This document shows, piece by piece, positions 1 to 64,000 of a stretch of 64,000 nucleotides of DNA. Origin of the DNA: Phycisphaerales bacterium (GTDB lineage: Bacteria; Planctomycetota; Phycisphaerae; Phycisphaerales; SM1A02); assembly GCA_022446795.1 (NCBI GenBank), contig JAKVBX010000018.1:1-64000 (forward strand). Direction: 5' to 3'. Both the position numbers and the translations under genes were made by a program. Under the pieces are notes generated by a model, which ran no database searches, was not told the origin of the DNA, and saw nothing but the letters and a program-made list of their open reading frames with translations. Position 1 is the first letter of the stretch. The number at the start of each line of letters is the position of its first letter.

Positions 1-2
1 GT

Positions 3-2012
3 GGAACAATCATCGGAGGAGAGTACCGGGATAATGACCGCGGCTTGCTGTTGGGGAACAACACAACAATCAGCGACTGCCTGGTGACACAGAATGCACA
101 AGCGGGCATCACGGTCAACTATGACTCCGGTTCAACCGAAATTGATATACGGAACAGCCAGGTTGTTTACAACATGAGGCTGGGTGTCGAGCGGATTTTT
201 GGAAGCAGTTCCGTTTCACTTACAGATTCAGTCGTCTGCAGCAACGGTCTGCTCAACTTCGGTCCCGGGCTGGAAGTCATCGATGAAGGCGGCAATACGA
301 TCCAGGCCAACTGCCTGGGCAACCCATGGACCGTGACCGTGGCACAGGACGGATCCGGCGACTACGCCGACGTCGGTGCGGCCCTGCTGGCGGCCTATGC
401 CGGCGACACCATCAGCATCGGGCCCGGGACCTACGTCTCCACCGAGCCCCTGCTCGTCATGCGACCCATCACGATCACCGGTGATCCCGCCGGTGGCACC
501 GTACTCACCAATGCCGATGGCCAGGGCACCGTGTTGAGCATTGCCATTGATCCGCTGTTCTTCGAGCCGATCATGGTCGTGAGCAATCTCGTCCTGGAGA
601 ATGCTTCACGAGGCCTGGCCTTCGACCGAGGCTACTCGTCTGTCGGTGGCGGGTTCCTGCAGGTACTGGCCTGCGCCATCCGTGGGCATGACGACTCCGG
701 CCTGTGGCTCAACATGAATGCGGACTGGTCCGTGCTGGTGGATGCCTGCCTCATCGAGGACAACGCTGCGTACAACGGTGCGGGTCTCTACCTGTCGCCC
801 AATGACGCCTATATCCAGATCACCAATACCACCGTCCAGGACAATTCGGCATTCAACGAAGGTGGTGGCCTCTACGTGACCAATGGAACGGATGATGTCT
901 ACGTCGGTTCCGGGACCATTCTTCGGAACAATGACGCGGAACAGGGCGGCGGTATCGCGGCGGCTGATTCCGTCACACGGGTCGCGGTGGGCGGCGCCCT
1001 GATCGAGGGCAACTCGGCCAGCTACGGCGGTGGCATCAAGGGCAGTGCCGTCCTCGACCAGGCCTCCTTGGCGGACAACATCGCCAACTTCGGTGGCGCC
1101 ATCTGCCTGCTGGACTTCGAAGAAGCCCAGGTCGACAACAGCTTCATCGTCGACAACATCGCCTCCTATGGCGGCGGCATCTACAACTCCCGAAGCAACC
1201 TGGACGTCACCAACAGTGTCCTGGGCAATAACAGCGCCTGGCAGGGTGGCGGCCTCTTCCACTTCGAGACCGTGTCCTCGATTACGGATTCCGTGATCTC
1301 GGGGAACACCGCAGGCGATACCGCGGCCGAGGGTGGTGGTGGCGTGCATGGCCTGGTCGCCCTGCTGACCGTCGCCGACAGCGACTTCTGCGGCAACACA
1401 CCGCTGGATCTCGTCGGGGCCTGGACCGGCGAGGGCAATACCTTCGAACCGGATTGCCTCGATTGCAATGGCAACGGCCTGCCCGACACCATCGATCTGC
1501 AGGAAGGCACCAGCCTCGATTGCAATGGCAATGCCATTCCGGACGAGTGTGACCTGGTGGATGGCACCTCACTGGATTGCAATGGCAACAGCATTCCCGA
1601 CAGTTGCGACATCGCCAACGGTCTCGAGGCGGATTGCCAGGGCAATGGCCTGATCGACTGGTGTGAGATCGCCGATGGCACCGCCCAGGACTGCAATGGA
1701 AACAACATTCCTGACAGCTGCGACATCGCCGATGGCACGGAGGAAGACTGCCAGCCCAATGGTGTGCCGGACAGCTGTGACATCGATTCAGGCGACAGCA
1801 ACGACAATGATGCGGACCAGGTCCCGGATGAATGCCAGTGCCTGGAAGACGTCAACAACGATGGACTGGTCGATGTCAATGACATCCTCCTGGTGATCGC
1901 CGAGTTCGGCCAGACCGACGGCGACCTGGCGGGCGATGTCAACCTCGATGGCGTCATCGATGTCAATGATCTGCTGCTGGTGATCTCGGCGTTCGGTGGC
2001 TGCCCGGTCTAG
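3..2012 (+). CDS. Secreted beta-helix protein with DCNGN repeats and dockerin-like tail (5' partial)
   Basis: The reading frame is open from the window edge, so the first in-frame TTG at 45 is not the true start; the N-terminus lies upstream. The visible part is a right-handed parallel beta-helix rich in GGGI/GGGL turns and 'N(N/D)SA' rungs (about the first 470 residues, with a likely second helix starting near nt 335, VTVAQDGSGDYADVGAA). Six tandem 19-residue Cys/Asp-rich units follow (nt 1461-1802), then a dockerin-like pair of calcium loops (DVNNDGLVDVNDI and DVNLDGVIDVNDL) ending in GGCPV. Such proteins are surface or secreted in Planctomycetota; the substrate or ligand is unknown. A beta-helix lyase activity is possible but I see no catalytic motif. 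Confidence 0.85.
   Translation, partial: GTIIGGEYRDNDRGLLLGNNTTISDCLVTQNAQAGITVNYDSGSTEIDIRNSQVVYNMRLGVERIFGSSSVSLTDSVVCSNGLLNFGPGLEVIDEGGNTIQANCLGNPWTVTVAQDGSGDYADVGAALLAAYAGDTISIGPGTYVSTEPLLVMRPITITGDPAGGTVLTNADGQGTVLSIAIDPLFFEPIMVVSNLVLENASRGLAFDRGYSSVGGGFLQVLACAIRGHDDSGLWLNMNADWSVLVDACLIEDNAAYNGAGLYLSPNDAYIQITNTTVQDNSAFNEGGGLYVTNGTDDVYVGSGTILRNNDAEQGGGIAAADSVTRVAVGGALIEGNSASYGGGIKGSAVLDQASLADNIANFGGAICLLDFEEAQVDNSFIVDNIASYGGGIYNSRSNLDVTNSVLGNNSAWQGGGLFHFETVSSITDSVISGNTAGDTAAEGGGGVHGLVALLTVADSDFCGNTPLDLVGAWTGEGNTFEPDCLDCNGNGLPDTIDLQEGTSLDCNGNAIPDECDLVDGTSLDCNGNSIPDSCDIANGLEADCQGNGLIDWCEIADGTAQDCNGNNIPDSCDIADGTEEDCQPNGVPDSCDIDSGDSNDNDADQVPDECQCLEDVNNDGLVDVNDILLVIAEFGQTDGDLAGDVNLDGVIDVNDLLLVISAFGGCPV
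1461..1802 (+). repeat. Six tandem 57-nt (19-residue) DCNGN-type repeats
   Basis: Six in-frame units each encode 19 residues of pattern D-C-(N/Q)-G/P-N-x-(I/L/V)-P-D-x-C-D-I-x-x-G-x-x-x. The period is exactly 57 nt without gaps. The first unit lacks the second Cys (PDTIDL) and the fourth carries IDWCEI. Paired Cys and many Asp/Asn suggest disulphide-stabilised, calcium-binding spacers between the beta-helix and the dockerin-like tail. Confidence 0.85.
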
Positions 2013-2268
2013 CCGACCGGTTCATGTCCGATCATGAACGACGATGCCCTGGTGTCGTCGCAGCTGGTTCATGCAAATGTTGAAACCATGCGGTCAGCGG
2101 TCGGTCTCGCGGTCCGGAAGCGGGTTTGACCCGCCGACGAAGTGCCGGCACAGGAAATTCGGCATCACTTTTGGAATGCGACCTGTTGATGGTCTAGCTT
2201 GGCCATCCAGAGGTGAGTGTTCGTGAGTCCCGTTATCTGATTTGGCATTGTCAACAAGGAACCCACTC

Positions 2269-2355
2269 ATGTTCATCTCCCTCCTCCGTTCGCCTGAAAA
2301 CGGTGTCCTGTCCCAAGTGGCGCTACGCGCCGGCCCACCCAGCGACTTCTCATGA
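2269..2355 (+). CDS. Possible 28-residue leader peptide
   Basis: ATG at 2269 is preceded by AAGGAA (2256-2261) with a 7-nt spacer and opens a 28-codon ORF starting MFISLLRSPENGVLSQ. Its TGA overlaps the ATG of a second mini-ORF (ATGA at 2352-2355). The good ribosome site and the overlap are the only evidence; no homologue is recognised. It could be a leader peptide upstream of the beta-helix operon or a chance ORF. Confidence 0.25.
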   Translation: MFISLLRSPENGVLSQVALRAGPPSDFS

Positions 2356-2390
2356 CCTCGATCGCCCTTCTGGCTGCCGCCAGGGGCTGA
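2352..2390 (+). CDS. Possible 12-residue coupled mini-ORF
   Basis: Encodes MTSIALLAAARG and starts inside the stop codon of the preceding mini-ORF. The hydrophobic stretch resembles the start of a signal peptide, so this may be the remnant of a secreted-protein gene rather than a working leader. Low certainty. Confidence 0.15.
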   Translation: MTSIALLAAARG

Positions 2391-2477
2391 GGAACCCGTG
2401 GGATCAGCATGGTTGCCTGCCAACCCTTGATCCCAGTCATCACGAGGTCACAATAGGGGGAGTCTGGACAGAACATC

Positions 2478-5400
2478 ATGCGATTGATTGTTACAACACT
2501 TTTCGCCATCCTCGCGCTGAGCCTGGCTGCTTCGGCCGCCACGATCACCGTGCCGGGTGATTACCCAACGATCCAGGAGGCGGTGGATGCCGCCAGTGAT
2601 GGCGACGAGATCATCGTCGCGCCTGGCACCTATACCTCCACCCAGGACGGTCATGTCGTCAACATGAAGGGCAAGGCTGTCACGCTGCGTTCCAGTAATG
2701 GTCCGAAGGTGACGATCATCGATGGCGAGAATACGCGCCGCGGCATTGCCTGCTTCAATGGTGAGACTGACGCCACAGTGATCGAGGGGTTTACGATTAC
2801 CAATGGCAATGCGACCTGGTACGACTATGACAGTGATGGGGAAAATGATTCCTGGGAACGTAGCGGCGGCGGAATCCTCTGCCCCACCGGCAACCCCACA
2901 TTCTCGCACTGCACGATCACGGGCAACACGGCTGGATACGGCGGTGGGATCTCCTGCTGGGTTGGCAACCCCACCATCATCGGCTGCGAGATCTCAGGCA
3001 ACACGGCCAGCAGCATCGGCGGCGGGCTGATCTGCGCCAATAGCACCCCCGTCATCACCAACTGCGATATCTCAGGCAATTCGGCCCGTGACGGCGGCGG
3101 AATCTACATCCTCGCCGGCACCGACAACAACAGCGAACCCACCATCACCGGCTGCACGATCTCAAGTAATACGGCCGCTGATGATGGCGGCGGGATCTAC
3201 TGCTGGGGCAGCAGCAACCCCACCATCACCGACTGCACGATCTCAAGCAATACGGCTGAATACGGCGGCGGAATCCTCTGCCCCACCGGCAACCCCACCA
3301 TCACCGACACCGTTCTCTGTGGGAACACACCTGATCAGGCGTATGGACTCTGGACAGATGGCGGTGGGAACTGCATCGCCTGGTCCTGCCAGGACGACGA
3401 CGGGGACGGTCTACCCGACAAATGCCAGGGCAGCACGGGTGATGGGATCCATGAGGTGCCCGCCGAGTACGCCACCATCCAGGACGCGATCACCATCGCA
3501 GGATATGGCGACACGATCCTGGTGGCACCGGGCACCTACACGGGAAACGGCGATTGGGTCATCAATACCCTGGGCAAGCCCATGACGATCCGTGCAACGG
3601 GCACTCCGGAAGAGACCATCCTGGACGGAGAAGGACTGCGCCGGGTGGTGCAATGCCTTGGCGGCGAAGGGTCAGGCACCATCATCGAGGGGTTCACGAT
3701 CACCGGGGGCTGGGGTGAGCGTGGCGGCGGGGTCTACTGCTTTAACAGCAACCCCACCTTCACCGACTGCACCATCTTCGGCAACATCGCTGAATCCTCC
3801 GGCGGTGGCGTGTGTGCGGATGACTCCAGTAACCCTACCCTTATCGACTGCTCGATCTTGAACAACACACCCCGCGGGATCTACTGCCGCTCAAGCAGCA
3901 GCCCCACCATCATCGGCTGCGAGATTTCGGGCAACACCGGCAGCGGGATCTACTGCTCCAACGACAGCACCCCCACCATCACTGGGTGCACGATCTCGGG
4001 CAACACCGGCAGCGGGATCTACTGCGCCAACGGCAGCAACCCCACCATCTCCGACACCGTTCTCTGCGGGAACACACCTGATCAGGCGTATGGACTCTGG
4101 ACAGATGGCGGTGGGATCTGCATCGCCTGGTCCTGCCAGGACGACGACGGGGACGGTCTACCCGACGAATGCCAGGGCGGCACGGGCGATGGCATCCATG
4201 AGGTGCCCGCCGAGTACGCCACCATCCAGGACGCGGTCGACATCGCTGTATATGGCGAAACGGTCCTGGTGGCCCCCGGCACCTACACCTCCACCCAGGA
4301 CGGCCATGTCGTTGACATGAAGGGCAAGGCCATCACGTTGCGTTCCAGTGATGGGCCAGGGGTCACCATCATCGATGGCCAAAACGCCCGGCGTGGAATT
4401 GCCTGCTTCAGTGGTGAGAACAATGCCACCGTGATCGAGGGATTCACGATTACGAATGGAAATGGCACCTGGTACGACTACGACGATGATGGGTTTGAGG
4501 ATTACTGGGAAGATTATGGCGGCGGAGTCTTCTGCTACAGCAGTAACCCCACCTTGACGGACTGCACGATCCTGGGCAATACGGCCGGTGATGGCGGCGG
4601 CGGGATCTACTGCCGCAGCAGCAGCCCCACCTTCACCGACTGCACCATCTCAGGCAATGCGGCCGACTACAAGGGCGGCGGGATCTCCTGCTCCTCCAGC
4701 AGCCCCACCATCATCGGCTGCGAGATCTCGGGCAACACGGCTGAATATGCCGGCGGCGGAGTCTTCTGCTACAGCTACGGCAGCCCCACCATCATCGGCT
4801 GCGAGATCTCGGGCAACACGGCTGAATATGCCGGCGGGATCTTATGCGAAAGCAGCAACCCCACCATCAGCGACTGCACAATCGAGGGCAATACGGCCAA
4901 CTACGGCGGCGGGATCTACAGCTACTCCAGCAACGTCACCGTCAGCGACTGCACAATCCAGAACAACACGGCCAATTATGACGGCGGCGGGATCTACTGC
5001 TATAACCAGCAGTGGGACATCACCGCTACCATCACCGACTGCACGATCAGTGGCAACACGTCCGTAGGTGATGGCGGCGGGATCTGCTCATATGCCGAGA
5101 ATCTCACCATCACCGGCTGTGAAGTCTCGAGCAATGAGAGCGACACTGGCGGCGGGATCCACCTCGAATCCTTCGAAAACAACACCCTTGTCACCAACTG
5201 CACCATCTCAGGCAATGCGGCCGACTACAAGGGCGGCGGGATCTCCAGCGAATACGACAGCACCGCCACAATCACCAGCTGCACGATCACGGGCAACACG
5301 GCTGATGTCGGCGGCGGGATCTACGGCTGGGATAACACCCTGACCGACACGACAGTCTGCGGCAATGCGGTGGACCAGATCTATGGTTCATGGATCGACG

Positions 5401-5618
5401 ATGGCGGCAACACCGTCGAAGACGAGTGCCTCACCTGCCCCGGTGACGCCACCGGCGACGGATCTGTCGACGTCAACGATGTGCTCTACGTTCTGTCAGC
5501 CTGGGATTCGGATGATCCCAACGCCGACTTCAATGAAGACGGCCTGGTCGATGTCAATGACGTGCTGATCCTGCTGAGCCACTTCGGTGAAACCTGTTCC
5601 GTGGAAGCCGGCCAATGA
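2478..5618 (+). CDS. Large secreted beta-helix protein with dockerin-like tail
   Basis: 1046 residues. A clear signal peptide (MRLIVTTLFAILALSLAASA) is followed by three beta-helix blocks. Each opens with a pattern like 'VPxEYxTIQDAxxxAxxGDxILVAPGTYT', a Pfam-type right-handed parallel beta-helix entry, and continues with many short rungs of form 'NPTIxxCxIxGNTAxxGGGI'. The first two blocks end in a DxDGDxLPDxCQ loop that resembles a calcium motif. The C-terminus has a dockerin-like pair (DATGDGSVDVNDV, DFNEDGLVDVNDV). The gene is a mosaic of internal DNA duplications (separate repeat entries). It overlaps the next gene by 4 nt (ATGA), so the two are probably co-translated. Likely cell-surface or extracellular; function unknown. 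No polysaccharide-lyase or pectinase catalytic residues can be assigned. Confidence 0.88.
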   Translation: MRLIVTTLFAILALSLAASAATITVPGDYPTIQEAVDAASDGDEIIVAPGTYTSTQDGHVVNMKGKAVTLRSSNGPKVTIIDGENTRRGIACFNGETDATVIEGFTITNGNATWYDYDSDGENDSWERSGGGILCPTGNPTFSHCTITGNTAGYGGGISCWVGNPTIIGCEISGNTASSIGGGLICANSTPVITNCDISGNSARDGGGIYILAGTDNNSEPTITGCTISSNTAADDGGGIYCWGSSNPTITDCTISSNTAEYGGGILCPTGNPTITDTVLCGNTPDQAYGLWTDGGGNCIAWSCQDDDGDGLPDKCQGSTGDGIHEVPAEYATIQDAITIAGYGDTILVAPGTYTGNGDWVINTLGKPMTIRATGTPEETILDGEGLRRVVQCLGGEGSGTIIEGFTITGGWGERGGGVYCFNSNPTFTDCTIFGNIAESSGGGVCADDSSNPTLIDCSILNNTPRGIYCRSSSSPTIIGCEISGNTGSGIYCSNDSTPTITGCTISGNTGSGIYCANGSNPTISDTVLCGNTPDQAYGLWTDGGGICIAWSCQDDDGDGLPDECQGGTGDGIHEVPAEYATIQDAVDIAVYGETVLVAPGTYTSTQDGHVVDMKGKAITLRSSDGPGVTIIDGQNARRGIACFSGENNATVIEGFTITNGNGTWYDYDDDGFEDYWEDYGGGVFCYSSNPTLTDCTILGNTAGDGGGGIYCRSSSPTFTDCTISGNAADYKGGGISCSSSSPTIIGCEISGNTAEYAGGGVFCYSYGSPTIIGCEISGNTAEYAGGILCESSNPTISDCTIEGNTANYGGGIYSYSSNVTVSDCTIQNNTANYDGGGIYCYNQQWDITATITDCTISGNTSVGDGGGICSYAENLTITGCEVSSNESDTGGGIHLESFENNTLVTNCTISGNAADYKGGGISSEYDSTATITSCTITGNTADVGGGIYGWDNTLTDTTVCGNAVDQIYGSWIDDGGNTVEDECLTCPGDATGDGSVDVNDVLYVLSAWDSDDPNADFNEDGLVDVNDVLILLSHFGETCSVEAGQ
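2621..2830 (+). repeat. Internal duplication copy A1
   Basis: About 210 nt encoding the block entry (PGTYTSTQDGHVVNMKGKAV) is nearly repeated at 4274-4483, 1653 nt (551 codons) downstream in the same gene. The reading frame is kept, so this is a coding duplication of a whole beta-helix block start. Confidence 0.85.
3304..3488 (+). repeat. Internal duplication copy B1
   Basis: About 185 nt covering the end of block one and the start of block two is nearly identical to 4051-4235 (offset 747 nt, 249 codons). It encodes the 'DTVLCGNTPDQAYGLWTDGG' junction and the following DDDGDGLPD loop. Confidence 0.88.
4051..4235 (+). repeat. Internal duplication copy B2
   Basis: Partner of 3304-3488, encoding the junction between beta-helix blocks two and three. 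Differences are scattered single bases. Confidence 0.88.
4274..4483 (+). repeat. Internal duplication copy A2
   Basis: Partner of 2621-2830; it starts the third beta-helix block. Together with the B copies it shows that block three was built from pieces of blocks one and two. Confidence 0.85.
4701..4837 (+). repeat. Tandem 81-nt rung repeat
   Basis: A 56-57 nt stretch encoding 'SPTIIGCEISGNTAEYAGG' occurs at 4701-4757 and again 81 nt later (4782-4837), almost without change. This is one 27-residue beta-helix rung pair duplicated recently enough to keep DNA identity. Confidence 0.8.
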
Positions 5619-7855
5619 CCTTCCCAGGCCTGCTCATCGCGCTGGCAAGCCTGGCACTGCTTGCAGGTTCTGCGGTTGCAGACGTGATCAATGTTCCTGC
5701 GGACTCTCCCACCATCCAGGGCGCCATCAATGCTTCATCTGATGGTGATGTGATCCAGATCGCCGCGGGTACCTTCCTTGAAGACAGCATCAGGCCATGG
5801 GGCAAGGCCATCACCATCCAGGGCACGCTCAATGACAATGGCACGCTGGCAACCATGATTGATGCCCAGCAGGCTGGTTGCGTCTTTTTGATGAACAATG
5901 GTGAACAGGCTGGGACGGTGGTCAGGAACCTCGTGATGACCGGGGGATCCGGTTACCAACAGGCCGGTTACACCGTGGGCGGCGGACTCTACTGTGCCAA
6001 CTCCTGGCCAACCATCAGCGGCTGCACGATCACCGGCAACACCACCGACTACGGTGGCGGGATCTTCTGCACCACCAGCTTTCCGGCGATCACGGACTGC
6101 ACGATCTCGAACAACGCGGCCAGCGAAGATGGAGGCGGGATCTACTGCTGGACTGGCAACCCTGCCATCACCAATTGCACCATCACGAACAACACGGCCA
6201 ATGAAGGTGGCGGACTCCATTTTCACAGCAGTCCGGTCCCGTCAACCATCACAGGTTGCCTCATCGAGGGCAACACAGCCTTTCTCGGCGGTGGTATCTC
6301 CTGCGACAACAACAGCAACCCCAACATCACCGTGTGCACGATCAAGGGTAACTTGGCCTTCGATGGAGGTGGGATCTGCTGCGAAAGCAACAGCAACCCC
6401 ACCATCGCCGACTGCACCATCCTGGACAACGGTGCCAATAACGGCAGCGGAATCTTCTGCAGATTCAGCAGTCCCACCATCAACGACTGCACGATCGAGG
6501 GCAACACGGCCGACTTCGACGGCGGCGGGATCTCCTGCAACGCGGGCAACCCGACCATCACCAATTGCACCATCACGAGCAACACCGCCGACGTGGGTGG
6601 TGGACTCCATCTTGACAGCAATCCCACCATCACCGGGTGCACGATCGAGGGTAACTGGGCAGACTTTGGCGGCGGTGGGATCTACTGCGAGACCAACAGC
6701 AGCCCCGCCATCATCGGATGCACGATCAAGGACAACACGGCCTCCTATGCCGGCGGCGGCGGGATCTACTGTTACGATTACAACAGACCCACTATCAGCG
6801 GTTGCATCATCACTGGCAATACCGCAATCTCCAATATTGGACTGAGTAGTGGTGGTGGAATGTTCTTCCGTTGGCGCGGTACACCGCTCGTTATCGATTG
6901 CGTCATTACCGGCAATACCGCGGTGTACAGCGGTGGCGGCGTGGCCGCATATGGCTTCAGCAATCCAACCCTGGTCAATTGTGTCATTTCGGAAAATACG
7001 ACCGAGCAATACGGTGGCAGTGGCGTGGTCTTCAACAACAGCAACGGCACCATCCTCGGATGCGCCATTGAAAGCAACACCCTTCCTGCGGTCGGCTCCA
7101 CCTATTGCGGTGGAGTCGGCGTCTACCTGGGGCCGAGCAGCCACGTGACCATCTCCAACTCCAATATCACGAACAACACCTCTCCTGCGTCGAATGCGAA
7201 GGGCGGTGGGATCAGAGGCGAGCACAGCAGCGTCTCGATCACGGACAGTACGATCACGGGGAACGACTTGTCCTACTCCGGTGACACCAATGACGGGTCT
7301 CCCTGGGGTGGCGGTATCTACCTCCAACAATGCCAATACACCATTACCGGCTGCACGATCTCGGACAATTCAGCCAGCCTTGGTGGAGCTGTCTTCCTGG
7401 GCTACTGCGGCTCCCAGCCTGGCGGCGAACAGGTGATCGCCGACTGCACGATCTCAGGCAATATGGCGACCCGTATTGGTGGTGGGATCTACTCCGTAGG
7501 CAGCTTCCCCGCGTTCACCACCGCCACGATCACGGGCAACACGGCCCAGGAGTACGGGGGCGGTGTCGTGTCATCCAACAGCACCCTGGCCAACACGACC
7601 GTCTGTGGCAATGCGCCGGACCAGGTTGATGGTGACTGGATCGACAAGGGCGGCAACGTCGTCGAGGACGCATGCCCCAACTGCCCCGGCGATGCCACCG
7701 GCGACTACTTCGTCGATGTCAACGATGTGCTCTATGTCCTTTCAGCCTGGGGCTCGGATGACCCCGACGCCGACTTCGATGAAGATGGCCTGGTCGATGT
7801 TGATGACGTGCTGATCCTGCTGAGCCACTATGGCATGGCGTGCGGCTCGGCGTGA
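5615..7855 (+). CDS. Secreted beta-helix protein with dockerin-like tail
   Basis: 746 residues. The ATG overlaps the stop of the previous gene (ATGA), implying translational coupling. Signal peptide at residues 1-22 (LLIALASLALLAGSAVA). The protein then enters a right-handed beta-helix (VPADSPTIQGAINASSDGDV) with about 25 rungs of the type 'xxTITGCTIEGNTAxxGGGI'. The C-terminus is a dockerin-like pair (DATGDYFVDVNDV, DFDEDGLVDVDDV) very close to the tail of the upstream protein, so the two are paralogues. Both are probably exported and attached by the same tail. Function unknown. Confidence 0.87.
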   Translation: MTFPGLLIALASLALLAGSAVADVINVPADSPTIQGAINASSDGDVIQIAAGTFLEDSIRPWGKAITIQGTLNDNGTLATMIDAQQAGCVFLMNNGEQAGTVVRNLVMTGGSGYQQAGYTVGGGLYCANSWPTISGCTITGNTTDYGGGIFCTTSFPAITDCTISNNAASEDGGGIYCWTGNPAITNCTITNNTANEGGGLHFHSSPVPSTITGCLIEGNTAFLGGGISCDNNSNPNITVCTIKGNLAFDGGGICCESNSNPTIADCTILDNGANNGSGIFCRFSSPTINDCTIEGNTADFDGGGISCNAGNPTITNCTITSNTADVGGGLHLDSNPTITGCTIEGNWADFGGGGIYCETNSSPAIIGCTIKDNTASYAGGGGIYCYDYNRPTISGCIITGNTAISNIGLSSGGGMFFRWRGTPLVIDCVITGNTAVYSGGGVAAYGFSNPTLVNCVISENTTEQYGGSGVVFNNSNGTILGCAIESNTLPAVGSTYCGGVGVYLGPSSHVTISNSNITNNTSPASNAKGGGIRGEHSSVSITDSTITGNDLSYSGDTNDGSPWGGGIYLQQCQYTITGCTISDNSASLGGAVFLGYCGSQPGGEQVIADCTISGNMATRIGGGIYSVGSFPAFTTATITGNTAQEYGGGVVSSNSTLANTTVCGNAPDQVDGDWIDKGGNVVEDACPNCPGDATGDYFVDVNDVLYVLSAWGSDDPDADFDEDGLVDVDDVLILLSHYGMACGSA

Positions 7856-7884
7856 TTCCCCTCCCCCCATTTCCGGCAGACTGA

Positions 7885-7915
7885 CCCCCGGCTTTTCTCC
7901 AGGAGCCGGGGGTTT
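7885..7915 (+). terminator. Hairpin terminator after the beta-helix operon
   Basis: CCCCCGGCT (7885-7893) pairs perfectly with AGCCGGGGG (7904-7912), a 9-bp GC-rich stem with a 10-nt loop, followed by TTT. It lies 29 nt after the stop of the beta-helix gene and upstream of the permease promoter. Confidence 0.7.
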
Positions 7916-7952
7916 CGATTCAGCTGGCAGGGGCCATGGATCACCCCGCCGC

Positions 7953-7958
7953 TACAAT
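7953..7958 (+). promoter_or_regulatory. Putative -10 box (TACAAT) of the permease gene
   Basis: TACAAT ends 8 nt before the ATG at 7967 and there is no Shine-Dalgarno sequence between them. If this is the -10 element, the mRNA would start at or within a few bases of the start codon. No good -35 is visible. Confidence 0.45.
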
Positions 7959-7966
7959 CTGCTCCG

Positions 7967-10405
7967 ATGACCGGCGCCGACACTGCACCCGTGATGGAGA
8001 CCCAGTCGAAGCCGGGGGGACCGGTCACCGAGCTGGCGCGCGATATGCGCCTCTTCGACATCACCATGGTCGGTGTGGGTGCCATGATCGGTGCAGGCAT
8101 CTTCGCCCTCACCGGCATCGCCGCCGGTCACGCCGGGCCCGCCCTGATCCTGGCCTTCTGCCTCAATGGCGTTCTCACCCTCATGACCGCGATGGTCTAC
8201 GCGGAGTTGGGCAGCGCCATCCCCGCCGCGGGCGGCGGCTACCTCTGGGTCCGATTCGGCCTGCCCGGCCCCTCGGCCTTCCTCGCGGGCTGGATGGACT
8301 GGCTCGCCCATGCGGTGGCCGGTTCGCTCTACGCCGTCATCTTCGGCACCTACATCGTGTGGGGACTGCAGGTCATCTTCGGCCTCGGTGAAGCTCCGAC
8401 CGGTGCCGGTGGCCACGGCGGAGGTGGCACGCTCTTCGGCATGCCGGCGTGGCCATTCGAGAAGGGTCTCACGCTGTTGATCTGCGTGGTTTTCCTGTGG
8501 ATCAACTACCGCGGGTCGAAGGAAACAGGCAAGGCCGGCAACATCATCACGGTGGCGAAGATCGTCGTGATCGCCATCTTCATCGGCGCCGGACTCGTGG
8601 CCATGCTTCGTGCCAGTGGTGCCGTCACCGTGGCCGAGACCTACATCCCCTTCATGCCCAACGGCTTCAGCGGCGTGCTGGTCGCCATGGGACTGACGTT
8701 CATCGCCTTCGAGGGATACGAGATCATCGTGCAGGCCGGCGAGGAGGTCGAGAACCCCCGCCGCAACATCCCCCGTGCCGTCTTCTTCTCGCTCCTGATC
8801 GTCATCCCGATCTACATCCTGGTCGCCATCGTGTGCATCGGTGCCATGCGCATTCCGGAAGACGTGCTGGCGGAAACCGGCTGGGCAGCCTCGGAAACCT
8901 GGCGCTACCTCGCTGGCCTGGGCGAGACCGGCGTCGCCGTGGCCGCCAACGAATTCCTCCCCTGGGGACTCGGTGGCATCCTGCTCGTCATCGGCGCCAT
9001 CCTCTCGACGATGAGCGCCCTGAACGCAACGACCTTTTCATCGACGCGTGTCTCGTTTGCCATGGGCCGGGATCACTACCTGCCCCAGGGCCTCGCCAGG
9101 ATCTCGGCCAAGACGCGGACCCCCACCGTGGCGCTCATGGCCAGCGGTGTCATCATCATCGTCGTGGCCCTGGTGCTGGATGCGGAGCGCGTCGCCGGGG
9201 CGACCTGTGCGATGTTCCTGCTGGTCTTCGCCGCGGTGAACGTCTCCTCGATCACCATCCGCCGCAAGTACGGTGACAAGCTCCGCTATGGCTACGTCGT
9301 TCCGGGATACCCCATCATTCCCCTCGTGGCCGCGGTGGGACAGGTCGGGATCGCCGCCTGGCTGCTGGCCTCGCAACCGATGACCCTGGCCCTGACCGCG
9401 GGATGGATCACCGCGGGCATGATCGTGTACTACCTGTACTCCCAGGGCCAGGAACACGAATTCCGCGCGTCGGCCGTCGTCTTTGAACAGACACCACGGG
9501 TTCCGAAGGAGTCCCCGTACCGCGTACTCGTGCCAGTGGCCAATCCCCAGACGGCGGCACCCCTGGTCGACCTCGCCACGCGCCTGGTCCAACCCGAGTC
9601 GGGTGATGTCATCGTGCTGAACGTGGTCGCGGTTCCCGAGCAGACGCCCTACTGGTCAACCTCGCGTTTCGTCGAGGATGGTCGCCAGGTCGTGCAGGAG
9701 GCGACGGCACAGGCCACCGAATCCGGCCATGACGTGCGCGGCCTGGTCCGCCTCAGTCGTGATCCCGGTCGATCGATCGTCGATACGATCCGTGATCGCG
9801 GCATCAACGCCCTGGTCATGGGCTGGAGTGGCCCCCGCCGCGGACCTCGCGGCAAGGTCCTGGGCACCGAGCTGGATACCGTGCTTCACAAGGCGGACGC
9901 CGATACCGTCGTCCTGCGTGGTGAAGTTCCGAAGATGCCGGAACGGATCCTGATCCCGGCGGCCAACCCGAGGCAGGCCCAGTTCGCGATTCACGTTGCC
10001 GAATCGGTTGCCGGACCATCCACGTGGATCGAACTGCTTCGGGTCCTGCGGTCGGGCGAGGACGAGGAGACCGTTCGCGAGGCGATGCGTGCCGAGGTCT
10101 TCGATATCAATGACGGCGACACGCCGGTTCGGTCACCCAACGTCGGCCTTCCCGTTGACCTGCGACTGGAGGAATCAGCCGATGTCGTGGGTACCATCGT
10201 CGATGCGGCGAAGGCATCGGACCTGGTCATCGTCGGGGCGGCCGCCGAGACCTGGCGACACCGTCGCTCCTTCACCGCGATCCACCGCAGCGTGGCCGCG
10301 GCTTGGGACGGACCGTTGCTGCTGGTGAAGCTGCACTCGGGCCGGGCGCGGTTCGCCACCCAGCAGGTCATCGACTTCATGACATCACGGGAGCCCGAAT
10401 CATGA
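7967..10405 (+). CDS. APC-family amino-acid permease fused to two UspA domains
   Basis: 812 residues. Residues about 20-480 form a 12-helix amino-acid/polyamine/organocation permease, with the family's first-helix glycine motif (VGAMIGAGIFALTGIAAGHAGPA begins near residue 39). Two universal-stress-protein-like domains follow in the cytoplasm: one from about residue 516 (YRVLVPVANPQTA ... NALVMGWSG) and one from about 658 (RILIPAANPRQA ... DLVIVGAAAE). Permease-UspA fusions are known; the Usp part may sense nucleotide or energy state, but the transported substrate cannot be read from sequence. The start is the ATG 8 nt after a TACAAT box. The stop overlaps the next small gene (ATGA). Confidence 0.9.
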   Translation: MTGADTAPVMETQSKPGGPVTELARDMRLFDITMVGVGAMIGAGIFALTGIAAGHAGPALILAFCLNGVLTLMTAMVYAELGSAIPAAGGGYLWVRFGLPGPSAFLAGWMDWLAHAVAGSLYAVIFGTYIVWGLQVIFGLGEAPTGAGGHGGGGTLFGMPAWPFEKGLTLLICVVFLWINYRGSKETGKAGNIITVAKIVVIAIFIGAGLVAMLRASGAVTVAETYIPFMPNGFSGVLVAMGLTFIAFEGYEIIVQAGEEVENPRRNIPRAVFFSLLIVIPIYILVAIVCIGAMRIPEDVLAETGWAASETWRYLAGLGETGVAVAANEFLPWGLGGILLVIGAILSTMSALNATTFSSTRVSFAMGRDHYLPQGLARISAKTRTPTVALMASGVIIIVVALVLDAERVAGATCAMFLLVFAAVNVSSITIRRKYGDKLRYGYVVPGYPIIPLVAAVGQVGIAAWLLASQPMTLALTAGWITAGMIVYYLYSQGQEHEFRASAVVFEQTPRVPKESPYRVLVPVANPQTAAPLVDLATRLVQPESGDVIVLNVVAVPEQTPYWSTSRFVEDGRQVVQEATAQATESGHDVRGLVRLSRDPGRSIVDTIRDRGINALVMGWSGPRRGPRGKVLGTELDTVLHKADADTVVLRGEVPKMPERILIPAANPRQAQFAIHVAESVAGPSTWIELLRVLRSGEDEETVREAMRAEVFDINDGDTPVRSPNVGLPVDLRLEESADVVGTIVDAAKASDLVIVGAAAETWRHRRSFTAIHRSVAAAWDGPLLLVKLHSGRARFATQQVIDFMTSREPES

Positions 10406-10644
10406 GCCTGTCAGATCTCAAGAAGATGCAGCTCCTGCGCCCGGAGGAAGAATGGTCGGGAAGCCCGCAGCGATCCGATGTTCAGCCGCTGCTGGCCATG
10501 ATCACCGCGGCCATCGGCATCCTCGGTTGCATCCTGATGATTGTCGGTGATGGTCGTTCGCTGACCTGGATCGGCCTGCTGCTCTTCTCCGTGGCGCTGG
10601 GTACGTTCACCTGGGTGAACCTCCGCGGCGTCTGGAAGTCCTGA
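10402..10644 (+). CDS. Small two-helix membrane protein, coupled to the permease
   Basis: 80 residues starting MSLSDLKKMQLLRPEEEW, with the ATG inside the permease stop codon. A polar N-terminal third is followed by two hydrophobic segments (LLAMITAAIGILGCILMIV and WIGLLLFSVALGTFTWV). No family is recognised. The overlap suggests it works with or next to the permease, for example as an accessory subunit. The longer upstream extension of the frame overlaps the permease and is unlikely. Confidence 0.7.
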   Translation: MSLSDLKKMQLLRPEEEWSGSPQRSDVQPLLAMITAAIGILGCILMIVGDGRSLTWIGLLLFSVALGTFTWVNLRGVWKS

Positions 10645-10689
10645 CCCAGCGAGCCTGTTAGCATCCGTATTCACTGCAAGGAGATCAGC

Positions 10690-10869
10690 GTGAGTGACAC
10701 ATCAACACCCCAGGGACCCGGTAAGGTCCTCATCTGGTTGCTGCTCCTCCTGGCCTTCGTGGGGATCGGTATCGGGATCTACTTCATGGGTCCCTGGCTG
10801 CAGGACGAGGTCAACTCCGCGCCTGGCGCGGACGCCGGTGCGCCCACCAGGGAAACCACCAGCGAGTGA
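10690..10869 (+). CDS. 59-residue single-pass membrane protein
   Basis: GTG at 10690 with AAGGAG at 10678-10683 and a 6-nt spacer. It encodes MSDTSTPQGPGKVLIW, then one strong transmembrane segment (LLLLLAFVGIGIGIYFM), then a short polar tail rich in Ala, Gly and Thr. Unknown function. It is the third member of the permease run, and its TGA abuts the convergent gene's stop (TGATCA at 10867-10872). Confidence 0.65.
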   Translation: MSDTSTPQGPGKVLIWLLLLLAFVGIGIGIYFMGPWLQDEVNSAPGADAGAPTRETTSE

Positions 10870-12417
10870 TCAGTCGACGGGATCCCGCTGCAGGATCGAG
10901 ACCTCCCACAGGTTGCCCAGGTCAGCGGCCCCTTCGATCCCGTTGCATCGCTCGATGATGCTCGAGGCATCCTCCATGGCGATCTCGCCGAGCAGGCCGG
11001 CCTTGTGCAGCAGGATGTCATCCAGGTCCGCCGACGTGTTTCTCGCATGACCCGAGGGATACATCACCAGGCCACTGTCGAGTTTCGTGCCATCGGTCAA
11101 TTCGATGACCAGTGACGTGGGAATGCCGTCCGGGTAGCGGTCGTCATACTCCTGGCCACCATGCTCGAACTGGATCTTGTCCATGAGACCACGGGTGGTC
11201 TTGTCGGCGATGGCGTCGCGTCCATAGTCGGCCGGTGCGAGCATCAGGAGCTTCCACCAGGCATCATTGCCTTCGGCAAGGGTCCCGCTGCCGGTTTCCG
11301 CGGCCCGTTCGATGGCCTTGCGCAACATGGTCGACACGATGTAGACCATCGAGTGATCGGCGCTCTGCCGGGTCTTGGGATCCCGCTTGGCCGGGTCGCC
11401 GATGATTCCGAAGGCCGGCTCGTAGGCGACGATCGTGATCTGCTTGATCGTGTCGGGATTCTCCAGCACCGTGGGATTGGCGGAGACCAGGTCGATGATT
11501 CCCTGGAGGGCGCCGGCTGACTGGTGCTCGTACAGGCCCAGCTTGAAGTGCATGCCCATGACCGCGAAGTCATCGCCGCCGGTGGAGAGCACCAGGTCGA
11601 ACGGGCTGTCGCCATCGGTGGGCTCGAACTGTCGCCAGATCGCCTCGGGGTTCCGGAAGATGTCCCGCGGGCCGATGAAGCCCTTCATCGAACGCTTCAT
11701 CGACAGGATGGCGACCTCGGTGCTGATGGCGGCCGAGGCGCCCTTGGAATCGGACAGTTGCTTGCCGGCTCGAATGGCTCGCCAGGGAATGTAGTGCGCC
11801 ACGACCATGCCGATGGCCGACTCGATCTGTTCCGGCGTAGCGCCCAGCATCGCACCGTAGACGGCGGCCGAGGCGATGGCACCATGAACGACATGATCGA
11901 TCTTGTATGACTTGAGGCTGAACACCTCCGCGAGTCGACCGCGGATCTCGTCCAGGCAGATCATGCCTCGAAGCGCGGCGGCACCATCCAGCCCCGCGAC
12001 CTGGGCGGCGGCGATGGGCACGGCATAGAAGTCGTTGTGACCGAATTCACCGGCCGTGTGACCGAGCGTCGGGTTGTAACCGAAGTTCGTTCCGTTGCTG
12101 TCCCACTCGCGGACCGCGCTGGCATTGGCGGCGATGGCCTTCTCCGGCGCCACGCGTTGGCTGGAACCGAAGACCGTCGCGCCGCCATCGGACGGGTAGG
12201 TCAGGGCCTCGTCACGAAGCACGACCGGGGCATTGGTCTGCAGGGCCAGGGCCGAGAGGCCGCAGAGCACGCTGTCGGTGAAGAACTGGATCGTGCGATG
12301 CTTCACCGCGCTGGAGGGATCTCCCGTTCGCATGAACTCGCAGGCGTAGGTTCCGATACCCAGGGCCTGGTTCTCGTTACGGGGAAGGGTCATGCTGCTG
12401 GCCGTGGCGGTAGTCAT
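10870..12417 (-). CDS. MmgE/PrpD family protein (2-methylcitrate dehydratase-like)
   Basis: 515 residues from the ATG at 12417, the first Met that clears the preceding gene. The sequence fits the MmgE/PrpD family over its full length: an N-terminal helical domain with 'FTDSVLCGLSALALQTNAP', then 'NDFYAVPIAAAQ', 'VVHGAIASAAVYGAMLGATPEQIESAIG', and a C-terminal dimer domain. Family members dehydrate 2-methylcitrate in the propionate methylcitrate cycle, though some act on other tricarboxylates such as citrate or aconitate. No prpB or prpC is nearby, so the substrate is uncertain. It lies 34 nt downstream of fbp and may share its transcript. Confidence 0.85.
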   Translation of the reverse strand: MTTATASSMTLPRNENQALGIGTYACEFMRTGDPSSAVKHRTIQFFTDSVLCGLSALALQTNAPVVLRDEALTYPSDGGATVFGSSQRVAPEKAIAANASAVREWDSNGTNFGYNPTLGHTAGEFGHNDFYAVPIAAAQVAGLDGAAALRGMICLDEIRGRLAEVFSLKSYKIDHVVHGAIASAAVYGAMLGATPEQIESAIGMVVAHYIPWRAIRAGKQLSDSKGASAAISTEVAILSMKRSMKGFIGPRDIFRNPEAIWRQFEPTDGDSPFDLVLSTGGDDFAVMGMHFKLGLYEHQSAGALQGIIDLVSANPTVLENPDTIKQITIVAYEPAFGIIGDPAKRDPKTRQSADHSMVYIVSTMLRKAIERAAETGSGTLAEGNDAWWKLLMLAPADYGRDAIADKTTRGLMDKIQFEHGGQEYDDRYPDGIPTSLVIELTDGTKLDSGLVMYPSGHARNTSADLDDILLHKAGLLGEIAMEDASSIIERCNGIEGAADLGNLWEVSILQRDPVD

Positions 12418-12451
12418 CGGTAGAGGTGTTCCAATTGAGGTTTCGGGGGAA

Positions 12452-13423
12452 TCAGGATTCCGACAGGAATCGCTCGACGTGATCGACTTCATCGGAAGAT
12501 CCCATCACGACGGGAATGCGCTGGTGAAGGTCGGTCGGCTTGACGTCGAGCAACCGGGTTCCGGCGCCGGCGATCGATCGACCACCAGCCTGCTCGATGA
12601 GCATGCTCATCGGCATGGCCTCATAGAGGTATCGAAGCTTGCCCTCGGCATGATCCACCGTCGGCGGGTAGATGAAGACGCCGCCCTTGAGCAGCGTGCG
12701 GTGGATATCAGCCACCATCGATCCGATGTAGCGGCTGGAGTACCCATCGGAGTGAGCCCATTCCAGGTAGCGGCGATAGCCGTCCGGGAAGCGATCAACA
12801 TAGGCCTCGTTGATGGAATAGACCTTGCGCGTCTTCGGGATCTTGAGGTCACGCTTCACCAGGACGAACGAGCCGATCGAATGATCCAGCACGAACATGT
12901 CCACGCCGCGACCCGTGGTCAGGACGAAGACGGTCGATGAGCCATAGAGGACATAGCCGGCGGCGACCTGGCGGGACTCGGGCGCGAGAATCATGTGCTC
13001 GGGTGTTCCCTTCACGCCATCGCCCAGGCGAACCACGCTGAAGATGGTCCCGACCCCGACGGAGACGTCGAGGTTCGATGAACCGTCCAGGGGATCGAAG
13101 AGAACGGCGTAGCGTCCACCATCCTCGTGACTGCGGAGGATGGTCGGGGTTTCCTCTTCCTCGGAAACGAGCGCGCCGATGTTGGCTCGGCTGCCCAGGC
13201 AGGACTTGATGATCTCGTTGGCGATGACATCCAGCTTCTGCTGGGTCTCGCCCTGGACATTGGTCTCGCCCAGCTCGCCGATCACATCCTCGATCCGGGC
13301 CCGACGGACCTTGTTTCCAATGGTCTTGGTCGCCAGGGAAATCGCGGAGAGGATCCATGAGAAATCCCCCGTTGCACCCGGGTATTGGCGTTCCTCAGCG
13401 AGCACGTGGCTCTGGAGGGACAT
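12452..13423 (-). CDS. fbp: Fructose-1,6-bisphosphatase, class 1
   Basis: Hydrolyses fructose 1,6-bisphosphate to fructose 6-phosphate in gluconeogenesis or sugar-phosphate cycling. The class 1 metal site is present (GALVSEEEE, then FDPLDGSSNLDVSVGVGTIF), as is the sugar-phosphate loop GKLRYLYEAMPM. I chose the second Met (MSLQSHVL, 13423; 323 residues) because it matches the usual family N-terminus. In addition, a TATACG box at 13455-13450 lies only 2 nt upstream of the first Met (13447), which would leave no room for a leader. The longer 331-residue form is possible. Confidence 0.9.
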   Translation of the reverse strand: MSLQSHVLAEERQYPGATGDFSWILSAISLATKTIGNKVRRARIEDVIGELGETNVQGETQQKLDVIANEIIKSCLGSRANIGALVSEEEETPTILRSHEDGGRYAVLFDPLDGSSNLDVSVGVGTIFSVVRLGDGVKGTPEHMILAPESRQVAAGYVLYGSSTVFVLTTGRGVDMFVLDHSIGSFVLVKRDLKIPKTRKVYSINEAYVDRFPDGYRRYLEWAHSDGYSSRYIGSMVADIHRTLLKGGVFIYPPTVDHAEGKLRYLYEAMPMSMLIEQAGGRSIAGAGTRLLDVKPTDLHQRIPVVMGSSDEVDHVERFLSES

Positions 13424-13559
13424 CAGGTTGTCATCGGTCCACGGCATGTCGTATAGGATGCCCCGTTCGCCGGCGGGACTGACCTCCGGCGTTCACGAAG
13501 ATACCGATTGTAACGAGCCTCACCGGACCACTGCCGGGAGCCGCCGGGAGACCAGATCA

Positions 13560-14729
13560 ATGAGCCATTCCGTCATTCTCGCCGCCCGTCGTACCCCCAT
13601 CGGCCGCTTCATGGGTGGTCTCAGCCGCGTTCCCTCGCCCCAGCTGGGGGCCGTGGCGATCGAGGCCGCCCTGGAACAGTCCGGAGGCCCTGCGGTTGAC
13701 GAGTGCATCATGGGATGCGTCCTCCAGGCGGGCCTGGGTCAGAACCCGGCCCGTCAGGCCGGGCTCAAGGCGGGTCTGCCGCCGACGCTCAGTGCCCAGA
13801 CGGTCAACAAGGTCTGTGGGTCCGGACTCCAGAGCGTGATGCTGGCGGACCAGTCCATTCGTGCCGGTGACAATTCAGTCGTCGTGGCCGGCGGTTTCGA
13901 GAACATGTCTGCGGCACCACACCTGGCCAATGTCCGCGCTGGATTGAAGTTCGGCGACGGTGCGCTGGTTGATCACATGGCCCATGACGGCCTGACCTGC
14001 GCCTTCGAGGAATGGGGCATGGGCTTTGCCGCCGAGCACACGGCGGACAAGGTCGGCGTGTCCCGGGAGGACATGGATGCCTTCTCCGCGCGATCCCACC
14101 AGCGGGCGGCCGAGGCGACCGAGAAGGGTTGGTTCACCAGCGAGATCATTCCGATGGAAGCCAAGTCCATCAAGCAGAAGGCGGACGTGACGCAGGATGA
14201 AGGCATCCGTGGCGACTCGACCGCCGAGGGTCTTGGCAAGCTTCGCCCCGCGTTCAAGAAGGACGGCACGGTGACCGCCGGCAATGCCTCGCAGATCAGT
14301 GACGGTGCAGCCGCGATCGTGGTGGCCAGTGCAGAGGCAGCCAGCCAGATGGGCGCCACGCCGATGGCTCGGATCGTCGGGACGCATACCCAGGGCGTGG
14401 AGCCCCGGGACCTCTTCGAAGCACCTGGCCTGGGCATCGAGGCGCTGCTGGCCCGCCATGAGCTGTCGACGAATGACATCGACCTCTACGAGATCAACGA
14501 GGCCTTCGCCGCCCAGGCGATCGCGAATATCCGGCACCTGAAGCTGGACGAGGACAAGGTCAACATCTGCGGCGGTGGAATCGCCCTTGGACACCCCATC
14601 GGTGGGTCGGGGGCACGCGTGCTCACGACATTGCTGCACCAGATGCAACGCGTGGATGCCAAGCGGGGCATCGCCAGCCTGTGCCTCGGTGGTGGCAACG
14701 CGGTGTCGATGCTCGTCGAACGCGACTGA
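13560..14729 (+). CDS. Acetyl-CoA C-acetyltransferase (thiolase)
   Basis: 389 residues, the normal thiolase length. It condenses or cleaves acyl-CoA units (acetoacetyl-CoA and related). The nucleophilic cysteine is Cys86 in NKVCGSGLQSV. The second-half motifs GGGIALGHPIGGSGARVL (catalytic His) and SLCLGGGNA (catalytic Cys) are intact. The start is the ATG at 13560 with GGGAG about 9 nt upstream; the open frame further upstream overlaps fbp and is not thiolase-like. Biosynthetic and degradative thiolases cannot be separated from sequence alone, and no beta-oxidation or polyhydroxybutyrate genes are adjacent. Confidence 0.92.
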   Translation: MSHSVILAARRTPIGRFMGGLSRVPSPQLGAVAIEAALEQSGGPAVDECIMGCVLQAGLGQNPARQAGLKAGLPPTLSAQTVNKVCGSGLQSVMLADQSIRAGDNSVVVAGGFENMSAAPHLANVRAGLKFGDGALVDHMAHDGLTCAFEEWGMGFAAEHTADKVGVSREDMDAFSARSHQRAAEATEKGWFTSEIIPMEAKSIKQKADVTQDEGIRGDSTAEGLGKLRPAFKKDGTVTAGNASQISDGAAAIVVASAEAASQMGATPMARIVGTHTQGVEPRDLFEAPGLGIEALLARHELSTNDIDLYEINEAFAAQAIANIRHLKLDEDKVNICGGGIALGHPIGGSGARVLTTLLHQMQRVDAKRGIASLCLGGGNAVSMLVERD

Positions 14730-14735
14730 GTCGAA

Positions 14736-15959
14736 TCAACCGACCGGGATGGTCAGGATCGGCGCTGCGTTTCCAGAATCATTCCTGCTCATCTGCAGGT
14801 TGAGCAATTCAACCACCAGGGTGAAGGTGCGCTTGGACGCCAGTTCCCGATCATCGATGAAGAACCAGCAGTTCCGGGATCGGACGGCGACCCAGGCATC
14901 CTTCGGCGGATCAACCGCTTCATGCACATGAAAGGCGACGTCCAGGAAATCCTGGACCATGATCGGGTGCGACGAGGGATCCAGGACGGGCAATGCCCGT
15001 TGCCCCTGTGCATCGCGCATGGGGAGTTGCACGGCCAGGCTCAGGAGGTTCATCACCCCATAGAACGACCGCATCCGGACCCGGACGCTGTCGGTGGGTG
15101 TCGTGGGCCGTTGCTCGAACTTCAGATCGCTCAACCAGAAGAAGGGCTGCGTCGTGTCGAGGTTGAACAAGTCGATGATGGTCTTCCCGGCCTCGGACTG
15201 CTGTCCCTCCGGTGAAATCCAGATCACCGGCTCCAGCGCATAGGTGTGGAGCGCCCAGACCTCCGGGTCATCGTCAAGTGGCCGCCAACGCTTGCCGCTC
15301 TGGACGGCGGCCAGGAAGTCGGAGGGATCGAGCTTGTCCTGGGAGACGGCGCCGTCGTAGTCGTCATATGCCTTGAGGAAACCGCACATGATGTCGTTGT
15401 TTTCCTCGAGACTATGCAAGGCAACCAGGAAGTCGCCGTACTCCGGATCACCACCGCGGGCGGGAAGGGTTCCAGCGGCGGTGTAGTTCCGGACACCGTT
15501 GACGCTTTCCACCAGCAGCGCGAAGATGTGATCCAGCCGATAGCCCGCGCCGGACAGGTAGGCGATGTTGGTGGGATCAATGGACCCCAGGAGCTGCTTG
15601 GCAACCTCCTCACCCTGTCGCGGGGTGATGGAGATCGTCGGATTGTCGCGGAAGGCCAGTGAACCTTCGAGGCCCCAGGTGGCCGGGCCCTGGACACCAT
15701 CGGTCCAGCCGACGTTGCCGGTCCCGCTTGATGTCGTCTCGAAATTCGTATTGATGCTCGATACGGAGACGAACTGGGGCGCCTCGGCATATCGCATGCG
15801 CACGATGTTCAGCAGCAGTTCCTCGTTCATCACCTGCCGCACGGCCTTGTTGTAGTCGATGTGCGTCCTGACGATGAGATCGGGACCGTTGGTGCAGGCC
15901 ATCGGAAAGAAGAATGCCAATCCAAGGGTGCCAACGCCGACGAGTCTCGTGAGTCTCAT
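14736..15959 (-). CDS. Lipoprotein of unknown function (NEELLLNIVRMRY type)
   Basis: 407 residues from the ATG at 15959, which has AGGTGGT just upstream. A lipoprotein signal peptide (VGTLGLAFFFPMAC) puts the mature protein on the outer face of a membrane. The first mature segment, 'NEELLLNIVRMRYAEAPQFVSVSSI', resembles a family of uncharacterised lipoproteins found in many Gram-negative bacteria. No enzymatic motif is visible. It is transcribed divergently from the Nramp-like gene, with only 38 nt between starts. Confidence 0.7.
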   Translation of the reverse strand: MRLTRLVGVGTLGLAFFFPMACTNGPDLIVRTHIDYNKAVRQVMNEELLLNIVRMRYAEAPQFVSVSSINTNFETTSSGTGNVGWTDGVQGPATWGLEGSLAFRDNPTISITPRQGEEVAKQLLGSIDPTNIAYLSGAGYRLDHIFALLVESVNGVRNYTAAGTLPARGGDPEYGDFLVALHSLEENNDIMCGFLKAYDDYDGAVSQDKLDPSDFLAAVQSGKRWRPLDDDPEVWALHTYALEPVIWISPEGQQSEAGKTIIDLFNLDTTQPFFWLSDLKFEQRPTTPTDSVRVRMRSFYGVMNLLSLAVQLPMRDAQGQRALPVLDPSSHPIMVQDFLDVAFHVHEAVDPPKDAWVAVRSRNCWFFIDDRELASKRTFTLVVELLNLQMSRNDSGNAAPILTIPVG

Positions 15960-15982
15960 GATCACCACCTCGCGTGGCATGG

Positions 15983-15988
15983 TATACC
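15983..15988 (+). promoter_or_regulatory. Putative -10 box (TATACC) of the Nramp-like gene
   Basis: TATACC ends 9 nt before the ATG at 15998. The box lies in the short divergent spacer, with no Shine-Dalgarno sequence before the plus-strand start, which fits a leaderless or very short-leader transcript. Confidence 0.35.
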
Positions 15989-15997
15989 CTTGGCACC

Positions 15998-17239
15998 ATG
16001 TCCATGAGACGCCCCGGAATGCTGGCCGTGATCGGGCCCGGTCTGCTGGTTGCCGCCACCGGCGTCGGTGCTGGTGACCTCGCGACCGCCGGGTTCACTG
16101 GTGCGATGCTGGGTCCAGCGGTGGCCTGGGCAGTCGTGCTGGGCGCCGTGCTCAAGTACGTGCTGACCGAGGGTCTTGCCAGGTGGCAACTGGCCACCGG
16201 ACAGACCCTGCTGGAAGGTGTTGGTCAACGCATCGGACGATGGGCGCTGGTGCTCTTCCTGCTGTACATGATTCCGTTCTCGTACGTCGTTGGCGGCGCG
16301 CTCATCTCGGCCTGCGGCATCACGACGAATTCGATCTTTCCACTGGTGGCGGACGACCCACAGGTGGGCAAGCTGGTCTACGGCTCCATCATCAGCCTGA
16401 TCGGCCTGGCCATCGCCTGGATCGGTGGCTTTGCGATCTTCGAACGCATCATGGCCGTGTGCATCGCGATCATGTTCGTGGCGGTCCTGGTGACGGCGGT
16501 TCTGCTGGAACCAGATTGGGGCGCCGTTCTGCAGGGCGCCTTCGTTCCAACGATCCCGGACGCCACCAGCGAGGAGTTCACCTGGACACTTTCGCTGCTG
16601 GGTGGTGTTGGCGGCACCGTCACGCTGTTGTGCTATGGCTACTGGATTCACCAGCAGGGTCGGGAAGGGCCATCCTGGCTGTCGACCTGTCGGCTCGACC
16701 TGGTCATCGGCTACGTCTTCACCGGACTCTTCGGCATCGCGATGCTGCTGATCGCATCAGGTGCCAACATCAGTGCCACGGGAACCAACCTGATCGTCGA
16801 ACTGGCGGCGGGACTCGTGGAACCGCTGGGTGAGTGGGCGCGGTGGGTGTTTCTCATCGGTGCCTGGGCGGCGGTGACCAGCAGCCTTCTTGGCGTCTGG
16901 CAGGCGATTCCGATGCTGTTTACCGATGCGCTTCGCGGCGCCTGTGGACTCCCGCGGCTTGACGCTGATGAGCTGGTCAAGACCACCACATCGAGGATCT
17001 TCCTGGTCCTGCTGGCCATCCTGCCGGTGATCCAGGCGTGGCAGTCCTTCAAGGAAGCACAGAAGGTCTATGCCGTGCTCGGGGCGTTCTTCCTTCCCCT
17101 GCTGGCCATCGTCCTGCTCGTGCTCAACGGCCGCAAGCGGCTCGTGGGCAAGGGCTATCGCAATGGACCCGTGACCATCGGCATGCTGCTGCTGACCCTG
17201 GCGATCTTCGTCATCTACGGCTGGAACAAGCTGACCTGA
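15998..17239 (+). CDS. Nramp-family transporter lacking the canonical metal motifs
   Basis: 413 residues, 11-12 predicted transmembrane helices. The first helix carries GPGLLVAATGVGAGDLATA, which aligns with the Nramp metal helix but has GAGD where classical Mn2+/Fe2+ carriers have DPGN. The sixth helix region (GGVGGTVTLLCYGYWIHQQG) lacks the MPH motif. Nramp-related proteins with altered motifs include Mg2+ and other non-canonical carriers, so I call the fold but not the substrate. Starts at 15998 (MSMRRPGML) and 16004 are both possible. Confidence 0.8.
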   Translation: MSMRRPGMLAVIGPGLLVAATGVGAGDLATAGFTGAMLGPAVAWAVVLGAVLKYVLTEGLARWQLATGQTLLEGVGQRIGRWALVLFLLYMIPFSYVVGGALISACGITTNSIFPLVADDPQVGKLVYGSIISLIGLAIAWIGGFAIFERIMAVCIAIMFVAVLVTAVLLEPDWGAVLQGAFVPTIPDATSEEFTWTLSLLGGVGGTVTLLCYGYWIHQQGREGPSWLSTCRLDLVIGYVFTGLFGIAMLLIASGANISATGTNLIVELAAGLVEPLGEWARWVFLIGAWAAVTSSLLGVWQAIPMLFTDALRGACGLPRLDADELVKTTTSRIFLVLLAILPVIQAWQSFKEAQKVYAVLGAFFLPLLAIVLLVLNGRKRLVGKGYRNGPVTIGMLLLTLAIFVIYGWNKLT

Positions 17240-17241
17240 AC

Positions 17242-17697
17242 TCAGTCGCCGATGTCCTCGGCCCACAGGTCGGGTTTCTCTTGCTGCAGTCGCTCCATCA
17301 GGGCGACGCAGCGGTCGCAATCCGCCTGGGTGATCTCGATCCCGGCCTCTCGCAGCCAGTGCTCGGCGCCCTGGAAGGTGCGGCTTTCCCCGACCACGAC
17401 CCGGGGGATCCGGTAGAGAATCGTCGTCCCGGAGCACATGGGACACGGGCTCAGGGTCGTCACCATGGTCAGCATGTGCCAATCACGCCGTCGGCCGGCA
17501 TTGCGGATGCAGGACATCTCGCCATGGGCGGTAGGATCGCCGGACTGCACGCGTTCGTTGTGGCCACGGGCGACGATGGTCCCATCCTGGTCAACCAGGA
17601 CGGCGCCGATGGGAATGCCCCCCTCGGCCCAGGACTTCTCCGCCTGCTCGATGGCCGCATCCAGCCATGGCCGCCACGGGGCGGACCCGTGTGTCAC
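17242..17697 (-). CDS. Cytosine deaminase, yeast (Fcy1) type
   Basis: 151 residues, zinc-dependent deaminase of the CDA fold. The zinc motif is His58-Gly-Glu60 in TAHGEMS, with Cys85 and Cys88 in TLSPCPMCSG. The HGE and TLSPCxMC motifs, the LYRIPRVVVGE segment and the C-terminus EKPDLWAEDIGD closely match yeast cytosine deaminase, which turns cytosine into uracil plus ammonia. It therefore differs from the bacterial CodA amidohydrolase. Guanine deaminase or tRNA adenosine deaminase is less likely given the match. The ATG overlaps the stop of the upstream lipoprotein gene (ATGA). Confidence 0.85.
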   Translation of the reverse strand: MTHGSAPWRPWLDAAIEQAEKSWAEGGIPIGAVLVDQDGTIVARGHNERVQSGDPTAHGEMSCIRNAGRRRDWHMLTMVTTLSPCPMCSGTTILYRIPRVVVGESRTFQGAEHWLREAGIEITQADCDRCVALMERLQQEKPDLWAEDIGD

Positions 17698-18221
17698 GGA
17701 GCCGGTTCCGTCGAGGCCTGTGAAAGCTCGGTCTGCGTTCGACGCAGTTGGTCCTCGTTGAACCGCCAGCGATTGGCGGCCACTACGTACCAGGACTGGA
17801 ACGGGTAACTGCGCAGTTCCAGCGTGACCAACTGCTCGGAACCGTTCGACCGCGGCACGGACAGGTCGACCATGGCCTTCAGTCCGAAGAGCCGAACCGA
17901 GCGGACCCGGATGGGGTTCGTCGACTCCGAGGCGTCCAGCCCGCGGGGGAAGCCGTCCTCGACCAACTGGGTCGAAACCGCGTCATGGGTCTCGGCAGGC
18001 ATGCCCGCTGGCAGGGCGAAGTCCACGGGCTGCTCCTGGACGCGGTAGTCCTCGCGAGCCACGCACCACTCGATCGCGGTCGCGATGACCTCTGGAACCG
18101 GGGCCTGGGTGGCGTCGGCGGACGATTCCTGGCCTTCCAGTGGCGGGAAGCTGGAATAGTTGGCACAGCCAGCAAGCAGGAACGCGGCGACAAGCAATGC
18201 AATTGGTCCAGATCGAGACAT
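17694..18221 (-). CDS. Small lipoprotein of unknown function
   Basis: 175 residues from the ATG at 18221, with GGGAGAA upstream. The lipobox is LLVAAFLLAGC. The mature protein has no recognised domain; it contains 'ATAIEWCVAREDYRVQEQP' and a C-terminal beta-rich part (LVTLELRSYPFQSWYVVAANRWR). It overlaps the cytosine deaminase gene by 4 nt, so both are probably made from one message although their roles look unrelated. Confidence 0.65.
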   Translation of the reverse strand: MSRSGPIALLVAAFLLAGCANYSSFPPLEGQESSADATQAPVPEVIATAIEWCVAREDYRVQEQPVDFALPAGMPAETHDAVSTQLVEDGFPRGLDASESTNPIRVRSVRLFGLKAMVDLSVPRSNGSEQLVTLELRSYPFQSWYVVAANRWRFNEDQLRRTQTELSQASTEPAP

Positions 18222-18288
18222 GCCCGGTTCTCCCTTGGGTTTCTGATCGTTGGGAGTGTAACAGGCGCCGATTGGCCGGCTGCAGGCG

Positions 18289-18294
18289 TATACT
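18289..18294 (+). promoter_or_regulatory. Putative -10 box (TATACT) of ubiX
   Basis: TATACT ends 12 nt before the ubiX ATG. No Shine-Dalgarno sequence lies between, which suggests a very short leader. It sits in the 85-nt divergent spacer with the lipoprotein gene. Confidence 0.45.
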
Positions 18295-18306
18295 TGACCA
18301 CGACTT

Positions 18307-18906
18307 ATGCACCGCCGCGTTGTCATCGGGATTTCTGGCGCCTCCGGCGCCGCCTACTCGATCCGCCTCCTCGAGCTCCTGGCCCGGGAGGGGATCGAAC
18401 TTCACGTGGCCGCCAGCCCCCTTGGCCGACGGATGCTCTTCGAGGAGCTCGATATCCGGCATTTCAAGGCGGAGGACCTGGTGGGGCCGGACCTCGCGGA
18501 CCAGGTCACGATCCACGCCGACAACGACTTCGGTGCCACGATCGCCTCGGGAACCTTCCAGCATGACGGCATGGTCGTGGTCCCCTGCTCCAGCAACACG
18601 CTCAATGCCATTGCCGCGGGCCTGACGGGAACGCTCGTGCAGCGGGCGGCAGCGGTCTGCCTCAAGGAAGGCCGGCGTCTCATCATTGCGCACCGTGAGT
18701 CACCCGTGAGCCCGATCGATGTCGAGAGCATGGGCAAGCTTCAGCGTGCCGGTGCAGTCATCGCGCCCCTGTCCCCGGGCTTCTACATGATGCCCAAGAC
18801 GGTGCAGGACATCGTGGATTTCATGGCTGGTCGACTCATGGACCAACTGGGATATGACCATGACCTCCCGGTCCGGTGGACCGGAAGCACGCCATCATCC
18901 AGTTGA
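18307..18906 (+). CDS. ubiX: Flavin prenyltransferase UbiX
   Basis: 199 residues, typical UbiX length. It prenylates FMN to make the cofactor of UbiD-type decarboxylases, used in quinone and aromatic metabolism. Family motifs are intact: VVIGISGASGAAYSIRLLELL (FMN-binding N-terminus), 'VVVPCSSNTLNAIAAG', and the phosphate-contact stretch 'LIIAHRESPVSPID', followed by 'GFYMMPKTVQDIVDFMAGR'. No ubiD lies in the window. Its 3' end overlaps the convergent HlyD-type gene by 12 nt. Confidence 0.93.
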   Translation: MHRRVVIGISGASGAAYSIRLLELLAREGIELHVAASPLGRRMLFEELDIRHFKAEDLVGPDLADQVTIHADNDFGATIASGTFQHDGMVVVPCSSNTLNAIAAGLTGTLVQRAAAVCLKEGRRLIIAHRESPVSPIDVESMGKLQRAGAVIAPLSPGFYMMPKTVQDIVDFMAGRLMDQLGYDHDLPVRWTGSTPSSS

Positions 18907-20445
18907 ACCCGGCGGTGGACCACCGACCGTGTCCTCGAGTCGTTGCGTGACGGTCCCGGCGGGCGGATCGACAAGCAGGACCTGGTCGCCGGACGTGAGC
19001 CCCTGCGTGATCTCGGCGAACAGTTCGGAGTTGCGGTCAACTCGAACGGGGTGTTCAACGTAGCCGTTGCCATCCAGCTTGTAGACGAACGAGTGCCGCC
19101 CGCGGCGGTGGATGGCCTGGACGGGAACGAACAGGACACCCGTGACCGTATCGACGTGGATGTTCGCTTTCACCCGCATGGATGGCTTGAGTATCAGGCC
19201 ATGTCCGTCGGTCAGCCCGATCTGGACGCGGTAGTCGCGGCGGTTCGGATCCCGCCATCCGCCATCCTCGGCCATGACGCCCACGTTCAGGACGTTGCCT
19301 TCCAGTACGGCATCCGGGATCGCGTCGGTTCGCAGCACGGCCGTCTGGTCCGCCTCGATCCGGCCCGAGAGGGCCTCGTTGACCTTGACGTTGGCAGCCA
19401 TTCGCTCCGTGTTGGGCAGCACCATGACCAGCTGATTGCGATACAGCTTGGTGCCCACCTGCAGGGGCGGTTGGTCATCCCATCGGCGACGATTGACGGT
19501 CGAGCCGTAGACCACCATGCCATCGGCGGGTGCCCGAACGATGCAACGCTCGAGCTGTGTCTCCCACTTGGTCAGCCGCTCCTGCTTGGATTCGAGCGTT
19601 TTGGACGCGGCCGCGACATCCTCTTCCGCGCTGCGGACCGTGGCATCGGTTCGCTTCTGCGTGCGGGTCTTCTCGGCAATGGCCTGGTCGCGGTCGGACT
19701 CCTTCTGGAGCTGTTCCTTGAAGTACGTGTACTTCTCGTACATGTCGCGAGCCAGGGTTGCCTCGGAGAGCTTGGCCTCGGCCTTGATCACGTTGATCTC
19801 ATCCGTCTCCAGCTCATCCTGTGAGATGAAGTCCTTCTCGCGAAGCTGGAGAGACTTCTCGTACTTGTCCTTGAGTCGGCTGTAGTCCTTCTCCGCCGTG
19901 CGAACAGCCAGCTCGTTGCCCTCGCGGGTCGTTCGGACCTCGCCTTCTTCCCAGGCCCGCATGGCCAGCTCCGCCTGATCGACCTTGACCTGGGCGACCT
20001 GGAGCTCCGACTTGCGGGTCTCCTGGGCGATTTCCAGCGAGGCCTCGCGATTGCGATGGATGTTCTGGGCCGAGACGACTTCTTCTTCAAGTCCCTGGAT
20101 CCGCTCACGGACGGCTTCGTCATCGAGCTTGAACAGGAGGTCACCCTCGGAGACCGTGGCGCCCTCTTCGATGATCCAGAGCACGGAGGCGTCGCCTTCC
20201 AGCTCGCAGCGGAGCTCGAACTGTTCCAGGGCGGCCAGTTCACCCGAGGCGGGAATGGTGATCTCGAACTCCCCCTGCTCGACCGTGTAGAGGTCGGCGG
20301 CCCCGATCGTCTCGGCAGAACCGCCACCATCGGCCACCATCCAGGCGGCGCCGATCATGATCAGGGTGGCTCCAGCGGCCACGATGACCCCGGTGCTGGT
20401 GACGCCACGGCGGGCGGATCGAGATAGGCGGGTGAATGGGGGCAT
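18895..20445 (-). CDS. HlyD-type periplasmic adaptor protein
   Basis: 516 residues. One N-terminal transmembrane segment (STGVIVAAGATLIMIGAAWMV), a lipoyl-like half (IPASGELAALEQFELRCELEG, then EEGATVSEGDLLFKLDDE), a long coiled coil of roughly 150 residues, the second lipoyl half (RCIVRAPADGMVVYGSTV) and a beta-barrel/membrane-proximal end. This is the adaptor of a tripartite efflux or secretion system bridging the inner membrane to a TolC-like duct. It follows the TolC-like gene by 13 nt. No pump (RND, ABC or MFS) is encoded next to it. Confidence 0.88.
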   Translation of the reverse strand: MPPFTRLSRSARRGVTSTGVIVAAGATLIMIGAAWMVADGGGSAETIGAADLYTVEQGEFEITIPASGELAALEQFELRCELEGDASVLWIIEEGATVSEGDLLFKLDDEAVRERIQGLEEEVVSAQNIHRNREASLEIAQETRKSELQVAQVKVDQAELAMRAWEEGEVRTTREGNELAVRTAEKDYSRLKDKYEKSLQLREKDFISQDELETDEINVIKAEAKLSEATLARDMYEKYTYFKEQLQKESDRDQAIAEKTRTQKRTDATVRSAEEDVAAASKTLESKQERLTKWETQLERCIVRAPADGMVVYGSTVNRRRWDDQPPLQVGTKLYRNQLVMVLPNTERMAANVKVNEALSGRIEADQTAVLRTDAIPDAVLEGNVLNVGVMAEDGGWRDPNRRDYRVQIGLTDGHGLILKPSMRVKANIHVDTVTGVLFVPVQAIHRRGRHSFVYKLDGNGYVEHPVRVDRNSELFAEITQGLTSGDQVLLVDPPAGTVTQRLEDTVGGPPPGSTG

Positions 20446-20458
20446 GGGGAAGCTCTAT

Positions 20459-22231
20459 TCAAGCAGGCGAGTCGCCGTAAGACAAGTCCTCAGTGGGCTT
20501 CATCTTCATTCCGGGCAGGGTTTCCATCATTCCATCGGGCCTGATCCGCAGCTGACCGCTGGTCAGGAGGTAGTCGATGATCGAGAGCTGGAGGTTCTTG
20601 AAGGCCTCTGCCCGGCTGTCCTCGGCCGATCGGAGGTTCCGGATGGCCTCCAACTGGTTCAGGACGGAGACGCTGTCGGGGTCGGCATTGATGGACTCGA
20701 TGTTCAGCTTGGCGATGGCCACGTTTCGCTTCTGGATGTCCAAGGCGAACAGGCTGGTATCGATTTCCCGGACCGCGGCCCGGATTTCGACCGCTGCCGT
20801 GTCGATGGCCTGCGAGAGCTGAAGTCGGTTCCGCTCCAGGAGCACCTGGGCTTCGCGGACCTTGAGCTTCTCGATCTCCCGATCCAACGGGATGCCCAAC
20901 TCGACGCCGAAGTTGAAGTCGGTATCACCGACCTCCGGCACGAAGCTGGTGGTGCCGTCCTCGTTCACCTCAGAGGGGATCGCGATGTTGCCGCTGAGGT
21001 CCAGGTCCGGCAGGAGCTGGTTCTTGGAATTCCGCAGTTGGCGTTCGCGATCGACGAGCTGGTCGCGGAGCGTCTGGAGATCCAGCCGTCGCGCCAGGCC
21101 GGTCATCACCGCATCGGTCATCGAGATCGTGGGTGGGTCGATGGCGAAGGCCACGTGGTGGATCCGTACGGCTTCGTCGACGGGCCAGTTGATCCGGACC
21201 TTGAACCGGTCCAGGGCCAGTCGATATCGCTCCCACCGGGTGGCCTGGCTGGACTGTTCACGTAGCGCATTGTTCTCGGCCTCGGCAGCGGCATTGAGCC
21301 TGACGCGACCAGCCTCGTAGAGCGCCCGCTGGCGCTGGGCCAGCTTCTCATACAGCAGCACACTGGTTTCGCCATTGGCCAGGGTCTGTCGCTGCACCAG
21401 CAGGTCGAGGTAATCCGCCACGATGTCGTAGAAGTACTGGCGGCGGAAGTCTTCGAAGGAGCGGGCGGCGTACGTCAGGTCGCGTTCCGCCTGGATCAGG
21501 TTTTCCTGGGCGATGGGCCCGGCGTTTCGCAGCAGCGGGATCTGGGCACCCAGGACGATCGTCCCCGAGGACAGCGAGTCCAGGGAACCGTCATTGATGG
21601 CGTCCTGCAGGGTCTTGGCAAACGAGGCCAGGTACTGGATGGACACCTGGCCGCCATAGGGCAGCTTCTGCGTGACGGCGAACTCGTTCACCAGGTCCAT
21701 CGAGGTCTGGTACAGGCCCGCGGTGCCAGCCGCATTGACATCGAAGCCAATGGTGTCGAAGAACCTTGGTCCCCAGAGATGCCGCTCCATGAGCAGTTGG
21801 AGACACTCGATGACGTAGGTCTCCATGGCGTACTGGTACTCGCGGCCGTGGGACACGCTCCATCCGATCGCTTCGACCAGCGTCAGGATCTGGCTCTCGC
21901 CCCCTTCTTCCAGGAGCGCTTCCAGGCGATCGATCACGGCCTCGACGTCGTCATTCCGTGCTGACTCATATCCCAGGTCACCGGCCGACGGGTTGTACGT
22001 CGGTGGTTCCGGAGTGTCCATCGTGCCGTTGGAGAGTGTTCCTTCCGCCCAGGTCTGCGGTGCCGGCACCGCGTCCCCGCCCATGTCACCGGTGGACTCA
22101 TCAAGCAGTCCCGAGACACGATCGTCGATCTGGCTGAAGGAGGCATAGCAGCCCGACAACGCGGGAACGATCGCCACCAGCAGGCTGGCTCGAAGGGTCC
22201 GGCGGAGGATGGTCGGGATCGAGGTGGTCAT
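20459..22231 (-). CDS. TolC-family outer-membrane efflux lipoprotein
   Basis: 590 residues from the ATG at 22231 (a GTG 9 nt upstream is also possible). The lipoprotein signal (LRASLLVAIVPALSGC) is followed by the alpha-helical repeats of an outer-membrane efflux protein: 'LVQRQTLANGETSVLLYEKLAQRQRALYEAGR' in the first half and 'LELGIPLDREIEKLKVREAQ'-like helices in the second. The N-terminal about 120 residues before the barrel domain are unusual for TolC and include an acidic, Pro/Thr-rich linker. It presumably forms the exit duct for the adjacent HlyD-type adaptor. Confidence 0.85.
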   Translation of the reverse strand: MTTSIPTILRRTLRASLLVAIVPALSGCYASFSQIDDRVSGLLDESTGDMGGDAVPAPQTWAEGTLSNGTMDTPEPPTYNPSAGDLGYESARNDDVEAVIDRLEALLEEGGESQILTLVEAIGWSVSHGREYQYAMETYVIECLQLLMERHLWGPRFFDTIGFDVNAAGTAGLYQTSMDLVNEFAVTQKLPYGGQVSIQYLASFAKTLQDAINDGSLDSLSSGTIVLGAQIPLLRNAGPIAQENLIQAERDLTYAARSFEDFRRQYFYDIVADYLDLLVQRQTLANGETSVLLYEKLAQRQRALYEAGRVRLNAAAEAENNALREQSSQATRWERYRLALDRFKVRINWPVDEAVRIHHVAFAIDPPTISMTDAVMTGLARRLDLQTLRDQLVDRERQLRNSKNQLLPDLDLSGNIAIPSEVNEDGTTSFVPEVGDTDFNFGVELGIPLDREIEKLKVREAQVLLERNRLQLSQAIDTAAVEIRAAVREIDTSLFALDIQKRNVAIAKLNIESINADPDSVSVLNQLEAIRNLRSAEDSRAEAFKNLQLSIIDYLLTSGQLRIRPDGMMETLPGMKMKPTEDLSYGDSPA

Positions 22232-22370
22232 GGTGTTCACTGCGTGCCCGTGGGCGTTGCCGGCATTCTATCCTCGCGGCTCGCAAGATCCCCGTTGACA
22301 ACCCGTTGATGGACGATTCCGAGGGGGAATCCGGGTCGACTGTGCTATATACGGTTCATCAGGAGTGCCC

Positions 22371-23387
22371 ATGGCTGAGCAGAAGAACACGCTCTTTGAC
22401 CGACCCGGCGGCTATGCGATGCCCTCGGGAGCCGCGGCGGCCCACCGCGAGGTGGCCAATTCGTCCCGGACCATCGTCCTGCCGGGAGATGCGGAGGAGT
22501 CCCACGTCCCGTCCGGCGAGATCGACCCACCTCGGTTCTCGGCGAATGACCCCGATACCCGCGTCTATGTCGGCGACTGCCGCGAGGTCCTCGCGGCCAT
22601 GCCCGACCGGGGCCAGGTCGACCTGGTCTTTGCCGATCCGCCCTTCAACTGGGATGTGCCCTACGACGGGTGGAAGGACAACATGTCCCGGGCCCAGTAC
22701 GAGCGGTTCACCTATGACTGGCTGGATGGCTGCATCGATGTCCTGTCACCCACCGGATCACTCTGGGTGAACATCCCGGACGACACTGCCGCAGAGGTCG
22801 TGATGCATCTCAAGCGGCGGGGCCTGACGATGATCAACTGGTGCATCTGGCACTTCCGCTTCGGCCAATGTCGACATTCGTCCTTCATCATGAGCAAGGT
22901 GCATGTGCTGTACTTCGCGAAGGACCCGGATGCCCGGACGTGGAACCCGGATGAGATCCTGGAACAGTCCGATCGGGCCAGCATCTACAACGATGCCCGG
23001 ACGATGGCAAAGGACACCAACAAGGGCATGCGTGTTCCAATGGACGTCTGGTACGGCCCGTACCTGGGCCGCATCCAGGGCAACAACAAGGAACGTCGAC
23101 ATGGACATCACAACCAGATCCCGGAGGCGTACCTGGAGCGGGTGATCCGCTCCTGCTCCAACCCGGGTGATCTCGTGGTGGATCCCTTCCTTGGAAGCGG
23201 AACCACGTCGACCGTTGCCCGGGCACTGGATCGCCGGAGCATCGGGATCGAGTTTTCCGAAACCAATGCCACCAGCGCCTGGGAGCGCATCAGCGAGATC
23301 GGCATGGTTCGAAGCGGGACAACCGGATCGTCCTCGGCGATTCATGCGGCCCGCGGCAGTGGCAAGAGGACGAAGGCCACGACGTGA
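22371..23387 (+). CDS. Beta-class DNA adenine/cytosine-N4 methyltransferase
   Basis: 338 residues from the ATG at 22371, with AGGAG at 22361-22365. Motif IV (catalytic DPPF, residues 89-92) comes before motif I (SAM-binding DPFLGSGTT, 271-279), the order of beta-class N6-adenine or N4-cytosine methyltransferases such as CcrM and HinfI. The first about 60 residues are a family-atypical extension. No restriction endonuclease is adjacent, so this is probably a solitary regulatory methyltransferase. The recognition site cannot be inferred. A TATATA box at 22346-22351 is a possible -10. Its stop overlaps the next gene (GTGA). Confidence 0.9.
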   Translation: MAEQKNTLFDRPGGYAMPSGAAAAHREVANSSRTIVLPGDAEESHVPSGEIDPPRFSANDPDTRVYVGDCREVLAAMPDRGQVDLVFADPPFNWDVPYDGWKDNMSRAQYERFTYDWLDGCIDVLSPTGSLWVNIPDDTAAEVVMHLKRRGLTMINWCIWHFRFGQCRHSSFIMSKVHVLYFAKDPDARTWNPDEILEQSDRASIYNDARTMAKDTNKGMRVPMDVWYGPYLGRIQGNNKERRHGHHNQIPEAYLERVIRSCSNPGDLVVDPFLGSGTTSTVARALDRRSIGIEFSETNATSAWERISEIGMVRSGTTGSSSAIHAARGSGKRTKATT

Positions 23388-24262
23388 GCGTTGACCTGCA
23401 GAATGCCGAGCAGACCATCGCCCTGTTCCAGCAGGCGACGACTGCGCTGCGCGACGACCCTCGTCGCGAGGGTTCACTGATCCGACTGCCTGCCGAGGGT
23501 CAACTGCTGATCAGTGGAGACCTGCACGACCAGGTGGTGCACCTGGAGAAGATCCGGGGCATGGCGGATCTCGCCAGTGGTCCGAATCGTCATGTGCTCC
23601 TGCAGGAACTGATCCATGGTCCCCGGCTGACGCATGGCTGCGACCTGTCGTATCGGATGCTCGGCAAGGTCGCCCAGGAGATCATCGCCTATCCCGGCCA
23701 GGTACACGTCGTGATGGGGAATCACGAGCTGTCACAGATGACTCGCAGTGGTGTCAGCAAGGGTGGTGGCAACAGCGTCGTCCTGTTCAACGATGGTCTT
23801 GGACTGGTCTTTGGCGAAGAGTGGACGGCCGTTGCCGAGGCGATCGATGACTTCGTCGCGGCCCTGCCGCTGGCGGTCATCACCGCCAACGGATTGCTCT
23901 GCAGTCATTCTCTTCCCGCGGCGAACGTCATGGAGAAATTCGATCCCAAGGTGCTGGACCGCGAACTGGTCGATGCGGACTTTCATGGCCCGTGGGGATC
24001 GGCCTATCTCATGGTGTGGGGTCGGCGGTTCTCGGAGGAACACCTGCAACGTCTCTGTGACCTGTGGGAGGTCACGCACTTCTGCGTGGGCCATGCCTGG
24101 GTGGAGATGGGTGTCGAACCGGCGTGGTCGAATCTCGTTGCGATCAACAGCGATCATGAGCGTGGCGCCGTGATCCCGTGGGATCTCTCCCGGAAACCGT
24201 CGGTCGAGGATCTTGTGTCATCGGCGCGATACCTGCAGGCCATCGGGAGCCCGATGGCGTGA
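23384..24262 (+). CDS. Calcineurin-like metallophosphoesterase
   Basis: 292 residues. Metal-binding motifs appear in the usual order: SGDLHDQ, then VMGNHELSQ, then CSHSLP and VGHAW. This marks a two-metal phosphoesterase of the PPP/MPE superfamily; protein phosphatase, nucleotidase or nucleic-acid phosphatase roles cannot be separated. The start is a GTG that overlaps the methyltransferase stop, and its own stop overlaps the tsaB start in the same GTGA pattern, so the three genes form a translationally coupled unit. Confidence 0.82.
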   Translation: MSVDLQNAEQTIALFQQATTALRDDPRREGSLIRLPAEGQLLISGDLHDQVVHLEKIRGMADLASGPNRHVLLQELIHGPRLTHGCDLSYRMLGKVAQEIIAYPGQVHVVMGNHELSQMTRSGVSKGGGNSVVLFNDGLGLVFGEEWTAVAEAIDDFVAALPLAVITANGLLCSHSLPAANVMEKFDPKVLDRELVDADFHGPWGSAYLMVWGRRFSEEHLQRLCDLWEVTHFCVGHAWVEMGVEPAWSNLVAINSDHERGAVIPWDLSRKPSVEDLVSSARYLQAIGSPMA

Positions 24263-24939
24263 AGCCGGTCCTGGCCATGGAGGTCTCACAACGCAACGGG
24301 GGAGTCGCGCTGCGATGTCCCGATGGCGGTGTCCTGGTGGAACGACTGACTTCCTCGACGCGACGAGGCGATGCCCTCATGCCCGCGGTCGAGTCGCTCT
24401 GCACGAAGGCCGGTGTCACACCCGCGATGCTGTCCGGGATCGGCGTGAGCATCGGTCCCGGCGGATTCACGGGACTGCGGATCGGTATCGCCGCGTCCAA
24501 GATGCTCGCCTGGAGCCTTGGGGTCCCGGTAATCGCCGTCCCCACGGCGCTGGTTGCGGCTGAATCGGATACCGAGCCCGCCCCGCCCATGGCGGTCGCG
24601 CTCTCTGGCAAGGATGACACCTGTTGGTTGAGCATCGTTGAAGGTGAACCGGGGCAGCGGGTCCTGGCCAGTGGCCAGGCTGGCGGGCAACTCGTCGATG
24701 CTGCTGGGTTCCAGGCGGCCATCGCTGGGGCAACCTGCCTCCTGGCTGATGATCACCTGCCGGCGTCGATGGCAGGCCACGGTCTGGATACGAGGGCACC
24801 GGATTTCCGCCCCGAGTCCCTCCTGGAGATCACCGAGCGTGGCCTGGCCGGGAATCAGGCCGTTGATCCGCTCCACCTGGCCCCGATCTACCCTCGAGAA
24901 CCCGAGGCGGTCCGACTATGGGACGCTCGAGAGGGGTAG
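24259..24939 (+). CDS. tsaB: tRNA threonylcarbamoyladenosine biosynthesis protein TsaB
   Basis: 226 residues from the GTG at 24259 (MKPVLAMEVSQRNGGVAL). TsaB is the TsaD partner that helps add threonylcarbamoyl to A37 of ANN-decoding tRNAs. The ASKHA-type start and the hallmark GPGGFTGLRIGIAASKMLAW (TsaB/TsaD 'GPGxFTGLRxG') are intact, and the C-terminus YPREPEAVRLWD is TsaB-like. It is coupled to the phosphoesterase by GTGA overlap. tsaC, tsaD and tsaE are not in the window. Confidence 0.9.
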   Translation: MKPVLAMEVSQRNGGVALRCPDGGVLVERLTSSTRRGDALMPAVESLCTKAGVTPAMLSGIGVSIGPGGFTGLRIGIAASKMLAWSLGVPVIAVPTALVAAESDTEPAPPMAVALSGKDDTCWLSIVEGEPGQRVLASGQAGGQLVDAAGFQAAIAGATCLLADDHLPASMAGHGLDTRAPDFRPESLLEITERGLAGNQAVDPLHLAPIYPREPEAVRLWDAREG

Positions 24940-25200
24940 TCCGGCGGCAGGATCCCCTCCACGGCAGTTTCTTTCGGTGTATTCCACCTCTGCACGGGTT
25001 TTCTCCAACTCACGACAGGATCGGCGTTTCGAGCAGGATGTCGGCTCTCGGGGCCCTGGCGGGGACCGGGAGATGTGTCCTGTTGTGGGACTGGGCTGAA
25101 TAGAGGCCCCTGATTGTCCGATTGACCCATCAGTCCCGGGGTTTCGGGACCCCGCTTGGGGGTCACCCGGTCCCGGGAACGGAAGAAAGGACGACGCGAG

Positions 25201-26376
25201 ATGGAACCCATGGAACGCATGATCGAAGATGCCTTGAACGGTGGGATTCGGACAGACCGGGCATGCATGCTGGTCGTGGGGCCCAAGAGCACGAACCGCC
25301 AGTCGCTGGTTGACCACGTCGAAGAGATGGGGCATGTCTGCCTCGTGACGTCTTCGATCGACGAAGCCTGGGAGATGCTCGAAGCCCATGACGCCATTGA
25401 TGTCGTCCTCGTCGATGGACAGGCCTGCAGCCGCGAGTCGCTTCGGCTGGTTCGGGACATCCAGGCCAATCGATCGTGGGTTCGTGCCATGGTCTGGTCG
25501 GACTCCCTGGATCCGCAACTCACTGTTGATGCGATCCGCGACGGTGCGTCCGACTTCCTGGTCCTTCCGGCTGACTTCCAGCGACTGAACCAGCGGATCG
25601 AGCAACTGCTCGAGCGAGTCCGCGCTGCTCGTGAGAATGAACAGCGAATGGTCAACCTGCTCGACGCCTGCCGCGAGTTGAGTGAGTCGCGTGACGAGAT
25701 GTCCGAGCAGGTCGATGTCCTGTGCAGCGACCTGGCCTCGGCCTATCGCACGATGCGGGACCAGGTGACGGATGCCGTCATGGTCAGCGAGTTCAAGACG
25801 CTGATCAGCCAGGACCTTGACGTTGAGGACATGCTCCGCACCGCCTTGGAATACATGCTTCGCCGGCTGGGGCCCACCAATGCCGTGGTGTACCTGCCGG
25901 AATCATCGGAACGATTTGGAATCGGGGCCTACGTCAACTACGACATGACGGATCGCGATCCCATGCCCCTCTACCGGGCGCTGGGTGAAGCCATCTGCCC
26001 GCCGCTGCAGCAGGAGAGTGGCCTCGTTCGCTACGAGGACGCCGAGGCGTGGGCCCGGGACAACGGGCTGGATGCCACGATGCTGGCCAACACGCAGGTG
26101 GTTGCATTTGCCTGCAAGTGCGGTAGCGAGACGCTGGCGATCATGACGTTCTTCCGCAGTGCCGACACGCCATTCGAGGATTCCGTCGCCGGGATGCTCG
26201 ACAGCCTGCGGACGGTACTGGGTGAGCAACTGGGCCGCATCGTCCGGATCCACCGCCGTGGACAGGACGAGTGGCCGAAGGACAACGACGGTGATGGTCA
26301 GACCGGGATGGAATTCGATCCCGGGTCCTTCACCGACGACCAGGACGGCTCCGAGTGGGGTGACTTGGCTGCATGA
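25201..26376 (+). CDS. Receiver-like plus GAF-like regulator
   Basis: 391 residues from the ATG at 25201, with AAAGGA about 9 nt upstream. Residues about 22-130 look like a response-regulator receiver: Asp72 in VVLVDGQ sits at the phosphorylation position. However, the conserved Lys before Pro is replaced by Leu122 (DFLVLPADF), so it may be a degenerate receiver. A coiled-coil (135-200) leads to a GAF-like sensory domain (LISQDLDVEDMLRTALEYMLRR onward). There is no output DNA-binding, kinase or diguanylate cyclase motif; the tail is acidic. It may act by protein contact. A strong terminator follows. Confidence 0.7.
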   Translation: MEPMERMIEDALNGGIRTDRACMLVVGPKSTNRQSLVDHVEEMGHVCLVTSSIDEAWEMLEAHDAIDVVLVDGQACSRESLRLVRDIQANRSWVRAMVWSDSLDPQLTVDAIRDGASDFLVLPADFQRLNQRIEQLLERVRAARENEQRMVNLLDACRELSESRDEMSEQVDVLCSDLASAYRTMRDQVTDAVMVSEFKTLISQDLDVEDMLRTALEYMLRRLGPTNAVVYLPESSERFGIGAYVNYDMTDRDPMPLYRALGEAICPPLQQESGLVRYEDAEAWARDNGLDATMLANTQVVAFACKCGSETLAIMTFFRSADTPFEDSVAGMLDSLRTVLGEQLGRIVRIHRRGQDEWPKDNDGDGQTGMEFDPGSFTDDQDGSEWGDLAA

Positions 26377-26424
26377 CGAGGGCTCCAGGTCCACTACCAG
26401 GACTTGAAGTTGATTTGGAGGGGA

Positions 26425-26462
26425 CCACCCGCTCGATCTTCGGATCGGGCGGGTGGCTTTTT
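26425..26462 (+). terminator. Rho-independent terminator
   Basis: CCACCCGCTCGATC (26425-26438), TTCG loop, GATCGGGCGGGTGG (26443-26456): a 14-bp stem with one G-T pair and a stable UUCG tetraloop, then TTTTT ending at the dnaE stop codon. It terminates the plus-strand regulator gene. The minus strand has no U-run after the hairpin, so it is one-directional. Confidence 0.92.
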
Positions 26463-29400
26463 CAGCGGTAGGACTGGCGTCGCTTGGGCGCCACCATGTC
26501 GCCTGGTGCTCGTGCGGTCAGGTGAATGCGTTCCGAACTGCCCAGCACCGTTTCCAGTTCCTTCAGTACCGCGGGACGCATGATCACGCGAAGGTCGGTC
26601 TTCAGGGACACCACACCATCCGGGCGGAACAGCCGCAGGAACACGGCTGCTGGATGCGCGCCGTTGGAAGTCTGTGCCCCACCGGCCTGCTTGAGAGTGC
26701 CCGCGGCCATCCTGACGCGTTGTTCGATGTCGACCGTGTCCTCGGCGTGCAGATCGAGCGAAACGGATTCCGTGATGTACTCGGGGGCGCGATCCGGCTG
26801 GAACAGTCGCTCCACGATCAACTGGATCTCGCCGTTACGCTCATCGACTCGCCCGGTTGCGATGACGACCATGTTCGGCTGCACGAGTTCGCCGCAGTTG
26901 GCGAAGGCCTCCGAGAAGATCACACCCTCGACGCTGCCGAGGCGGTCCTGCAGTTCAACAACAGCCATTCGACTGCCGGCAGAGCGGCCCCGGGTGACCG
27001 TGATGTTCCGGACCTGTGAGATCAGGCCGGCCACGATCACCGGTGTACCGGGCTTGTGCAGTTCAATCTCGCCGATGCTGACGCTCACGTAGGGGAGGAC
27101 CTGGCTGGCATACTCGTCGATTGGATGGCCGGAGACGTGGAACCCCAGCACTTCGCGTTCGTAGCCCAGGGTCTCCAGTCGGGTCCAGGGAGGCGTCGAT
27201 GGCAGCGGTGCCGCGGGTTCCGAAGGGGTATCGGGCGTGGTTGCTTCCGGTGCCCCACCGAACAGGTTGCCCTGGCCCTGCTCCCGATCACGGGCCTCGC
27301 GCTGGCCCTGCTTGAGTGCGCCCTCGAGCGCGGCCACCATGGGCGCGCGGTGTGCTCCGCCGTGGAGGGAGTCCATGGCGCCACTCTTGACCAGCGCCTC
27401 GAGCGTTGCGCGATTCACCGCCTTCGGCGGCACCATCGCGCAGATGTCATGCAGGGAATGGAACACGTGATCCTGTCGGGCGGCGATGATCGCGTCGATC
27501 GCGGCGTTGCCGACACCCTTGATGGCCGCGAGGCCGAACCGGATGCGTCCATGGTTGGCATCGCGAGGTTCATCGGCCTCGTAGACGACCGTGAAGGTCG
27601 CATCCGATTCATTGATGTCCGGCGGGCAGACGTCGATCCCGACGTGGGGCTTCCCGTCCTCGTGGTCCGGGAAGCGGACATGCCGGCATTCCTCGAGGTA
27701 CGGCGCCCATTCCTCCGTCTTGCGGGCCTGCGACTCGAACGTGAGCACGGCGGCCATGTACTGCACGGGGAAGTAGGTCTTCAGGTAGGCCGTGTGGTAC
27801 GCGATGATGGCATACCCGGTCGAGTGCGACTTGTTGAAGCCGTATCCCGCGAACTTCAGGATCAACTCGAAGAGTCGGTTGGCTTCGTCCTCGGCCATCC
27901 CCTCCCCCACTGCACCGGCCAGGAAGACCTCGCGGTTGGCGTTGATGACCGCGTGCTTCTTCTTGCTGATCGCCTTGATGAGGGTGTAGGCATCACGCAG
28001 CGGGACACCACCGAGGCGATGCACGATCTGCATCACCTGTTCCTGGTAGACCATGATCCCGTACGTTTCCTCGGTCAGCTCATCCACGATGGCCTGCACC
28101 TTCGGAATCGTGCCCGTCTTGTTGCGACAGTACTCGGGGATCAGGTCCATCGGACCAGGCCGGTAGAGCGCGTTGGCGGCGATCAGATCCTCCAGGCGCT
28201 CGGGCTTCATCTTCTGGAGCAGTTGCCGCATGCCGCCGGATTCAAACTGGAACACGCCGGCCGTCTCTCCCCGGCGGAACAGGTCGAACACCTTCACGTC
28301 GTCAAAGGCCAGCCGATCGAGATCCAGTGGATGGGAACCGTCTCCCGGCGTTCGGCCGACCGTGCGCCAGATCGTGTCCTCGTCCAGGGTCTGGCGGATC
28401 AGCTTCCGGGCCAGTTCCAGCGTCGACAGCGTTCGCAGGCCCAGGAAGTCCATCTTCAGGAGCCCGGCCTGCTCGCACGTGGGGCCGTCCCATTGGGTCA
28501 TGACGTCGTCGGAGCCCGAGGCTTTGCACAGGGGCACGATTCGTTCCAATGGCTGGGTCGCGACCACGACGCCAGCGGCGTGCACACCACTGTGTCGGGC
28601 ATGATCCTCGAGTTGGTTCGCGGCATCGATGACCTGCTGCGAGGAGGTATTGCCGGAATGCTCGGTACGGAACTCGTCCGAGCTCTCGAGCGCTTCGTCG
28701 ATCGTGATGTTCAGCGCGGGCGGGACGAGGTTGGCCAATCGCTGACCTTCCTGCGGCGGCAGTCCGTAGACGCGTGAGACATCCTTGATCGCGGCCCGGG
28801 CCTTGAGGCGACCGAACGTGATGATCTGGGCGACGTGGCCGTACTTCTCCCGGACGTACCGGATGACCTGCCCGCGTCCGTCCTGGCAGATGTCAACATC
28901 GATATCGGGATACTCGCTCCGATCGGGATCGGTGAATCGTTCGAACAGCAGGCCGTATCGTTCGGGGCATGCGTTGGACAGTCCCAGGACATAGCCCACC
29001 ATCGTGCCGACGCCGCTGCCACGGGCGCAGGCCGGGATGCCCCGCTGCCGGGCCCAGTTGACGAAGTCCCAGACGATCAGGAAGTACGCGCTGATCAGCT
29101 TGTCGCTGAGGATCTGAAGTTCCCGGTCGCAGCGGGCCCGGATCTCGGGCGTGATGCCGTCGGGGCCATATCGCCAGATCAAGCCTGCTTCGCAGAGGTT
29201 CCGCAGTGCCCGGTCGCAGTCCGCCTTCAGGGTGTCAGCGTCCAGGTCGGCCTCGTTGTCGGCATCCCAGGGATGCAGTTCGAACTGATCACACCACCCG
29301 TTGAACCACTCCGTCAGATCACCGTCCGTGTACCGAGGGGCGCCCTTCGGCCCGGTGACCCGTACGACTGGCGCATGATTGGTCTCGAAGTCCACATCGA

Positions 29401-30268
29401 CGTTGCATCGGTCAGCGATTCGGACCGTGTTGTCAACCGCCTCCGGAAGGTCCTCGAACAGGGCCCGCATCTCCTCCGGTGACTTGACGAACAATTCCGT
29501 CGGGTACTGCAGGCGGGACGTATCGTCCCGAGTCCGCCCCATCGAGATGCAGCAGAGCGTGTCGTGGGTCTCGTGATCCTCCCGCTTGAGGAAGTGCACG
29601 TCGTTGTCGCAGACCAATGGAAGATCGAGTTCTCTCGCGAGACGGATCAGGTGTGGATTGATCGCATCCTGGTCCGGCACGCCGATGCGTTGCAACTCGA
29701 TGTAGAAGCATGGCTCGCCATCAGCATTGGTGCCGAAGGTATCGCGATGCCAGCAAGCTTCCTCGACCGCGGCGTCCCAGTGGACGTCCTTCCCGGTCTG
29801 CTCATACTGCACGAGGTGATGCGCAATCGAACTGCCGAGGTGTCCATTGATGGCGATCAGTCCGTCGCCCCAGTCCTGCAGTGTCTCCCGGTCCATCCGG
29901 GGACGGTGATAGAACCCGGTGAGGTAGGCATCTGAACTGAGCCGGAGGAGGTTGGCCCATCCCTGCTGGTTCTCCGCGAGCAGCACGAGGTGATACCCCC
30001 CGTCCTTGCCACCGGTCTTGGTGCGGTTGCGGCGATCACCCGGCGCGACATAGGCCTCGATGCCGAGGATCGGCTTGATGCCGGCCTTCCCGGCCTCGCG
30101 AAAGAACTCGGCGCACCCATAGAGATTGCCGTGATCAGTAATGGCCACGGCGGTCATGCCCAGGTCGGCAACTCGTTCGATGAGCGGGCGGATGCGGTTA
30201 CCACCATCGAGGAGCGAGTACTCCGTATGGAGGTGGAGATGAACGAATCCGGCGGCTTCAGTGCTCAT
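26462..30268 (-). CDS. dnaE: DNA polymerase III subunit alpha
   Basis: 1268 residues from the ATG at 30268 (MSTEAAGFVHLHLHTEYSLLDGG), which fits the usual DnaE start; upstream extension overlaps the divergent promoter. The replicative polymerase core is complete: PHP domain (HLHLHTEYSLLDG), family C palm with DIDVDICQDGRG, the thumb/fingers, 'GYGFNKSHSTGYAIIAYHTAYLK', helix-hairpin-helix (KGVGNAAIDAI) and a C-terminal OB fold (VIVAGLISQVRNITVTRG). A TATGAT box at 30304-30299 gives a short leader. The plus-strand terminator stem ends at its stop codon. Confidence 0.96.
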   Translation of the reverse strand: MSTEAAGFVHLHLHTEYSLLDGGNRIRPLIERVADLGMTAVAITDHGNLYGCAEFFREAGKAGIKPILGIEAYVAPGDRRNRTKTGGKDGGYHLVLLAENQQGWANLLRLSSDAYLTGFYHRPRMDRETLQDWGDGLIAINGHLGSSIAHHLVQYEQTGKDVHWDAAVEEACWHRDTFGTNADGEPCFYIELQRIGVPDQDAINPHLIRLARELDLPLVCDNDVHFLKREDHETHDTLCCISMGRTRDDTSRLQYPTELFVKSPEEMRALFEDLPEAVDNTVRIADRCNVDVDFETNHAPVVRVTGPKGAPRYTDGDLTEWFNGWCDQFELHPWDADNEADLDADTLKADCDRALRNLCEAGLIWRYGPDGITPEIRARCDRELQILSDKLISAYFLIVWDFVNWARQRGIPACARGSGVGTMVGYVLGLSNACPERYGLLFERFTDPDRSEYPDIDVDICQDGRGQVIRYVREKYGHVAQIITFGRLKARAAIKDVSRVYGLPPQEGQRLANLVPPALNITIDEALESSDEFRTEHSGNTSSQQVIDAANQLEDHARHSGVHAAGVVVATQPLERIVPLCKASGSDDVMTQWDGPTCEQAGLLKMDFLGLRTLSTLELARKLIRQTLDEDTIWRTVGRTPGDGSHPLDLDRLAFDDVKVFDLFRRGETAGVFQFESGGMRQLLQKMKPERLEDLIAANALYRPGPMDLIPEYCRNKTGTIPKVQAIVDELTEETYGIMVYQEQVMQIVHRLGGVPLRDAYTLIKAISKKKHAVINANREVFLAGAVGEGMAEDEANRLFELILKFAGYGFNKSHSTGYAIIAYHTAYLKTYFPVQYMAAVLTFESQARKTEEWAPYLEECRHVRFPDHEDGKPHVGIDVCPPDINESDATFTVVYEADEPRDANHGRIRFGLAAIKGVGNAAIDAIIAARQDHVFHSLHDICAMVPPKAVNRATLEALVKSGAMDSLHGGAHRAPMVAALEGALKQGQREARDREQGQGNLFGGAPEATTPDTPSEPAAPLPSTPPWTRLETLGYEREVLGFHVSGHPIDEYASQVLPYVSVSIGEIELHKPGTPVIVAGLISQVRNITVTRGRSAGSRMAVVELQDRLGSVEGVIFSEAFANCGELVQPNMVVIATGRVDERNGEIQLIVERLFQPDRAPEYITESVSLDLHAEDTVDIEQRVRMAAGTLKQAGGAQTSNGAHPAAVFLRLFRPDGVVSLKTDLRVIMRPAVLKELETVLGSSERIHLTARAPGDMVAPKRRQSYR

Positions 30269-30298
30269 GGGTAGACGGCATCCTGCTCGAGTTCCTCG

Positions 30299-30304
30299 AT
30301 CATA
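30299..30304 (-). promoter_or_regulatory. Putative -10 box (TATGAT) of dnaE
   Basis: TATGAT on the minus strand, 30 nt before the dnaE ATG. It faces away from an identical TATGAT at 30344-30349 on the plus strand, so the two divergent promoters lie within 51 nt. Confidence 0.45.
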
Positions 30305-30343
30305 CCGGCCAGGAGATCGTGGCTCGGGCCAAATGCAGGTGGG

Positions 30344-30349
30344 TATGAT
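30344..30349 (+). promoter_or_regulatory. Putative -10 box (TATGAT) of the small membrane protein gene
   Basis: TATGAT ends 6 nt before the ATG at 30356, so a transcript starting at the normal distance would begin at the start codon itself. This is the clearest leaderless candidate in the window. Confidence 0.5.
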
Positions 30350-30355
30350 GTGTGG

Positions 30356-30652
30356 ATGACCGAGCATCCAGGTGGCCAACCGAGAGTACGGGTGATCAAC
30401 ATCGGCAGCGAGCGGATGTCAGAAGCCTTCCGGGCGGCGGGACGTCAACCCAACTGGGCGACCCGGGCCGCCGTGATCACCTTCCTGCTGGTCATCGCCA
30501 TACCGATCTTCCTGCTGCTGCTGCTGGCCACCTTCGCGGCAGCAGTGGTGTTCATGGTCCTCGCGGGAATCAACTGGCTCCTGGGTCGGACCCCGGGACG
30601 GCGTCCGCCTGAGGCCGGTCGACGAAATGTCAGGGTGATCAACCGCGACTGA
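30356..30652 (+). CDS. 98-residue membrane protein of unknown function
   Basis: Starts MTEHPGGQPRVRVINIGSE. It has a basic N-terminal third, a long hydrophobic stretch that could span the membrane twice (VITFLLVIAIPIFLLLLLAT and AAVVFMVLAGINWLLG), and a basic tail ending RNVRVINRD. The sequence 'RVRVINIG' near the start and 'NVRVINRD' at the end are similar, a small internal echo. No family recognised. The stop abuts the convergent aminotransferase stop in a TGATCA palindrome. Confidence 0.65.
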   Translation: MTEHPGGQPRVRVINIGSERMSEAFRAAGRQPNWATRAAVITFLLVIAIPIFLLLLLATFAAAVVFMVLAGINWLLGRTPGRRPPEAGRRNVRVINRD

Positions 30653-31582
30653 TCAGTCGTGCGTTTCGCGTTCGATCAGGTCCAGCAGGTCCCGGCGGAG
30701 CTGTGTCGTCATCGATCCCACGCTGCCGGCCCCGATGGGTCGGGATTCGACGCCTGGCGTGCCATCCTCCTGTCGCCGTTGCAGCCGCAGGCCTCGCACC
30801 GGGAGGACCTGCCAGCTGGAATTCGTCAGGAAGGCCTCGTCGGCCTGGAGCAGATCGTCCAGGGTCAGGTTCATGCGTTGCACGGTGATGCCGGCGGCTT
30901 CCGCGCACTCGATGACGGCACCGCGGGTGATGCCGGGCAGCACTGGCGAGGTTTCACCGCTCTCGGACTGCTCCCCGCGTGCCCAGGGGGTCTGAAGGCA
31001 ACCATCGCGGATGATGAAGAGGTTGCTGACACAGCCGGACATGAGGTGGGCCGCGGGATCGAGCCACAAGGCCTCGCTGGCTCCGGCAAGACCGGCCATC
31101 TGGAGCGCGTGGATCCGGGGCCAGTAGTTGAGCGTCTTGTGTCCGGCCATCGGCGTCCAGGGGTTTTCTCGTCCCGCCGCCAGGCACACCTCGACGCCCT
31201 GTGAGAAGAACACCGGCGGGTAGTTCGTTGGAGGCTGGATCACGATGAGCACCGTGGGATCGACGTGCCCACCCTCGGCGGCCTGAAGCATGTTGAGATT
31301 GCCACCGGTCACGGTGAGCCGGATCCGCGCCTCTGTCATGGTGTTCTGCGCCAGCAGGCGTTCCGCGGCCTCCGCCAGGGGACCGGCCTGGAGTCGTTGG
31401 GACATCAGGAGCGTTCGGCTGGATTCGACCAGTCGCTCCGCGTGCTCCATCACCCGGAAGATGCGGGCATTGTGGGCGCTCATGGTTTCGAACAGCCCCA
31501 CGGCATGCTGGATGCCGCTGTCGAAGACGGACACCTGGGCTTCGGATTCAGAGACGACTTCGCCGTTGAGCCAGACTTGCAT
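30653..31582 (-). CDS. Class IV PLP aminotransferase (branched-chain aminotransferase or ADC-lyase type)
   Basis: 309 residues from the ATG at 31582; GAGAGGT lies about 10 nt upstream. The PLP lysine is Lys149 in AGHKTLNYWPRI, and the fold-type IV hallmarks 'DSGIQHAVGLFETM' and 'EALWLDPAAHLMSGCVSNLFII' are clear. The family includes branched-chain amino-acid transaminase (IlvE), D-amino-acid transaminase and aminodeoxychorismate lyase (PabC). KTLNYW leans towards an IlvE-like transaminase, but the branched-chain operon genes are absent, so the substrate is open. Confidence 0.85.
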   Translation of the reverse strand: MQVWLNGEVVSESEAQVSVFDSGIQHAVGLFETMSAHNARIFRVMEHAERLVESSRTLLMSQRLQAGPLAEAAERLLAQNTMTEARIRLTVTGGNLNMLQAAEGGHVDPTVLIVIQPPTNYPPVFFSQGVEVCLAAGRENPWTPMAGHKTLNYWPRIHALQMAGLAGASEALWLDPAAHLMSGCVSNLFIIRDGCLQTPWARGEQSESGETSPVLPGITRGAVIECAEAAGITVQRMNLTLDDLLQADEAFLTNSSWQVLPVRGLRLQRRQEDGTPGVESRPIGAGSVGSMTTQLRRDLLDLIERETHD

Positions 31583-31620
31583 TCGGTTCCAACCTCTCGC
31601 GGGGGATGATCCGGGAGAGG

Positions 31621-32025
31621 TTACCCGCTGGACCAGCCTTGTACGACAATCGTGCCGTCCGGCAGCAGCAGGACCGTCAGGGTCATGAAGACACGGTCGC
31701 CGACGCCGATCCGGGCCTCCAGGGCGTCGTCGGCCGGGTCGCTCGTGTCTACCACGACAACGGTCCGGTTCCCGGGTTCCGATCCACACAACTCACCAAC
31801 CGCCCCCTGGAAGGCGTCGCGCACGGCGACGTCCGCCCATCGGATCGGCACGGCAGGCGACTGCCCACTGCAGACGCTGTCCACCATCGCCGTGACCGCT
31901 TCGGCGGTCTTGATTCGATCCTGTCGGCTGGACCACTGTGACCACACGAGGATCCCGACGGCCACGAGGATGATCACCAACGGCATCAGCGAGCGGCGCC
32001 TCCTTGGAGACGCCCGCGGCGGCAA
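31621..32025 (-). CDS. Membrane-anchored small protein of unknown function
   Basis: 134 residues if the TTG at 32025 is used; an ATG at 31986 (MPLVIILVAVG) is the alternative, with AAGGAGG 12 nt upstream. A basic N-terminus (PRRRRSL) precedes a single transmembrane segment (LVIILVAVGILVWSQW), so the soluble part probably faces the periplasm. The soluble domain has two Cys (VDSVCSGQ, VGELCGSE) and ends in beta-strands. No family recognised. It lies 26 nt downstream of the next coiled-coil gene. Confidence 0.6.
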   Translation of the reverse strand: MPPRASPRRRRSLMPLVIILVAVGILVWSQWSSRQDRIKTAEAVTAMVDSVCSGQSPAVPIRWADVAVRDAFQGAVGELCGSEPGNRTVVVVDTSDPADDALEARIGVGDRVFMTLTVLLLPDGTIVVQGWSSG

Positions 32026-32051
32026 ATCACCAAGTTGTGGATTCTCGAGAC

Positions 32052-32966
32052 TCAGGGGATCTGTACCTGGTCGGCATAGAGCACATAGGTCGAGTGTGAA
32101 TGGAACGGCCGGTTGAGTGCCATGTCGATCTTCCTGGTGAATGGATACGGCACGTTGGGGCGGGCATTCTCGATCTCGATGATCTGGGCACCGACCTGGT
32201 TGCCTGACTCATCGAAGAATGTGAACGCGACCCCGATGCTCCGGATGTTCGTGTCACCATTGAGCACGCTTCCGGAGATGGTCATGGTGGAGTAGTTCAG
32301 TTCCCGGTTGCTGGGGACGGTGACGGGTCGCAGCGTACCGAGACGCGTGGGCCGGTACTGCACGGTCCGGCCGTCCTCGCCCTCGATCGGGGCGTAGAAG
32401 AACGCGGATCGAGCGGTGTAGACGTCCTGGCCGATGGGTGCGAAGCCGCGCTCGTCATACAGCTTCTCAAGTTCCTCACGGCCCTTGGCGGCATCAAGGC
32501 GTTGCTTGACTTCCATCCGACGACGTCGATTGGCGTCGTCCTTCTCTCGCTGCGCCCGGGCGGCCTCTGCGCGACGCTGCTTCTTCGTCTCCTCGAGCAC
32601 CTTCTTGTACGACGTGTAGTCCGGGCCGTAGGTGTCATGATCGAGAATGAACTGCCTCAGGTCATCGAGCTCCCGTTGCAGGCCCGAGAGTTCCATCCTG
32701 GCCTGGGCGACCTCGCGGCGAACGGCCAGCATCGTGGCGGTCGTCTCGACGAGTTTCTGCCAGAGCACCTTGGACGGCGTGTTCTGCGTCAGGTCGGAAT
32801 CCCGGAGTCGCCGCATCGCCTCGGTCACGCGATCCTCTGAACGGGCCGAGACCGACTCGGCCGATGTCGTGGTCTCCGTCGGCGGCGTGGCCTGGCCATT
32901 GGAATTGGTGGCGTCCTGGGCGAACCCGACGGCCAGGGCGAGCATCACGGTCGTGGAGATGATCAT
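32052..32966 (-). CDS. Secreted coiled-coil protein of unknown function
   Basis: 304 residues from the ATG at 32966, which has GGGAGG 7-8 nt upstream. A signal peptide (MIISTTVMLALAVGFA) is followed by a low-complexity Thr/Ser region, then a charged coiled coil from about residue 70 to 170 (EETKKQRRAEAARAQREKDD). The C-terminal half is a beta domain with 'NYSTMTISGSVLNGDTNIRSIGVAFTFFDESGNQVGAQ', which looks like a FxLYD-type repeat fold, a small immunoglobulin-like domain. Likely periplasmic. The homology to the FxLYD fold is tentative. Confidence 0.6.
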   Translation of the reverse strand: MIISTTVMLALAVGFAQDATNSNGQATPPTETTTSAESVSARSEDRVTEAMRRLRDSDLTQNTPSKVLWQKLVETTATMLAVRREVAQARMELSGLQRELDDLRQFILDHDTYGPDYTSYKKVLEETKKQRRAEAARAQREKDDANRRRRMEVKQRLDAAKGREELEKLYDERGFAPIGQDVYTARSAFFYAPIEGEDGRTVQYRPTRLGTLRPVTVPSNRELNYSTMTISGSVLNGDTNIRSIGVAFTFFDESGNQVGAQIIEIENARPNVPYPFTRKIDMALNRPFHSHSTYVLYADQVQIP

Positions 32967-33049
32967 GCGGGATCCTCCCGGAATCAGGGCAAGCGGCAAC
33001 GCTTCAAGATTGGGCAGGACCGGTCCTGCCGTTCATGAACAGTATGCCC

Positions 33050-33595
33050 TCAGCGGCGGGGAGAATCGGTCTCGGCTGCGGATTCGGCCGCGGATTCCGA
33101 TGACGACTCGTTCGAGGTGGCCGTGTCGGCCTCCTCCCCGGTGTCTTCCGTCCCCGGGTCCATCGTGACGACGTCCGCCTCGGGATCGGTGATCGTGCCT
33201 GCCTCGATGCCCTTGGCCTTGGCCCGGAAGGCCTCGGCTCGTTCCAACAGTCGTGGGTGTGACTCGTCGCGCGGTTCCAGGTCGAAGTGCCAGTCGATCC
33301 GGCTGTTCGCCTGGAAGGGCAGGATTTCCACGACGAGATCCGGACCTGGAAGATCCCAGACCGGCGCGGAAGCCTTGCGATTGGTCATGACGGGTTCCAT
33401 GCCTTCGCGCTCGACGCGGACGTCGTAGGTGCCGTAGTGCGTGAAGTCGACGACCAGCGGTGTCCGGCCGACCTCACGATCGTTGATCCAGACCAGGGCG
33501 CCGGGCGGCGTACTGGTGACCGAAAGCGTCCGGCGGATGCACCCCCCAGTGGCCAGGAGAATGCCGCCGAACAGGATGATCAACACGGCTCGCAT
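33050..33595 (-). CDS. PEGA-domain lipoprotein
   Basis: 181 residues from the ATG at 33595 (MRAVLIILFGG). The lipobox is LLATGGC. A PEGA domain follows (VTSTPPGALVWINDREVGRTP), a beta fold often found in surface lipoproteins that bind cell-wall or surface components. The C-terminus is strongly acidic and Ser/Glu-rich (residues 140-181), probably disordered. The chosen Met lies 8 nt after a TAGACT box with no Shine-Dalgarno sequence. Confidence 0.75.
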   Translation of the reverse strand: MRAVLIILFGGILLATGGCIRRTLSVTSTPPGALVWINDREVGRTPLVVDFTHYGTYDVRVEREGMEPVMTNRKASAPVWDLPGPDLVVEILPFQANSRIDWHFDLEPRDESHPRLLERAEAFRAKAKGIEAGTITDPEADVVTMDPGTEDTGEEADTATSNESSSESAAESAAETDSPRR

Positions 33596-33603
33596 GACTG
33601 GAG

Positions 33604-33609
33604 AGTCTA
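33604..33609 (-). promoter_or_regulatory. Putative -10 box (TAGACT) of the PEGA lipoprotein gene
   Basis: Minus-strand TAGACT ending 8 nt before the ATG at 33595, another short-leader candidate. Confidence 0.35.
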
Positions 33610-33628
33610 CCACCGGCAGGCCATCGGC

Positions 33629-34363
33629 CTAGTCGAACTCGTCACCGCGGAACGTAGAGGCCAGGTAGGCCTCCCGGACCACGGGATCGTTGATGACGGT
33701 CTTGGGATCACCTTCTCGCAGGTTCCGTCCCTCGTGGAGGATGTAGGCCCGATCACAGATTCGCAGCGTCTGCTGGACGTTGTGGTCGGTCACGAGAATG
33801 GCAATACCCTCGGAGGCCAGTGCCCGCACCTCGGACTGCAGTTCTTCGACGGTGTGGGGATCCACCGCGGCGAACGGTTCATCAAGGAGCAGCAGCTTCG
33901 GCTGCGTGATCATGGCCCGCGCGATCTCCAGGCGGCGACGTTCGCCACCGGAGCAGGTCCGGGCGAGATCACGGCTCTTGGCGACCAGGCCGAACTGTTC
34001 CAGGAGTGACTCGCAGCGGCGTTGCCGGGCGGCCGCATCCAGCGAGGTGGTTTCCAGGATGGCCATGAGGTTGTCCCGGACGGACAGCCGCTGGAACACG
34101 CTTGGTTCCTGGCTCAGGTATCCCATCCCCCGCCGGGCGTGCTTGTACATGGGCAGGTAGGTGACATCCTCGCCGAGGAACGAGACCGAACCGGCCTCGG
34201 GCGTGATCATGCCGATCACCATTCTGAACGATGTGGTCTTGCCCGCCCCGTTTCGACCCAGCAGGCCGACGATCTCACCTTCGTCAACCGAGAAAGACAC
34301 CTCGTCGACGACGCGCTTCCCGTTGTAGCTCTTGACCAGGTTGTCAGCCAGCAACATCGACAT
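33629..34363 (-). CDS. lptB: Lipopolysaccharide export ABC ATPase LptB
   Basis: 244 residues, full-length LptB type. It powers lipopolysaccharide extraction from the inner membrane with LptFG. Walker A GRNGAGKTT, the Q-loop YLSQEPSVF typical of LptB, signature CSGGERRR, Walker B LLLLDEP and switch H in VTDHNV are all intact. LptA, LptC, LptF and LptG are not encoded next to it. LptB implies an outer membrane with lipopolysaccharide or a related glycolipid. It starts 6 nt after the stop of the membrane protein gene upstream. Confidence 0.92.
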   Translation of the reverse strand: MSMLLADNLVKSYNGKRVVDEVSFSVDEGEIVGLLGRNGAGKTTSFRMVIGMITPEAGSVSFLGEDVTYLPMYKHARRGMGYLSQEPSVFQRLSVRDNLMAILETTSLDAAARQRRCESLLEQFGLVAKSRDLARTCSGGERRRLEIARAMITQPKLLLLDEPFAAVDPHTVEELQSEVRALASEGIAILVTDHNVQQTLRICDRAYILHEGRNLREGDPKTVINDPVVREAYLASTFRGDEFD

Positions 34364-34369
34364 GGATGA

Positions 34370-35224
34370 TCAGGACTCGGTATTGGCCTCTTCGGCTTCT
34401 CTCATCGCGGCCTGCTCCGCACGGACTTTCTCGAGCGGCCGGGCATCGACCGTCCACTCTTCCGGCCGCAGTCGATACGCGATCGCGCCGATGATCGTGT
34501 CGAGTCCCTTGTAGATGTGGGCGTCGAGCTTGACCCGGGTGCCGTCGACATGCTGCAACCAGCAGATCGACTTGGCCATCCATCGATGCATGTCAATGTC
34601 CGCGATTTCATCGGCCCGCCAGGTGCCCTCGGGCATCTCGAACGTGCCGTTGGGTTCAAAGCGGTACCGCCGGGCATTGGCCGATGCGAAGGCCCACAGG
34701 TAGTAGGGCACGAATGGCAGGCAGAGAATGAACAGCCACTGGATGGGTCGATCGAACTTGGATGGCGCCTCGGCATCGCCGTAGATATCGAGACCGGCAT
34801 CCGCCTCGCGCAGGGCATCCTCCTGGACGGCCGGCAGATCCGTCGGCGACAGCGTCGGCGGCGGACTGATGGCATCGCGGAAGATCTTCAGGGAATCCCG
34901 CCAGGACAGGTCCTCGGGGGACACGTTGCCGGAGACGTCGCGGGCCAGTTGCAGATCAATGATCTCGACGGTCTCAGCCGGCAGGGTGCTCTGGGTGCCC
35001 AGCGACATCTCGTCGACACAGGAGCGGACGTCGCGGCAGATCTCACCACGGAGGTAGGCCTCCTGTTCCGCAGGGATGGCCCAGATGTAGTCGTACACGC
35101 CCCAGACGCCCAGGACGAGGCAGACGATGGCCATGCCCATGGTCCGGAGACGAAAACTGCCCGCCACGGTTGATCGCAGTTCGTGCTCGGTCCAATTCTC
35201 GGGATTCGTCGTGGTTTCAGTCAT
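34370..35224 (-). CDS. Two-pass membrane protein of unknown function
   Basis: 284 residues. Transmembrane segments at about residues 30-48 (MGMAIVCLVLGVWGVYDYIW) and 165-185 (WLFILCLPFVPYYLWAFASA) enclose a periplasmic loop of about 110 residues containing two Cys (EICRDVRSCVD). The C-terminal cytoplasmic part (RYRFEPNGTFEMPEGTWRADEIADID) resembles a PH-like small beta domain. It lies directly upstream of lptB with a 6-nt gap, so co-transcription is likely; a role in envelope traffic is only a guess. Confidence 0.65.
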   Translation of the reverse strand: MTETTTNPENWTEHELRSTVAGSFRLRTMGMAIVCLVLGVWGVYDYIWAIPAEQEAYLRGEICRDVRSCVDEMSLGTQSTLPAETVEIIDLQLARDVSGNVSPEDLSWRDSLKIFRDAISPPPTLSPTDLPAVQEDALREADAGLDIYGDAEAPSKFDRPIQWLFILCLPFVPYYLWAFASANARRYRFEPNGTFEMPEGTWRADEIADIDMHRWMAKSICWLQHVDGTRVKLDAHIYKGLDTIIGAIAYRLRPEEWTVDARPLEKVRAEQAAMREAEEANTES

Positions 35225-35279
35225 GGGTGGTTGGCCCTATGCACATGGTACACGGGCACCTGCCCACGGCTTCCGTGGA

Positions 35280-35945
35280 TCAGGAAGACTCCTGGGCGGC
35301 TTCCGAGCAGGTCTCGGACAGCTTGACCAGGACCGCCTCGCTGTCCGGGACGGCATCCATGCAGCCCAGGAGTGCGTCGATACGACGCTCCACGACCTGG
35401 GTCGGATCAATCTTTTCCAGCGCGGCATCACTGAGTGCCTGGAGCGCTCCCTTGAACCAGGCCACGCTCGGACGATTGTCCTTCGTGGGAGAGTCGATCT
35501 GGACGCGAACCGTGGTTCCCGGGGCAATGGCCACGATGGGCGTGAGCCCGGTACGGGTCCGCGGTTCGCGGCACACCACGGCAATGGGCACACCTCGATC
35601 TCGGCCGAACTGGATCAACCGTCGGGCGTCGGCGCCGACGAGCGGTGGCTGGATCAGGTAACGCCCGGGGGCGAGGTCCATGGTCTCGGTGACGGCCTCG
35701 TCACAGATCGTGATCGCGCCACGGCCGAGGGCCTTGCGGCGAATACCGCGACGGCACTGGCGAAGACCCTCGAGGATCTCGATCATTCCGGGCCAGTCGT
35801 TGCGGCCTCGGCTGGCCGCCAACGCCTTGGCGAAGTGGGTCTCGGCCGTAAACCAGGATTCGTTTCGAACCTCCTCCAGGGCGCGGTCGACCTGTGCCTG
35901 GATCTGCTTGGTTCGAGCCATTCGAGGACCTCGTGCCGCGGGCAT
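35280..35945 (-). CDS. Cytoplasmic protein of unknown function
   Basis: 221 residues from the ATG at 35945, 2 nt after the stop of the upstream gene; MARTKQ at 35921 is an alternative start. The N-terminal third is helical and TPR-like (VRNESWFTAETHFAKALAASRG). The middle is an alpha/beta unit with 'YLIQPPLVGADARRLIQFGRDRGVPIAVVCREP', and a helical C-terminus follows. No signal peptide or catalytic motif. Operon-like with the helical gene upstream. Confidence 0.65.
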   Translation of the reverse strand: MPAARGPRMARTKQIQAQVDRALEEVRNESWFTAETHFAKALAASRGRNDWPGMIEILEGLRQCRRGIRRKALGRGAITICDEAVTETMDLAPGRYLIQPPLVGADARRLIQFGRDRGVPIAVVCREPRTRTGLTPIVAIAPGTTVRVQIDSPTKDNRPSVAWFKGALQALSDAALEKIDPTQVVERRIDALLGCMDAVPDSEAVLVKLSETCSEAAQESS

Positions 35946-35947
35946 GT

Positions 35948-36364
35948 TCAGGTGTCCTTCTTCGTGGACCGCAGGTGATCCATCACATCTTCCAGCAAGC
36001 CATTCCAGGCCGATGCGGAGGCCACGAGGTCCCCGCGAAGCGATTGCCGAATGGTATCGGTCGAACGCGACCCGATGGCCCGGCGAAAGTCCAGCAATCG
36101 ACTGGAGAGCGTCCGTTGGGCATCATCGAGCTCGACGGGCAGATCACTGCAGGCGTTGGTCACCACGCGGGTCGCGTCCAGCAGGCGATGGATCAACTCG
36201 GTCAAGCGGGGCCGGAGGTCGTCCACGGTGTCTTCGTCGAGCGCGTCGAGAATGACATCGACGTCATGGCGGAGTGTGGCCAGGTCATCACGCGCAGCCC
36301 GGAGTGAATCGAGTTGATGCTCACGGGATCCGGTCGAGCCGGGTTGGGATTCGAATCCGATCAC
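35948..36364 (-). CDS. Helical protein of unknown function
   Basis: 138 residues from a GTG at 36364 that lies 6 nt after the stop of the upstream gene. Almost wholly helical and charged (LRAARDDLATLRHDVDVILDALDEDTVDDL). No membrane segment or motif recognised. Tight spacing on both sides shows it belongs to the run 36940 to 35280. Confidence 0.6.
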   Translation of the reverse strand: MIGFESQPGSTGSREHQLDSLRAARDDLATLRHDVDVILDALDEDTVDDLRPRLTELIHRLLDATRVVTNACSDLPVELDDAQRTLSSRLLDFRRAIGSRSTDTIRQSLRGDLVASASAWNGLLEDVMDHLRSTKKDT

Positions 36365-36370
36365 GGGGGG

Positions 36371-36940
36371 TCAGGCGGTGATGGCCTCGGAGATTTCCTC
36401 GGCAACGGCTTCGTTGCCAAACGACAGGCGTACCCCCCCGTTGGGGACGACTTCCATGACCAGCGGAAGGCCGGCCGTGATGAGCAGGAGCCCCTGGTCG
36501 GGCGACTCCGAATCATGAAAGAGCGTCTTGACCAGGTCGCACACGAGGTGCAGGTCCCCGGTATCACAGAAGAGCGGATCGCGGCTGTTGAGCTCCACGG
36601 TGGCGGCGGCGTCAACGCGTTGCCACTCCTCGTTCTCCGCCAGCGAGAAGGCGACGACATCGAAGATGCTTCGCCATCGACCGACCGGGAACAGGATCAA
36701 CTGGTTGTGATGCAGCTTGTGCAGGATGTGATCAATCACCTCCGGCATGCGATCACTTGAGATCTCGATGACCTCGGCCCCGGGAAGTGGTTCGACGTCA
36801 CCCTCGGGCACGGCCAGGTGCCGTTGGCTGGTCGAATCAGCCACCATGCGGAGGTAGGCGTGGTCTTCGTCTGGTGCTTGTCGCTCGATCCCGTGCTGCG
36901 CCAGCAGCTCGTTGGCCTCGTCGACGTTGATGAACTCCAC
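36371..36940 (-). CDS. Soluble protein of unknown function
   Basis: 189 residues from the GTG at 36940, which has GGAG 8 nt upstream (36952-36949); an ATG at 36991 would add 17 residues. A GATAAT box at 36982-36977 would place the transcript start between these two candidates and so favours the GTG. The sequence is alpha/beta with 'DRMPEVIDHILHKLHHNQLILFPVGRWRSIFDVVAFSL' in the middle and a Gly-rich beta end. First gene of a three-gene run, divergent from the phosphatase gene. No family recognised. Confidence 0.6.
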   Translation of the reverse strand: MEFINVDEANELLAQHGIERQAPDEDHAYLRMVADSTSQRHLAVPEGDVEPLPGAEVIEISSDRMPEVIDHILHKLHHNQLILFPVGRWRSIFDVVAFSLAENEEWQRVDAAATVELNSRDPLFCDTGDLHLVCDLVKTLFHDSESPDQGLLLITAGLPLVMEVVPNGGVRLSFGNEAVAEEISEAITA

Positions 36941-37086
36941 CTGCAGGTCTCCATGTGGGGCGACGCCCCGTAGGGGATTATCTAAACGCATCGCCACCAA
37001 GAACGCAAGAGGGGCAGGGAAACAAGCCACCTGGAGGGTCGAACGGTGCCCGTTCGGCTACCATCGTGGTCCTGCCGAGACTACCC

Positions 37087-37530
37087 GTGAATACCGTCCT
37101 CTTCGTCTGTACTGGAAACACCTGCCGGAGCCCGATGGCTGAGGCCATCGCCCGCTCCGTGGTCGATGATTCCCAGGTCTTCGTCGCTTCAGCCGGGGTC
37201 ATGGCATCCAGCGGGGCTCACCCCTCGCCGGAGGCGATTCGGACACTGGAGGCGATGGGAATCGAGCATGATGGCCGCTCCACCCCCCTTTCACCGGACA
37301 TGATCCGCAAGGCGGACCTGGTCCTCTGCATGACCCGGGGGCACCAGCAGGCCGCTCGGGCCCTGGTTCGGGACGACGAGGCCCTGTGCGAACGGATCCA
37401 ACTGCTCGATCCCGATGGCGACATCCCCGACCCCATCGGCCAAGGGCAGGCGGTCTATGACTCGGTCGCGGCGCGGATGAAACAGCTCATTCCAGATCGT
37501 CTTGAACGGTTCATGAATTCCGCCGGATGA
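37087..37530 (+). CDS. Low-molecular-weight protein phosphatase (YwlE/Wzb type)
   Basis: 147 residues from the GTG at 37087. The active-site loop is Cys8-TGNTC-Arg14-S (CX5RS) and the general-acid loop is DIPDPIG, so both catalytic parts are present. The CTGNTCRSPMAEA form is shared with protein-arginine phosphatase YwlE and with tyrosine phosphatases that regulate capsule export. Arsenate reductase of this fold is less likely because the extra C-terminal cysteines are absent. A TACCAT box at 37059-37064 may be the -10. Confidence 0.85.
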   Translation: MNTVLFVCTGNTCRSPMAEAIARSVVDDSQVFVASAGVMASSGAHPSPEAIRTLEAMGIEHDGRSTPLSPDMIRKADLVLCMTRGHQQAARALVRDDEALCERIQLLDPDGDIPDPIGQGQAVYDSVAARMKQLIPDRLERFMNSAG

Positions 37531-37537
37531 CGATCCG

Positions 37538-39013
37538 CTAGGCCCCGCTTCTCGCGACGACCTCGGCCAACAATCGCACGCCGAACCCGGTCGGCCCCAC
37601 GACGTGGAGGTCATCCTGCTTTTCGACGGCACTGACGCCGGCGATATCCAGGTGCGTCCATGGCAGGCCTTCGTCGACGAAGTAACTGAGAAAGGCCGCG
37701 CCCTGGATGGGGTGGGCGTTTCGGCTTGGCCCGGAGTTCCAGATGTCGGCATGACGGGCCCGCATGAAGGTCCGGTGCTCTTCCCAGAGCGGAAGGTGCC
37801 AGACCCGCTCACCAGTGGACTGGGCCGCGGTCTCGACCCGTTGCCGCAGGTCGTCGTCCCGGCACCACATGCCAGCGCAGAAGTGGCCCAGGCCGACCAC
37901 GACGCCGCCCGTGAGGGTGGCGACATCGATGATGGCGGTGGGTTTCAGCTTCCGGCAGGTCCAGGAGAGGGCGTCACCGAGGATCAACCGACCCTCGGCA
38001 TCGGTATTCGTGACCTCCACCGTGACCCCGTTGTACATCTTGATGATGTCGTCGGGGCGATAGGCCTCACCGCTGACGAGGTTCTCGGCGCAGGGCAGCA
38101 CGGCGTGGGTATGAACCGGCACCTTGAGCCGGGCCAGGGCGATCATCGCACCGAACACGGCGGCCCCGCCGTTCATGTCGTATTTCATGCCCTTCATCGT
38201 GTTGGAGATCTTGAGCGAGTACCCCCCGCTGTCATAGGTCATGGTCTTGCCGACCAGGGCGATGTGCTGGCCGGGACGCGGTCGACTGGGGCGATGTTCC
38301 AGCACGATCATGCAGGGCTTGTGCGCCGAACCCTTGCCGACGTTGACCAGGCCACCCATGCCCAATCGCTTGGCTTCCGCGAACGAGATGACCTTGCACT
38401 GGAGTCCGACCCGTCGGGCGGCGGCTCGGGCCTGTTGGGCCACCCAGGATGGAATGCAGATGTTGGGCGGTGTCGCCGAGATCCGGCGGGCCTCGTTGGT
38501 CGATTCGGCGAGGATCAGGCCGCGACGGATTCCACCGCGGACATCTCGACAGGTCGAGGTCAGGGTGAGCGTACCGCTGGCCGCCGATCGGTTCGTGGCC
38601 TTGCCGTCGAAGAAATCGACTCGCCAGTTGGCCAGCCCCATGCCCTCGGCGAGGGATTGGCCCGTGGCGTCGGCATCGGCCACGCTCTCGGGGACCGTCA
38701 GGTCCAATTGCACGTCGAGTGCATGGAGGTCCGCCTCGTGCAGGTGCCGGACCAGTCGCCCACCGATCCGGCGGATGGCGTCCAGGTCCAGGGACTCCCG
38801 GTCGCCAAGGCCCACCAGCACGACGTCATCACCCTCGATCACCAGGTCCCCGATCTTCCCGTTGAACATCCGGGACCGCCTGGCCTGGTTCAACCGCCCG
38901 CCATGGGCCTCATCCAGTTGTTGAAGTGACTTGGGCAGGCGAGAGGTGCCGGTCGGAAGGCCGACGAGCACGGCCGGCTTACGGGGTGATCCAGTCCGAA
39001 TGGTGCGATACAC
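37538..39013 (-). CDS. pepA: Leucyl aminopeptidase family protein (M17)
   Basis: 491 residues from a GTG at 39013 with AGGAG 6 nt upstream. The M17 signature NTDAEGRL is exact. The two-metal site is visible (VGKTMTYDSGGYSLK, then MKYDMNGGAAV, then NTDAEGR). The N-terminal domain is divergent. Cytosolic enzyme removing N-terminal residues from peptides. The gene ends 7 nt from the convergent phosphatase stop. Confidence 0.9.
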   Translation of the reverse strand: MYRTIRTGSPRKPAVLVGLPTGTSRLPKSLQQLDEAHGGRLNQARRSRMFNGKIGDLVIEGDDVVLVGLGDRESLDLDAIRRIGGRLVRHLHEADLHALDVQLDLTVPESVADADATGQSLAEGMGLANWRVDFFDGKATNRSAASGTLTLTSTCRDVRGGIRRGLILAESTNEARRISATPPNICIPSWVAQQARAAARRVGLQCKVISFAEAKRLGMGGLVNVGKGSAHKPCMIVLEHRPSRPRPGQHIALVGKTMTYDSGGYSLKISNTMKGMKYDMNGGAAVFGAMIALARLKVPVHTHAVLPCAENLVSGEAYRPDDIIKMYNGVTVEVTNTDAEGRLILGDALSWTCRKLKPTAIIDVATLTGGVVVGLGHFCAGMWCRDDDLRQRVETAAQSTGERVWHLPLWEEHRTFMRARHADIWNSGPSRNAHPIQGAAFLSYFVDEGLPWTHLDIAGVSAVEKQDDLHVVGPTGFGVRLLAEVVARSGA

Positions 39014-39097
39014 GAGCTTCTCCTGTTACTCCCGGGGGTGCCCGGGTGGACTTGTGCTGATCATCGACATGGCCCCCGGCCTGGCTGCAGCCGGGGC

Positions 39098-39103
39098 TAC
39101 CAT
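39098..39103 (+). promoter_or_regulatory. Putative -10 box (TACCAT) of the thiamine gene
   Basis: TACCAT ends 7 nt before the ATG at 39111 with no Shine-Dalgarno sequence. The same hexamer stands 6 nt before the MOSC gene start at 59920. Confidence 0.4.
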
Positions 39104-39110
39104 GACGGGA

Positions 39111-40184
39111 ATGTCTGGATCGCACCGAATGGCTGACGCTGTCTTCAACCGGGCCCGGGAAGGGCTTCGGGTGCTGGAGGACCTGGCTCGTTTCGTCCTG
39201 GATGACGTCGACCGCGTGGAGGGTCTCAAGCAGGCCCGGCATGCGCTGACGGAGGTCGCTGGTCGATGGCCGGGCCCCTCGATGGTGTGCTCGCGGGACA
39301 CGATGGGCGACGTGGGGACGTCAGTTTCCACCGAGGCCGAGGGGCGACGCCGGGACCTCCAGGCCGTCGCCGCGGCGGCTGGCCGACGGGTCACGGAAGC
39401 CCTGCGATCGCTGGAGGAACTGGCCAAGGTCGAGGCACCGTCGCTGGCAGGCACCCTGGAGCAGCTGCGGTATTCGATCTATGACCTCGCCGGTCATGTC
39501 GAGACCAGCCTTTCCGCGGGGCGTGCCCCACAGTGGTCCGTCTGCCTGCTGCTGACCGAGGACTCCTGCCAGCGGCCCTGGACGGAGGTGGCTGCCGCAG
39601 CCATCGATGGTGGAGTCGACTGCATCCAGTTGCGAGAGAAGTCGCTCGGGACCGCCGAGCTGATTCGTCGGGCCCGTCACCTGGTCGACCTGGCTGGCCC
39701 TCGGAACGTCTCCGTCATCGTGAACGATCGGGTTGACGTGGCCCTGGCCGCGCGGGCTGATGGCGTTCACGTCGGCGTGGACGACATGGACCCCGCCGAC
39801 GTTCGTTCGCTGGCCGGCAACAGCCTTCTGCTTGGCGTGACCGTCCGAACGCCTGCTGATGCCGAGACGGCCATCGCTCGCGGCGCGTCCTATTGCGGCA
39901 TCGGCCCGATGTTTGCATCACCCACCAAGCCTGAACTGGTCCCGGCGGGCCCCGAGCACCTGGTCACCATGCTTCCGGCGTTGGGATCGGTGCCTCACCT
40001 GGCCATCGGTGGTATCGACCTGGCGGGGGTCCAGCAGGTGACCCGTGCTGGTGGCCGAGGCGTGGCCGTGTGCCATGGGATCTGTGGCGCCACCGACCCG
40101 GCGGAAGCGTCACGGGCACTTGTGCAGGCGGTCCAGGCCGGATGCCTGGATGCCACGTCCGAGGCGGTTCCCGGCCATGCGTGA
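39111..40184 (+). CDS. thiE: ThiD2-ThiE fusion: HMP-phosphate kinase plus thiamine-phosphate synthase
   Basis: 357 residues from the ATG at 39111. The N-terminal about 140 residues match the ThiD2 family (NRAREGLRVLEDLARFVLDD, then RDTMGDVGTS and RRVTEALRSLEELAKVEA), which phosphorylates hydroxymethylpyrimidine phosphate. The C-terminal half is ThiE (VDCIQLREKSL for diphosphate binding, VSVIVNDRVDVALAARADGVHVG, CGIGPMFASPTKP). One protein would thus make HMP-PP and couple it to the thiazole phosphate. Such fusions are known in Aquificae and Planctomycetota. Its last 8 nt overlap the start of the PhnP-like gene. Confidence 0.9.
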   Translation: MSGSHRMADAVFNRAREGLRVLEDLARFVLDDVDRVEGLKQARHALTEVAGRWPGPSMVCSRDTMGDVGTSVSTEAEGRRRDLQAVAAAAGRRVTEALRSLEELAKVEAPSLAGTLEQLRYSIYDLAGHVETSLSAGRAPQWSVCLLLTEDSCQRPWTEVAAAAIDGGVDCIQLREKSLGTAELIRRARHLVDLAGPRNVSVIVNDRVDVALAARADGVHVGVDDMDPADVRSLAGNSLLLGVTVRTPADAETAIARGASYCGIGPMFASPTKPELVPAGPEHLVTMLPALGSVPHLAIGGIDLAGVQQVTRAGGRGVAVCHGICGATDPAEASRALVQAVQAGCLDATSEAVPGHA

Positions 40185-41043
40185 CCTGGAGTTCATCGTC
40201 CTGGGATCTGGAACATCAGCGGGGATACCGGCCATCGGGTGCTCCTGCGAGGTGTGTTGCAGCACGGATCCGAGGGATCGTCGTCTGCGGACGTCGGCCG
40301 CGATCCGGTTCATCGACGCGGATGACCACCCCCGGACGATCCTGCTGGATGCGTCGCCGGACCTGAGGCAGCAGGTGCTTCGCGAGGGAATCGACCGGTG
40401 CGATGCCATTCTCTTCACCCACAACCACGTGGATCACACGTTTGGCCTGGACGAGGTTCGTCGGTTCAACGTGACGATGAAGGCACCGATCGAACTGTAT
40501 GCCGAGCCGCACACGATGGAACATCTCGGCCGCGTCTACCAGCACATCTTCCAGCGGGACCGGAATGTCAACGACTCCTTCGTCGCCACGCTCCTGCCCC
40601 ACGAGTTGGCGCCTGGCACGGTCCTTGACCTTTTCGGCCTGAGGGTCGAGCCGATCCGACTGATGCATGGGCGACTTCCGATCCTCGGGTTCCGCTTCGA
40701 GGCCCCCGGGGCCCCGGGACTCATGCCCCTGGCCTGGTGCACCGATGTCTCGGCCATTCCCCCGGAGAGCTGGCCTCGGCTGGAGGGTCTGCAGACCCTC
40801 TTTCTCGACATGCTTCGGGAGCGGCACCACCCCACCCACTTCAACATGGACCAGGCCATCGAGACGGCCGGGACCATCACCGCCGGCCAGACCTGGTTCA
40901 TTCACATGGCCCACGACATCCAGCACGCCCGGGTGGAGGCCACGTTGCCCCCCCGGATGGGCCTGGCCTGGGACGGCCAGCGACTCGGGGCGGCCGGGTC
41001 CGCCAGCGGTCAGCCCGGTGAGGCGGCTTCTTCCCGCTCCTGA
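40177..41043 (+). CDS. PhnP-like metallo-beta-lactamase-fold hydrolase
   Basis: 288 residues from the ATG at 40177, overlapping the thiE stop by 8 nt. The fold is shown by GSGTSAGIP at the N-terminus and the metal motif THNHVDHTFGLDEVRRFN. The Cys pair in IGCSCEVC resembles the structural zinc-binding insert of PhnP, a cyclic-phosphate phosphodiesterase. The 'TDVSAIPPESW' and 'DMLRERHHPTHFNMDQA' segments are typical of this group. C-P lyase genes are absent, so the natural substrate may be another cyclic phosphate. Confidence 0.82.
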   Translation: MRDLEFIVLGSGTSAGIPAIGCSCEVCCSTDPRDRRLRTSAAIRFIDADDHPRTILLDASPDLRQQVLREGIDRCDAILFTHNHVDHTFGLDEVRRFNVTMKAPIELYAEPHTMEHLGRVYQHIFQRDRNVNDSFVATLLPHELAPGTVLDLFGLRVEPIRLMHGRLPILGFRFEAPGAPGLMPLAWCTDVSAIPPESWPRLEGLQTLFLDMLRERHHPTHFNMDQAIETAGTITAGQTWFIHMAHDIQHARVEATLPPRMGLAWDGQRLGAAGSASGQPGEAASSRS

Positions 41044-41049
41044 TACACT
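41044..41049 (+). promoter_or_regulatory. Putative -10 box (TACACT) of atpG
   Basis: TACACT ends 10 nt before the atpG ATG, just after the upstream stop codon. No Shine-Dalgarno sequence lies between, which is unusual for a highly expressed ATP-synthase subunit. Confidence 0.35.
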
Positions 41050-41059
41050 CCTCGATCCC

Positions 41060-41941
41060 ATGGCCCAGATTCGGGAAATCAAGAAGCGGATTACCGCCGT
41101 CAAGACCATCGCCCGCATCACCAAGACGATGCAGATGATCGCGACGGCCAAGTTCACCTCTGCCCTGCAGCGGGCCGAGTCGTCGAAGCCGTATGCCGCG
41201 TGCATCGATGACATGGTTCGCCAGGCGGCCTCTGCCGCGGACGAGTACGAGTCCAGACTGATCTCCGGCCCCGACCAGAAGGTCGGCAAGGAACTGGTCC
41301 TGGCCATCTGCTCCGATCGTGGACTCTGCGGCGCCTACAACGGCAACGTCCTGCGGACGGCCCTGAATCATCTTCGATCACTGAAGGAAGAGGGCGTCGA
41401 CTACGACCTCGAGGTCGCGGGCAAGAAGGGCGTGGGCTTCTTCAAGTTCCAGCGAGTCGAGGTCTCCCGTCGACATGACATCGGCGACAAGCCGTCCTAC
41501 GAGGCGGTTGGAGAGATCGCCTCCGAGTACATCGATCGCTACCTCGCTGGTGAGTATGACGCGATTCGGATCGTTTCCATGCGGTTCGTTTCCAGTTCCC
41601 GCCAGGTGCCTGAGATCAAGCAACTGCTGCCGATGACGCATGAGCCCACCGGTGATGCGGAAGGTGAGTCTGCTGGAACACGGCCGGTCTATGACTTCAT
41701 TCCATCCGCCCGCGAACTGCTCGATGAGCTGCTCCCGCTGACGGTCAAGACCGCGCTGTTGCAGGCCTTCAACGAGGCCGCGGTCAGCGAACAGATCATG
41801 CGGATGGTGGCGATGAAGGCCGCAACTGAGAACGCCAAGGACTTCGGCAGCACCCTGCGTCGGCTCTTCAACCGCGCTCGACAGGGCCAGATCACGACCG
41901 AGCTGACCGAGATCGTCTCCGGCGCTGCAGCGCTCGAGTAG
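41060..41941 (+). CDS. atpG: F-type ATP synthase subunit gamma
   Basis: 293 residues, the normal gamma length. It forms the rotor shaft linking the membrane ring to the catalytic alpha3beta3 head. The N-terminal helix 'MAQIREIKKRITAVKTIARITKTMQMIATAK' and the C-terminal helix 'NEAAVSEQIMRMVAMKAATENAKDF' that together make the coiled-coil shaft are both conserved, with the Rossmann-like middle (SDRGLCGAYN). No other atp subunit gene is nearby: the neighbours are a PhnP-like hydrolase and a cobalamin adenosyltransferase. Confidence 0.95.
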   Translation: MAQIREIKKRITAVKTIARITKTMQMIATAKFTSALQRAESSKPYAACIDDMVRQAASAADEYESRLISGPDQKVGKELVLAICSDRGLCGAYNGNVLRTALNHLRSLKEEGVDYDLEVAGKKGVGFFKFQRVEVSRRHDIGDKPSYEAVGEIASEYIDRYLAGEYDAIRIVSMRFVSSSRQVPEIKQLLPMTHEPTGDAEGESAGTRPVYDFIPSARELLDELLPLTVKTALLQAFNEAAVSEQIMRMVAMKAATENAKDFGSTLRRLFNRARQGQITTELTEIVSGAAALE

Positions 41942-41946
41942 CAGAC

Positions 41947-42504
41947 GTGCGGCTCTACACCAAACGCGGTGATGATGGGAACACGGATCTCTTCGGAGGT
42001 GACCGTGTCGGCAAGCATCATGCCCGTGTGACGGCCTATGGCCAGGTGGACGAGATGAATGCCGCACTTGGCGTCGCGGGCGCTGCCTGTGATGCGGACA
42101 CTGGTCGCCTTCTTGAGGTGATCCGGGAACTGCAGGATGGGTGCTTCCGGCTCGGTGCCGACCTGGCGTCACCGCCCGGTGGCGAGCACTCGGACCGCGT
42201 CCCCCGCCTGACGGCGACCGATGTCGAGACCATCGAGGCGTATGTTGACGAGATCGATGGCGAGAACGAGCCACTGAAGACGTTTGTCCTGCCCGGCGGC
42301 GGTGAACTTTCGGCCCGGTTGCACCTGGCCCGGGCCGTCACGCGTCGAGCGGAGCGAGCCATCGTGCTGGCCCGGGAAACCGAGGACATCAGTGAAGAGG
42401 TCGTCCACTGGATCAACCGCGTGGGAGATCTCCTCTTCGCGATGGCCCGTGCGGCCAATCGAATCCAGGGCGTTCCCGATGTGCCCTGGACACCTGGCAG
42501 CTGA
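41947..42504 (+). CDS. Cob(I)yrinic acid a,c-diamide adenosyltransferase (PduO type)
   Basis: 185 residues from a GTG at 41947, 5 nt after the atpG stop. The ATP-binding N-terminus (MRLYTKRGDDGNTDLFGGDRV), the 'YGQVDEMNAALG' helix and the RRAER motif near residue 137 mark the PduO-type corrinoid adenosyltransferase, which makes adenosylcobalamin from cob(I)alamin. It is probably co-transcribed with atpG. A B12-dependent enzyme must exist elsewhere in the genome. Confidence 0.9.
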   Translation: MRLYTKRGDDGNTDLFGGDRVGKHHARVTAYGQVDEMNAALGVAGAACDADTGRLLEVIRELQDGCFRLGADLASPPGGEHSDRVPRLTATDVETIEAYVDEIDGENEPLKTFVLPGGGELSARLHLARAVTRRAERAIVLARETEDISEEVVHWINRVGDLLFAMARAANRIQGVPDVPWTPGS

Positions 42505-42505
42505 T

Positions 42506-42949
42506 TCAGAAATCGAGAAACGCCTGGAAGCTCACGTCCTGCATGATCGAGTGGCAGGCGACTTCACAGTGTTGGCCCATGGCGGTGATGGCCCGTTGTC
42601 GGCCCACGGCGATGTGACGTTCCAGGGCGGCATTGGGATCGAACTGTTCGATGGTCATGGACAGCGGTGGCAGGTCGAAGTGCAGTCGCATCGCGAGCGA
42701 CTCCAGTCGCATCTGCAGGATGTCGACCTGTTCCTGCAGCCCGGTCTGTTCGGCGAACAGTTCCACCGGATCTTCGCCACGAAGCATGGCCTCGGCGGCC
42801 TGCTGGTCGGCGCGAAGCAACTGCTGCTGGAGATGATCGCGTTCGCGAAGCAGGGATCGGGCGTGATCCGGCATGGCCGAGATCGCCATCGCGGTTGAAC
42901 CGCACGCGACGAGACACCCAATGATGAGCCAGCGGTGAATTCGAATCAT
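42506..42949 (-). CDS. Small secreted helical protein, paralogue of 52966-53439
   Basis: 147 residues. A signal peptide (RWLIIGCLVACGSTAMA) is followed by a charged helical region. It contains QAAEAMLRGEDPVE at residues 50-63 and RLESLAMR at 81-88, then LP. The protein at 52966-53439 has QAAEAVAAGEDPVE and RLESMAIR with exactly the same 18-residue spacing, so they are paralogues. The C-terminus has two Cys (GQHCEVACHS). Unknown function, probably periplasmic and possibly oligomeric through its coiled coil. The ATG overlaps the upstream lipoprotein stop (ATGA). Confidence 0.7.
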   Translation of the reverse strand: MIRIHRWLIIGCLVACGSTAMAISAMPDHARSLLRERDHLQQQLLRADQQAAEAMLRGEDPVELFAEQTGLQEQVDILQMRLESLAMRLHFDLPPLSMTIEQFDPNAALERHIAVGRQRAITAMGQHCEVACHSIMQDVSFQAFLDF

Positions 42950-43341
42950 CGGGACACCTCCTGCGACGAGGCCGCGGACAAGGCGACGATGTCGATGCCC
43001 TCCGCCCTCGCCAGGGCAACCAGTTGCTGCTTGAGCGAGCGATCGCGGATGGCCAGCCAGGATCGGGCGGCAACCTCCGGCTGGCCGGAGTTCATGGCCT
43101 CGGCGCCGACCAGGACGAGTTCCAGGTCAGCGACCTTGCCGGCCTGTTCCAGGTCGCCAGTGAGATCATTGGCGTGATCGAGATGGCGCCGCGCGGCGGC
43201 GAAGTCCGAGGCCTGGATGGCCCGGCAACTGTCCACGAGGGCATCGCGGAACTGGTCGTGCTGACCAGCTTTCACATGGGTCGTCGAGGCGCAGCCGGCG
43301 AGCAGGCAGCCGGCCGCCAGGAAGATCAACAGTCGATGCAT
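42946..43341 (-). CDS. Small lipoprotein, paralogue of 54582-54965
   Basis: 131 residues with a lipobox (FLAAGCLLAGC, Cys17). The mature part is helical and TPR-like: AAARRHLDHANDL followed by GAEAMNSGQPEVAARSW (79-95). The lipoprotein at 54582-54965 has the matching GAEAMIDGDASAAAAAW (74-90) and 'QARSSLDEAGTL'. It is coupled by ATGA overlap to the small secreted gene downstream. The pair is the last in the long minus-strand run that begins with the sigma factor. Function unknown; lipid-anchored, probably to the outer membrane. Confidence 0.7.
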   Translation of the reverse strand: MHRLLIFLAAGCLLAGCASTTHVKAGQHDQFRDALVDSCRAIQASDFAAARRHLDHANDLTGDLEQAGKVADLELVLVGAEAMNSGQPEVAARSWLAIRDRSLKQQLVALARAEGIDIVALSAASSQEVSR

Positions 43342-43471
43342 GGGGGCGTCTCCTTCGGGTCAGGAGGGGTGCTGGGGGCACGTGGTTTCCCTCCACCACC
43401 GGGGACGGCCCCGGGTGGGTCGACTTGCAGGATTGGCCTGGGAATTTCGCCGGGACCGGCCCTGGAGGGGC

Positions 43472-44848
43472 CTATTCCGCGATTGCGGCGGCTGGTCGGG
43501 TGACGAAGTTGATCTCACGACAGGTCCAGTCGGGGTTGTCCAGGGGATCGGCCCCGGCCGTGCCGACCTGGGATTGGCGGGCCAGTTTGAGCAGTTCCTG
43601 TCGTCGATCATCGAAGGAGCCGGGAACGACCAGTGGCTCCGGCGTGAGGAAGGCCTTGATCCGGTTCAACCCATGGGGTGGCCGAACCGGGAAGGAGAAG
43701 TTCATGTCACCGGAGGGAACCGTGATGGACTCGCCGGCCCGCAGTTGAACCGAACGGGCCTGCGCATTGGGAACCAGGACCGTGACGTTGCCACTGGGGC
43801 CCACCGCAACCAGGGTGAGATACCCATCGATGCCGGCCCTGGCACGGATACGCAGTTCCTGGCCGTCCCGATAGACCGCCTGCCTGGGTTCAATCGACAA
43901 CTCAAGCGGAACGGGTGCGGCGCGGGGAACGGCACGAATGAGAGATTCGACGGTCCCGGGCGTCGCGCGATCATGCAGCGGAAGTGGCTGGGCCTCTTCA
44001 CCGGGGGGTGATCGCAGTCCCATGTCCATGGTGAGTTGTTGTGTGGCCATCACTGGTCCCTCCCCACTGTTCTGGAACGTGACGGCGCCACGGTGTCCAT
44101 CCACGATTTCACCGGTTGTCGAGTCGATGATTCGAGCGGTGAGCACCCACTCATCGGCGGTGGCTCGACCAACGGTGCCGGTCAGGAGGTACCGGGCATT
44201 CAGCAGCCGGCCGACGAAGAGACCGGTGCTGTCCTCGGTCGCATCGAGCTCGGCGAATTCCCGTGCTTCAATGAGCTTGGCGACATCCTCGCGTTCAACG
44301 AGTGTCACGTTGGGCGCATTGATCGCCGAGACCATCAGGAGCGAGATCAATCGCCCGATGCCGGCCTCCGGGTCGGGCCCCAGTTCCTTGAACGGAAGGA
44401 CGGCGAGCGTGATCTGCGAGGCATCGGTGTCCGTGTCGCCGTTGGCCGGTGGCTTGACCATCACCTTGACCTTTGCCGGAATGATCGGGGCGGAGAGCGC
44501 GATCCAGCATCGGTCCGCCGTGATCCCGGAGCGCTGCACCAGGCCGGGGCCGATTCGACCCTGCACCATGTCGTCGGTGATCGTCATTCCCGGGTGGGCC
44601 ATGGCGAGTCGACTGGCGATCTCCCAGGCCATGTCACGCTGTGCCCTGAGGCGAAGACGCGTCAACCAGTCCGCCTTCGGCGTCGTGCCGGTCGGAACCG
44701 CTTCGGAGGTCCAGGAGATGACCGTGTCGTCCACGATCTCGGCGCCGGACTCGCCGGCGGCCGTGAGTTGGGACGCATTCGACACGGCTGTGTCGATGGG
44801 CGTGGGCTCGATGAACCCCGTCAGCAATGAGAGCAGCAGCGCGATCAT
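43472..44848 (-). CDS. CsgG-like plus DUF4384-like secreted protein
   Basis: 458 residues. The short hydrophobic N-terminus (MIALLLSLLTGFIEP) is likely a signal peptide. Residues about 145-275 look like the CsgG/FlgO fold (ITLAVLPFKELGPDPEAGIGRL, VTLVEREDVAKLIEAREF, RYLLTGTVGRA). Residues about 310-430 match DUF4384 (YRDGQELRIRARAGIDGYLTLVAVGPSG ... VPSGDMNFSFPVRPPHGLNRIKAF). CsgG-like proteins form outer-membrane or periplasmic rings or pores for curli and flagella; DUF4384 often accompanies them. Starts 4 nt after the FlgT/CsgG-like gene. Confidence 0.75.
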   Translation of the reverse strand: MIALLLSLLTGFIEPTPIDTAVSNASQLTAAGESGAEIVDDTVISWTSEAVPTGTTPKADWLTRLRLRAQRDMAWEIASRLAMAHPGMTITDDMVQGRIGPGLVQRSGITADRCWIALSAPIIPAKVKVMVKPPANGDTDTDASQITLAVLPFKELGPDPEAGIGRLISLLMVSAINAPNVTLVEREDVAKLIEAREFAELDATEDSTGLFVGRLLNARYLLTGTVGRATADEWVLTARIIDSTTGEIVDGHRGAVTFQNSGEGPVMATQQLTMDMGLRSPPGEEAQPLPLHDRATPGTVESLIRAVPRAAPVPLELSIEPRQAVYRDGQELRIRARAGIDGYLTLVAVGPSGNVTVLVPNAQARSVQLRAGESITVPSGDMNFSFPVRPPHGLNRIKAFLTPEPLVVPGSFDDRRQELLKLARQSQVGTAGADPLDNPDWTCREINFVTRPAAAIAE

Positions 44849-44852
44849 GTCT

Positions 44853-47168
44853 TCAGTCCTTCTTCCTGGACCGGATGTAGTCCATCAACGATGCCTCGAT
44901 GGCCTCCCCCGCCTTGACCATGGCGAACCTGGTGGGTGACAGGGTGCGGTCCTCCCCTCGCCGCTGGGCGAGCTGAACGGAGTTCCAGTCGTTGCTGTAG
45001 TGGTCCATCCACTCGACGGCACCGGTCGAGATGTTGATGAGCCGCATCTCGAGGTCCACGGTGAGTTGTTGCCGGTTCTCGTACACGTCACGGAGCTTGA
45101 CGTACTGCCGCCACTTCTTGAACGTCAGGTCCTCCAGTGTGCCAACCAGGACGTAATCGGCCGTGAGCTCGCGACCGAACTTGAGGATCTCACGGTTGTC
45201 CGCACGCCCGTCCTGGATGCGGTCGAGCATTTCGGCACGTTTGCTGTCGAGTGCCCGCAGGTACTTCTCATCCAGGACCGTGAAGGTCCGGTCACGGACG
45301 AGATCACGATTGACGATGGCCGTGAAATAGTTCGCCACGCGGTTGTTCGAGATCCGCTGCTCGTCCGCCGGCAGTGAGATCTTCGCCACTCGGAGCGGCA
45401 GCACGGCGATCGTGGGCCGACCGCCCGCGCGCGGTGTGCTTGGATCAAACACTGGTACGTCAGCCCGGATGCGGACCGCGAAGGTGTCTCCATGCGCCCG
45501 TTCCGCGGCGTTCTCGGCCAACGGTCCCTCCGAGATGATGGCGTAGCTGCTCACCAGTCCACTGGACGTCGTTCGGATCGACTCGTTGGAGAGCGAGTCG
45601 GATGACGTGCGGCGATTCGCGCGGCCGTTGAAGTCCTCGATGGCATCCTTGTACTTCTGCGAGGCGATGGTCTCGCCATTGACCAGCGTTCCGTTGACCA
45701 TGGAGACCGCTTCCAGGAGCGCATTCTTGATGGCCAACTCGCGAGTGGCGCCGGTACCTGCCGCTTCGACGATGCGATTTCCGGCGCCCTGTTGCTGCGG
45801 TGCTGCTGGCGGTGCGCTGCCTGGCGGAACCGCGGAAGGCGCTGATGGTGGCGCGGGCATCTCCGCGGGAGGCGTGGGAGGTGCGGGCTGCTGGGTCGGG
45901 GTTCTCGGTGGAGCCGGTGCACTTGGCTGGCTGGGCGTGGCTTGCGGCGTGCCGCTGGGAACACTCGGGCCAGGCAGTCGTGCGGGCGGTGCAGCGGCGG
46001 GTTCACGTTCGATGCCGTGTACGAGCATGACGTACTGCCAGGTCCCGTCGGGGCTCTCCAGGGAGACGCTGTCGACACCCGGCGGTACGGCGCCGGACGC
46101 AACGGATCGACGGGTCGATTCGGTGGCCTGCTCCGACAGTCGCTGGGTCTCGGTATCACTTGTCCGGGCGAGGAGGTCATCCGTCTGCGACATGACTTCC
46201 TCGTATCGGGCATCAAGAACATCATCCTCGGCGATGGACTCTCCTTCGAGGATCGCGACCATCGCGCGTTCGGCTCGGAGTCGAGCGGTGCGTCGGGCAT
46301 TTTCCATCTCGACCTGTCGCAGTCGACCGGTTCGGCCGGGCGCGACGGTGTCGGCACCGAAGGCAATCCAGGCTCGCGTGCCATCGGCCGTCTCGAGCAG
46401 TCGCCCGCCCGTGGGTGGCACAACACCGGATCGAAGTTCCGCGATCATGATGTCGCGGGCATGGGCGAGGTTCCGGGCGCCGGCAATGCCGGAGCCTCGG
46501 GCCTGCGTGAGTCCCTGGGTGGCCGGGGTGGAGACCAGCGTGACCGTCACGCGGCCAGCCGAGGCGTCCTCGTCCAGTTCATACAGGACGGCTCCACGCA
46601 GCACGGCGCTGGCCGTGGAGGAGATTTCCTCCGTTCCTTCCCGGCGGGATTCGATGCCGCTGAGGGTCTCGGTATCCCGCGTGGTGAGTTCATCCGCCAG
46701 GCGTTCCTGCCCAGCGACGGACACGCCCTCGACGAATCTTGCCATGGCGGTCCTGGCGTTGAGCGATGCGGTCATCCAGGCCAGCCGCTGTTCGCGCAGT
46801 CGAAGTTGCGGATTCGCCAGTTCCGGATCCCACGAGGACGAACCGGTGGCGACAACGCCGAGTTGGCCGTCGATCTCGATCCAGGTGGCGCCGTCGGTTT
46901 CGACCGACTGCAGGTTTCGCGAGGCGGCGTTGATCGCATCCTGCGGGCTGGCCGCCTGTGTCACCGGACTGCTGAATCCCGGCGGCGTGACTTCCGTCAC
47001 CGCCTCGGGTTCCTGGATGGTCAGCGTCTCCTGTTCAACGACAGGATCGTTCAGCCCAGCCAGCACCGGCATGTGGAACTCCAGTCCCAGGTCAGCCATG
47101 GCCGTCATGGACGGCAGGGTGACGGCCAGGGCGAGCGAACAGGTTCTGAGGACGCGTGTGGGGATCAT
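44853..47168 (-). CDS. FlgT/CsgG-like multidomain periplasmic protein
   Basis: 771 residues from the ATG at 47168 with GGAG 9 nt upstream. A signal peptide (RVLRTCSLALAVTLPSMTAMA) is followed by an LPP20-like region (about 75-385), then a Pro/Ala-rich linker at 390-458. A second LPP20/FlgT-N-like domain (VEAAGTGATRELAIKNALLEAV) follows, and finally a CsgG-like domain (RPTIAVLPLRVAKI ... DYVLVGTLEDLTF ... LEMRLINISTGAVEWMDH). This order resembles FlgT of the sheathed-flagellum H ring with an added LPP20 half. No flagellar gene is in the window, so an envelope ring or scaffold role is inferred. Confidence 0.7.
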   Translation of the reverse strand: MIPTRVLRTCSLALAVTLPSMTAMADLGLEFHMPVLAGLNDPVVEQETLTIQEPEAVTEVTPPGFSSPVTQAASPQDAINAASRNLQSVETDGATWIEIDGQLGVVATGSSSWDPELANPQLRLREQRLAWMTASLNARTAMARFVEGVSVAGQERLADELTTRDTETLSGIESRREGTEEISSTASAVLRGAVLYELDEDASAGRVTVTLVSTPATQGLTQARGSGIAGARNLAHARDIMIAELRSGVVPPTGGRLLETADGTRAWIAFGADTVAPGRTGRLRQVEMENARRTARLRAERAMVAILEGESIAEDDVLDARYEEVMSQTDDLLARTSDTETQRLSEQATESTRRSVASGAVPPGVDSVSLESPDGTWQYVMLVHGIEREPAAAPPARLPGPSVPSGTPQATPSQPSAPAPPRTPTQQPAPPTPPAEMPAPPSAPSAVPPGSAPPAAPQQQGAGNRIVEAAGTGATRELAIKNALLEAVSMVNGTLVNGETIASQKYKDAIEDFNGRANRRTSSDSLSNESIRTTSSGLVSSYAIISEGPLAENAAERAHGDTFAVRIRADVPVFDPSTPRAGGRPTIAVLPLRVAKISLPADEQRISNNRVANYFTAIVNRDLVRDRTFTVLDEKYLRALDSKRAEMLDRIQDGRADNREILKFGRELTADYVLVGTLEDLTFKKWRQYVKLRDVYENRQQLTVDLEMRLINISTGAVEWMDHYSNDWNSVQLAQRRGEDRTLSPTRFAMVKAGEAIEASLMDYIRSRKKD

Positions 47169-47200
47169 GGATGTCGTCTCCGGGAGATCAGGCGCGAGGC

Positions 47201-47824
47201 TCAGAGGCCGCGAACGAACTGCTTGCTCATCAGGAACTGGTCTTCCCAGACGGTGTACTTGGCCTGGAGATCGATGAGCTCGCACTTGACGGCGTAGTCG
47301 TACTGTGTCGTCCGGCCCTGGTTGACCGGGATCCGATTGATCTGCATGTAGAGGCCCAGCGACGGCGCCTTGGCCTGGCCCGGCGGCGGAACCGTGGACT
47401 GGTCGTACTCGGCGGAATTCCGAAGCGACGTGATGTTCTGCGTCAGGCTGTCGGGCTTGGCGCCGGTGCCGCCGATGTCCCGGTTGACCACGGCCTGGCC
47501 GGAATTGACAAGGGTCTTCCGAATGGCGTTTTCCATGACGGTCTTGTCACGCGTGAACACGGGTTGATTGGTGTTGTTGTCCCAGTCCGCAATGGCGATG
47601 ACCACCGGTGTTCCGCCGGGACCCTGGTGCCGGTTGAGCACGCCGCTCTGGATCATGGAGTTCTTCATCCAGTTGGCGAACTGATCCCACTCGCCACCGG
47701 TGAGCCGGTTGGCGTTGTTGATGGGTTTCATCTGGCTGCCGGTCCGCGTCTGGGCGCAGCCGATCAGCATCATGGAAGCGAGCATCACGACAAGACATGC
47801 GGAAACGGGAAAGCGAGTAGACAT
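47201..47824 (-). CDS. LpoB-like penicillin-binding-protein activator lipoprotein
   Basis: 207 residues from the ATG at 47824 with AAGGAAG just upstream. The lipobox is VVMLASMMLIGC. The mature domain matches the LpoB fold: 'WMKNSMIQSGVL', 'DWDNNTNQPV', 'MENAIRKTLVNSGQAVVNRD', then 'GLYMQINRI'. In E. coli LpoB reaches from the outer membrane to switch on PBP1B peptidoglycan synthesis. The gene upstream encodes a YcfL-like protein, the same neighbour order as E. coli ycfL-lpoB, which supports the call. CsgG-like families are distantly related and could be an alternative. Confidence 0.78.
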   Translation of the reverse strand: MSTRFPVSACLVVMLASMMLIGCAQTRTGSQMKPINNANRLTGGEWDQFANWMKNSMIQSGVLNRHQGPGGTPVVIAIADWDNNTNQPVFTRDKTVMENAIRKTLVNSGQAVVNRDIGGTGAKPDSLTQNITSLRNSAEYDQSTVPPPGQAKAPSLGLYMQINRIPVNQGRTTQYDYAVKCELIDLQAKYTVWEDQFLMSKQFVRGL

Positions 47825-47856
47825 GTTTCTTCCTTCACGGATCACGAGAGGATGCA

Positions 47857-48258
47857 TCAACGCAGCGGCTTGATGGCGAAGCGGAAATCCTTCGCCTGTG
47901 CGCTACCGGCCGTTCCCGTGATGGATCGCATCTCACCGGCCTGGAGCGTGTACGTATTCCAGACGGTGCTGGACTCGTCAACCTGCATGCCCTGCCCGGA
48001 GAACCACTCGAAACGGGTCTGGATGTCCTTTGCGGAGGAAGACCGATTCAACAGGGTGACCTGGCCCTGGAGCAGGCCATTGATATCGCGGGCGAGAACG
48101 CCCTCCACCCGGATGTCATTGCGCAGCCCGGGATTCAAATCAATCCGGGAATAATCGACATTGGTCCGCCGGGGGTTGTTGGTCGAGACCGTGTTGACGC
48201 TCTTGCACGCTGCCAGGGGAAGCAGGAGCAGGCTGGCGGCGAGGACGAAACGGATCAT
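47857..48258 (-). CDS. YcfL-like (DUF1425) lipoprotein
   Basis: 133 residues from the ATG at 48258 with AGGAG 6 nt upstream. The lipobox is LLLLPLAAC. The beta domain 'GLLQGQVTLLNRSSSAKDIQTRFEWFSGQGM' and the C-terminal 'GTAGSAQAKDFRFAIKP' match the DUF1425/YcfL family. Function of the family is unknown; it is conserved next to lpoB. A 6-bp GC hairpin (48285-48300) lies 27 nt before the start. Confidence 0.72.
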   Translation of the reverse strand: MIRFVLAASLLLLPLAACKSVNTVSTNNPRRTNVDYSRIDLNPGLRNDIRVEGVLARDINGLLQGQVTLLNRSSSAKDIQTRFEWFSGQGMQVDESSTVWNTYTLQAGEMRSITGTAGSAQAKDFRFAIKPLR

Positions 48259-48467
48259 GAGGCGGACTCCTGGGCTGGGTCTACCGGGCCTGGGGGCCCG
48301 ATTCGTGAGGGTGATAGCAGGGACGTTCCACCAGGTCGGACTTGCAGAGGACCTCGGCGACGATTGAACGTACCGGACCAGTAGCCCATTGTCCCGCACG
48401 AGGGCCATTCAGCAAAAGCGGACCGGCTGCAGCCCTCGCAGATGGCTCCTGGGCGGCTCCTGGGCGA

Positions 48468-49451
48468 TCAGGCCTCGATCGCGGGGTCTGGTTGGCGGCC
48501 GGTCAGCAGCATCACGATCACGATGATGGCGACCACCCCTCCCACGCCTCCGACCACCCACAGGGCCCACCACAGGCCTGTTCGAATGAAGATCGTCACG
48601 TGTCGGCAGGACTGGGTAGTGCCTTGTCCGAGGTCCGCCACGATCTGCTGTGCGGTTCGCCAACCCCGGGCCAGCAGTCGTACCGGCTCGGCCGGCGATG
48701 CCCGGGTGACCGACTCGACCCCCTCGATGGCCAGCAGTGACGCCTTCACCGCATCCAGGTTCTCGACCTTTCCCCTGACATCGATTCGCACGAGGCCATC
48801 GCCAACGGCAAAGCCATACCAGTGCCGCAGGATCGGCGGGCCGACTTCTGATGCCAGTTGGGTCACCAGGATCTCGATGGCGCGATCCAGTGCCGCCTCA
48901 CGGGATTGCTGTCGCGACGATGAAGTGACATCGATACCGGGCAGTTCTTCACCCGTGAGCACATCGACGATCGTTGCCTGAAGGCTGCCACTGGCTTCCC
49001 AGGTCTCGACCTCATAGAGCATCGTGGGTCCATCGATGGCGACTTCCAATCGCCACTTCAGGTCATATCCACCATGTTGTCCCAGCAGGACCCGGGAGGC
49101 CGCCGCGGCATCACTGGTCTCCGCGTAGACCATGTCCGCTTCACGCTCCTGGTCGGACTGGAGTCGTTCACCATCAAGGACGTCAATACCCAGTGGTTCC
49201 AGGTCATTCGCCAGTTGGGCGACCAGGGTCGCCTGGAGGGGGTCACCGGGTCTCGGTGGCATGAGGACAACCTGAGGCTGACCACAGTCCTGGATCATCG
49301 TGTCGATGACGCCGATGGTTGGCGTCGCCCCGGACGGCCAGGCCTCCATGATCGCTGTTCTCAGGGTGACGGGATCGGGTGCGGCGGCAACCGATGGCAG
49401 GCCAATCGACAGCGAGAGAAGAAGCAGGCTGCCGGTTGACCTCGTGATCAT
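48468..49451 (-). CDS. Signal-peptide protein with C-terminal membrane anchor, unknown function
   Basis: 327 residues. An N-terminal signal (GSLLLLSLSIGLPSVAA) and one C-terminal transmembrane segment (WWALWVVGGVGGVVAIIVIVMLL) leave a periplasmic domain of about 260 residues. It contains 'PTIGVIDTMIQDCGQPQVVLMP', 'QATIVDVLTGEELPGIDVTSSSRQQ' and 'REAALDRAIEILVTQLA', a pattern reminiscent of CsgG/FlgO-type proteins that collect paralogous repeats. No family is assigned. The ATG overlaps the stop of the anti-sigma-like gene. Confidence 0.6.
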   Translation of the reverse strand: MITRSTGSLLLLSLSIGLPSVAAAPDPVTLRTAIMEAWPSGATPTIGVIDTMIQDCGQPQVVLMPPRPGDPLQATLVAQLANDLEPLGIDVLDGERLQSDQEREADMVYAETSDAAAASRVLLGQHGGYDLKWRLEVAIDGPTMLYEVETWEASGSLQATIVDVLTGEELPGIDVTSSSRQQSREAALDRAIEILVTQLASEVGPPILRHWYGFAVGDGLVRIDVRGKVENLDAVKASLLAIEGVESVTRASPAEPVRLLARGWRTAQQIVADLGQGTTQSCRHVTIFIRTGLWWALWVVGGVGGVVAIIVIVMLLTGRQPDPAIEA

Positions 49452-49978
49452 GGGCGTGTTTCCCGTCGTGGCCAGAAGGATCCGACCCCCAGCACCACCG
49501 CCAGCAGGAAGAGTCCGACGAAGACGGGATCACCGATGAGCGACGTTACCGGCGCGCCTGTCGGGTTCCCGAGTTGTTCAAGATACTCCGGTGCACCGGA
49601 GGAGGAATCCAGTACCTCGACGGATCGGTCGCTTGGTCCGCCACCGAGCCGGATGGCACTGATGGTCACCAGGCCGATCAGGCAGGCGACCCAGGCGGCC
49701 TGCATCACGAGTCGACCGGGGACAAACCGCGGTGCGGCGATGGAATCAGCCAGGTCCTGCTGAAGATCACGAAGCAAGGTGCCCAGGTCCGGGTCCGAGG
49801 CGATCCGCTTCAGGAGGTGGACACGTTCCTGTGGTGGCAGTTCATGTCCACGACCTTGCGCCAGAACGACGATGGCTTCCGGGTTGACATCGTCCCAGGA
49901 GTCACCCTCGTGTCGTCGCATGGCCTCCCGCACGGCGGTGGTGATGGTGTCGGTGTCGACAGGAGTGGCACTGTTCAT
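49448..49978 (-). CDS. Two-pass membrane protein, possible anti-sigma factor
   Basis: 176 residues from the ATG at 49978. The first about 75 residues are soluble and helical (ITTAVREAMRRHEGDSWDDVNPEAIVVLAQ) and would face the cytoplasm. Two transmembrane segments follow (LVMQAAWVACLIGLVTISAI and PVFVGLFLLAVVLGVGSFW). The ATG overlaps the sigma-factor stop by 4 nt. Cytoplasmic helices plus membrane helices directly after an ECF-type sigma gene is the classical anti-sigma arrangement, but the ZAS zinc motif is absent, so this is inference. Confidence 0.6.
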   Translation of the reverse strand: MNSATPVDTDTITTAVREAMRRHEGDSWDDVNPEAIVVLAQGRGHELPPQERVHLLKRIASDPDLGTLLRDLQQDLADSIAAPRFVPGRLVMQAAWVACLIGLVTISAIRLGGGPSDRSVEVLDSSSGAPEYLEQLGNPTGAPVTSLIGDPVFVGLFLLAVVLGVGSFWPRRETRP

Positions 49979-50796
49979 GTCGCTGGCTCCGAGAGAGGTC
50001 CGTCTTCCGGATCGCGCGGGGTCAGCTCGTCCCAGCACTGCCGCCATCCTCGATCCCACGCGGCCCGTGTCTCCGGGCTCCACTGCCCGGGGACCGCGTG
50101 TTGCACGTGGAGACGCAGTTGTTCCTCGGCCTTGCGAAGTTCACGCGAAGTCTGCCATGGGGACAGCCCAGCAACCTGGCCCGCATCGGCCTTGCCCAGT
50201 CCGTCGCGGTAGATCGCTGCCAGCAGGAACTGGTGGCGGGCCTCCAGCGTTTCGAAGGCCTTGATCACGGCCGCGGCCAGCACGTCTGCCAGTTCGCGCT
50301 GGCCACTGACGGTCGCGGGATCATCGCCACGTGCGACCTCGGCGGCGGCTTCGGCGGAGACCTGTCTCGGGCCGCGTTCCCGCCGCCGATGTCGATCGAT
50401 CGCGATGGTCCGTGCTGCGGCCAGGAAGTGCCACGGCAATCGCGTCAGGCCGCGGTAGCGGGCAATGTGCATCACGGGCTCACCGTCCTCGTTCGTGCCA
50501 TTCTCGGGATCGTCGCGCATCATTCGCGTGACCGCTTCGGACCAGAGGTCCTCGGGGTCCAGGTCGGCTCGTGGCGAGCGTTGCAGTCGACGAATGACCA
50601 TGTCGCGGTACGCCTCGTCAATGGCTGACCAGGCGGGGTTGATTCGATGCCCGGCGGCACCGGCCACGTAGAGATCGCTGGGATGAGTCGGCGTGGTCTC
50701 ACCCAGGTGCGTCTGGTAGGCGCCAAGCGGCCAGGTGACCCGCGGCCAGGCGGCCTGGGCTGCTTGCCAGAGTTGTCGAACTCGATCTGCGACCAC
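49975..50796 (-). CDS. ECF-like RNA polymerase sigma factor
   Basis: 273 residues from a GTG at 50796 with GGAGGT at 50810-50805 and an 8-nt spacer; the longer frame starting at 50880 would begin before that site. Region 2 is recognisable ('DLDPEDLWSEAVTRMM', 'LTRLPWHFLAAARTIAIDRHRRRE'). Region 4 has a helix-turn-helix (FETLEARHQFLLAAIYRDGLGKADAGQVAGLSPWQTSRELRKAEEQLR). It is atypical: a 90-residue N-terminal extension and a C-terminal tail (AWDRGWRQCWDEL). A TAGACT box at 50845-50840 may be its promoter. Probably directs transcription of this envelope locus or its own operon. Confidence 0.72.
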   Translation of the reverse strand: MVADRVRQLWQAAQAAWPRVTWPLGAYQTHLGETTPTHPSDLYVAGAAGHRINPAWSAIDEAYRDMVIRRLQRSPRADLDPEDLWSEAVTRMMRDDPENGTNEDGEPVMHIARYRGLTRLPWHFLAAARTIAIDRHRRRERGPRQVSAEAAAEVARGDDPATVSGQRELADVLAAAVIKAFETLEARHQFLLAAIYRDGLGKADAGQVAGLSPWQTSRELRKAEEQLRLHVQHAVPGQWSPETRAAWDRGWRQCWDELTPRDPEDGPLSEPAT

Positions 50797-50897
50797 GCGT
50801 GGCGACCTCCCAAGGCAGTGATCCTGATGGTCAGTGTCCAGTCTAGGGCACTCCGGGACCGGCCTTGGGAAGTCTGCCACACGTCGTGTCCCCGGGC

Positions 50898-51413
50898 TCA
50901 GGAAGACGGCTTGGCATCGGCAGTCCCCTGCCGACGACTACCGGGCTTCATGGTTCGGTTGAGTCGCTCAAGGGCGCCGCTGACGCGGGACAGGCCTGCA
51001 GCGAGCTTGTCGAAGTCGACGACCTGTCGCCCGACCGCCGGCGGCAGCGGTGCAGCGGCTTCGTTGGTCACCTCGGCCGCCTGGGGGATCGTGGCCGGCT
51101 CGGACCGGGGCGGCGAGGCCGCGGATGCCACCGCAGCGGCTGCGGGCGCCGCCGAGGCACTCTCGATGATGTCGAACATGGCGGCCGGTTCGGTCCGGGT
51201 GGTCCACTGCTGGTTCTCAGGCAGCATGATCTCGACGGCTTCCACGTCCTGGTCACGACTTTCCAGTCGATCCAGGCGGTTCACCACGTCCTCGAGCAGG
51301 CCACGGACTTCCCCGGCTTGATCGATCAGTGAGTGCGCCCGATCGGGCATGAATGTGACGACGACGGCCACGATGATGACGCCGACGAAGGCGCCAAGGA
51401 AAAAGCGTCTCAT
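50898..51413 (-). CDS. Single-pass membrane protein with helical periplasmic stalk
   Basis: 171 residues. The N-terminal transmembrane segment (FFLGAFVGVIIVAVVVTFM) is followed by a charged coiled coil (IDQAGEVRGLLEDVVNRLDRLESRDQDVEAVEI), an Ala/Pro-rich spacer and a C-terminal helical piece. The ATG overlaps the stop of the TonB-like gene. Unknown function; last gene of the ExbB/ExbD run. Confidence 0.6.
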   Translation of the reverse strand: MRRFFLGAFVGVIIVAVVVTFMPDRAHSLIDQAGEVRGLLEDVVNRLDRLESRDQDVEAVEIMLPENQQWTTRTEPAAMFDIIESASAAPAAAAVASAASPPRSEPATIPQAAEVTNEAAAPLPPAVGRQVVDFDKLAAGLSRVSGALERLNRTMKPGSRRQGTADAKPSS

Positions 51414-52192
51414 GAGGACCTCCTTTCGAAACCGCTGATGGCGAAGTCAACGCGTCCGGCGTCGATGCGGAACCGACCATAGAAGGCGCGGATCCTCGAC
51501 GACTCGACGCCTGCTTCGGCAGCGACTCGAATCTGTTGGGTTCGAAGACTGTGTTCCAGGGCGACGGGAAGCAGGACAGCCAGTCGCTCCCCGCCGGTAC
51601 GAAGGGATGAGGCCCGTGCAAAGGCGGGCGTTGAATCCACGATACGAACGCGGTTGGAGTAGCCGGACAGATCCGAGGGCGCTTCCTCGAGTCGGTGCCA
51701 GCCTCCATCGGCCGAGGCCACTTCACCAGTGATTCCACCGGTGGCGCCGAGCAGGACCAGCCGCATATCGGCTGCCTCGACGATCGAGCGGGCCTGTTGC
51801 GCCGTTCCCCAGTCGATGCGCAGCGAGGGCCTGGCCGTACCGGTGCGGTCACCACTGAAGTCACCTCGTTGTTCCAGCGTGTTTCGCTGCGGGGTAGCGG
51901 TTCGGGCGAGCGGCGCAGCGGTTGAGGCCTGTTCAACCGGGTCCGGCGGCCGTGGCGCGGGCGGCGCCGGGACCGTCGGGGTGGGCGTTGCCACGGGCGG
52001 CGGTGCCGGTGCGTCCTGGGAGGCCGGCGCCGGTTCGGTCTCGGTCGGCGCCGGCTCGGGCAGTTCCCGCATGGCAATGCGAGCCGCAACGGCGGGCGCG
52101 TTCGATGATGATGTGTCACTCGTGGGCCTCAACAGCGCCCAGTGCAGGCCGATGGCCAGGACGAGTCCGATGATGATGGCGGGACGAGACAT
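51410..52192 (-). CDS. TonB-like inner-membrane-anchored periplasmic protein
   Basis: 260 residues. One N-terminal anchor (SRPAIIIGLVLAIGLHWALL) is followed by a Pro/Ala/Thr-rich stretch (residues about 45-90) and a folded C-terminal domain (LRIDWGTAQQARSIVEAADMRLVLLGA ... RFRIDAGRVDFAISGF). The layout and its place right after the ExbD-like gene match TonB/TolA, which carry force from an ExbBD motor to the outer membrane. The C-terminal sequence is not a recognisable TonB_C domain. The ATG shares one base with the ExbD stop (TGATG). Confidence 0.6.
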   Translation of the reverse strand: MSRPAIIIGLVLAIGLHWALLRPTSDTSSSNAPAVAARIAMRELPEPAPTETEPAPASQDAPAPPPVATPTPTVPAPPAPRPPDPVEQASTAAPLARTATPQRNTLEQRGDFSGDRTGTARPSLRIDWGTAQQARSIVEAADMRLVLLGATGGITGEVASADGGWHRLEEAPSDLSGYSNRVRIVDSTPAFARASSLRTGGERLAVLLPVALEHSLRTQQIRVAAEAGVESSRIRAFYGRFRIDAGRVDFAISGFERRSS

Positions 52193-52548
52193 CAGGTTCC
52201 TCCTCCGGGTTGAACACCCAGTTCGACGCGGTACCCGGCCGCCCGGGCCTCTCGCCAGACGTCGATGATGCGGTGATGCGTGATGTCCTCGGTCGCCGGG
52301 ACGATCAGGAGGGTCGATACCGGCAGGTTGAGTTCATCCAGTCGAACACCAGTGGCATCGACCGTGGTCAGTTTCGTTTCCGAAACGGAGACCAGGGTGA
52401 GCTCATCACCATCCAGCGGGCGGGTGCCTCCGGCTCCAGCCTCTGCGGGCTCGGCCAGCAATCCCCGCAGCGGGATCGACTGCGCCAACAGCACGATGGT
52501 GCTGCACAGCAGGATGAAGAGCAGGTCGACGAATCCACGACTGATCAT
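52192..52548 (-). CDS. ExbD/TolR-like proton-channel subunit
   Basis: 118 residues. The N-terminal segment ISRGFVDLLFILLCSTIVLLAQ holds Asp8 inside the transmembrane helix, matching the essential Asp of ExbD and TolR. The C-terminal domain (LPVSTLLIVPATEDITHHRIIDVWREARAAG) has the ExbD fold. It would pair with the ExbB-like protein to use proton flow. The ATG overlaps the ExbB-like stop by 4 nt. Confidence 0.82.
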   Translation of the reverse strand: MISRGFVDLLFILLCSTIVLLAQSIPLRGLLAEPAEAGAGGTRPLDGDELTLVSVSETKLTTVDATGVRLDELNLPVSTLLIVPATEDITHHRIIDVWREARAAGYRVELGVQPGGGT

Positions 52549-52955
52549 GTGGCTACCGCTTCCTTCACGGGTTTGGCTGTCGGTGTCAGCCAGTCCAGGA
52601 GATGACCGGCGACGGCGGCGACCACCGCGATGCCGATCCCGAAGATCGTCGTCGTGCAGGCGACGGCCAGTCCGCTGCCGATGGCTTCGGCGTCAATGCC
52701 GCCATCGAGCAGTCGGAAGCTCTGGACGACACCCAGCACCGTGCCGAGCAGTCCGAGGGCCGGGGGGACTTCCGCGAAGAAGGGAAGGACCCGCCGGTGG
52801 GCGATGAGCCGACCCTCGGGGAGTCGCCAACCCAGCACCAGGTGCCGGATGCCGACCGACCAGAGTCTCTCGACGAGGACCGCGGCCAGGAGAATCGAGC
52901 ACACGAGAAGCGGCCACATGAGGGGGCCGCCGGCATCAAACCAGGGCCGAAGCAT
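52545..52955 (-). CDS. ExbB/TolQ/MotA-like proton-channel subunit (short)
   Basis: 136 residues from the ATG at 52955 with AGGAGG 6-7 nt upstream. After a first helix (PLMWPLLVCSILLAAVLVERLW), the family core 'ALGLLGTVLGVVQSF ... GSGLAVACTTTIFGIGIAVVAAVAGHLLDWL' is intact. It is shorter than ExbB/TolQ, mainly in the cytoplasmic loop. It lies 10 nt after the small secreted protein gene. TolQ and MotA remain possible relatives. Confidence 0.82.
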   Translation of the reverse strand: MLRPWFDAGGPLMWPLLVCSILLAAVLVERLWSVGIRHLVLGWRLPEGRLIAHRRVLPFFAEVPPALGLLGTVLGVVQSFRLLDGGIDAEAIGSGLAVACTTTIFGIGIAVVAAVAGHLLDWLTPTAKPVKEAVAT

Positions 52956-52965
52956 GACAGTCCTC

Positions 52966-53439
52966 CTATTCCGCCGTAATCGAGCTGAAGTCGAGTCGGG
53001 CCAGCAGCCGCATCGTGCGGCGTGCCACGAGTCGGTTCGTCCGTTCCTCCCCGGCTCGGAACATGGCCCGGGCGCGGGATTCCGTGTCCGCGTTCTCGGC
53101 ATTCACGTCACCGGGCGCGGGAATATCGGGCAACGCCAGACCGTGGCGAATGGCCATGGATTCCAGCCGGAGCTGTACCAGGTCCAGTTCGTCCTGCACG
53201 GCCGTCTGCTGGGCGTGGATCTCGACCGGGTCTTCACCTGCGGCGACGGCTTCAGCAGCCTGGTTGTCCAGCTTGGCGAGCTGGCGCACCAGCCGCGTTC
53301 GCTGTGAACAGGTCTTCTTGAACTCCGCCTTGACGGCTGGCGTGGGGCCCGTATCCCCCGCCGCCGCGGGTGCCGCGGGGAGCAGCACTGCGACGGCGAG
53401 GAGGAGACTTGAAACAAGCTTGAGAGAGATGTGAGTCAT
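52966..53439 (-). CDS. Small secreted helical protein, paralogue of 42506-42949
   Basis: 157 residues from the ATG at 53439, with GGAG 6 nt upstream. The signal peptide (LKLVSSLLLAVAVLLPAAPAAA) is followed by a coiled coil with QAAEAVAAGEDPVE (60-73) and RLESMAIR (91-98). These match the same elements, with the same 18-residue spacing, in the protein at 42506-42949. Compared with that paralogue it has a longer N-terminal part and an extra C-terminal helix. Probably periplasmic. It directly precedes the ExbB-like gene. Confidence 0.7.
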   Translation of the reverse strand: MTHISLKLVSSLLLAVAVLLPAAPAAAGDTGPTPAVKAEFKKTCSQRTRLVRQLAKLDNQAAEAVAAGEDPVEIHAQQTAVQDELDLVQLRLESMAIRHGLALPDIPAPGDVNAENADTESRARAMFRAGEERTNRLVARRTMRLLARLDFSSITAE

Positions 53440-53496
53440 GTTGTTCTCCAATCAGGAGTCACGGGATGAGCAGTGGTGCACGATCTCGTGGAGGGT

Positions 53497-54585
53497 TCAG
53501 TTGTCGACACGCTCGATGCGTGCGGCGAGTTCGTCATCGATGCTCGTTGAGACGACACCTTGCATGTCATCACCATCGACGGGCTGGATGGCGTCCACGT
53601 TGGCTTCCAGTTCGAACATGCTCTCGTTGAGCGCTTCCTCGACGATGCCGTTGAAGCCCGACAGCTGTTCCTGGAGTCCACGCATGCCCTCGACGAAGCT
53701 CGCCATTCCGGAGGCGCCGTCGCCGACACCGTTGACGGCACCAAGCAGATCGTTCACACCGTCGATGGTCTGCATGAGGGAGAGGTACTCCCGCAGCTGT
53801 CCGGCGGTGGCTTCGAACTGCGCGAACAGGATCTCCGAGCCCATCAGCACCTGTTGGTGGGCCAGTGCAGCCTGCTCGAGCACCGTGAGGATGTTGGTCC
53901 ACAGGCGACGCTGGTCCGGCGACATGCGTTCAGCGGCATGCTTCACGCGGGCCAGGCTGCGGATCGTGCGGTAATGGGCGACGAGTCGCTTCTTCCGGAT
54001 CGGATCGTTCGTTTCGGCGATGCGGGCGGCCACACCGTCCAGCAGCCGCTCGGTCGTGGGCGAGAAACCAGCTTCCGAGGTGGCCGGCTGTGATCCATTT
54101 CGTGCCACGGCCCGCGCCAGGCGGGAACGGACCTCTGCGATCTGGGCCGTGAGTTCGCTCTGGGCATCCCACATCGGCTCCAGAACGGCATCGCGGACGT
54201 CCAGGACGCCGTCGATGGCGATGACGCTTGCTTCCACGGCTTCCCGGGTCCGACCCTCTTCCATGAGCGTGACGGCACGATCAACCTCGTCCACGAAGAC
54301 GACGAAGCTCGCGTTCATCTCGGTCGCCAGTGGATTGACCGAGGACTGGAGCGTGTCGACGACATGCTCGAAGTCATATCCGTCGAAGGGCGAGGCCGGT
54401 TGGCTGAGCGCCGGCTGGCTTCGGGGCGCGGCGGCCGTCGGCGTGACGCTGGCGGCCGGTGCGGCAGGAATGGGTTGGGCCAGCGGGTTCGCATCCTGTG
54501 CCAGGGCCGCGGCCGTGAAGGCCAACGGTATCAGCACGGGGACACACCGCAGCGTTCGTGAGGTGGTGAAGACGTTCTTCGTCAT
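53497..54585 (-). CDS. Secreted helical protein of unknown function
   Basis: 362 residues with a signal peptide (CVPVLIPLAFTAAALAQ) and an Ala/Pro-rich linker, then long amphipathic helices (about 75-330) with the conserved-looking stretch 'LARVKHAAERMSPDQRRLWTNILTVLEQ'. The C-terminus is acidic. No family recognised. The ATG overlaps the lipoprotein stop (ATGA). In the paralogous pair at 42.5-43.3 kb no such gene stands between lipoprotein and small secreted protein, so this looks like an insertion into the module. Confidence 0.65.
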   Translation of the reverse strand: MTKNVFTTSRTLRCVPVLIPLAFTAAALAQDANPLAQPIPAAPAASVTPTAAAPRSQPALSQPASPFDGYDFEHVVDTLQSSVNPLATEMNASFVVFVDEVDRAVTLMEEGRTREAVEASVIAIDGVLDVRDAVLEPMWDAQSELTAQIAEVRSRLARAVARNGSQPATSEAGFSPTTERLLDGVAARIAETNDPIRKKRLVAHYRTIRSLARVKHAAERMSPDQRRLWTNILTVLEQAALAHQQVLMGSEILFAQFEATAGQLREYLSLMQTIDGVNDLLGAVNGVGDGASGMASFVEGMRGLQEQLSGFNGIVEEALNESMFELEANVDAIQPVDGDDMQGVVSTSIDDELAARIERVDN

Positions 54586-54965
54586 CGGGTGTCCTCCTGG
54601 TTGTTCGAGGTCCGGGGTTGTGAATCAAGGTCGAGTCCCATCGCCCCGGCCTCACGACGGAGCTGTCGCCGAAGCCCGGCGTCCTCGACACTCGACCAGG
54701 CGGCGGCCGCGGCGGAGGCATCACCGTCGATCATGGCTTCGGCACCATCGACAACGGCATTCAGGTCGTGGACCTTCTGTCGTTCACCGTCGCCGGATGC
54801 CAGGGTCCCGGCCTCGTCAAGTGACGAGCGAGCCTGGTCCAGTCGACCATGTGAGATGTCGTTGGTGGCGCGGCGGAGGGATGTGTTGAAGGCTTCGCTG
54901 GATTGACATCCGGTCATCAGCAGGGCCGCGGCGAGAGGGATCAAGGCGCAAGACAGGCGTGACAT
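54582..54965 (-). CDS. Small lipoprotein, paralogue of 42946-43341
   Basis: 127 residues from the ATG at 54965 with GAGGAG 7-8 nt upstream. The lipobox is LAAALLMTGC (Cys20). The mature helical part has QARSSLDEAGTL and GAEAMIDGDASAAAAAW (74-90), matching the lipoprotein at 42946-43341. First gene of the ExbB/ExbD run. Unknown function. Confidence 0.7.
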   Translation of the reverse strand: MSRLSCALIPLAAALLMTGCQSSEAFNTSLRRATNDISHGRLDQARSSLDEAGTLASGDGERQKVHDLNAVVDGAEAMIDGDASAAAAAWSSVEDAGLRRQLRREAGAMGLDLDSQPRTSNNQEDTR

Positions 54966-55087
54966 GTAGAGTCTCCTCATCCAATGTCCCGGGACGAAAT
55001 GTCCCGTCGAGAACGAGGACGGCTCCGTCGAGCACTCTTGCGGGGACCACGCCAATTTCTTTCCGGTTGGGCCTGGAACCGCGTTCT

Positions 55088-56197
55088 TCAGGGCTGCAGG
55101 CGGATGATCCCACCGGTCCGGCAGCGGCCGTCCAGTTCCGGGAGGGGCCTGATCAGCGGGTCGCCAGTGCTGGCCAAGGCGGCGGAAACGAAGGCCGCGG
55201 CAGCCGATGTTCCATCGACCAACTGGGGGCGATCGGCTCGGGCCTGGATCTCGATGACGCCGCCAGGTGCGGCGACATCGACAGTTCGTTGTCCCCAGTT
55301 CGTCCCATTCACCAGGCGACCTGCAGCGGTCGTTCGGACGGCAGGTTGGCCCGCCGGACCGATCGCCATGACCGCGATGACGTTTGGACGATCGACACAG
55401 GCCGGAAAGAACGGGTGGTCGTCGATGTTGCGACCATCGTTGCCTGCGGCACAGACGACGGGAATGCCTGCAGCCTCCAGCTGACCCCACACGGGATCGC
55501 TGGCCAGCCCCGCGAGTTCCTCGGCCGACACGTCAACCCCGGCGCTGATGTTGATGATGTCGGCCCCGGCCTGCAGGGCGTGTCGCAGCCCGGCGAGAAT
55601 CAACTCCGGCGTGGCTCGAGGTGTTCGCCAGGCCGGACCGCTGCCGCCGGCGGCCACGATGGGGATCAACTCGACGGGTGATGAGGCGAGCGCACCAAGT
55701 GGTGCCACGGGACCGACGGGTCGATTTGCGATGATGGAGGCCACCATGTTGCCGTGGTGGAATCCATCACGGTGCGCAGACCACAGCGGCTTGTCCGGTT
55801 CCACCAGGTTGATGCCTTCGGTGAAGGCATGCTTCAGACCTGGTGCATCCACGTCGAAGCTCTCATCGAGAAGGGCGATTCGCACGGGTGGCGTGACGAG
55901 GTTCTCCTGCCAACCGATGTCGACACCGGGATGGAACGTGTTCTGGAGCCCCCATTGGACTGGCGTGGGTGTTTTCCGAATCGGTCCATCAGCACCGACG
56001 AGGGTGCCCGTGGTGGGCGGGTTCGCGGCGACGATTGCTTCGAAGGAAGCCTCCACGTCGATACGGGCATCACGGACGGCATCGGGAACGGGTACCGGCC
56101 CCTCGGCGGGCGAGTCCGAGCATCCGGCGACCAGAATCCAGGCCGCCAGCGTGGCCAGCAGGACAGTGGGTCGGCGAACCAGGCAGGCGGTGTCCAC
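55088..56197 (-). CDS. Subtilisin-like (S8) serine protease lipoprotein
   Basis: 369 residues from the GTG at 56197 with GGAG 6 nt upstream. The lipobox is [14 protein letters not shown] (Cys26). The catalytic triad is readable: Asp111 in IALLDESFD, His148 in [11 protein letters not shown], and Ser in [10 protein letters not shown], with the oxyanion Asn in VVCAAGND. The fold is therefore probably active and lipid-anchored outside the cytoplasm. There is no obvious propeptide beyond about 80 residues. It sits upstream of the envelope locus on the same strand, with a 122-nt gap, and could process its secreted members. Confidence 0.85.
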
Positions 56198-56316
56198 AGT
56201 ACGCTCCAATGGGAGAGGCGAATGACCCGGCGGTTGATCCCCCGGCCGGGGAACCGTACCCTGCTGCGTTCCCCGGGGGAAGGCTGGATCTCCCAGCACA
56301 CGGGGAGGAGGTCAAC

Positions 56317-57330
56317 ATGGCGATTCGAATCGGTATCAACGGCTTTGGGCGGATCGGGCGACTGGCCTACCGGGAAGCGGTACGCCGTGGCGGCATCGAA
56401 GTGGTCGCCATCAACGACCTGGTTCCAGCCGACAACCTGGCCTACCTGGTCAGCTATGACACCATGCACGGGCGATTCGACCATCGCGTCCGGGCCGAGG
56501 GCGACAGCCTGGTCTGTGACGCTCACACCACGAAGTGCCTGAGTGAACGTGATCCCGCGGCCCTGGGCTGGGATGACCTTGGCGTTGATTACGTCATCGA
56601 GTCCACGGGCTTCTTCACGGCGGGACCCGATGCGGCCAAGCATCTGCAGGCGGGTGCCAAGCGGGTGCTGATCTCCGCACCGACCAAGACGCCGGACGAG
56701 GTGCCGACCTTCGTGCACAAGGTCAACTGCGATCAGTATGACCCGGCGACCCACACCATCATCTCCAATGCCTCCTGCACGACGAACTGCCTGGCACCGA
56801 TCACCAAGGTGATCCTGGATTCAGTCGGGTTGGAGGAAGGGCTGATGACCACCACCCATGCCGCGACGGCGACACAGCCGACGCAGGACGGGCCGTCCAA
56901 GAAGGACATGCGGGGTGGACGCAATGCCTACATGAACATCATCCCGGCCAGCACCGGTGCGGCGAAGGCCGTGGCGCTGTGCCTTCCGGAAGTGAAGGGC
57001 CGGCTTACCGGCATGGCGTTCCGCGTTCCTACTGCGGACGTGTCCGCGGTCGACCTGACCTTCCGGACGGAGAAGTCCACCAGCCTGGCCGAGATCAACG
57101 CTGCCATGAAGGCGGCGGCCGAGGGGCCGATGAAGGGCGTGCTTGGCTATACCGAGGATCCGGTCGTCAGCAGTGACTTCCTCGGTGATCCCCACAGCAG
57201 CATCTACGATGCGACCGCGGGGATCGAGTTGAATGACCGCTTCTTCAAGGTCATCAGCTGGTACGACAACGAGTCGGGCTATGCCACCCGCTGCATCGAC
57301 ATGATCGAGATGATCGCCTCGAAGGACTGA
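56317..57330 (+). CDS. gap: Glyceraldehyde-3-phosphate dehydrogenase, type I
   Basis: 337 residues from the ATG at 56317 with GGGGAGGAGG ending 5 nt upstream. The active-site cysteine is Cys154 in SNASCTTNC, followed by the base His in THAATATQ. The N-terminal Rossmann motif [15 protein letters not shown] and the Asp in INDLV indicate NAD+ use. Glycolysis and gluconeogenesis, cytosolic. It converges on the beta-helix gene with 3 nt between stops. Confidence 0.96.
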
Positions 57331-57333
57331 CCG

Positions 57334-58389
57334 TCACGGCGTGGCGCAGGGCCCGAAGGTATCCAGTGCGACGAGCAGGTCGGAGATGTCCGTCACGCCG
57401 TCGAAGTTGACATCACCCAGGCCGGTCGTGCTGCCCCATTGCGCGATGACGACGAGAACGTCATTGATCTCGACCTCGCCATTGCCATCGATGTCCGCGG
57501 CACAGACGCAGAGCGTGTTGCCTCCGCCGTCCAGGTAGGGGGCGAAGATCTCGTCAGGCTCGTTGTCACACAGGACGCTGTCGGTGAAGATCACGGGCGG
57601 ACGGCCCGGGATCCCCCGGACGCCCCCACCGCTGTTCTTGGCACCGTTGTACTGGATCGTGCAGTTGGTCACGGGCAGCGGATCGCCGCCGGGCACGCTG
57701 TACCAGTAGAACCCGCCGCCGAAGATCGAGAAGTTGTTCGTGATCGTGCAGTTGGTCAGTGATGGCGTTCCCTTGACGATGTGAAGGGCACCACCATCGA
57801 GCGTGGCGAAGTTGTCATCGAAGATGCAGTCCTCGATGGTGACGCTGCCGTTGATGGCCAGCACGGCGCCGGCATTGGCCGAGGCCGAGCAACCATGAAA
57901 CTCGCATCGTCGAATATTGGTGTAGGTCCCGTCGCAGTGAATGCCGCCGCCGTACCCGGAATGGCAGTTGATGAAGATGCAGTCTTCAATGGACGGGAGA
58001 CCACCGAGGACGCGGACGCCGCCGCCGACGATGATCGTCTCATCCTGGCCGACCGGGGTACCGCCATCGGCATCCCGGATCGTGAAGCCCTGGAGGAGCG
58101 TGTGCTGGTTTCGCTGGATGATCGAGACCACGCTGTCACTCGTGGTTGATCCATCGATGATGGTCGTTCCAGCGCCATCGGTCGAGATGATCTTGACGTT
58201 CTGATTGATGTTGATCGGGCCCGGATAGGTGCCCGGTCGAACCATGATGATGTCATTGGCCACGGAGGCGTCGATCGCATCCTGGATCGTGCCGAAATCA
58301 TCGGGAACGTAGTAGGTCGCCGCGTGCGCGGTTGTTCCGATGAAGCCGACAGCGAGCAACAGCGTGGCGGTGATTCGTCCTGTACGCAT
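57334..58389 (-). CDS. Secreted beta-helix protein with dockerin-like tail
   Basis: 351 residues from the ATG at 58389 with GAGGAG upstream. Signal peptide (TGRITATLLLAVGFIGTTAHA), one beta-helix domain entering at 'VPDDFGTIQDAIDASVANDI' and about ten rungs. Its C-terminus is DIDGNGEVEINDVLVVIAQW / DVNFDGVTDISDLLVALDTF, a dockerin-like pair with less regular calcium loops. It is a close paralogue of the gene at 60211-61260, with shared stretches such as GGTPVGQDETIIVGGGVR, but in the opposite orientation. Probably surface-exposed; function unknown. Confidence 0.85.
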   Translation of the reverse strand: MRTGRITATLLLAVGFIGTTAHAATYYVPDDFGTIQDAIDASVANDIIMVRPGTYPGPININQNVKIISTDGAGTTIIDGSTTSDSVVSIIQRNQHTLLQGFTIRDADGGTPVGQDETIIVGGGVRVLGGLPSIEDCIFINCHSGYGGGIHCDGTYTNIRRCEFHGCSASANAGAVLAINGSVTIEDCIFDDNFATLDGGALHIVKGTPSLTNCTITNNFSIFGGGFYWYSVPGGDPLPVTNCTIQYNGAKNSGGGVRGIPGRPPVIFTDSVLCDNEPDEIFAPYLDGGGNTLCVCAADIDGNGEVEINDVLVVIAQWGSTTGLGDVNFDGVTDISDLLVALDTFGPCATP

Positions 58390-58603
58390 GGTGTTCTCCT
58401 CTTCCCGTGGCGATGCGGCAACGCAGGTGCCGGAATCAAACGCGAATCCGCATCCTATCGGCCCGCCTGCGACCCTCAAGCGTGGAATCGCCAATTGTTC
58501 GGGAGCCCCCCATTGCAGCCCCAACAGGGCCTCAGCAGCGTTTTTCCGAGCACCCATGATCCACCGTTTGACCACCGATCGGACCCGCTGCGCAGACCTC
58601 GAA

Positions 58604-59392
58604 TCAGCCCCGGGGACCCAGCTTGGATTCGAGTTCCGTGAGTCGCTGGAGAATCAGGCGGTTCTGCTCTTTCAGGGCGGCGAACTGATCGCCGTGATCG
58701 TGTTCCGGGACGGTCTCGACATGGTCCTTCGGTTTCCGCATGAAGAGTCCGGCCAATGCCCCCGCAAAGGTGGCGAAGAGACCGATTCCCACGCACATCA
58801 CCAGGACCGCCAGGACGCGACCCTCGGAGGTCACGGGATAGAAGTCTCCGTAACCGACCGTGGAGGTCGTCTCGAACGCCCACCAGGCGACATCCTCCGC
58901 GGACTTGATGTTCCCGTGTACGACCGATTGCTCAAAGTGCAGAACACCGATGCAGGAACCGACGACGATCACGATGCCGATGATCAGCAGCAGGCTGACG
59001 GCCGAGGCCATTCGATCCCGGACCAGGACCTGCGACAGGATGCGGATGGAGCGAACCGCCTTCAACGCCCGGATGATCTGGGCCGCTCGGAAGAAGCGGA
59101 ACTCTCCCACCGTCGGGATCGAGGACGCCAGGTCCAGCAGGCCCCAGGTGAAGATGTAGCGCCACTTGTGCTTGGCGACGACGATCTGCCGGATGTAGTC
59201 GATGAAGAAGACACCACAGAAGATGTAGTCGAAGATCCTCAGCAGCCCGCTGATCTCCTCGTCCGGTGACAGGAAGAACTGCCAGATCACGACCGCGAGG
59301 GCAATCACGGCAACGACCGCCAGGAACAGGTCGTAGACCTTGGGCTGGTGATGATCCGGGGCGGTCGTACCGGTTTCCGTGGTTTCGATCAT
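58604..59392 (-). CDS. Voltage-gated potassium channel
   Basis: 262 residues from the ATG at 59392; a GTG at 59428 is possible. Six helices. S4 carries regularly spaced charges (FRFFRAAQIIRALKAVRSIRIL, residues 98-119: Arg99, Arg102, Arg108, Lys111, Arg114, Arg117). The selectivity filter is TVGYGD at 178-183. The C-terminal coiled coil (DQFAALKEQNRLILQRLTELESKL) likely tetramerises the channel. No regulatory RCK domain. It stands between the two inverted beta-helix paralogues. Confidence 0.93.
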   Translation of the reverse strand: MIETTETGTTAPDHHQPKVYDLFLAVVAVIALAVVIWQFFLSPDEEISGLLRIFDYIFCGVFFIDYIRQIVVAKHKWRYIFTWGLLDLASSIPTVGEFRFFRAAQIIRALKAVRSIRILSQVLVRDRMASAVSLLLIIGIVIVVGSCIGVLHFEQSVVHGNIKSAEDVAWWAFETTSTVGYGDFYPVTSEGRVLAVLVMCVGIGLFATFAGALAGLFMRKPKDHVETVPEHDHGDQFAALKEQNRLILQRLTELESKLGPRG

Positions 59393-59437
59393 GGAGACGA
59401 GCCTGGCATCGGCCTCGTCCCCGTACACCGGGTGAAC

Positions 59438-59920
59438 TCAGGCCGACTTGTCGTCTTCCATCGGCTCGACGGCGTCTCCGACTCTGATTTCGCCGCCACT
59501 GACGATGCGACAGTTCAGTCCACCCCGGTGAACCATGGCCGGCAGGATCTGTCGACCGAGGCGTTTCTGGAGCTTGGCGCAGGGCTCGCACAGTCGGCGT
59601 CCCTCCATGACCACCTCGCCGACCCGGAGTTGCTTGCCGACCAGGTCATTCAACTGGATCCCCCGGGTCACGATGTTCCGTCGGAACTCCTCGGGTTCCA
59701 GCGGGAGCCCCTGGCTCTCGCGGAACCACTCCAGGTTCTCAATCTCGATCAACGTGACGTCGGTATCCCGGCGATGGTCCTGGTCGGCCGGCCTGGTGGG
59801 GTCACGGAAGCGGTCCCCTTCCAGGCCCTCGCCCTCGATCGCCTTGACCTGTTGCCGGGACTCGATGGTGCCACCGGCATCCGGTGCCGTCAGGATATGC
59901 AGTACTTCACCTTGGTTCAT
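59438..59920 (-). CDS. MOSC-domain protein
   Basis: 160 residues from the ATG at 59920 (MNQGEVLHI). The MOSC fold motifs are present: RRNIVTRGIQLNDLVG, the cysteine-containing GRRLCEPCAKL and MVHRGGLNCRIVSGG. Family members bind molybdenum cofactor or carry sulfur. This one is small and stands alone, without the beta-barrel MOSC_N domain, so the substrate is unknown. A TACCAT box ends 6 nt before the ATG. Confidence 0.85.
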   Translation of the reverse strand: MNQGEVLHILTAPDAGGTIESRQQVKAIEGEGLEGDRFRDPTRPADQDHRRDTDVTLIEIENLEWFRESQGLPLEPEEFRRNIVTRGIQLNDLVGKQLRVGEVVMEGRRLCEPCAKLQKRLGRQILPAMVHRGGLNCRIVSGGEIRVGDAVEPMEDDKSA

Positions 59921-59926
59921 GCCGCC

Positions 59927-59932
59927 ATGGTA
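59927..59932 (-). promoter_or_regulatory. Putative -10 box (TACCAT) of the MOSC gene
   Basis: Minus-strand TACCAT ends 6 nt before the ATG at 59920, the same hexamer and spacing class as the thiamine gene. Fits a leaderless transcript. Confidence 0.4.
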
Positions 59933-60165
59933 GTTCAGAAACACGCCAGGGCAGCCGGGACAGCCAAGTTGTTCCTCGGACAGGCTTTGCCAGCACACGT
60001 CCCGCTCGCCTGAGGGGTCTATAGAGGGACTTCTCAAGGATCCTCGGAGAAACCCGAAACTGCCGGCCGGGTGTCACCGTAATCAAACCAACGAGGTGAT
60101 CGCGGCGCAGGCGGGGCCGGGGGTTCGGTACCCGCATCAGGCCGCACAAGGTACATCAACAGAAC

Positions 60166-60194
60166 GGGGCCTGAACGGTCGGTTCACAGGCCCC
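60166..60194 (+). promoter_or_regulatory. Hairpin in the 5' leader of the beta-helix gene
   Basis: GGGGCC (60166-60171) pairs with GGCCCC (60189-60194) and TGAAC (60172-60176) with GTTCA (60182-60186), leaving a two-base CA bulge and a GGTCG loop. It ends 1 nt before the Shine-Dalgarno GAGGAG (60196-60201). It could influence ribosome access or mRNA stability; no T-run, so it is not a normal terminator. Confidence 0.45.
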
Positions 60195-60210
60195 CGAGGA
60201 GTCCACATCA

Positions 60211-61260
60211 ATGGTAAAGGTACGAAGCGCCGCCCTCTGTGCGGCGGCGGTGTCTTGCACGCTGGCTGTACATGCAATCGGTGCCGAACTGAACGTTCCG
60301 GGTGAGTACCCGACAATCCAGGAGGCCATCGATGCCGCATCCGCGGGCGACACCATTCTCGTGGGACCTGGTGTCTACGACGGACCGATTGACATCAATG
60401 AGAACGTTCAGATCATCTCCACGGACGGAGCAGAGACGACGGCGATCGACGGATCCAGCACATCGGACAGTGTCGTATCGATCGTACAACGCAATCACTT
60501 CACGTTGCTCAAGGGCTTCACGATCCAGAATGGTGACGGCGGAACTCCCGTCGGCCAGGATGAGACGATCATCGTGGGTGGCGGCGTTCGCATCCTCGGT
60601 GGCTTTCCATCCATCGAGTCCTGCGTCTTCGAGAACAACCACTCCGGCTATGGCGGTGGTGTTCACAGTGATGGCGCCTTCGTGACCATCCGGGACTGCG
60701 TCTTCCGCGGGAACTCCGCTTCCGCGAATGCGGGCGGCGCCCTGGCCATCAACGGCGGCGTGGAGTTCGACTCCTGCGTCTTTGATGACAACTTCGCGAC
60801 CCAGGATGGCGGCGGTGTCAAGATCGTCAAGGGAACGTCCATGATCCGGAATTGCCAGATCACGAACAACTCTGCGCTCGACGGTGGCGGTCTCTTCTGG
60901 TATGCCGAGGAAGAGACGGGCCCACTGGTGGTCATGGATACGGTCATCACCGGGAACATGGCGAATGATGCCGGTGGCATCCGCGCGTTGTATGACCGCG
61001 CACCGGTCATCCTGACGGGCAGCACGGTCTGCGACAACGCCAATTTCCAGATCGTCGGTCCGTTCACGGAATCCGGGGACAACACGTTGTGTGTCTGCCC
61101 CGCTGACCTGGACAATGATGGCACGGTCGCCGTGGATGACGTCCTCATCCTCCTGACGCAGTGGGGCTCCGAGCCGGCGCTGGGTGACCTGGACTTTGAC
61201 GGGGAGGTCGGCGTGTCTGATCTCCTGGCCGTCCTGGCCGCCTACGGACCGTGCGAGTGA
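60211..61260 (+). CDS. Secreted beta-helix protein with dockerin-like tail
   Basis: 349 residues from the ATG at 60211 with GAGGAG 9 nt upstream. Signal peptide (VRSAALCAAAVSCTLAVHA) and beta-helix entering at 'VPGEYPTIQEAIDAASAGDT'. The C-terminal loops DLDNDGTVAVDDVLILLTQW and DLDFDGEVGVSDLLAVLAAY are dockerin-like. It is the inverted paralogue of 57334-58389; the block 'TSDSVVSIVQRNHFTLLKGFTI' is nearly shared. Function unknown. Confidence 0.85.
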   Translation: MVKVRSAALCAAAVSCTLAVHAIGAELNVPGEYPTIQEAIDAASAGDTILVGPGVYDGPIDINENVQIISTDGAETTAIDGSSTSDSVVSIVQRNHFTLLKGFTIQNGDGGTPVGQDETIIVGGGVRILGGFPSIESCVFENNHSGYGGGVHSDGAFVTIRDCVFRGNSASANAGGALAINGGVEFDSCVFDDNFATQDGGGVKIVKGTSMIRNCQITNNSALDGGGLFWYAEEETGPLVVMDTVITGNMANDAGGIRALYDRAPVILTGSTVCDNANFQIVGPFTESGDNTLCVCPADLDNDGTVAVDDVLILLTQWGSEPALGDLDFDGEVGVSDLLAVLAAYGPCE

Positions 61261-61287
61261 GCTGACGGCGCACGACTGCATACGAAG

Positions 61288-61320
61288 ACGGGGCCCGGCG
61301 TCGTAGACGCCGGGCCCCGT
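61288..61320. terminator. Perfect 15-bp hairpin between convergent genes
   Basis: ACGGGGCCCGGCGTC (61288-61302), a 3-nt loop GTA and the exact reverse complement (61306-61320). Very GC-rich, with no strong T-run on either side. It stands 28 nt after the beta-helix stop and 23 nt before the mdh stop, so it probably ends or stabilises both transcripts. Confidence 0.65.
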
Positions 61321-61342
61321 GTCATTGTGATGTTTCAAGTCG

Positions 61343-62293
61343 TCACACGAGTTCGGGGAAGGTCTCGCGGACCACACCGACCAGGTCCTTGACATGGCTG
61401 ACGGATTCATCCATGAGCGTCTTCTCTTCGTTGGAGAGGTCGATCTCGATGACCTGTTCCATGCCGTCCTTGCCCAGGATGCATGGCACACCCACGAAGT
61501 ACCCACCGACGCCGTACTCGGCATCGCAGTAGGCGGCACAGGGGAGGATCCGCTTCTTGTCCTTGATGATCGCTTCGGCCATCTGGATCGAGCCGCTGGC
61601 CGGGGCGTAGTAGGCGCTGGTACCCATGAGCTTGACGATCTCGCCGCCACCCACCTTGGCTCGTTCCACGCAGGCGGTGATGGTCTCGTCCGACAGCAGC
61701 TGCTGAACGGGAATGCCATGAACGCTGGTGTACCGAGGCAGGGGCACCATGTCGTCACCGTGTCCACCCATGAGCAGGGCTGTGACATCTTCGACACTGC
61801 AGCCGATTTCCATGGCGATGAAGGTGCGGAAGCGAGCCACGTCCAGGCAGCCAGCCTGCCCGATGATGCGATTGGTCGGGAACCCGGTCGTCTTCCAGGC
61901 GGTGTAGACCATCGCGTCCAGCGGGTTGGCCACGACGATGACCACGGAGTCCGGAGCATGTGTGGCGATCTGCTCAGACACGCTCTTGACGATCTTGACG
62001 TTGGTGGCGATCAGGTCGTCCCGGCTCATGCCCGGCTTGCGGGGGATGCCGGCGGTAACGATCACGACGTCCGAACCGGCGACATCCTTGTAGTCGCTGG
62101 TGCCGGTGATCTGGGCATCGAACCGTTCGATGGGACCACAGCAGGCCAGGTCCAACGCCTTGCCCTGGGCAACCCCGACCTTGTCCGGGATGTCCACGAG
62201 CACGATGTCGCCGAGTTCCTTGGCGGCGGCCCAGTGGGCACAGGTGGCTCCGACGTTTCCGGCTCCGATGACACTGATCTTGGCGCGACGCAT
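61343..62293 (-). CDS. mdh: Malate dehydrogenase
   Basis: 316 residues from the ATG at 62293. LDH/MDH superfamily: NAD-binding VIGAGNVGATCAHW, substrate-loop arginines in GIPRKPGMSRDDL (malate type rather than lactate type), catalytic Asp in LDVARFR and His in GGHGDDMVPL. Interconverts malate and oxaloacetate in the TCA cycle. The gene lies downstream of the tRNA-Ile on the same strand. Confidence 0.92.
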   Translation of the reverse strand: MRRAKISVIGAGNVGATCAHWAAAKELGDIVLVDIPDKVGVAQGKALDLACCGPIERFDAQITGTSDYKDVAGSDVVIVTAGIPRKPGMSRDDLIATNVKIVKSVSEQIATHAPDSVVIVVANPLDAMVYTAWKTTGFPTNRIIGQAGCLDVARFRTFIAMEIGCSVEDVTALLMGGHGDDMVPLPRYTSVHGIPVQQLLSDETITACVERAKVGGGEIVKLMGTSAYYAPASGSIQMAEAIIKDKKRILPCAAYCDAEYGVGGYFVGVPCILGKDGMEQVIEIDLSNEEKTLMDESVSHVKDLVGVVRETFPELV

Positions 62294-62407
62294 GGGTTCT
62301 CTCTCTTCCGTACGTTCGATTGGCGGGATCGTCGGGTCCACCCCGGTGACCGGGGACGGACCCTGATGAAGAATGCGGCGGATCCGGATTCCGGATCCGC
62401 CGTTGAA

Positions 62408-62481
<74 letters not shown>

Positions 62482-62519
62482 GCGCGAACGCGACAGGATA
62501 GCAGATGACCCCCCCATGG

Positions 62520-62550
62520 AAAAGGGGCCAGGGCTCAGGCCCTGGCCCCT
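62520..62550 (-). terminator. Intrinsic terminator after the sugar-dehydrogenase gene
   Basis: Minus-strand GGGGCCAGGGC and GCCCTGGCCCC arms (62524-62534 with 62539-62549) form a perfect 11-bp stem, with an A-T pair extending it, a TCAG/CTGA loop and a TTTT run (complement of 62520-62523). It lies about 32 nt after the stop of the gene ending at 62582. Confidence 0.82.
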
Positions 62551-62581
62551 CGTGGGGTTCGATATGGACTGTCCGGGAATC

Positions 62582-64000
62582 CTACTCGCAGGGCACGCCG
62601 TAATTGGCGAGCAGAGTAAGGATGTCATCCACGCTGATGACGCCGTCATCATTGAGGTCGCAGTCGCTGGGATTGCCGAAGTCGGCCAGCAGGGCCAGGA
62701 GGTCATTGACATCCCGGGTACCGTTGCCGTCGCAGTCGCCGACACATTCTTCCTCGTCCGGGATCACGCTGATCGTGATCTGGCCGTATCCCTGGGCTCC
62801 GGAAGCGCTACCGATACGGAAGTGGTACGTCGACCCCTCCGTCACGCTGTAGATGAAGGAGGTCTCGCCGCAGAGGATGGCCTCGAAGTTACCGCTCGGG
62901 CACTCGCCGTAGAGGCCGACCTCCGGGTTGAACACGACACCCGTGGTGGTCACCAGCATGGTGCCGCTGTCCATGGGCTGGAACTTGAACCAGACATCAT
63001 CACCGAACTCGCAGCTCTCAGTAACGGAACTCGCAGTGGCGTTCTCGGTGTTGTAGTCGTTGGGACCGGTGACAACGGAGATGGCCGTGGCGCACTCGTC
63101 GTTGTCCGGTGCATTCAGGCAGATCTCATCATCGCAGGGGAATCCATCGCCCAGGTATTCGCCACCGACCGTATCGCACTGGGCCTGCGTCGAACCGATG
63201 CACTGCTCGTTGAAGCAGCAGGCACCCACCGGGGAATCCGGGATGAGCTTGAAGACTTCACCATTGAGGTCGCAGATGTACAACTCGCCGTAGTAGTCCT
63301 CGCCGAAGCTGGAGATCGCGCCGATGGCGCCGGCGTTGGGCGTCAGCTCGGAAGTGCGATCGGTGTACTCGGTGACTCCACCGGCCTGGGTGTAGCGGAA
63401 CGTCCAGATGTTGTTGGAGCAGTAGTCCGCGAAGAAGTACGTCCCGCTCAGGGATGGAATGGCCGCGCCGCGGTAGACGTATCCACCGGTCACGGAGCAG
63501 CGGAAGGGAGAACCGCCATGGCTGTAGTCCCAGATCGGGAACGTCATGGTTCCGGAACTCGGGCATCCGCTGGTGTTGTAGCTCTGGTCACCCTCGTAGC
63601 AGCGCCAGCCATAGTTCTCACCACCGGGGCTGGACGCTGGCTGGTAGCTGATCTCTTCCCAGGCGTTCTGGCCGACGTCACCCATGTAGAGGTCGCCGGT
63701 GTCCCGGTCGAAGGAGCAGCGCCAGGCATTGCGAAGGCCATATGACCAGATCTCGGGTTCGCCGCCACCACTGGCGAACGGGTTGTCCGCGGGGATGGTG
63801 TAGGGAAGCGAGTCGACGTCGATGCGGAGCATTTTGCCCAGCAGGTTCGAGAGGTTCTGGGACCGGTTGCCCGGGTCACCTGCGGAACCGCCGTCACCAT
63901 TGCTGATGTAGAGATACCCATCCGGGCCGAAGTCGATCCAGCCACCGTTATGGTTGGTGTAGGGCTGCGAGATGAACATGACGACTTCTTCGGAACTGGA
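62582..64000 (-). CDS. Glucose/sorbosone dehydrogenase-type secreted protein with dockerin-like tail (5' partial)
   Basis: The frame stays open to the window end, so the ATG at 63979 is internal. The visible 472 residues begin inside a PQQ-dependent sugar dehydrogenase-like beta-propeller (NHNGGWIDFGPDGYLYISNGDGG, 'WSYGLRNAWRCSFDRDTGDLYMGDVGQ', ENYGWRCYEG). A Cys-rich region (GACCFNEQCIGSTQAQCDTVGGEYLG) follows, then a beta-sandwich domain (DECATAISVVTGPNDYNTENAT), and a dockerin-like tail (DCDGNGTRDVNDL, DLNDDGVISVDDI). Likely periplasmic or surface sugar oxidase; the N-terminal cofactor residues are outside the window. Confidence 0.85.
   Translation of the reverse strand, partial: SSSEEVVMFISQPYTNHNGGWIDFGPDGYLYISNGDGGSAGDPGNRSQNLSNLLGKMLRIDVDSLPYTIPADNPFASGGGEPEIWSYGLRNAWRCSFDRDTGDLYMGDVGQNAWEEISYQPASSPGGENYGWRCYEGDQSYNTSGCPSSGTMTFPIWDYSHGGSPFRCSVTGGYVYRGAAIPSLSGTYFFADYCSNNIWTFRYTQAGGVTEYTDRTSELTPNAGAIGAISSFGEDYYGELYICDLNGEVFKLIPDSPVGACCFNEQCIGSTQAQCDTVGGEYLGDGFPCDDEICLNAPDNDECATAISVVTGPNDYNTENATASSVTESCEFGDDVWFKFQPMDSGTMLVTTTGVVFNPEVGLYGECPSGNFEAILCGETSFIYSVTEGSTYHFRIGSASGAQGYGQITISVIPDEEECVGDCDGNGTRDVNDLLALLADFGNPSDCDLNDDGVISVDDILTLLANYGVPCE

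Follow-up and report, generated by a model that had tools for sequence, protein, structure and literature searches.

A conserved ExbB/ExbD operon with a putative force transducer and a duplicated lipoprotein partner pair in Phycisphaerales

The window, which is the whole stretch of 64,000 nucleotides that was analysed, contains one co-directional gene series with a conserved core set of six genes, B–g53–A–ExbB–ExbD–Tx, and a second copy of the B–A pair at its far end. The reading that we favour, with a little more than even confidence, is that the locus encodes a proton-driven force-transducing system of the Tol/Ton type together with a duplicated B–A partner set, envelope maintenance being its likeliest role. 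We found such a system nowhere described. This agrees with the sequence-only reading, which knew of no described system with this set of genes: neither the window proteins A, B, g53 and Tx nor other members of their families have a convincing match in Pfam.

Table 1. Genes of the co-directional series, listed from 56200 downwards.
Gene	Product	Coordinates	Strand	Remarks
S8	S8 subtilase with lipobox-like signal (ILVAGC)	55088..56200	-	Pfam Peptidase_S8 2.6e-19; start approximate; upstream neighbour of B2
B2	Small lipoprotein, helical-hairpin (TPR-like) pattern	54582..54965	-	First core-operon gene
g53	Secreted all-helical 362-aa protein	53497..54585	-	Missing from the second copy
A2	Small secreted coiled protein	52966..53439	-	
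ExbB	ExbB/TolQ-type proton-channel subunit, minimal form of ~136 aa	52545..52955	-	MotA_ExbB 7.5e-14, over cut-off
ExbD	ExbD/TolR-type subunit, one membrane helix, conserved Asp (F-V-D-L-L-F)	52192..52548	-	
Tx	Putative force transducer, TonB/TolA layout	51410..52192	-	
g50	Membrane-anchored coiled protein	50898..51413	-	Homologues found in genus only
Sigma	ECF-type sigma factor	49975..50880	-	sigma70-ECF TIGR02937 9.4e-9, below its cut-off
Anti-sigma	Probable anti-sigma factor, two hydrophobic segments	49448..49978	-	Overlaps sigma gene; assigned from position and sequence
g48	Envelope protein, signal peptide and C-terminal membrane helix	48468..49451	-	Conserved after anti-sigma gene
YcfL	YcfL-family lipoprotein (DUF1425)	47857..48258	-	Pfam 6.7e-17
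LpoB	LpoB-family lipoprotein	47201..47824	-	Pfam 1.8e-17
LpoB/CsgG-type	Large secreted protein, LpoB/CsgG-type domain at its end	44853..47168	-	LpoB 3.3e-7
FlgO–DUF4384	FlgO-like + DUF4384 protein	43472..44848	-	DUF4384 5.1e-18
B1	Derived lipoprotein copy	42946..43341	-	
A1	Derived secreted coiled protein copy	42506..42949	-	4-base overlap with B1

The four small open reading frames singled out by the sequence-only reading lie on the minus strand at the coordinates given, and so does every gene from 56200 down to 42506 in the order of Table 1, and the motifs quoted for them (QAAEA..GEDPVE, RLES(L/M)A(M/I)R and GAEAM) are found as quoted. The two pairs occupy opposite ends of one co-directional 12.5-kb series with a largest internal gap of 209 bases, before YcfL. 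Gaps of 122 and 130 bases precede B2 and B1, and elsewhere the genes overlap or are separated by small gaps. The ExbB/ExbD run passes co-directionally into the sigma run with a gap of 17 bases to the longest sigma open reading frame, the true start of which is probably located downstream. Two close operons carrying the same two-part module had been proposed. The shared module is confirmed but the division into separate operons is not: since all genes lie on a common strand with small gaps, the locus probably consists of a few linked transcription units. An alignment, within the genus, of the regions upstream of B1, B2, sigma and YcfL revealed no convincing shared promoter motif.

Both small-protein pairs are indeed paralogous. 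Local alignment of the mature parts scores 161 for A1/A2 (36% identity) compared with a mean of 30, a standard deviation of 5 and a maximum of 58 for 2000 shuffles, and 116 for B1/B2 (38% identity) compared with a mean of 31, a standard deviation of 6 and a maximum of 71 for the same number of shuffles. Cross-comparisons of A with B score below the shuffle maximum. For A as well as for B, a profile built from either pair member finds its partner. In all four of the four system-bearing genomes of the genus the two pairs lie about 10–12 kb apart, such that their co-localization is conserved in the genus.

ExbB is of the minimal type, a short three-helix form in which the GLLGT and TT..G motifs, including the pore Thr, are conserved, and the membrane Asp of ExbD is present in 17 of 17 homologues. 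No Pfam model matched the ExbD of the window, and its homologues in L019 and L035 match Pfam ExbD weakly, below the cut-off. The membrane helix of Tx contains a His (residue 17 in the window protein) in 16 of 17 homologues, preceded at position -4 by Ser in most of them and by Ala in the genus of the window. In TonB, Ser and His stand at this same spacing. The Ser/His pair of Tx agrees with the Ser-His portion of SHLS, the motif described for the docking of TonB and TolA onto their motors (PMC12204202). The helix of Tx is followed by a proline-rich linker and then by a C-terminal domain that is predicted with a pLDDT of ~95. The TonB_C, TonB_2 and TolA models gave no match in 15 Tx members at E<=0.05. 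A Foldseek search of the PDB with the Tx fold returned nothing at E<=0.001 and the best VIA-align Z score was 2.6, which is no proof of a new fold. A weak NCBIfam match of Tx to the gliding protein GltG lies mainly over the proline-rich linker, and this assignment was rejected.

For the accessory proteins, PDB sequence searches using the A, B and g53 profiles, like that with Tx, gave nothing meaningful. The predicted model of g53 is only moderately confident (pLDDT 63), and a fold search with it retrieved nothing beyond coiled coils and helical bundles of a generic kind, alpha-pore toxins and BAR domains among them, with Z scores usual for helical proteins. Some members of the B family show weak HemY_N/TPR_21 matches.

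In the mechanism that we propose, ExbB and ExbD of the core operon would form a proton motor onto which Tx docks via the His of its membrane helix. Tx would span the periplasm with its proline-rich stretch and pull on targets with its C-terminal domain. Lipoprotein B, which probably resides in the outer membrane, would associate with Tx together with g53 and A as its periplasmic and outer-membrane partners, and these three would replace TolB, Pal and CpoB or a TonB-dependent receptor. The duplicated B1–A1 pair, placed beside LpoB/CsgG-type genes and after a FlgO–DUF4384 gene that probably represents half of an ancestral fusion protein, may act as a second lipoprotein–periplasmic partner set. 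The adjoining sigma/anti-sigma pair probably controls expression, and the likeliest job would be coordination of the envelope layers through outer-membrane tethering or constriction. One trans-envelope machine with two assemblies had been suggested previously; a proton-driven trans-envelope system is plausible, while we infer the two assemblies from gene position only.

The core operon is well conserved in relatives. B, g53 and A keep their order and strand in all of the 20 loci that have sufficient sequence, and 17 of the 20 loci reaching far enough continue with ExbB–ExbD, plus Tx where it is still on the contig. The exceptions are L021 and L024, which have no adjacent ExbB/ExbD and no detectable Tx, and L039, in which no motor genes were found. 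Because these three keep B–g53–A without detected motor genes nearby, the accessory proteins may also act without the motor. Directly after A, L021 (8938–9477) and L024 (9203–9829) carry a membrane-anchored coiled protein with a g50-like layout and no adjacent motor. The constant B–g53–A order further means that g53 is part of the ancestral set and that the B1–A1 pair, which lacks it, is a derived copy; the earlier idea that the 362-residue gene was inserted into one copy is therefore rejected. Within the genus g53 is the most conserved accessory gene, with 87% identity to L017 and a dN/dS of ~0.07.

Three groups of loci can be distinguished. Group I, the genus of the window (the window itself, L017 = L025, L026 and L027), has the full gene series, and whole-genome searches find both A copies in the source genome, in G084 and in the genomes of L026 (G512) and L027 (G513). 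The system is absent from G530, another genome of the same genus. In L026 no LpoB is present between YcfL and the CsgG-type gene (16304–16733). Group II (L028, L032, L034, L035, L037 and L039) has a single B–g53–A–ExbB–ExbD–Tx set, after which come sigma, anti-sigma and, in most cases, g48. Group III (L018–L024, L038, L040 and L041) has the core set alone. A single pair accompanies the core operon in the complete genome of strain ZRK32 (L030, CP066225). Sigma orthologues occur in ten loci, that of L032 matching regions 2 and 4 at ~1e-4, below the cut-off, and the anti-sigma gene is kept after sigma in every sigma-bearing locus. In about half of the loci no sigma factor, LpoB or CsgG gene adjoins the core set. 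Co-occurrence of the pairs with their neighbours thus holds for ExbB/ExbD but not for LpoB, the CsgG-like genes and sigma, which fall outside the core. L041 (4643–5563) and G528 (C433) contain a second g53 homologue, divergent or truncated, just upstream of the core operon. In trees of A and of B, L032, L033 and L039, labelled as Singulisphaera, a proteobacterium and Planctomycetaceae, cluster with Phycisphaerales; these MAG labels are probably wrong.

The system is rare and patchy within Phycisphaerales, since g53, Tx and A occur in few of the sampled genomes. Of 400 genomes of the order, 20 carry g53 and 20 carry Tx, with 18 carrying the two together (hypergeometric 5e-27); the 19 genomes with strong A matches all contain g53. 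When 151 genomes of the order were searched with a profile, A was identified in nine. A g53 profile scan of the contig collection yielded 17 loci, and a scan of this collection with a two-sequence A alignment gave no matches. A sample of 392 genomes from the phylum gave a single g53 match outside the order, and this was marginal (7.5e-4). G576 has two copies each of g53, A and Tx on contigs C17 and C44, representing either a true second operon or mixed strains.

Where the sequence allows it to be seen, a fusion gene directly precedes B in Group II. Its product of 722–735 amino acids combines FlgO/CsgG-like, DUF4384 and S8 domains, and the fusion was found in L032, L037, L039 and L029. Alignment identifies the FlgO–DUF4384 protein of the window as its first half and the S8 protein as its second half; in the genus the S8 half lies before B2 and the FlgO–DUF4384 half before B1. 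This fusion of a protease to FlgO–DUF4384, along with the CsgG/LpoB/FlgO-type domains in several neighbouring genes and fusions, would also suit a system in which the proton motor powers export or the assembly of a surface structure via CsgG/FlgO-type outer-membrane proteins, the subtilase maturing the cargo. Such motors can power secretion (SiiAB, cited in PMC12204202). However, the roughly half of loci that consist of B–g53–A–ExbB–ExbD–Tx alone have no CsgG-type gene nearby, and the matches in the window are LpoB/FlgO-like, with CsgG itself under the cut-off. We therefore consider an export role unlikely and prefer envelope maintenance.

The presence of LpoB and YcfL in the gene run raises another alternative, in which B is a LpoP-like helical lipoprotein that, with LpoB, adjusts peptidoglycan synthesis to the motor state, in the manner of CpoB in E. 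coli. CpoB connects Tol with PBP1B–LpoB (PMC4458516), and in Pseudomonas PBP1B is regulated by LpoP, a small lipoprotein with TPRs (PMC7267771). Against this, no class A PBP glycosyltransferase (PF00912) was matched in the source genome or in G084 of the same genus, and among 121 genomes sampled across the order it was not found in 113 (it occurs in eight). L026 moreover lacks LpoB here and keeps the remainder. Control of peptidoglycan synthesis by the motor is thus improbable. As no class A PBP glycosyltransferase was found in the source genome, the LpoB-family protein is probably not a PBP1B activator as in E. coli.

Ton-like nutrient uptake without a classical receptor would fit the ExbB/ExbD pair and a transducer with a proline-rich linker, a TonB-like layout, and the TonB2 system of Vibrio requires two additional proteins, TtpB2 and the TPR protein TtpD2 (PMC6957404). 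Yet the source genome has no match to the TonB-dependent receptor family (PF00593), the operon contains no transport gene or TonB_C domain, and neither A nor g53 matches DUF3450, which makes uptake very unlikely. TolB (TolB_N, PF04052) is likewise without a match in this genome, the E. coli control being positive. With neither a TonB-dependent receptor nor TolB, the partner slot of the transducer in our preferred Tol/Ton-type system is therefore open. The source genome is 96% complete, such that these single absences are likely rather than certain.

No Pal is encoded in the operon, and the three OmpA matches of the genome are all outside the contig of the window. Elsewhere in this genome, on contig C45, L060 and L061 encode two lipoproteins with coiled-coil and OmpA domains that are possible outer-membrane-to-cell-wall tethers; no tol genes occur in the short stretches read. 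L047 (G000:C77:18500-28500) has consecutive genes for a vWA protein, a TPR-like protein, ExbB and two ExbD subunits, which matches the clusters of vWA force transducers that have been reported in PVC bacteria (PMC12204202). In L048 (G000:C8:31000-41000), ExbB and two ExbD genes lie between proteins of 383 and 824 amino acids without a Pfam match, and this is possibly another motor-driven system.

The simplest history of the locus would be that the block reaching from the fusion gene to A was duplicated and then underwent complementary loss, in which S8 was kept at one copy and FlgO–DUF4384 at the other, and g53 disappeared from the second. In the trees A1/B1 form one clade (100/100) that is weakly joined with A2 and Group II, and the test does not reject the two copies as sisters (p-AU 0.22). 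A1/B1 are under purifying selection. That B1–A1 is a decaying leftover without a function of its own is the least probable of the alternatives: the pair is restricted to one genus and diverges faster (window versus L017 identities of 60/55% for A1/B1 and 81/68% for A2/B2), but its frames are intact and overlapping in the genus genomes having the locus, its dN/dS is ~0.2 (a rough value, with dS near saturation) and A1 retains every residue that is invariant in the A family, namely R47, D58, Q78, R91, R98, G130 and R133 in A2 numbering.

Few kinds of inner-to-outer-membrane energy carriers are known. This operon of six genes, which combines a conserved motor with a transducer whose end domain is unassigned and with three protein families that have no entry in Pfam, would extend the list. 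Cell division in Phycisphaerales is by binary fission, even though FtsZ is missing from Planctomycetes (PMC5147048), and the operon makes outer-membrane attachment and constriction in such cells testable. This should be of clear interest for envelope biologists. Tentatively, and with rather less than even confidence, we suggest that Tx may represent a further transducer class in addition to TonB/TolA and the vWA type. Such a class would have a C-terminal fold and a lipoprotein–helical partner complex of its own, would take the Tol-Pal role in planctomycetes without TolB and class A PBPs, and would have diversified into two alternative outer assemblies in one genus.

Compared with Tol-Pal (TolQRA–TolB–Pal–CpoB), the locus shares a proton motor, a three-domain transducer with a membrane-helix His, and lipoprotein and periplasmic partners in one operon. 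It differs in that the genome has no TolB_N, B has no OmpA domain, the C-terminal domain of Tx matches no TolA/TonB model and g53 and A match no family. The TonB2 operon of Vibrio (TtpB–TtpC–ExbB2–ExbD2–TonB2–TtpD) similarly joins ExbB, ExbD and a transducer to extra accessory proteins, one of them with TPRs, whereas TtpC, a DUF3450 match, a TonB_C domain and a genomic TonB-dependent receptor are all lacking here. An LpoB-family protein near a Tol-like motor operon recalls LpoB–CpoB–PBP1B of E. coli (PMC4458516), but no class A PBP glycosyltransferase was found in this genome and LpoB is absent from most core-operon loci. From the same phylum come the vWA-type transducers of PVC bacteria, reported in planctomycetes as a new class with a TonB-like layout and a non-TonB/TolA C-terminal domain (PMC12204202). 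They have the same layout as Tx and adjoining tolQ/tolR-like genes, but Tx has no vWA match and other partners, and the source genome has a separate vWA-type cluster. Tx appears to be a further transducer type that is distinct from the vWA type.
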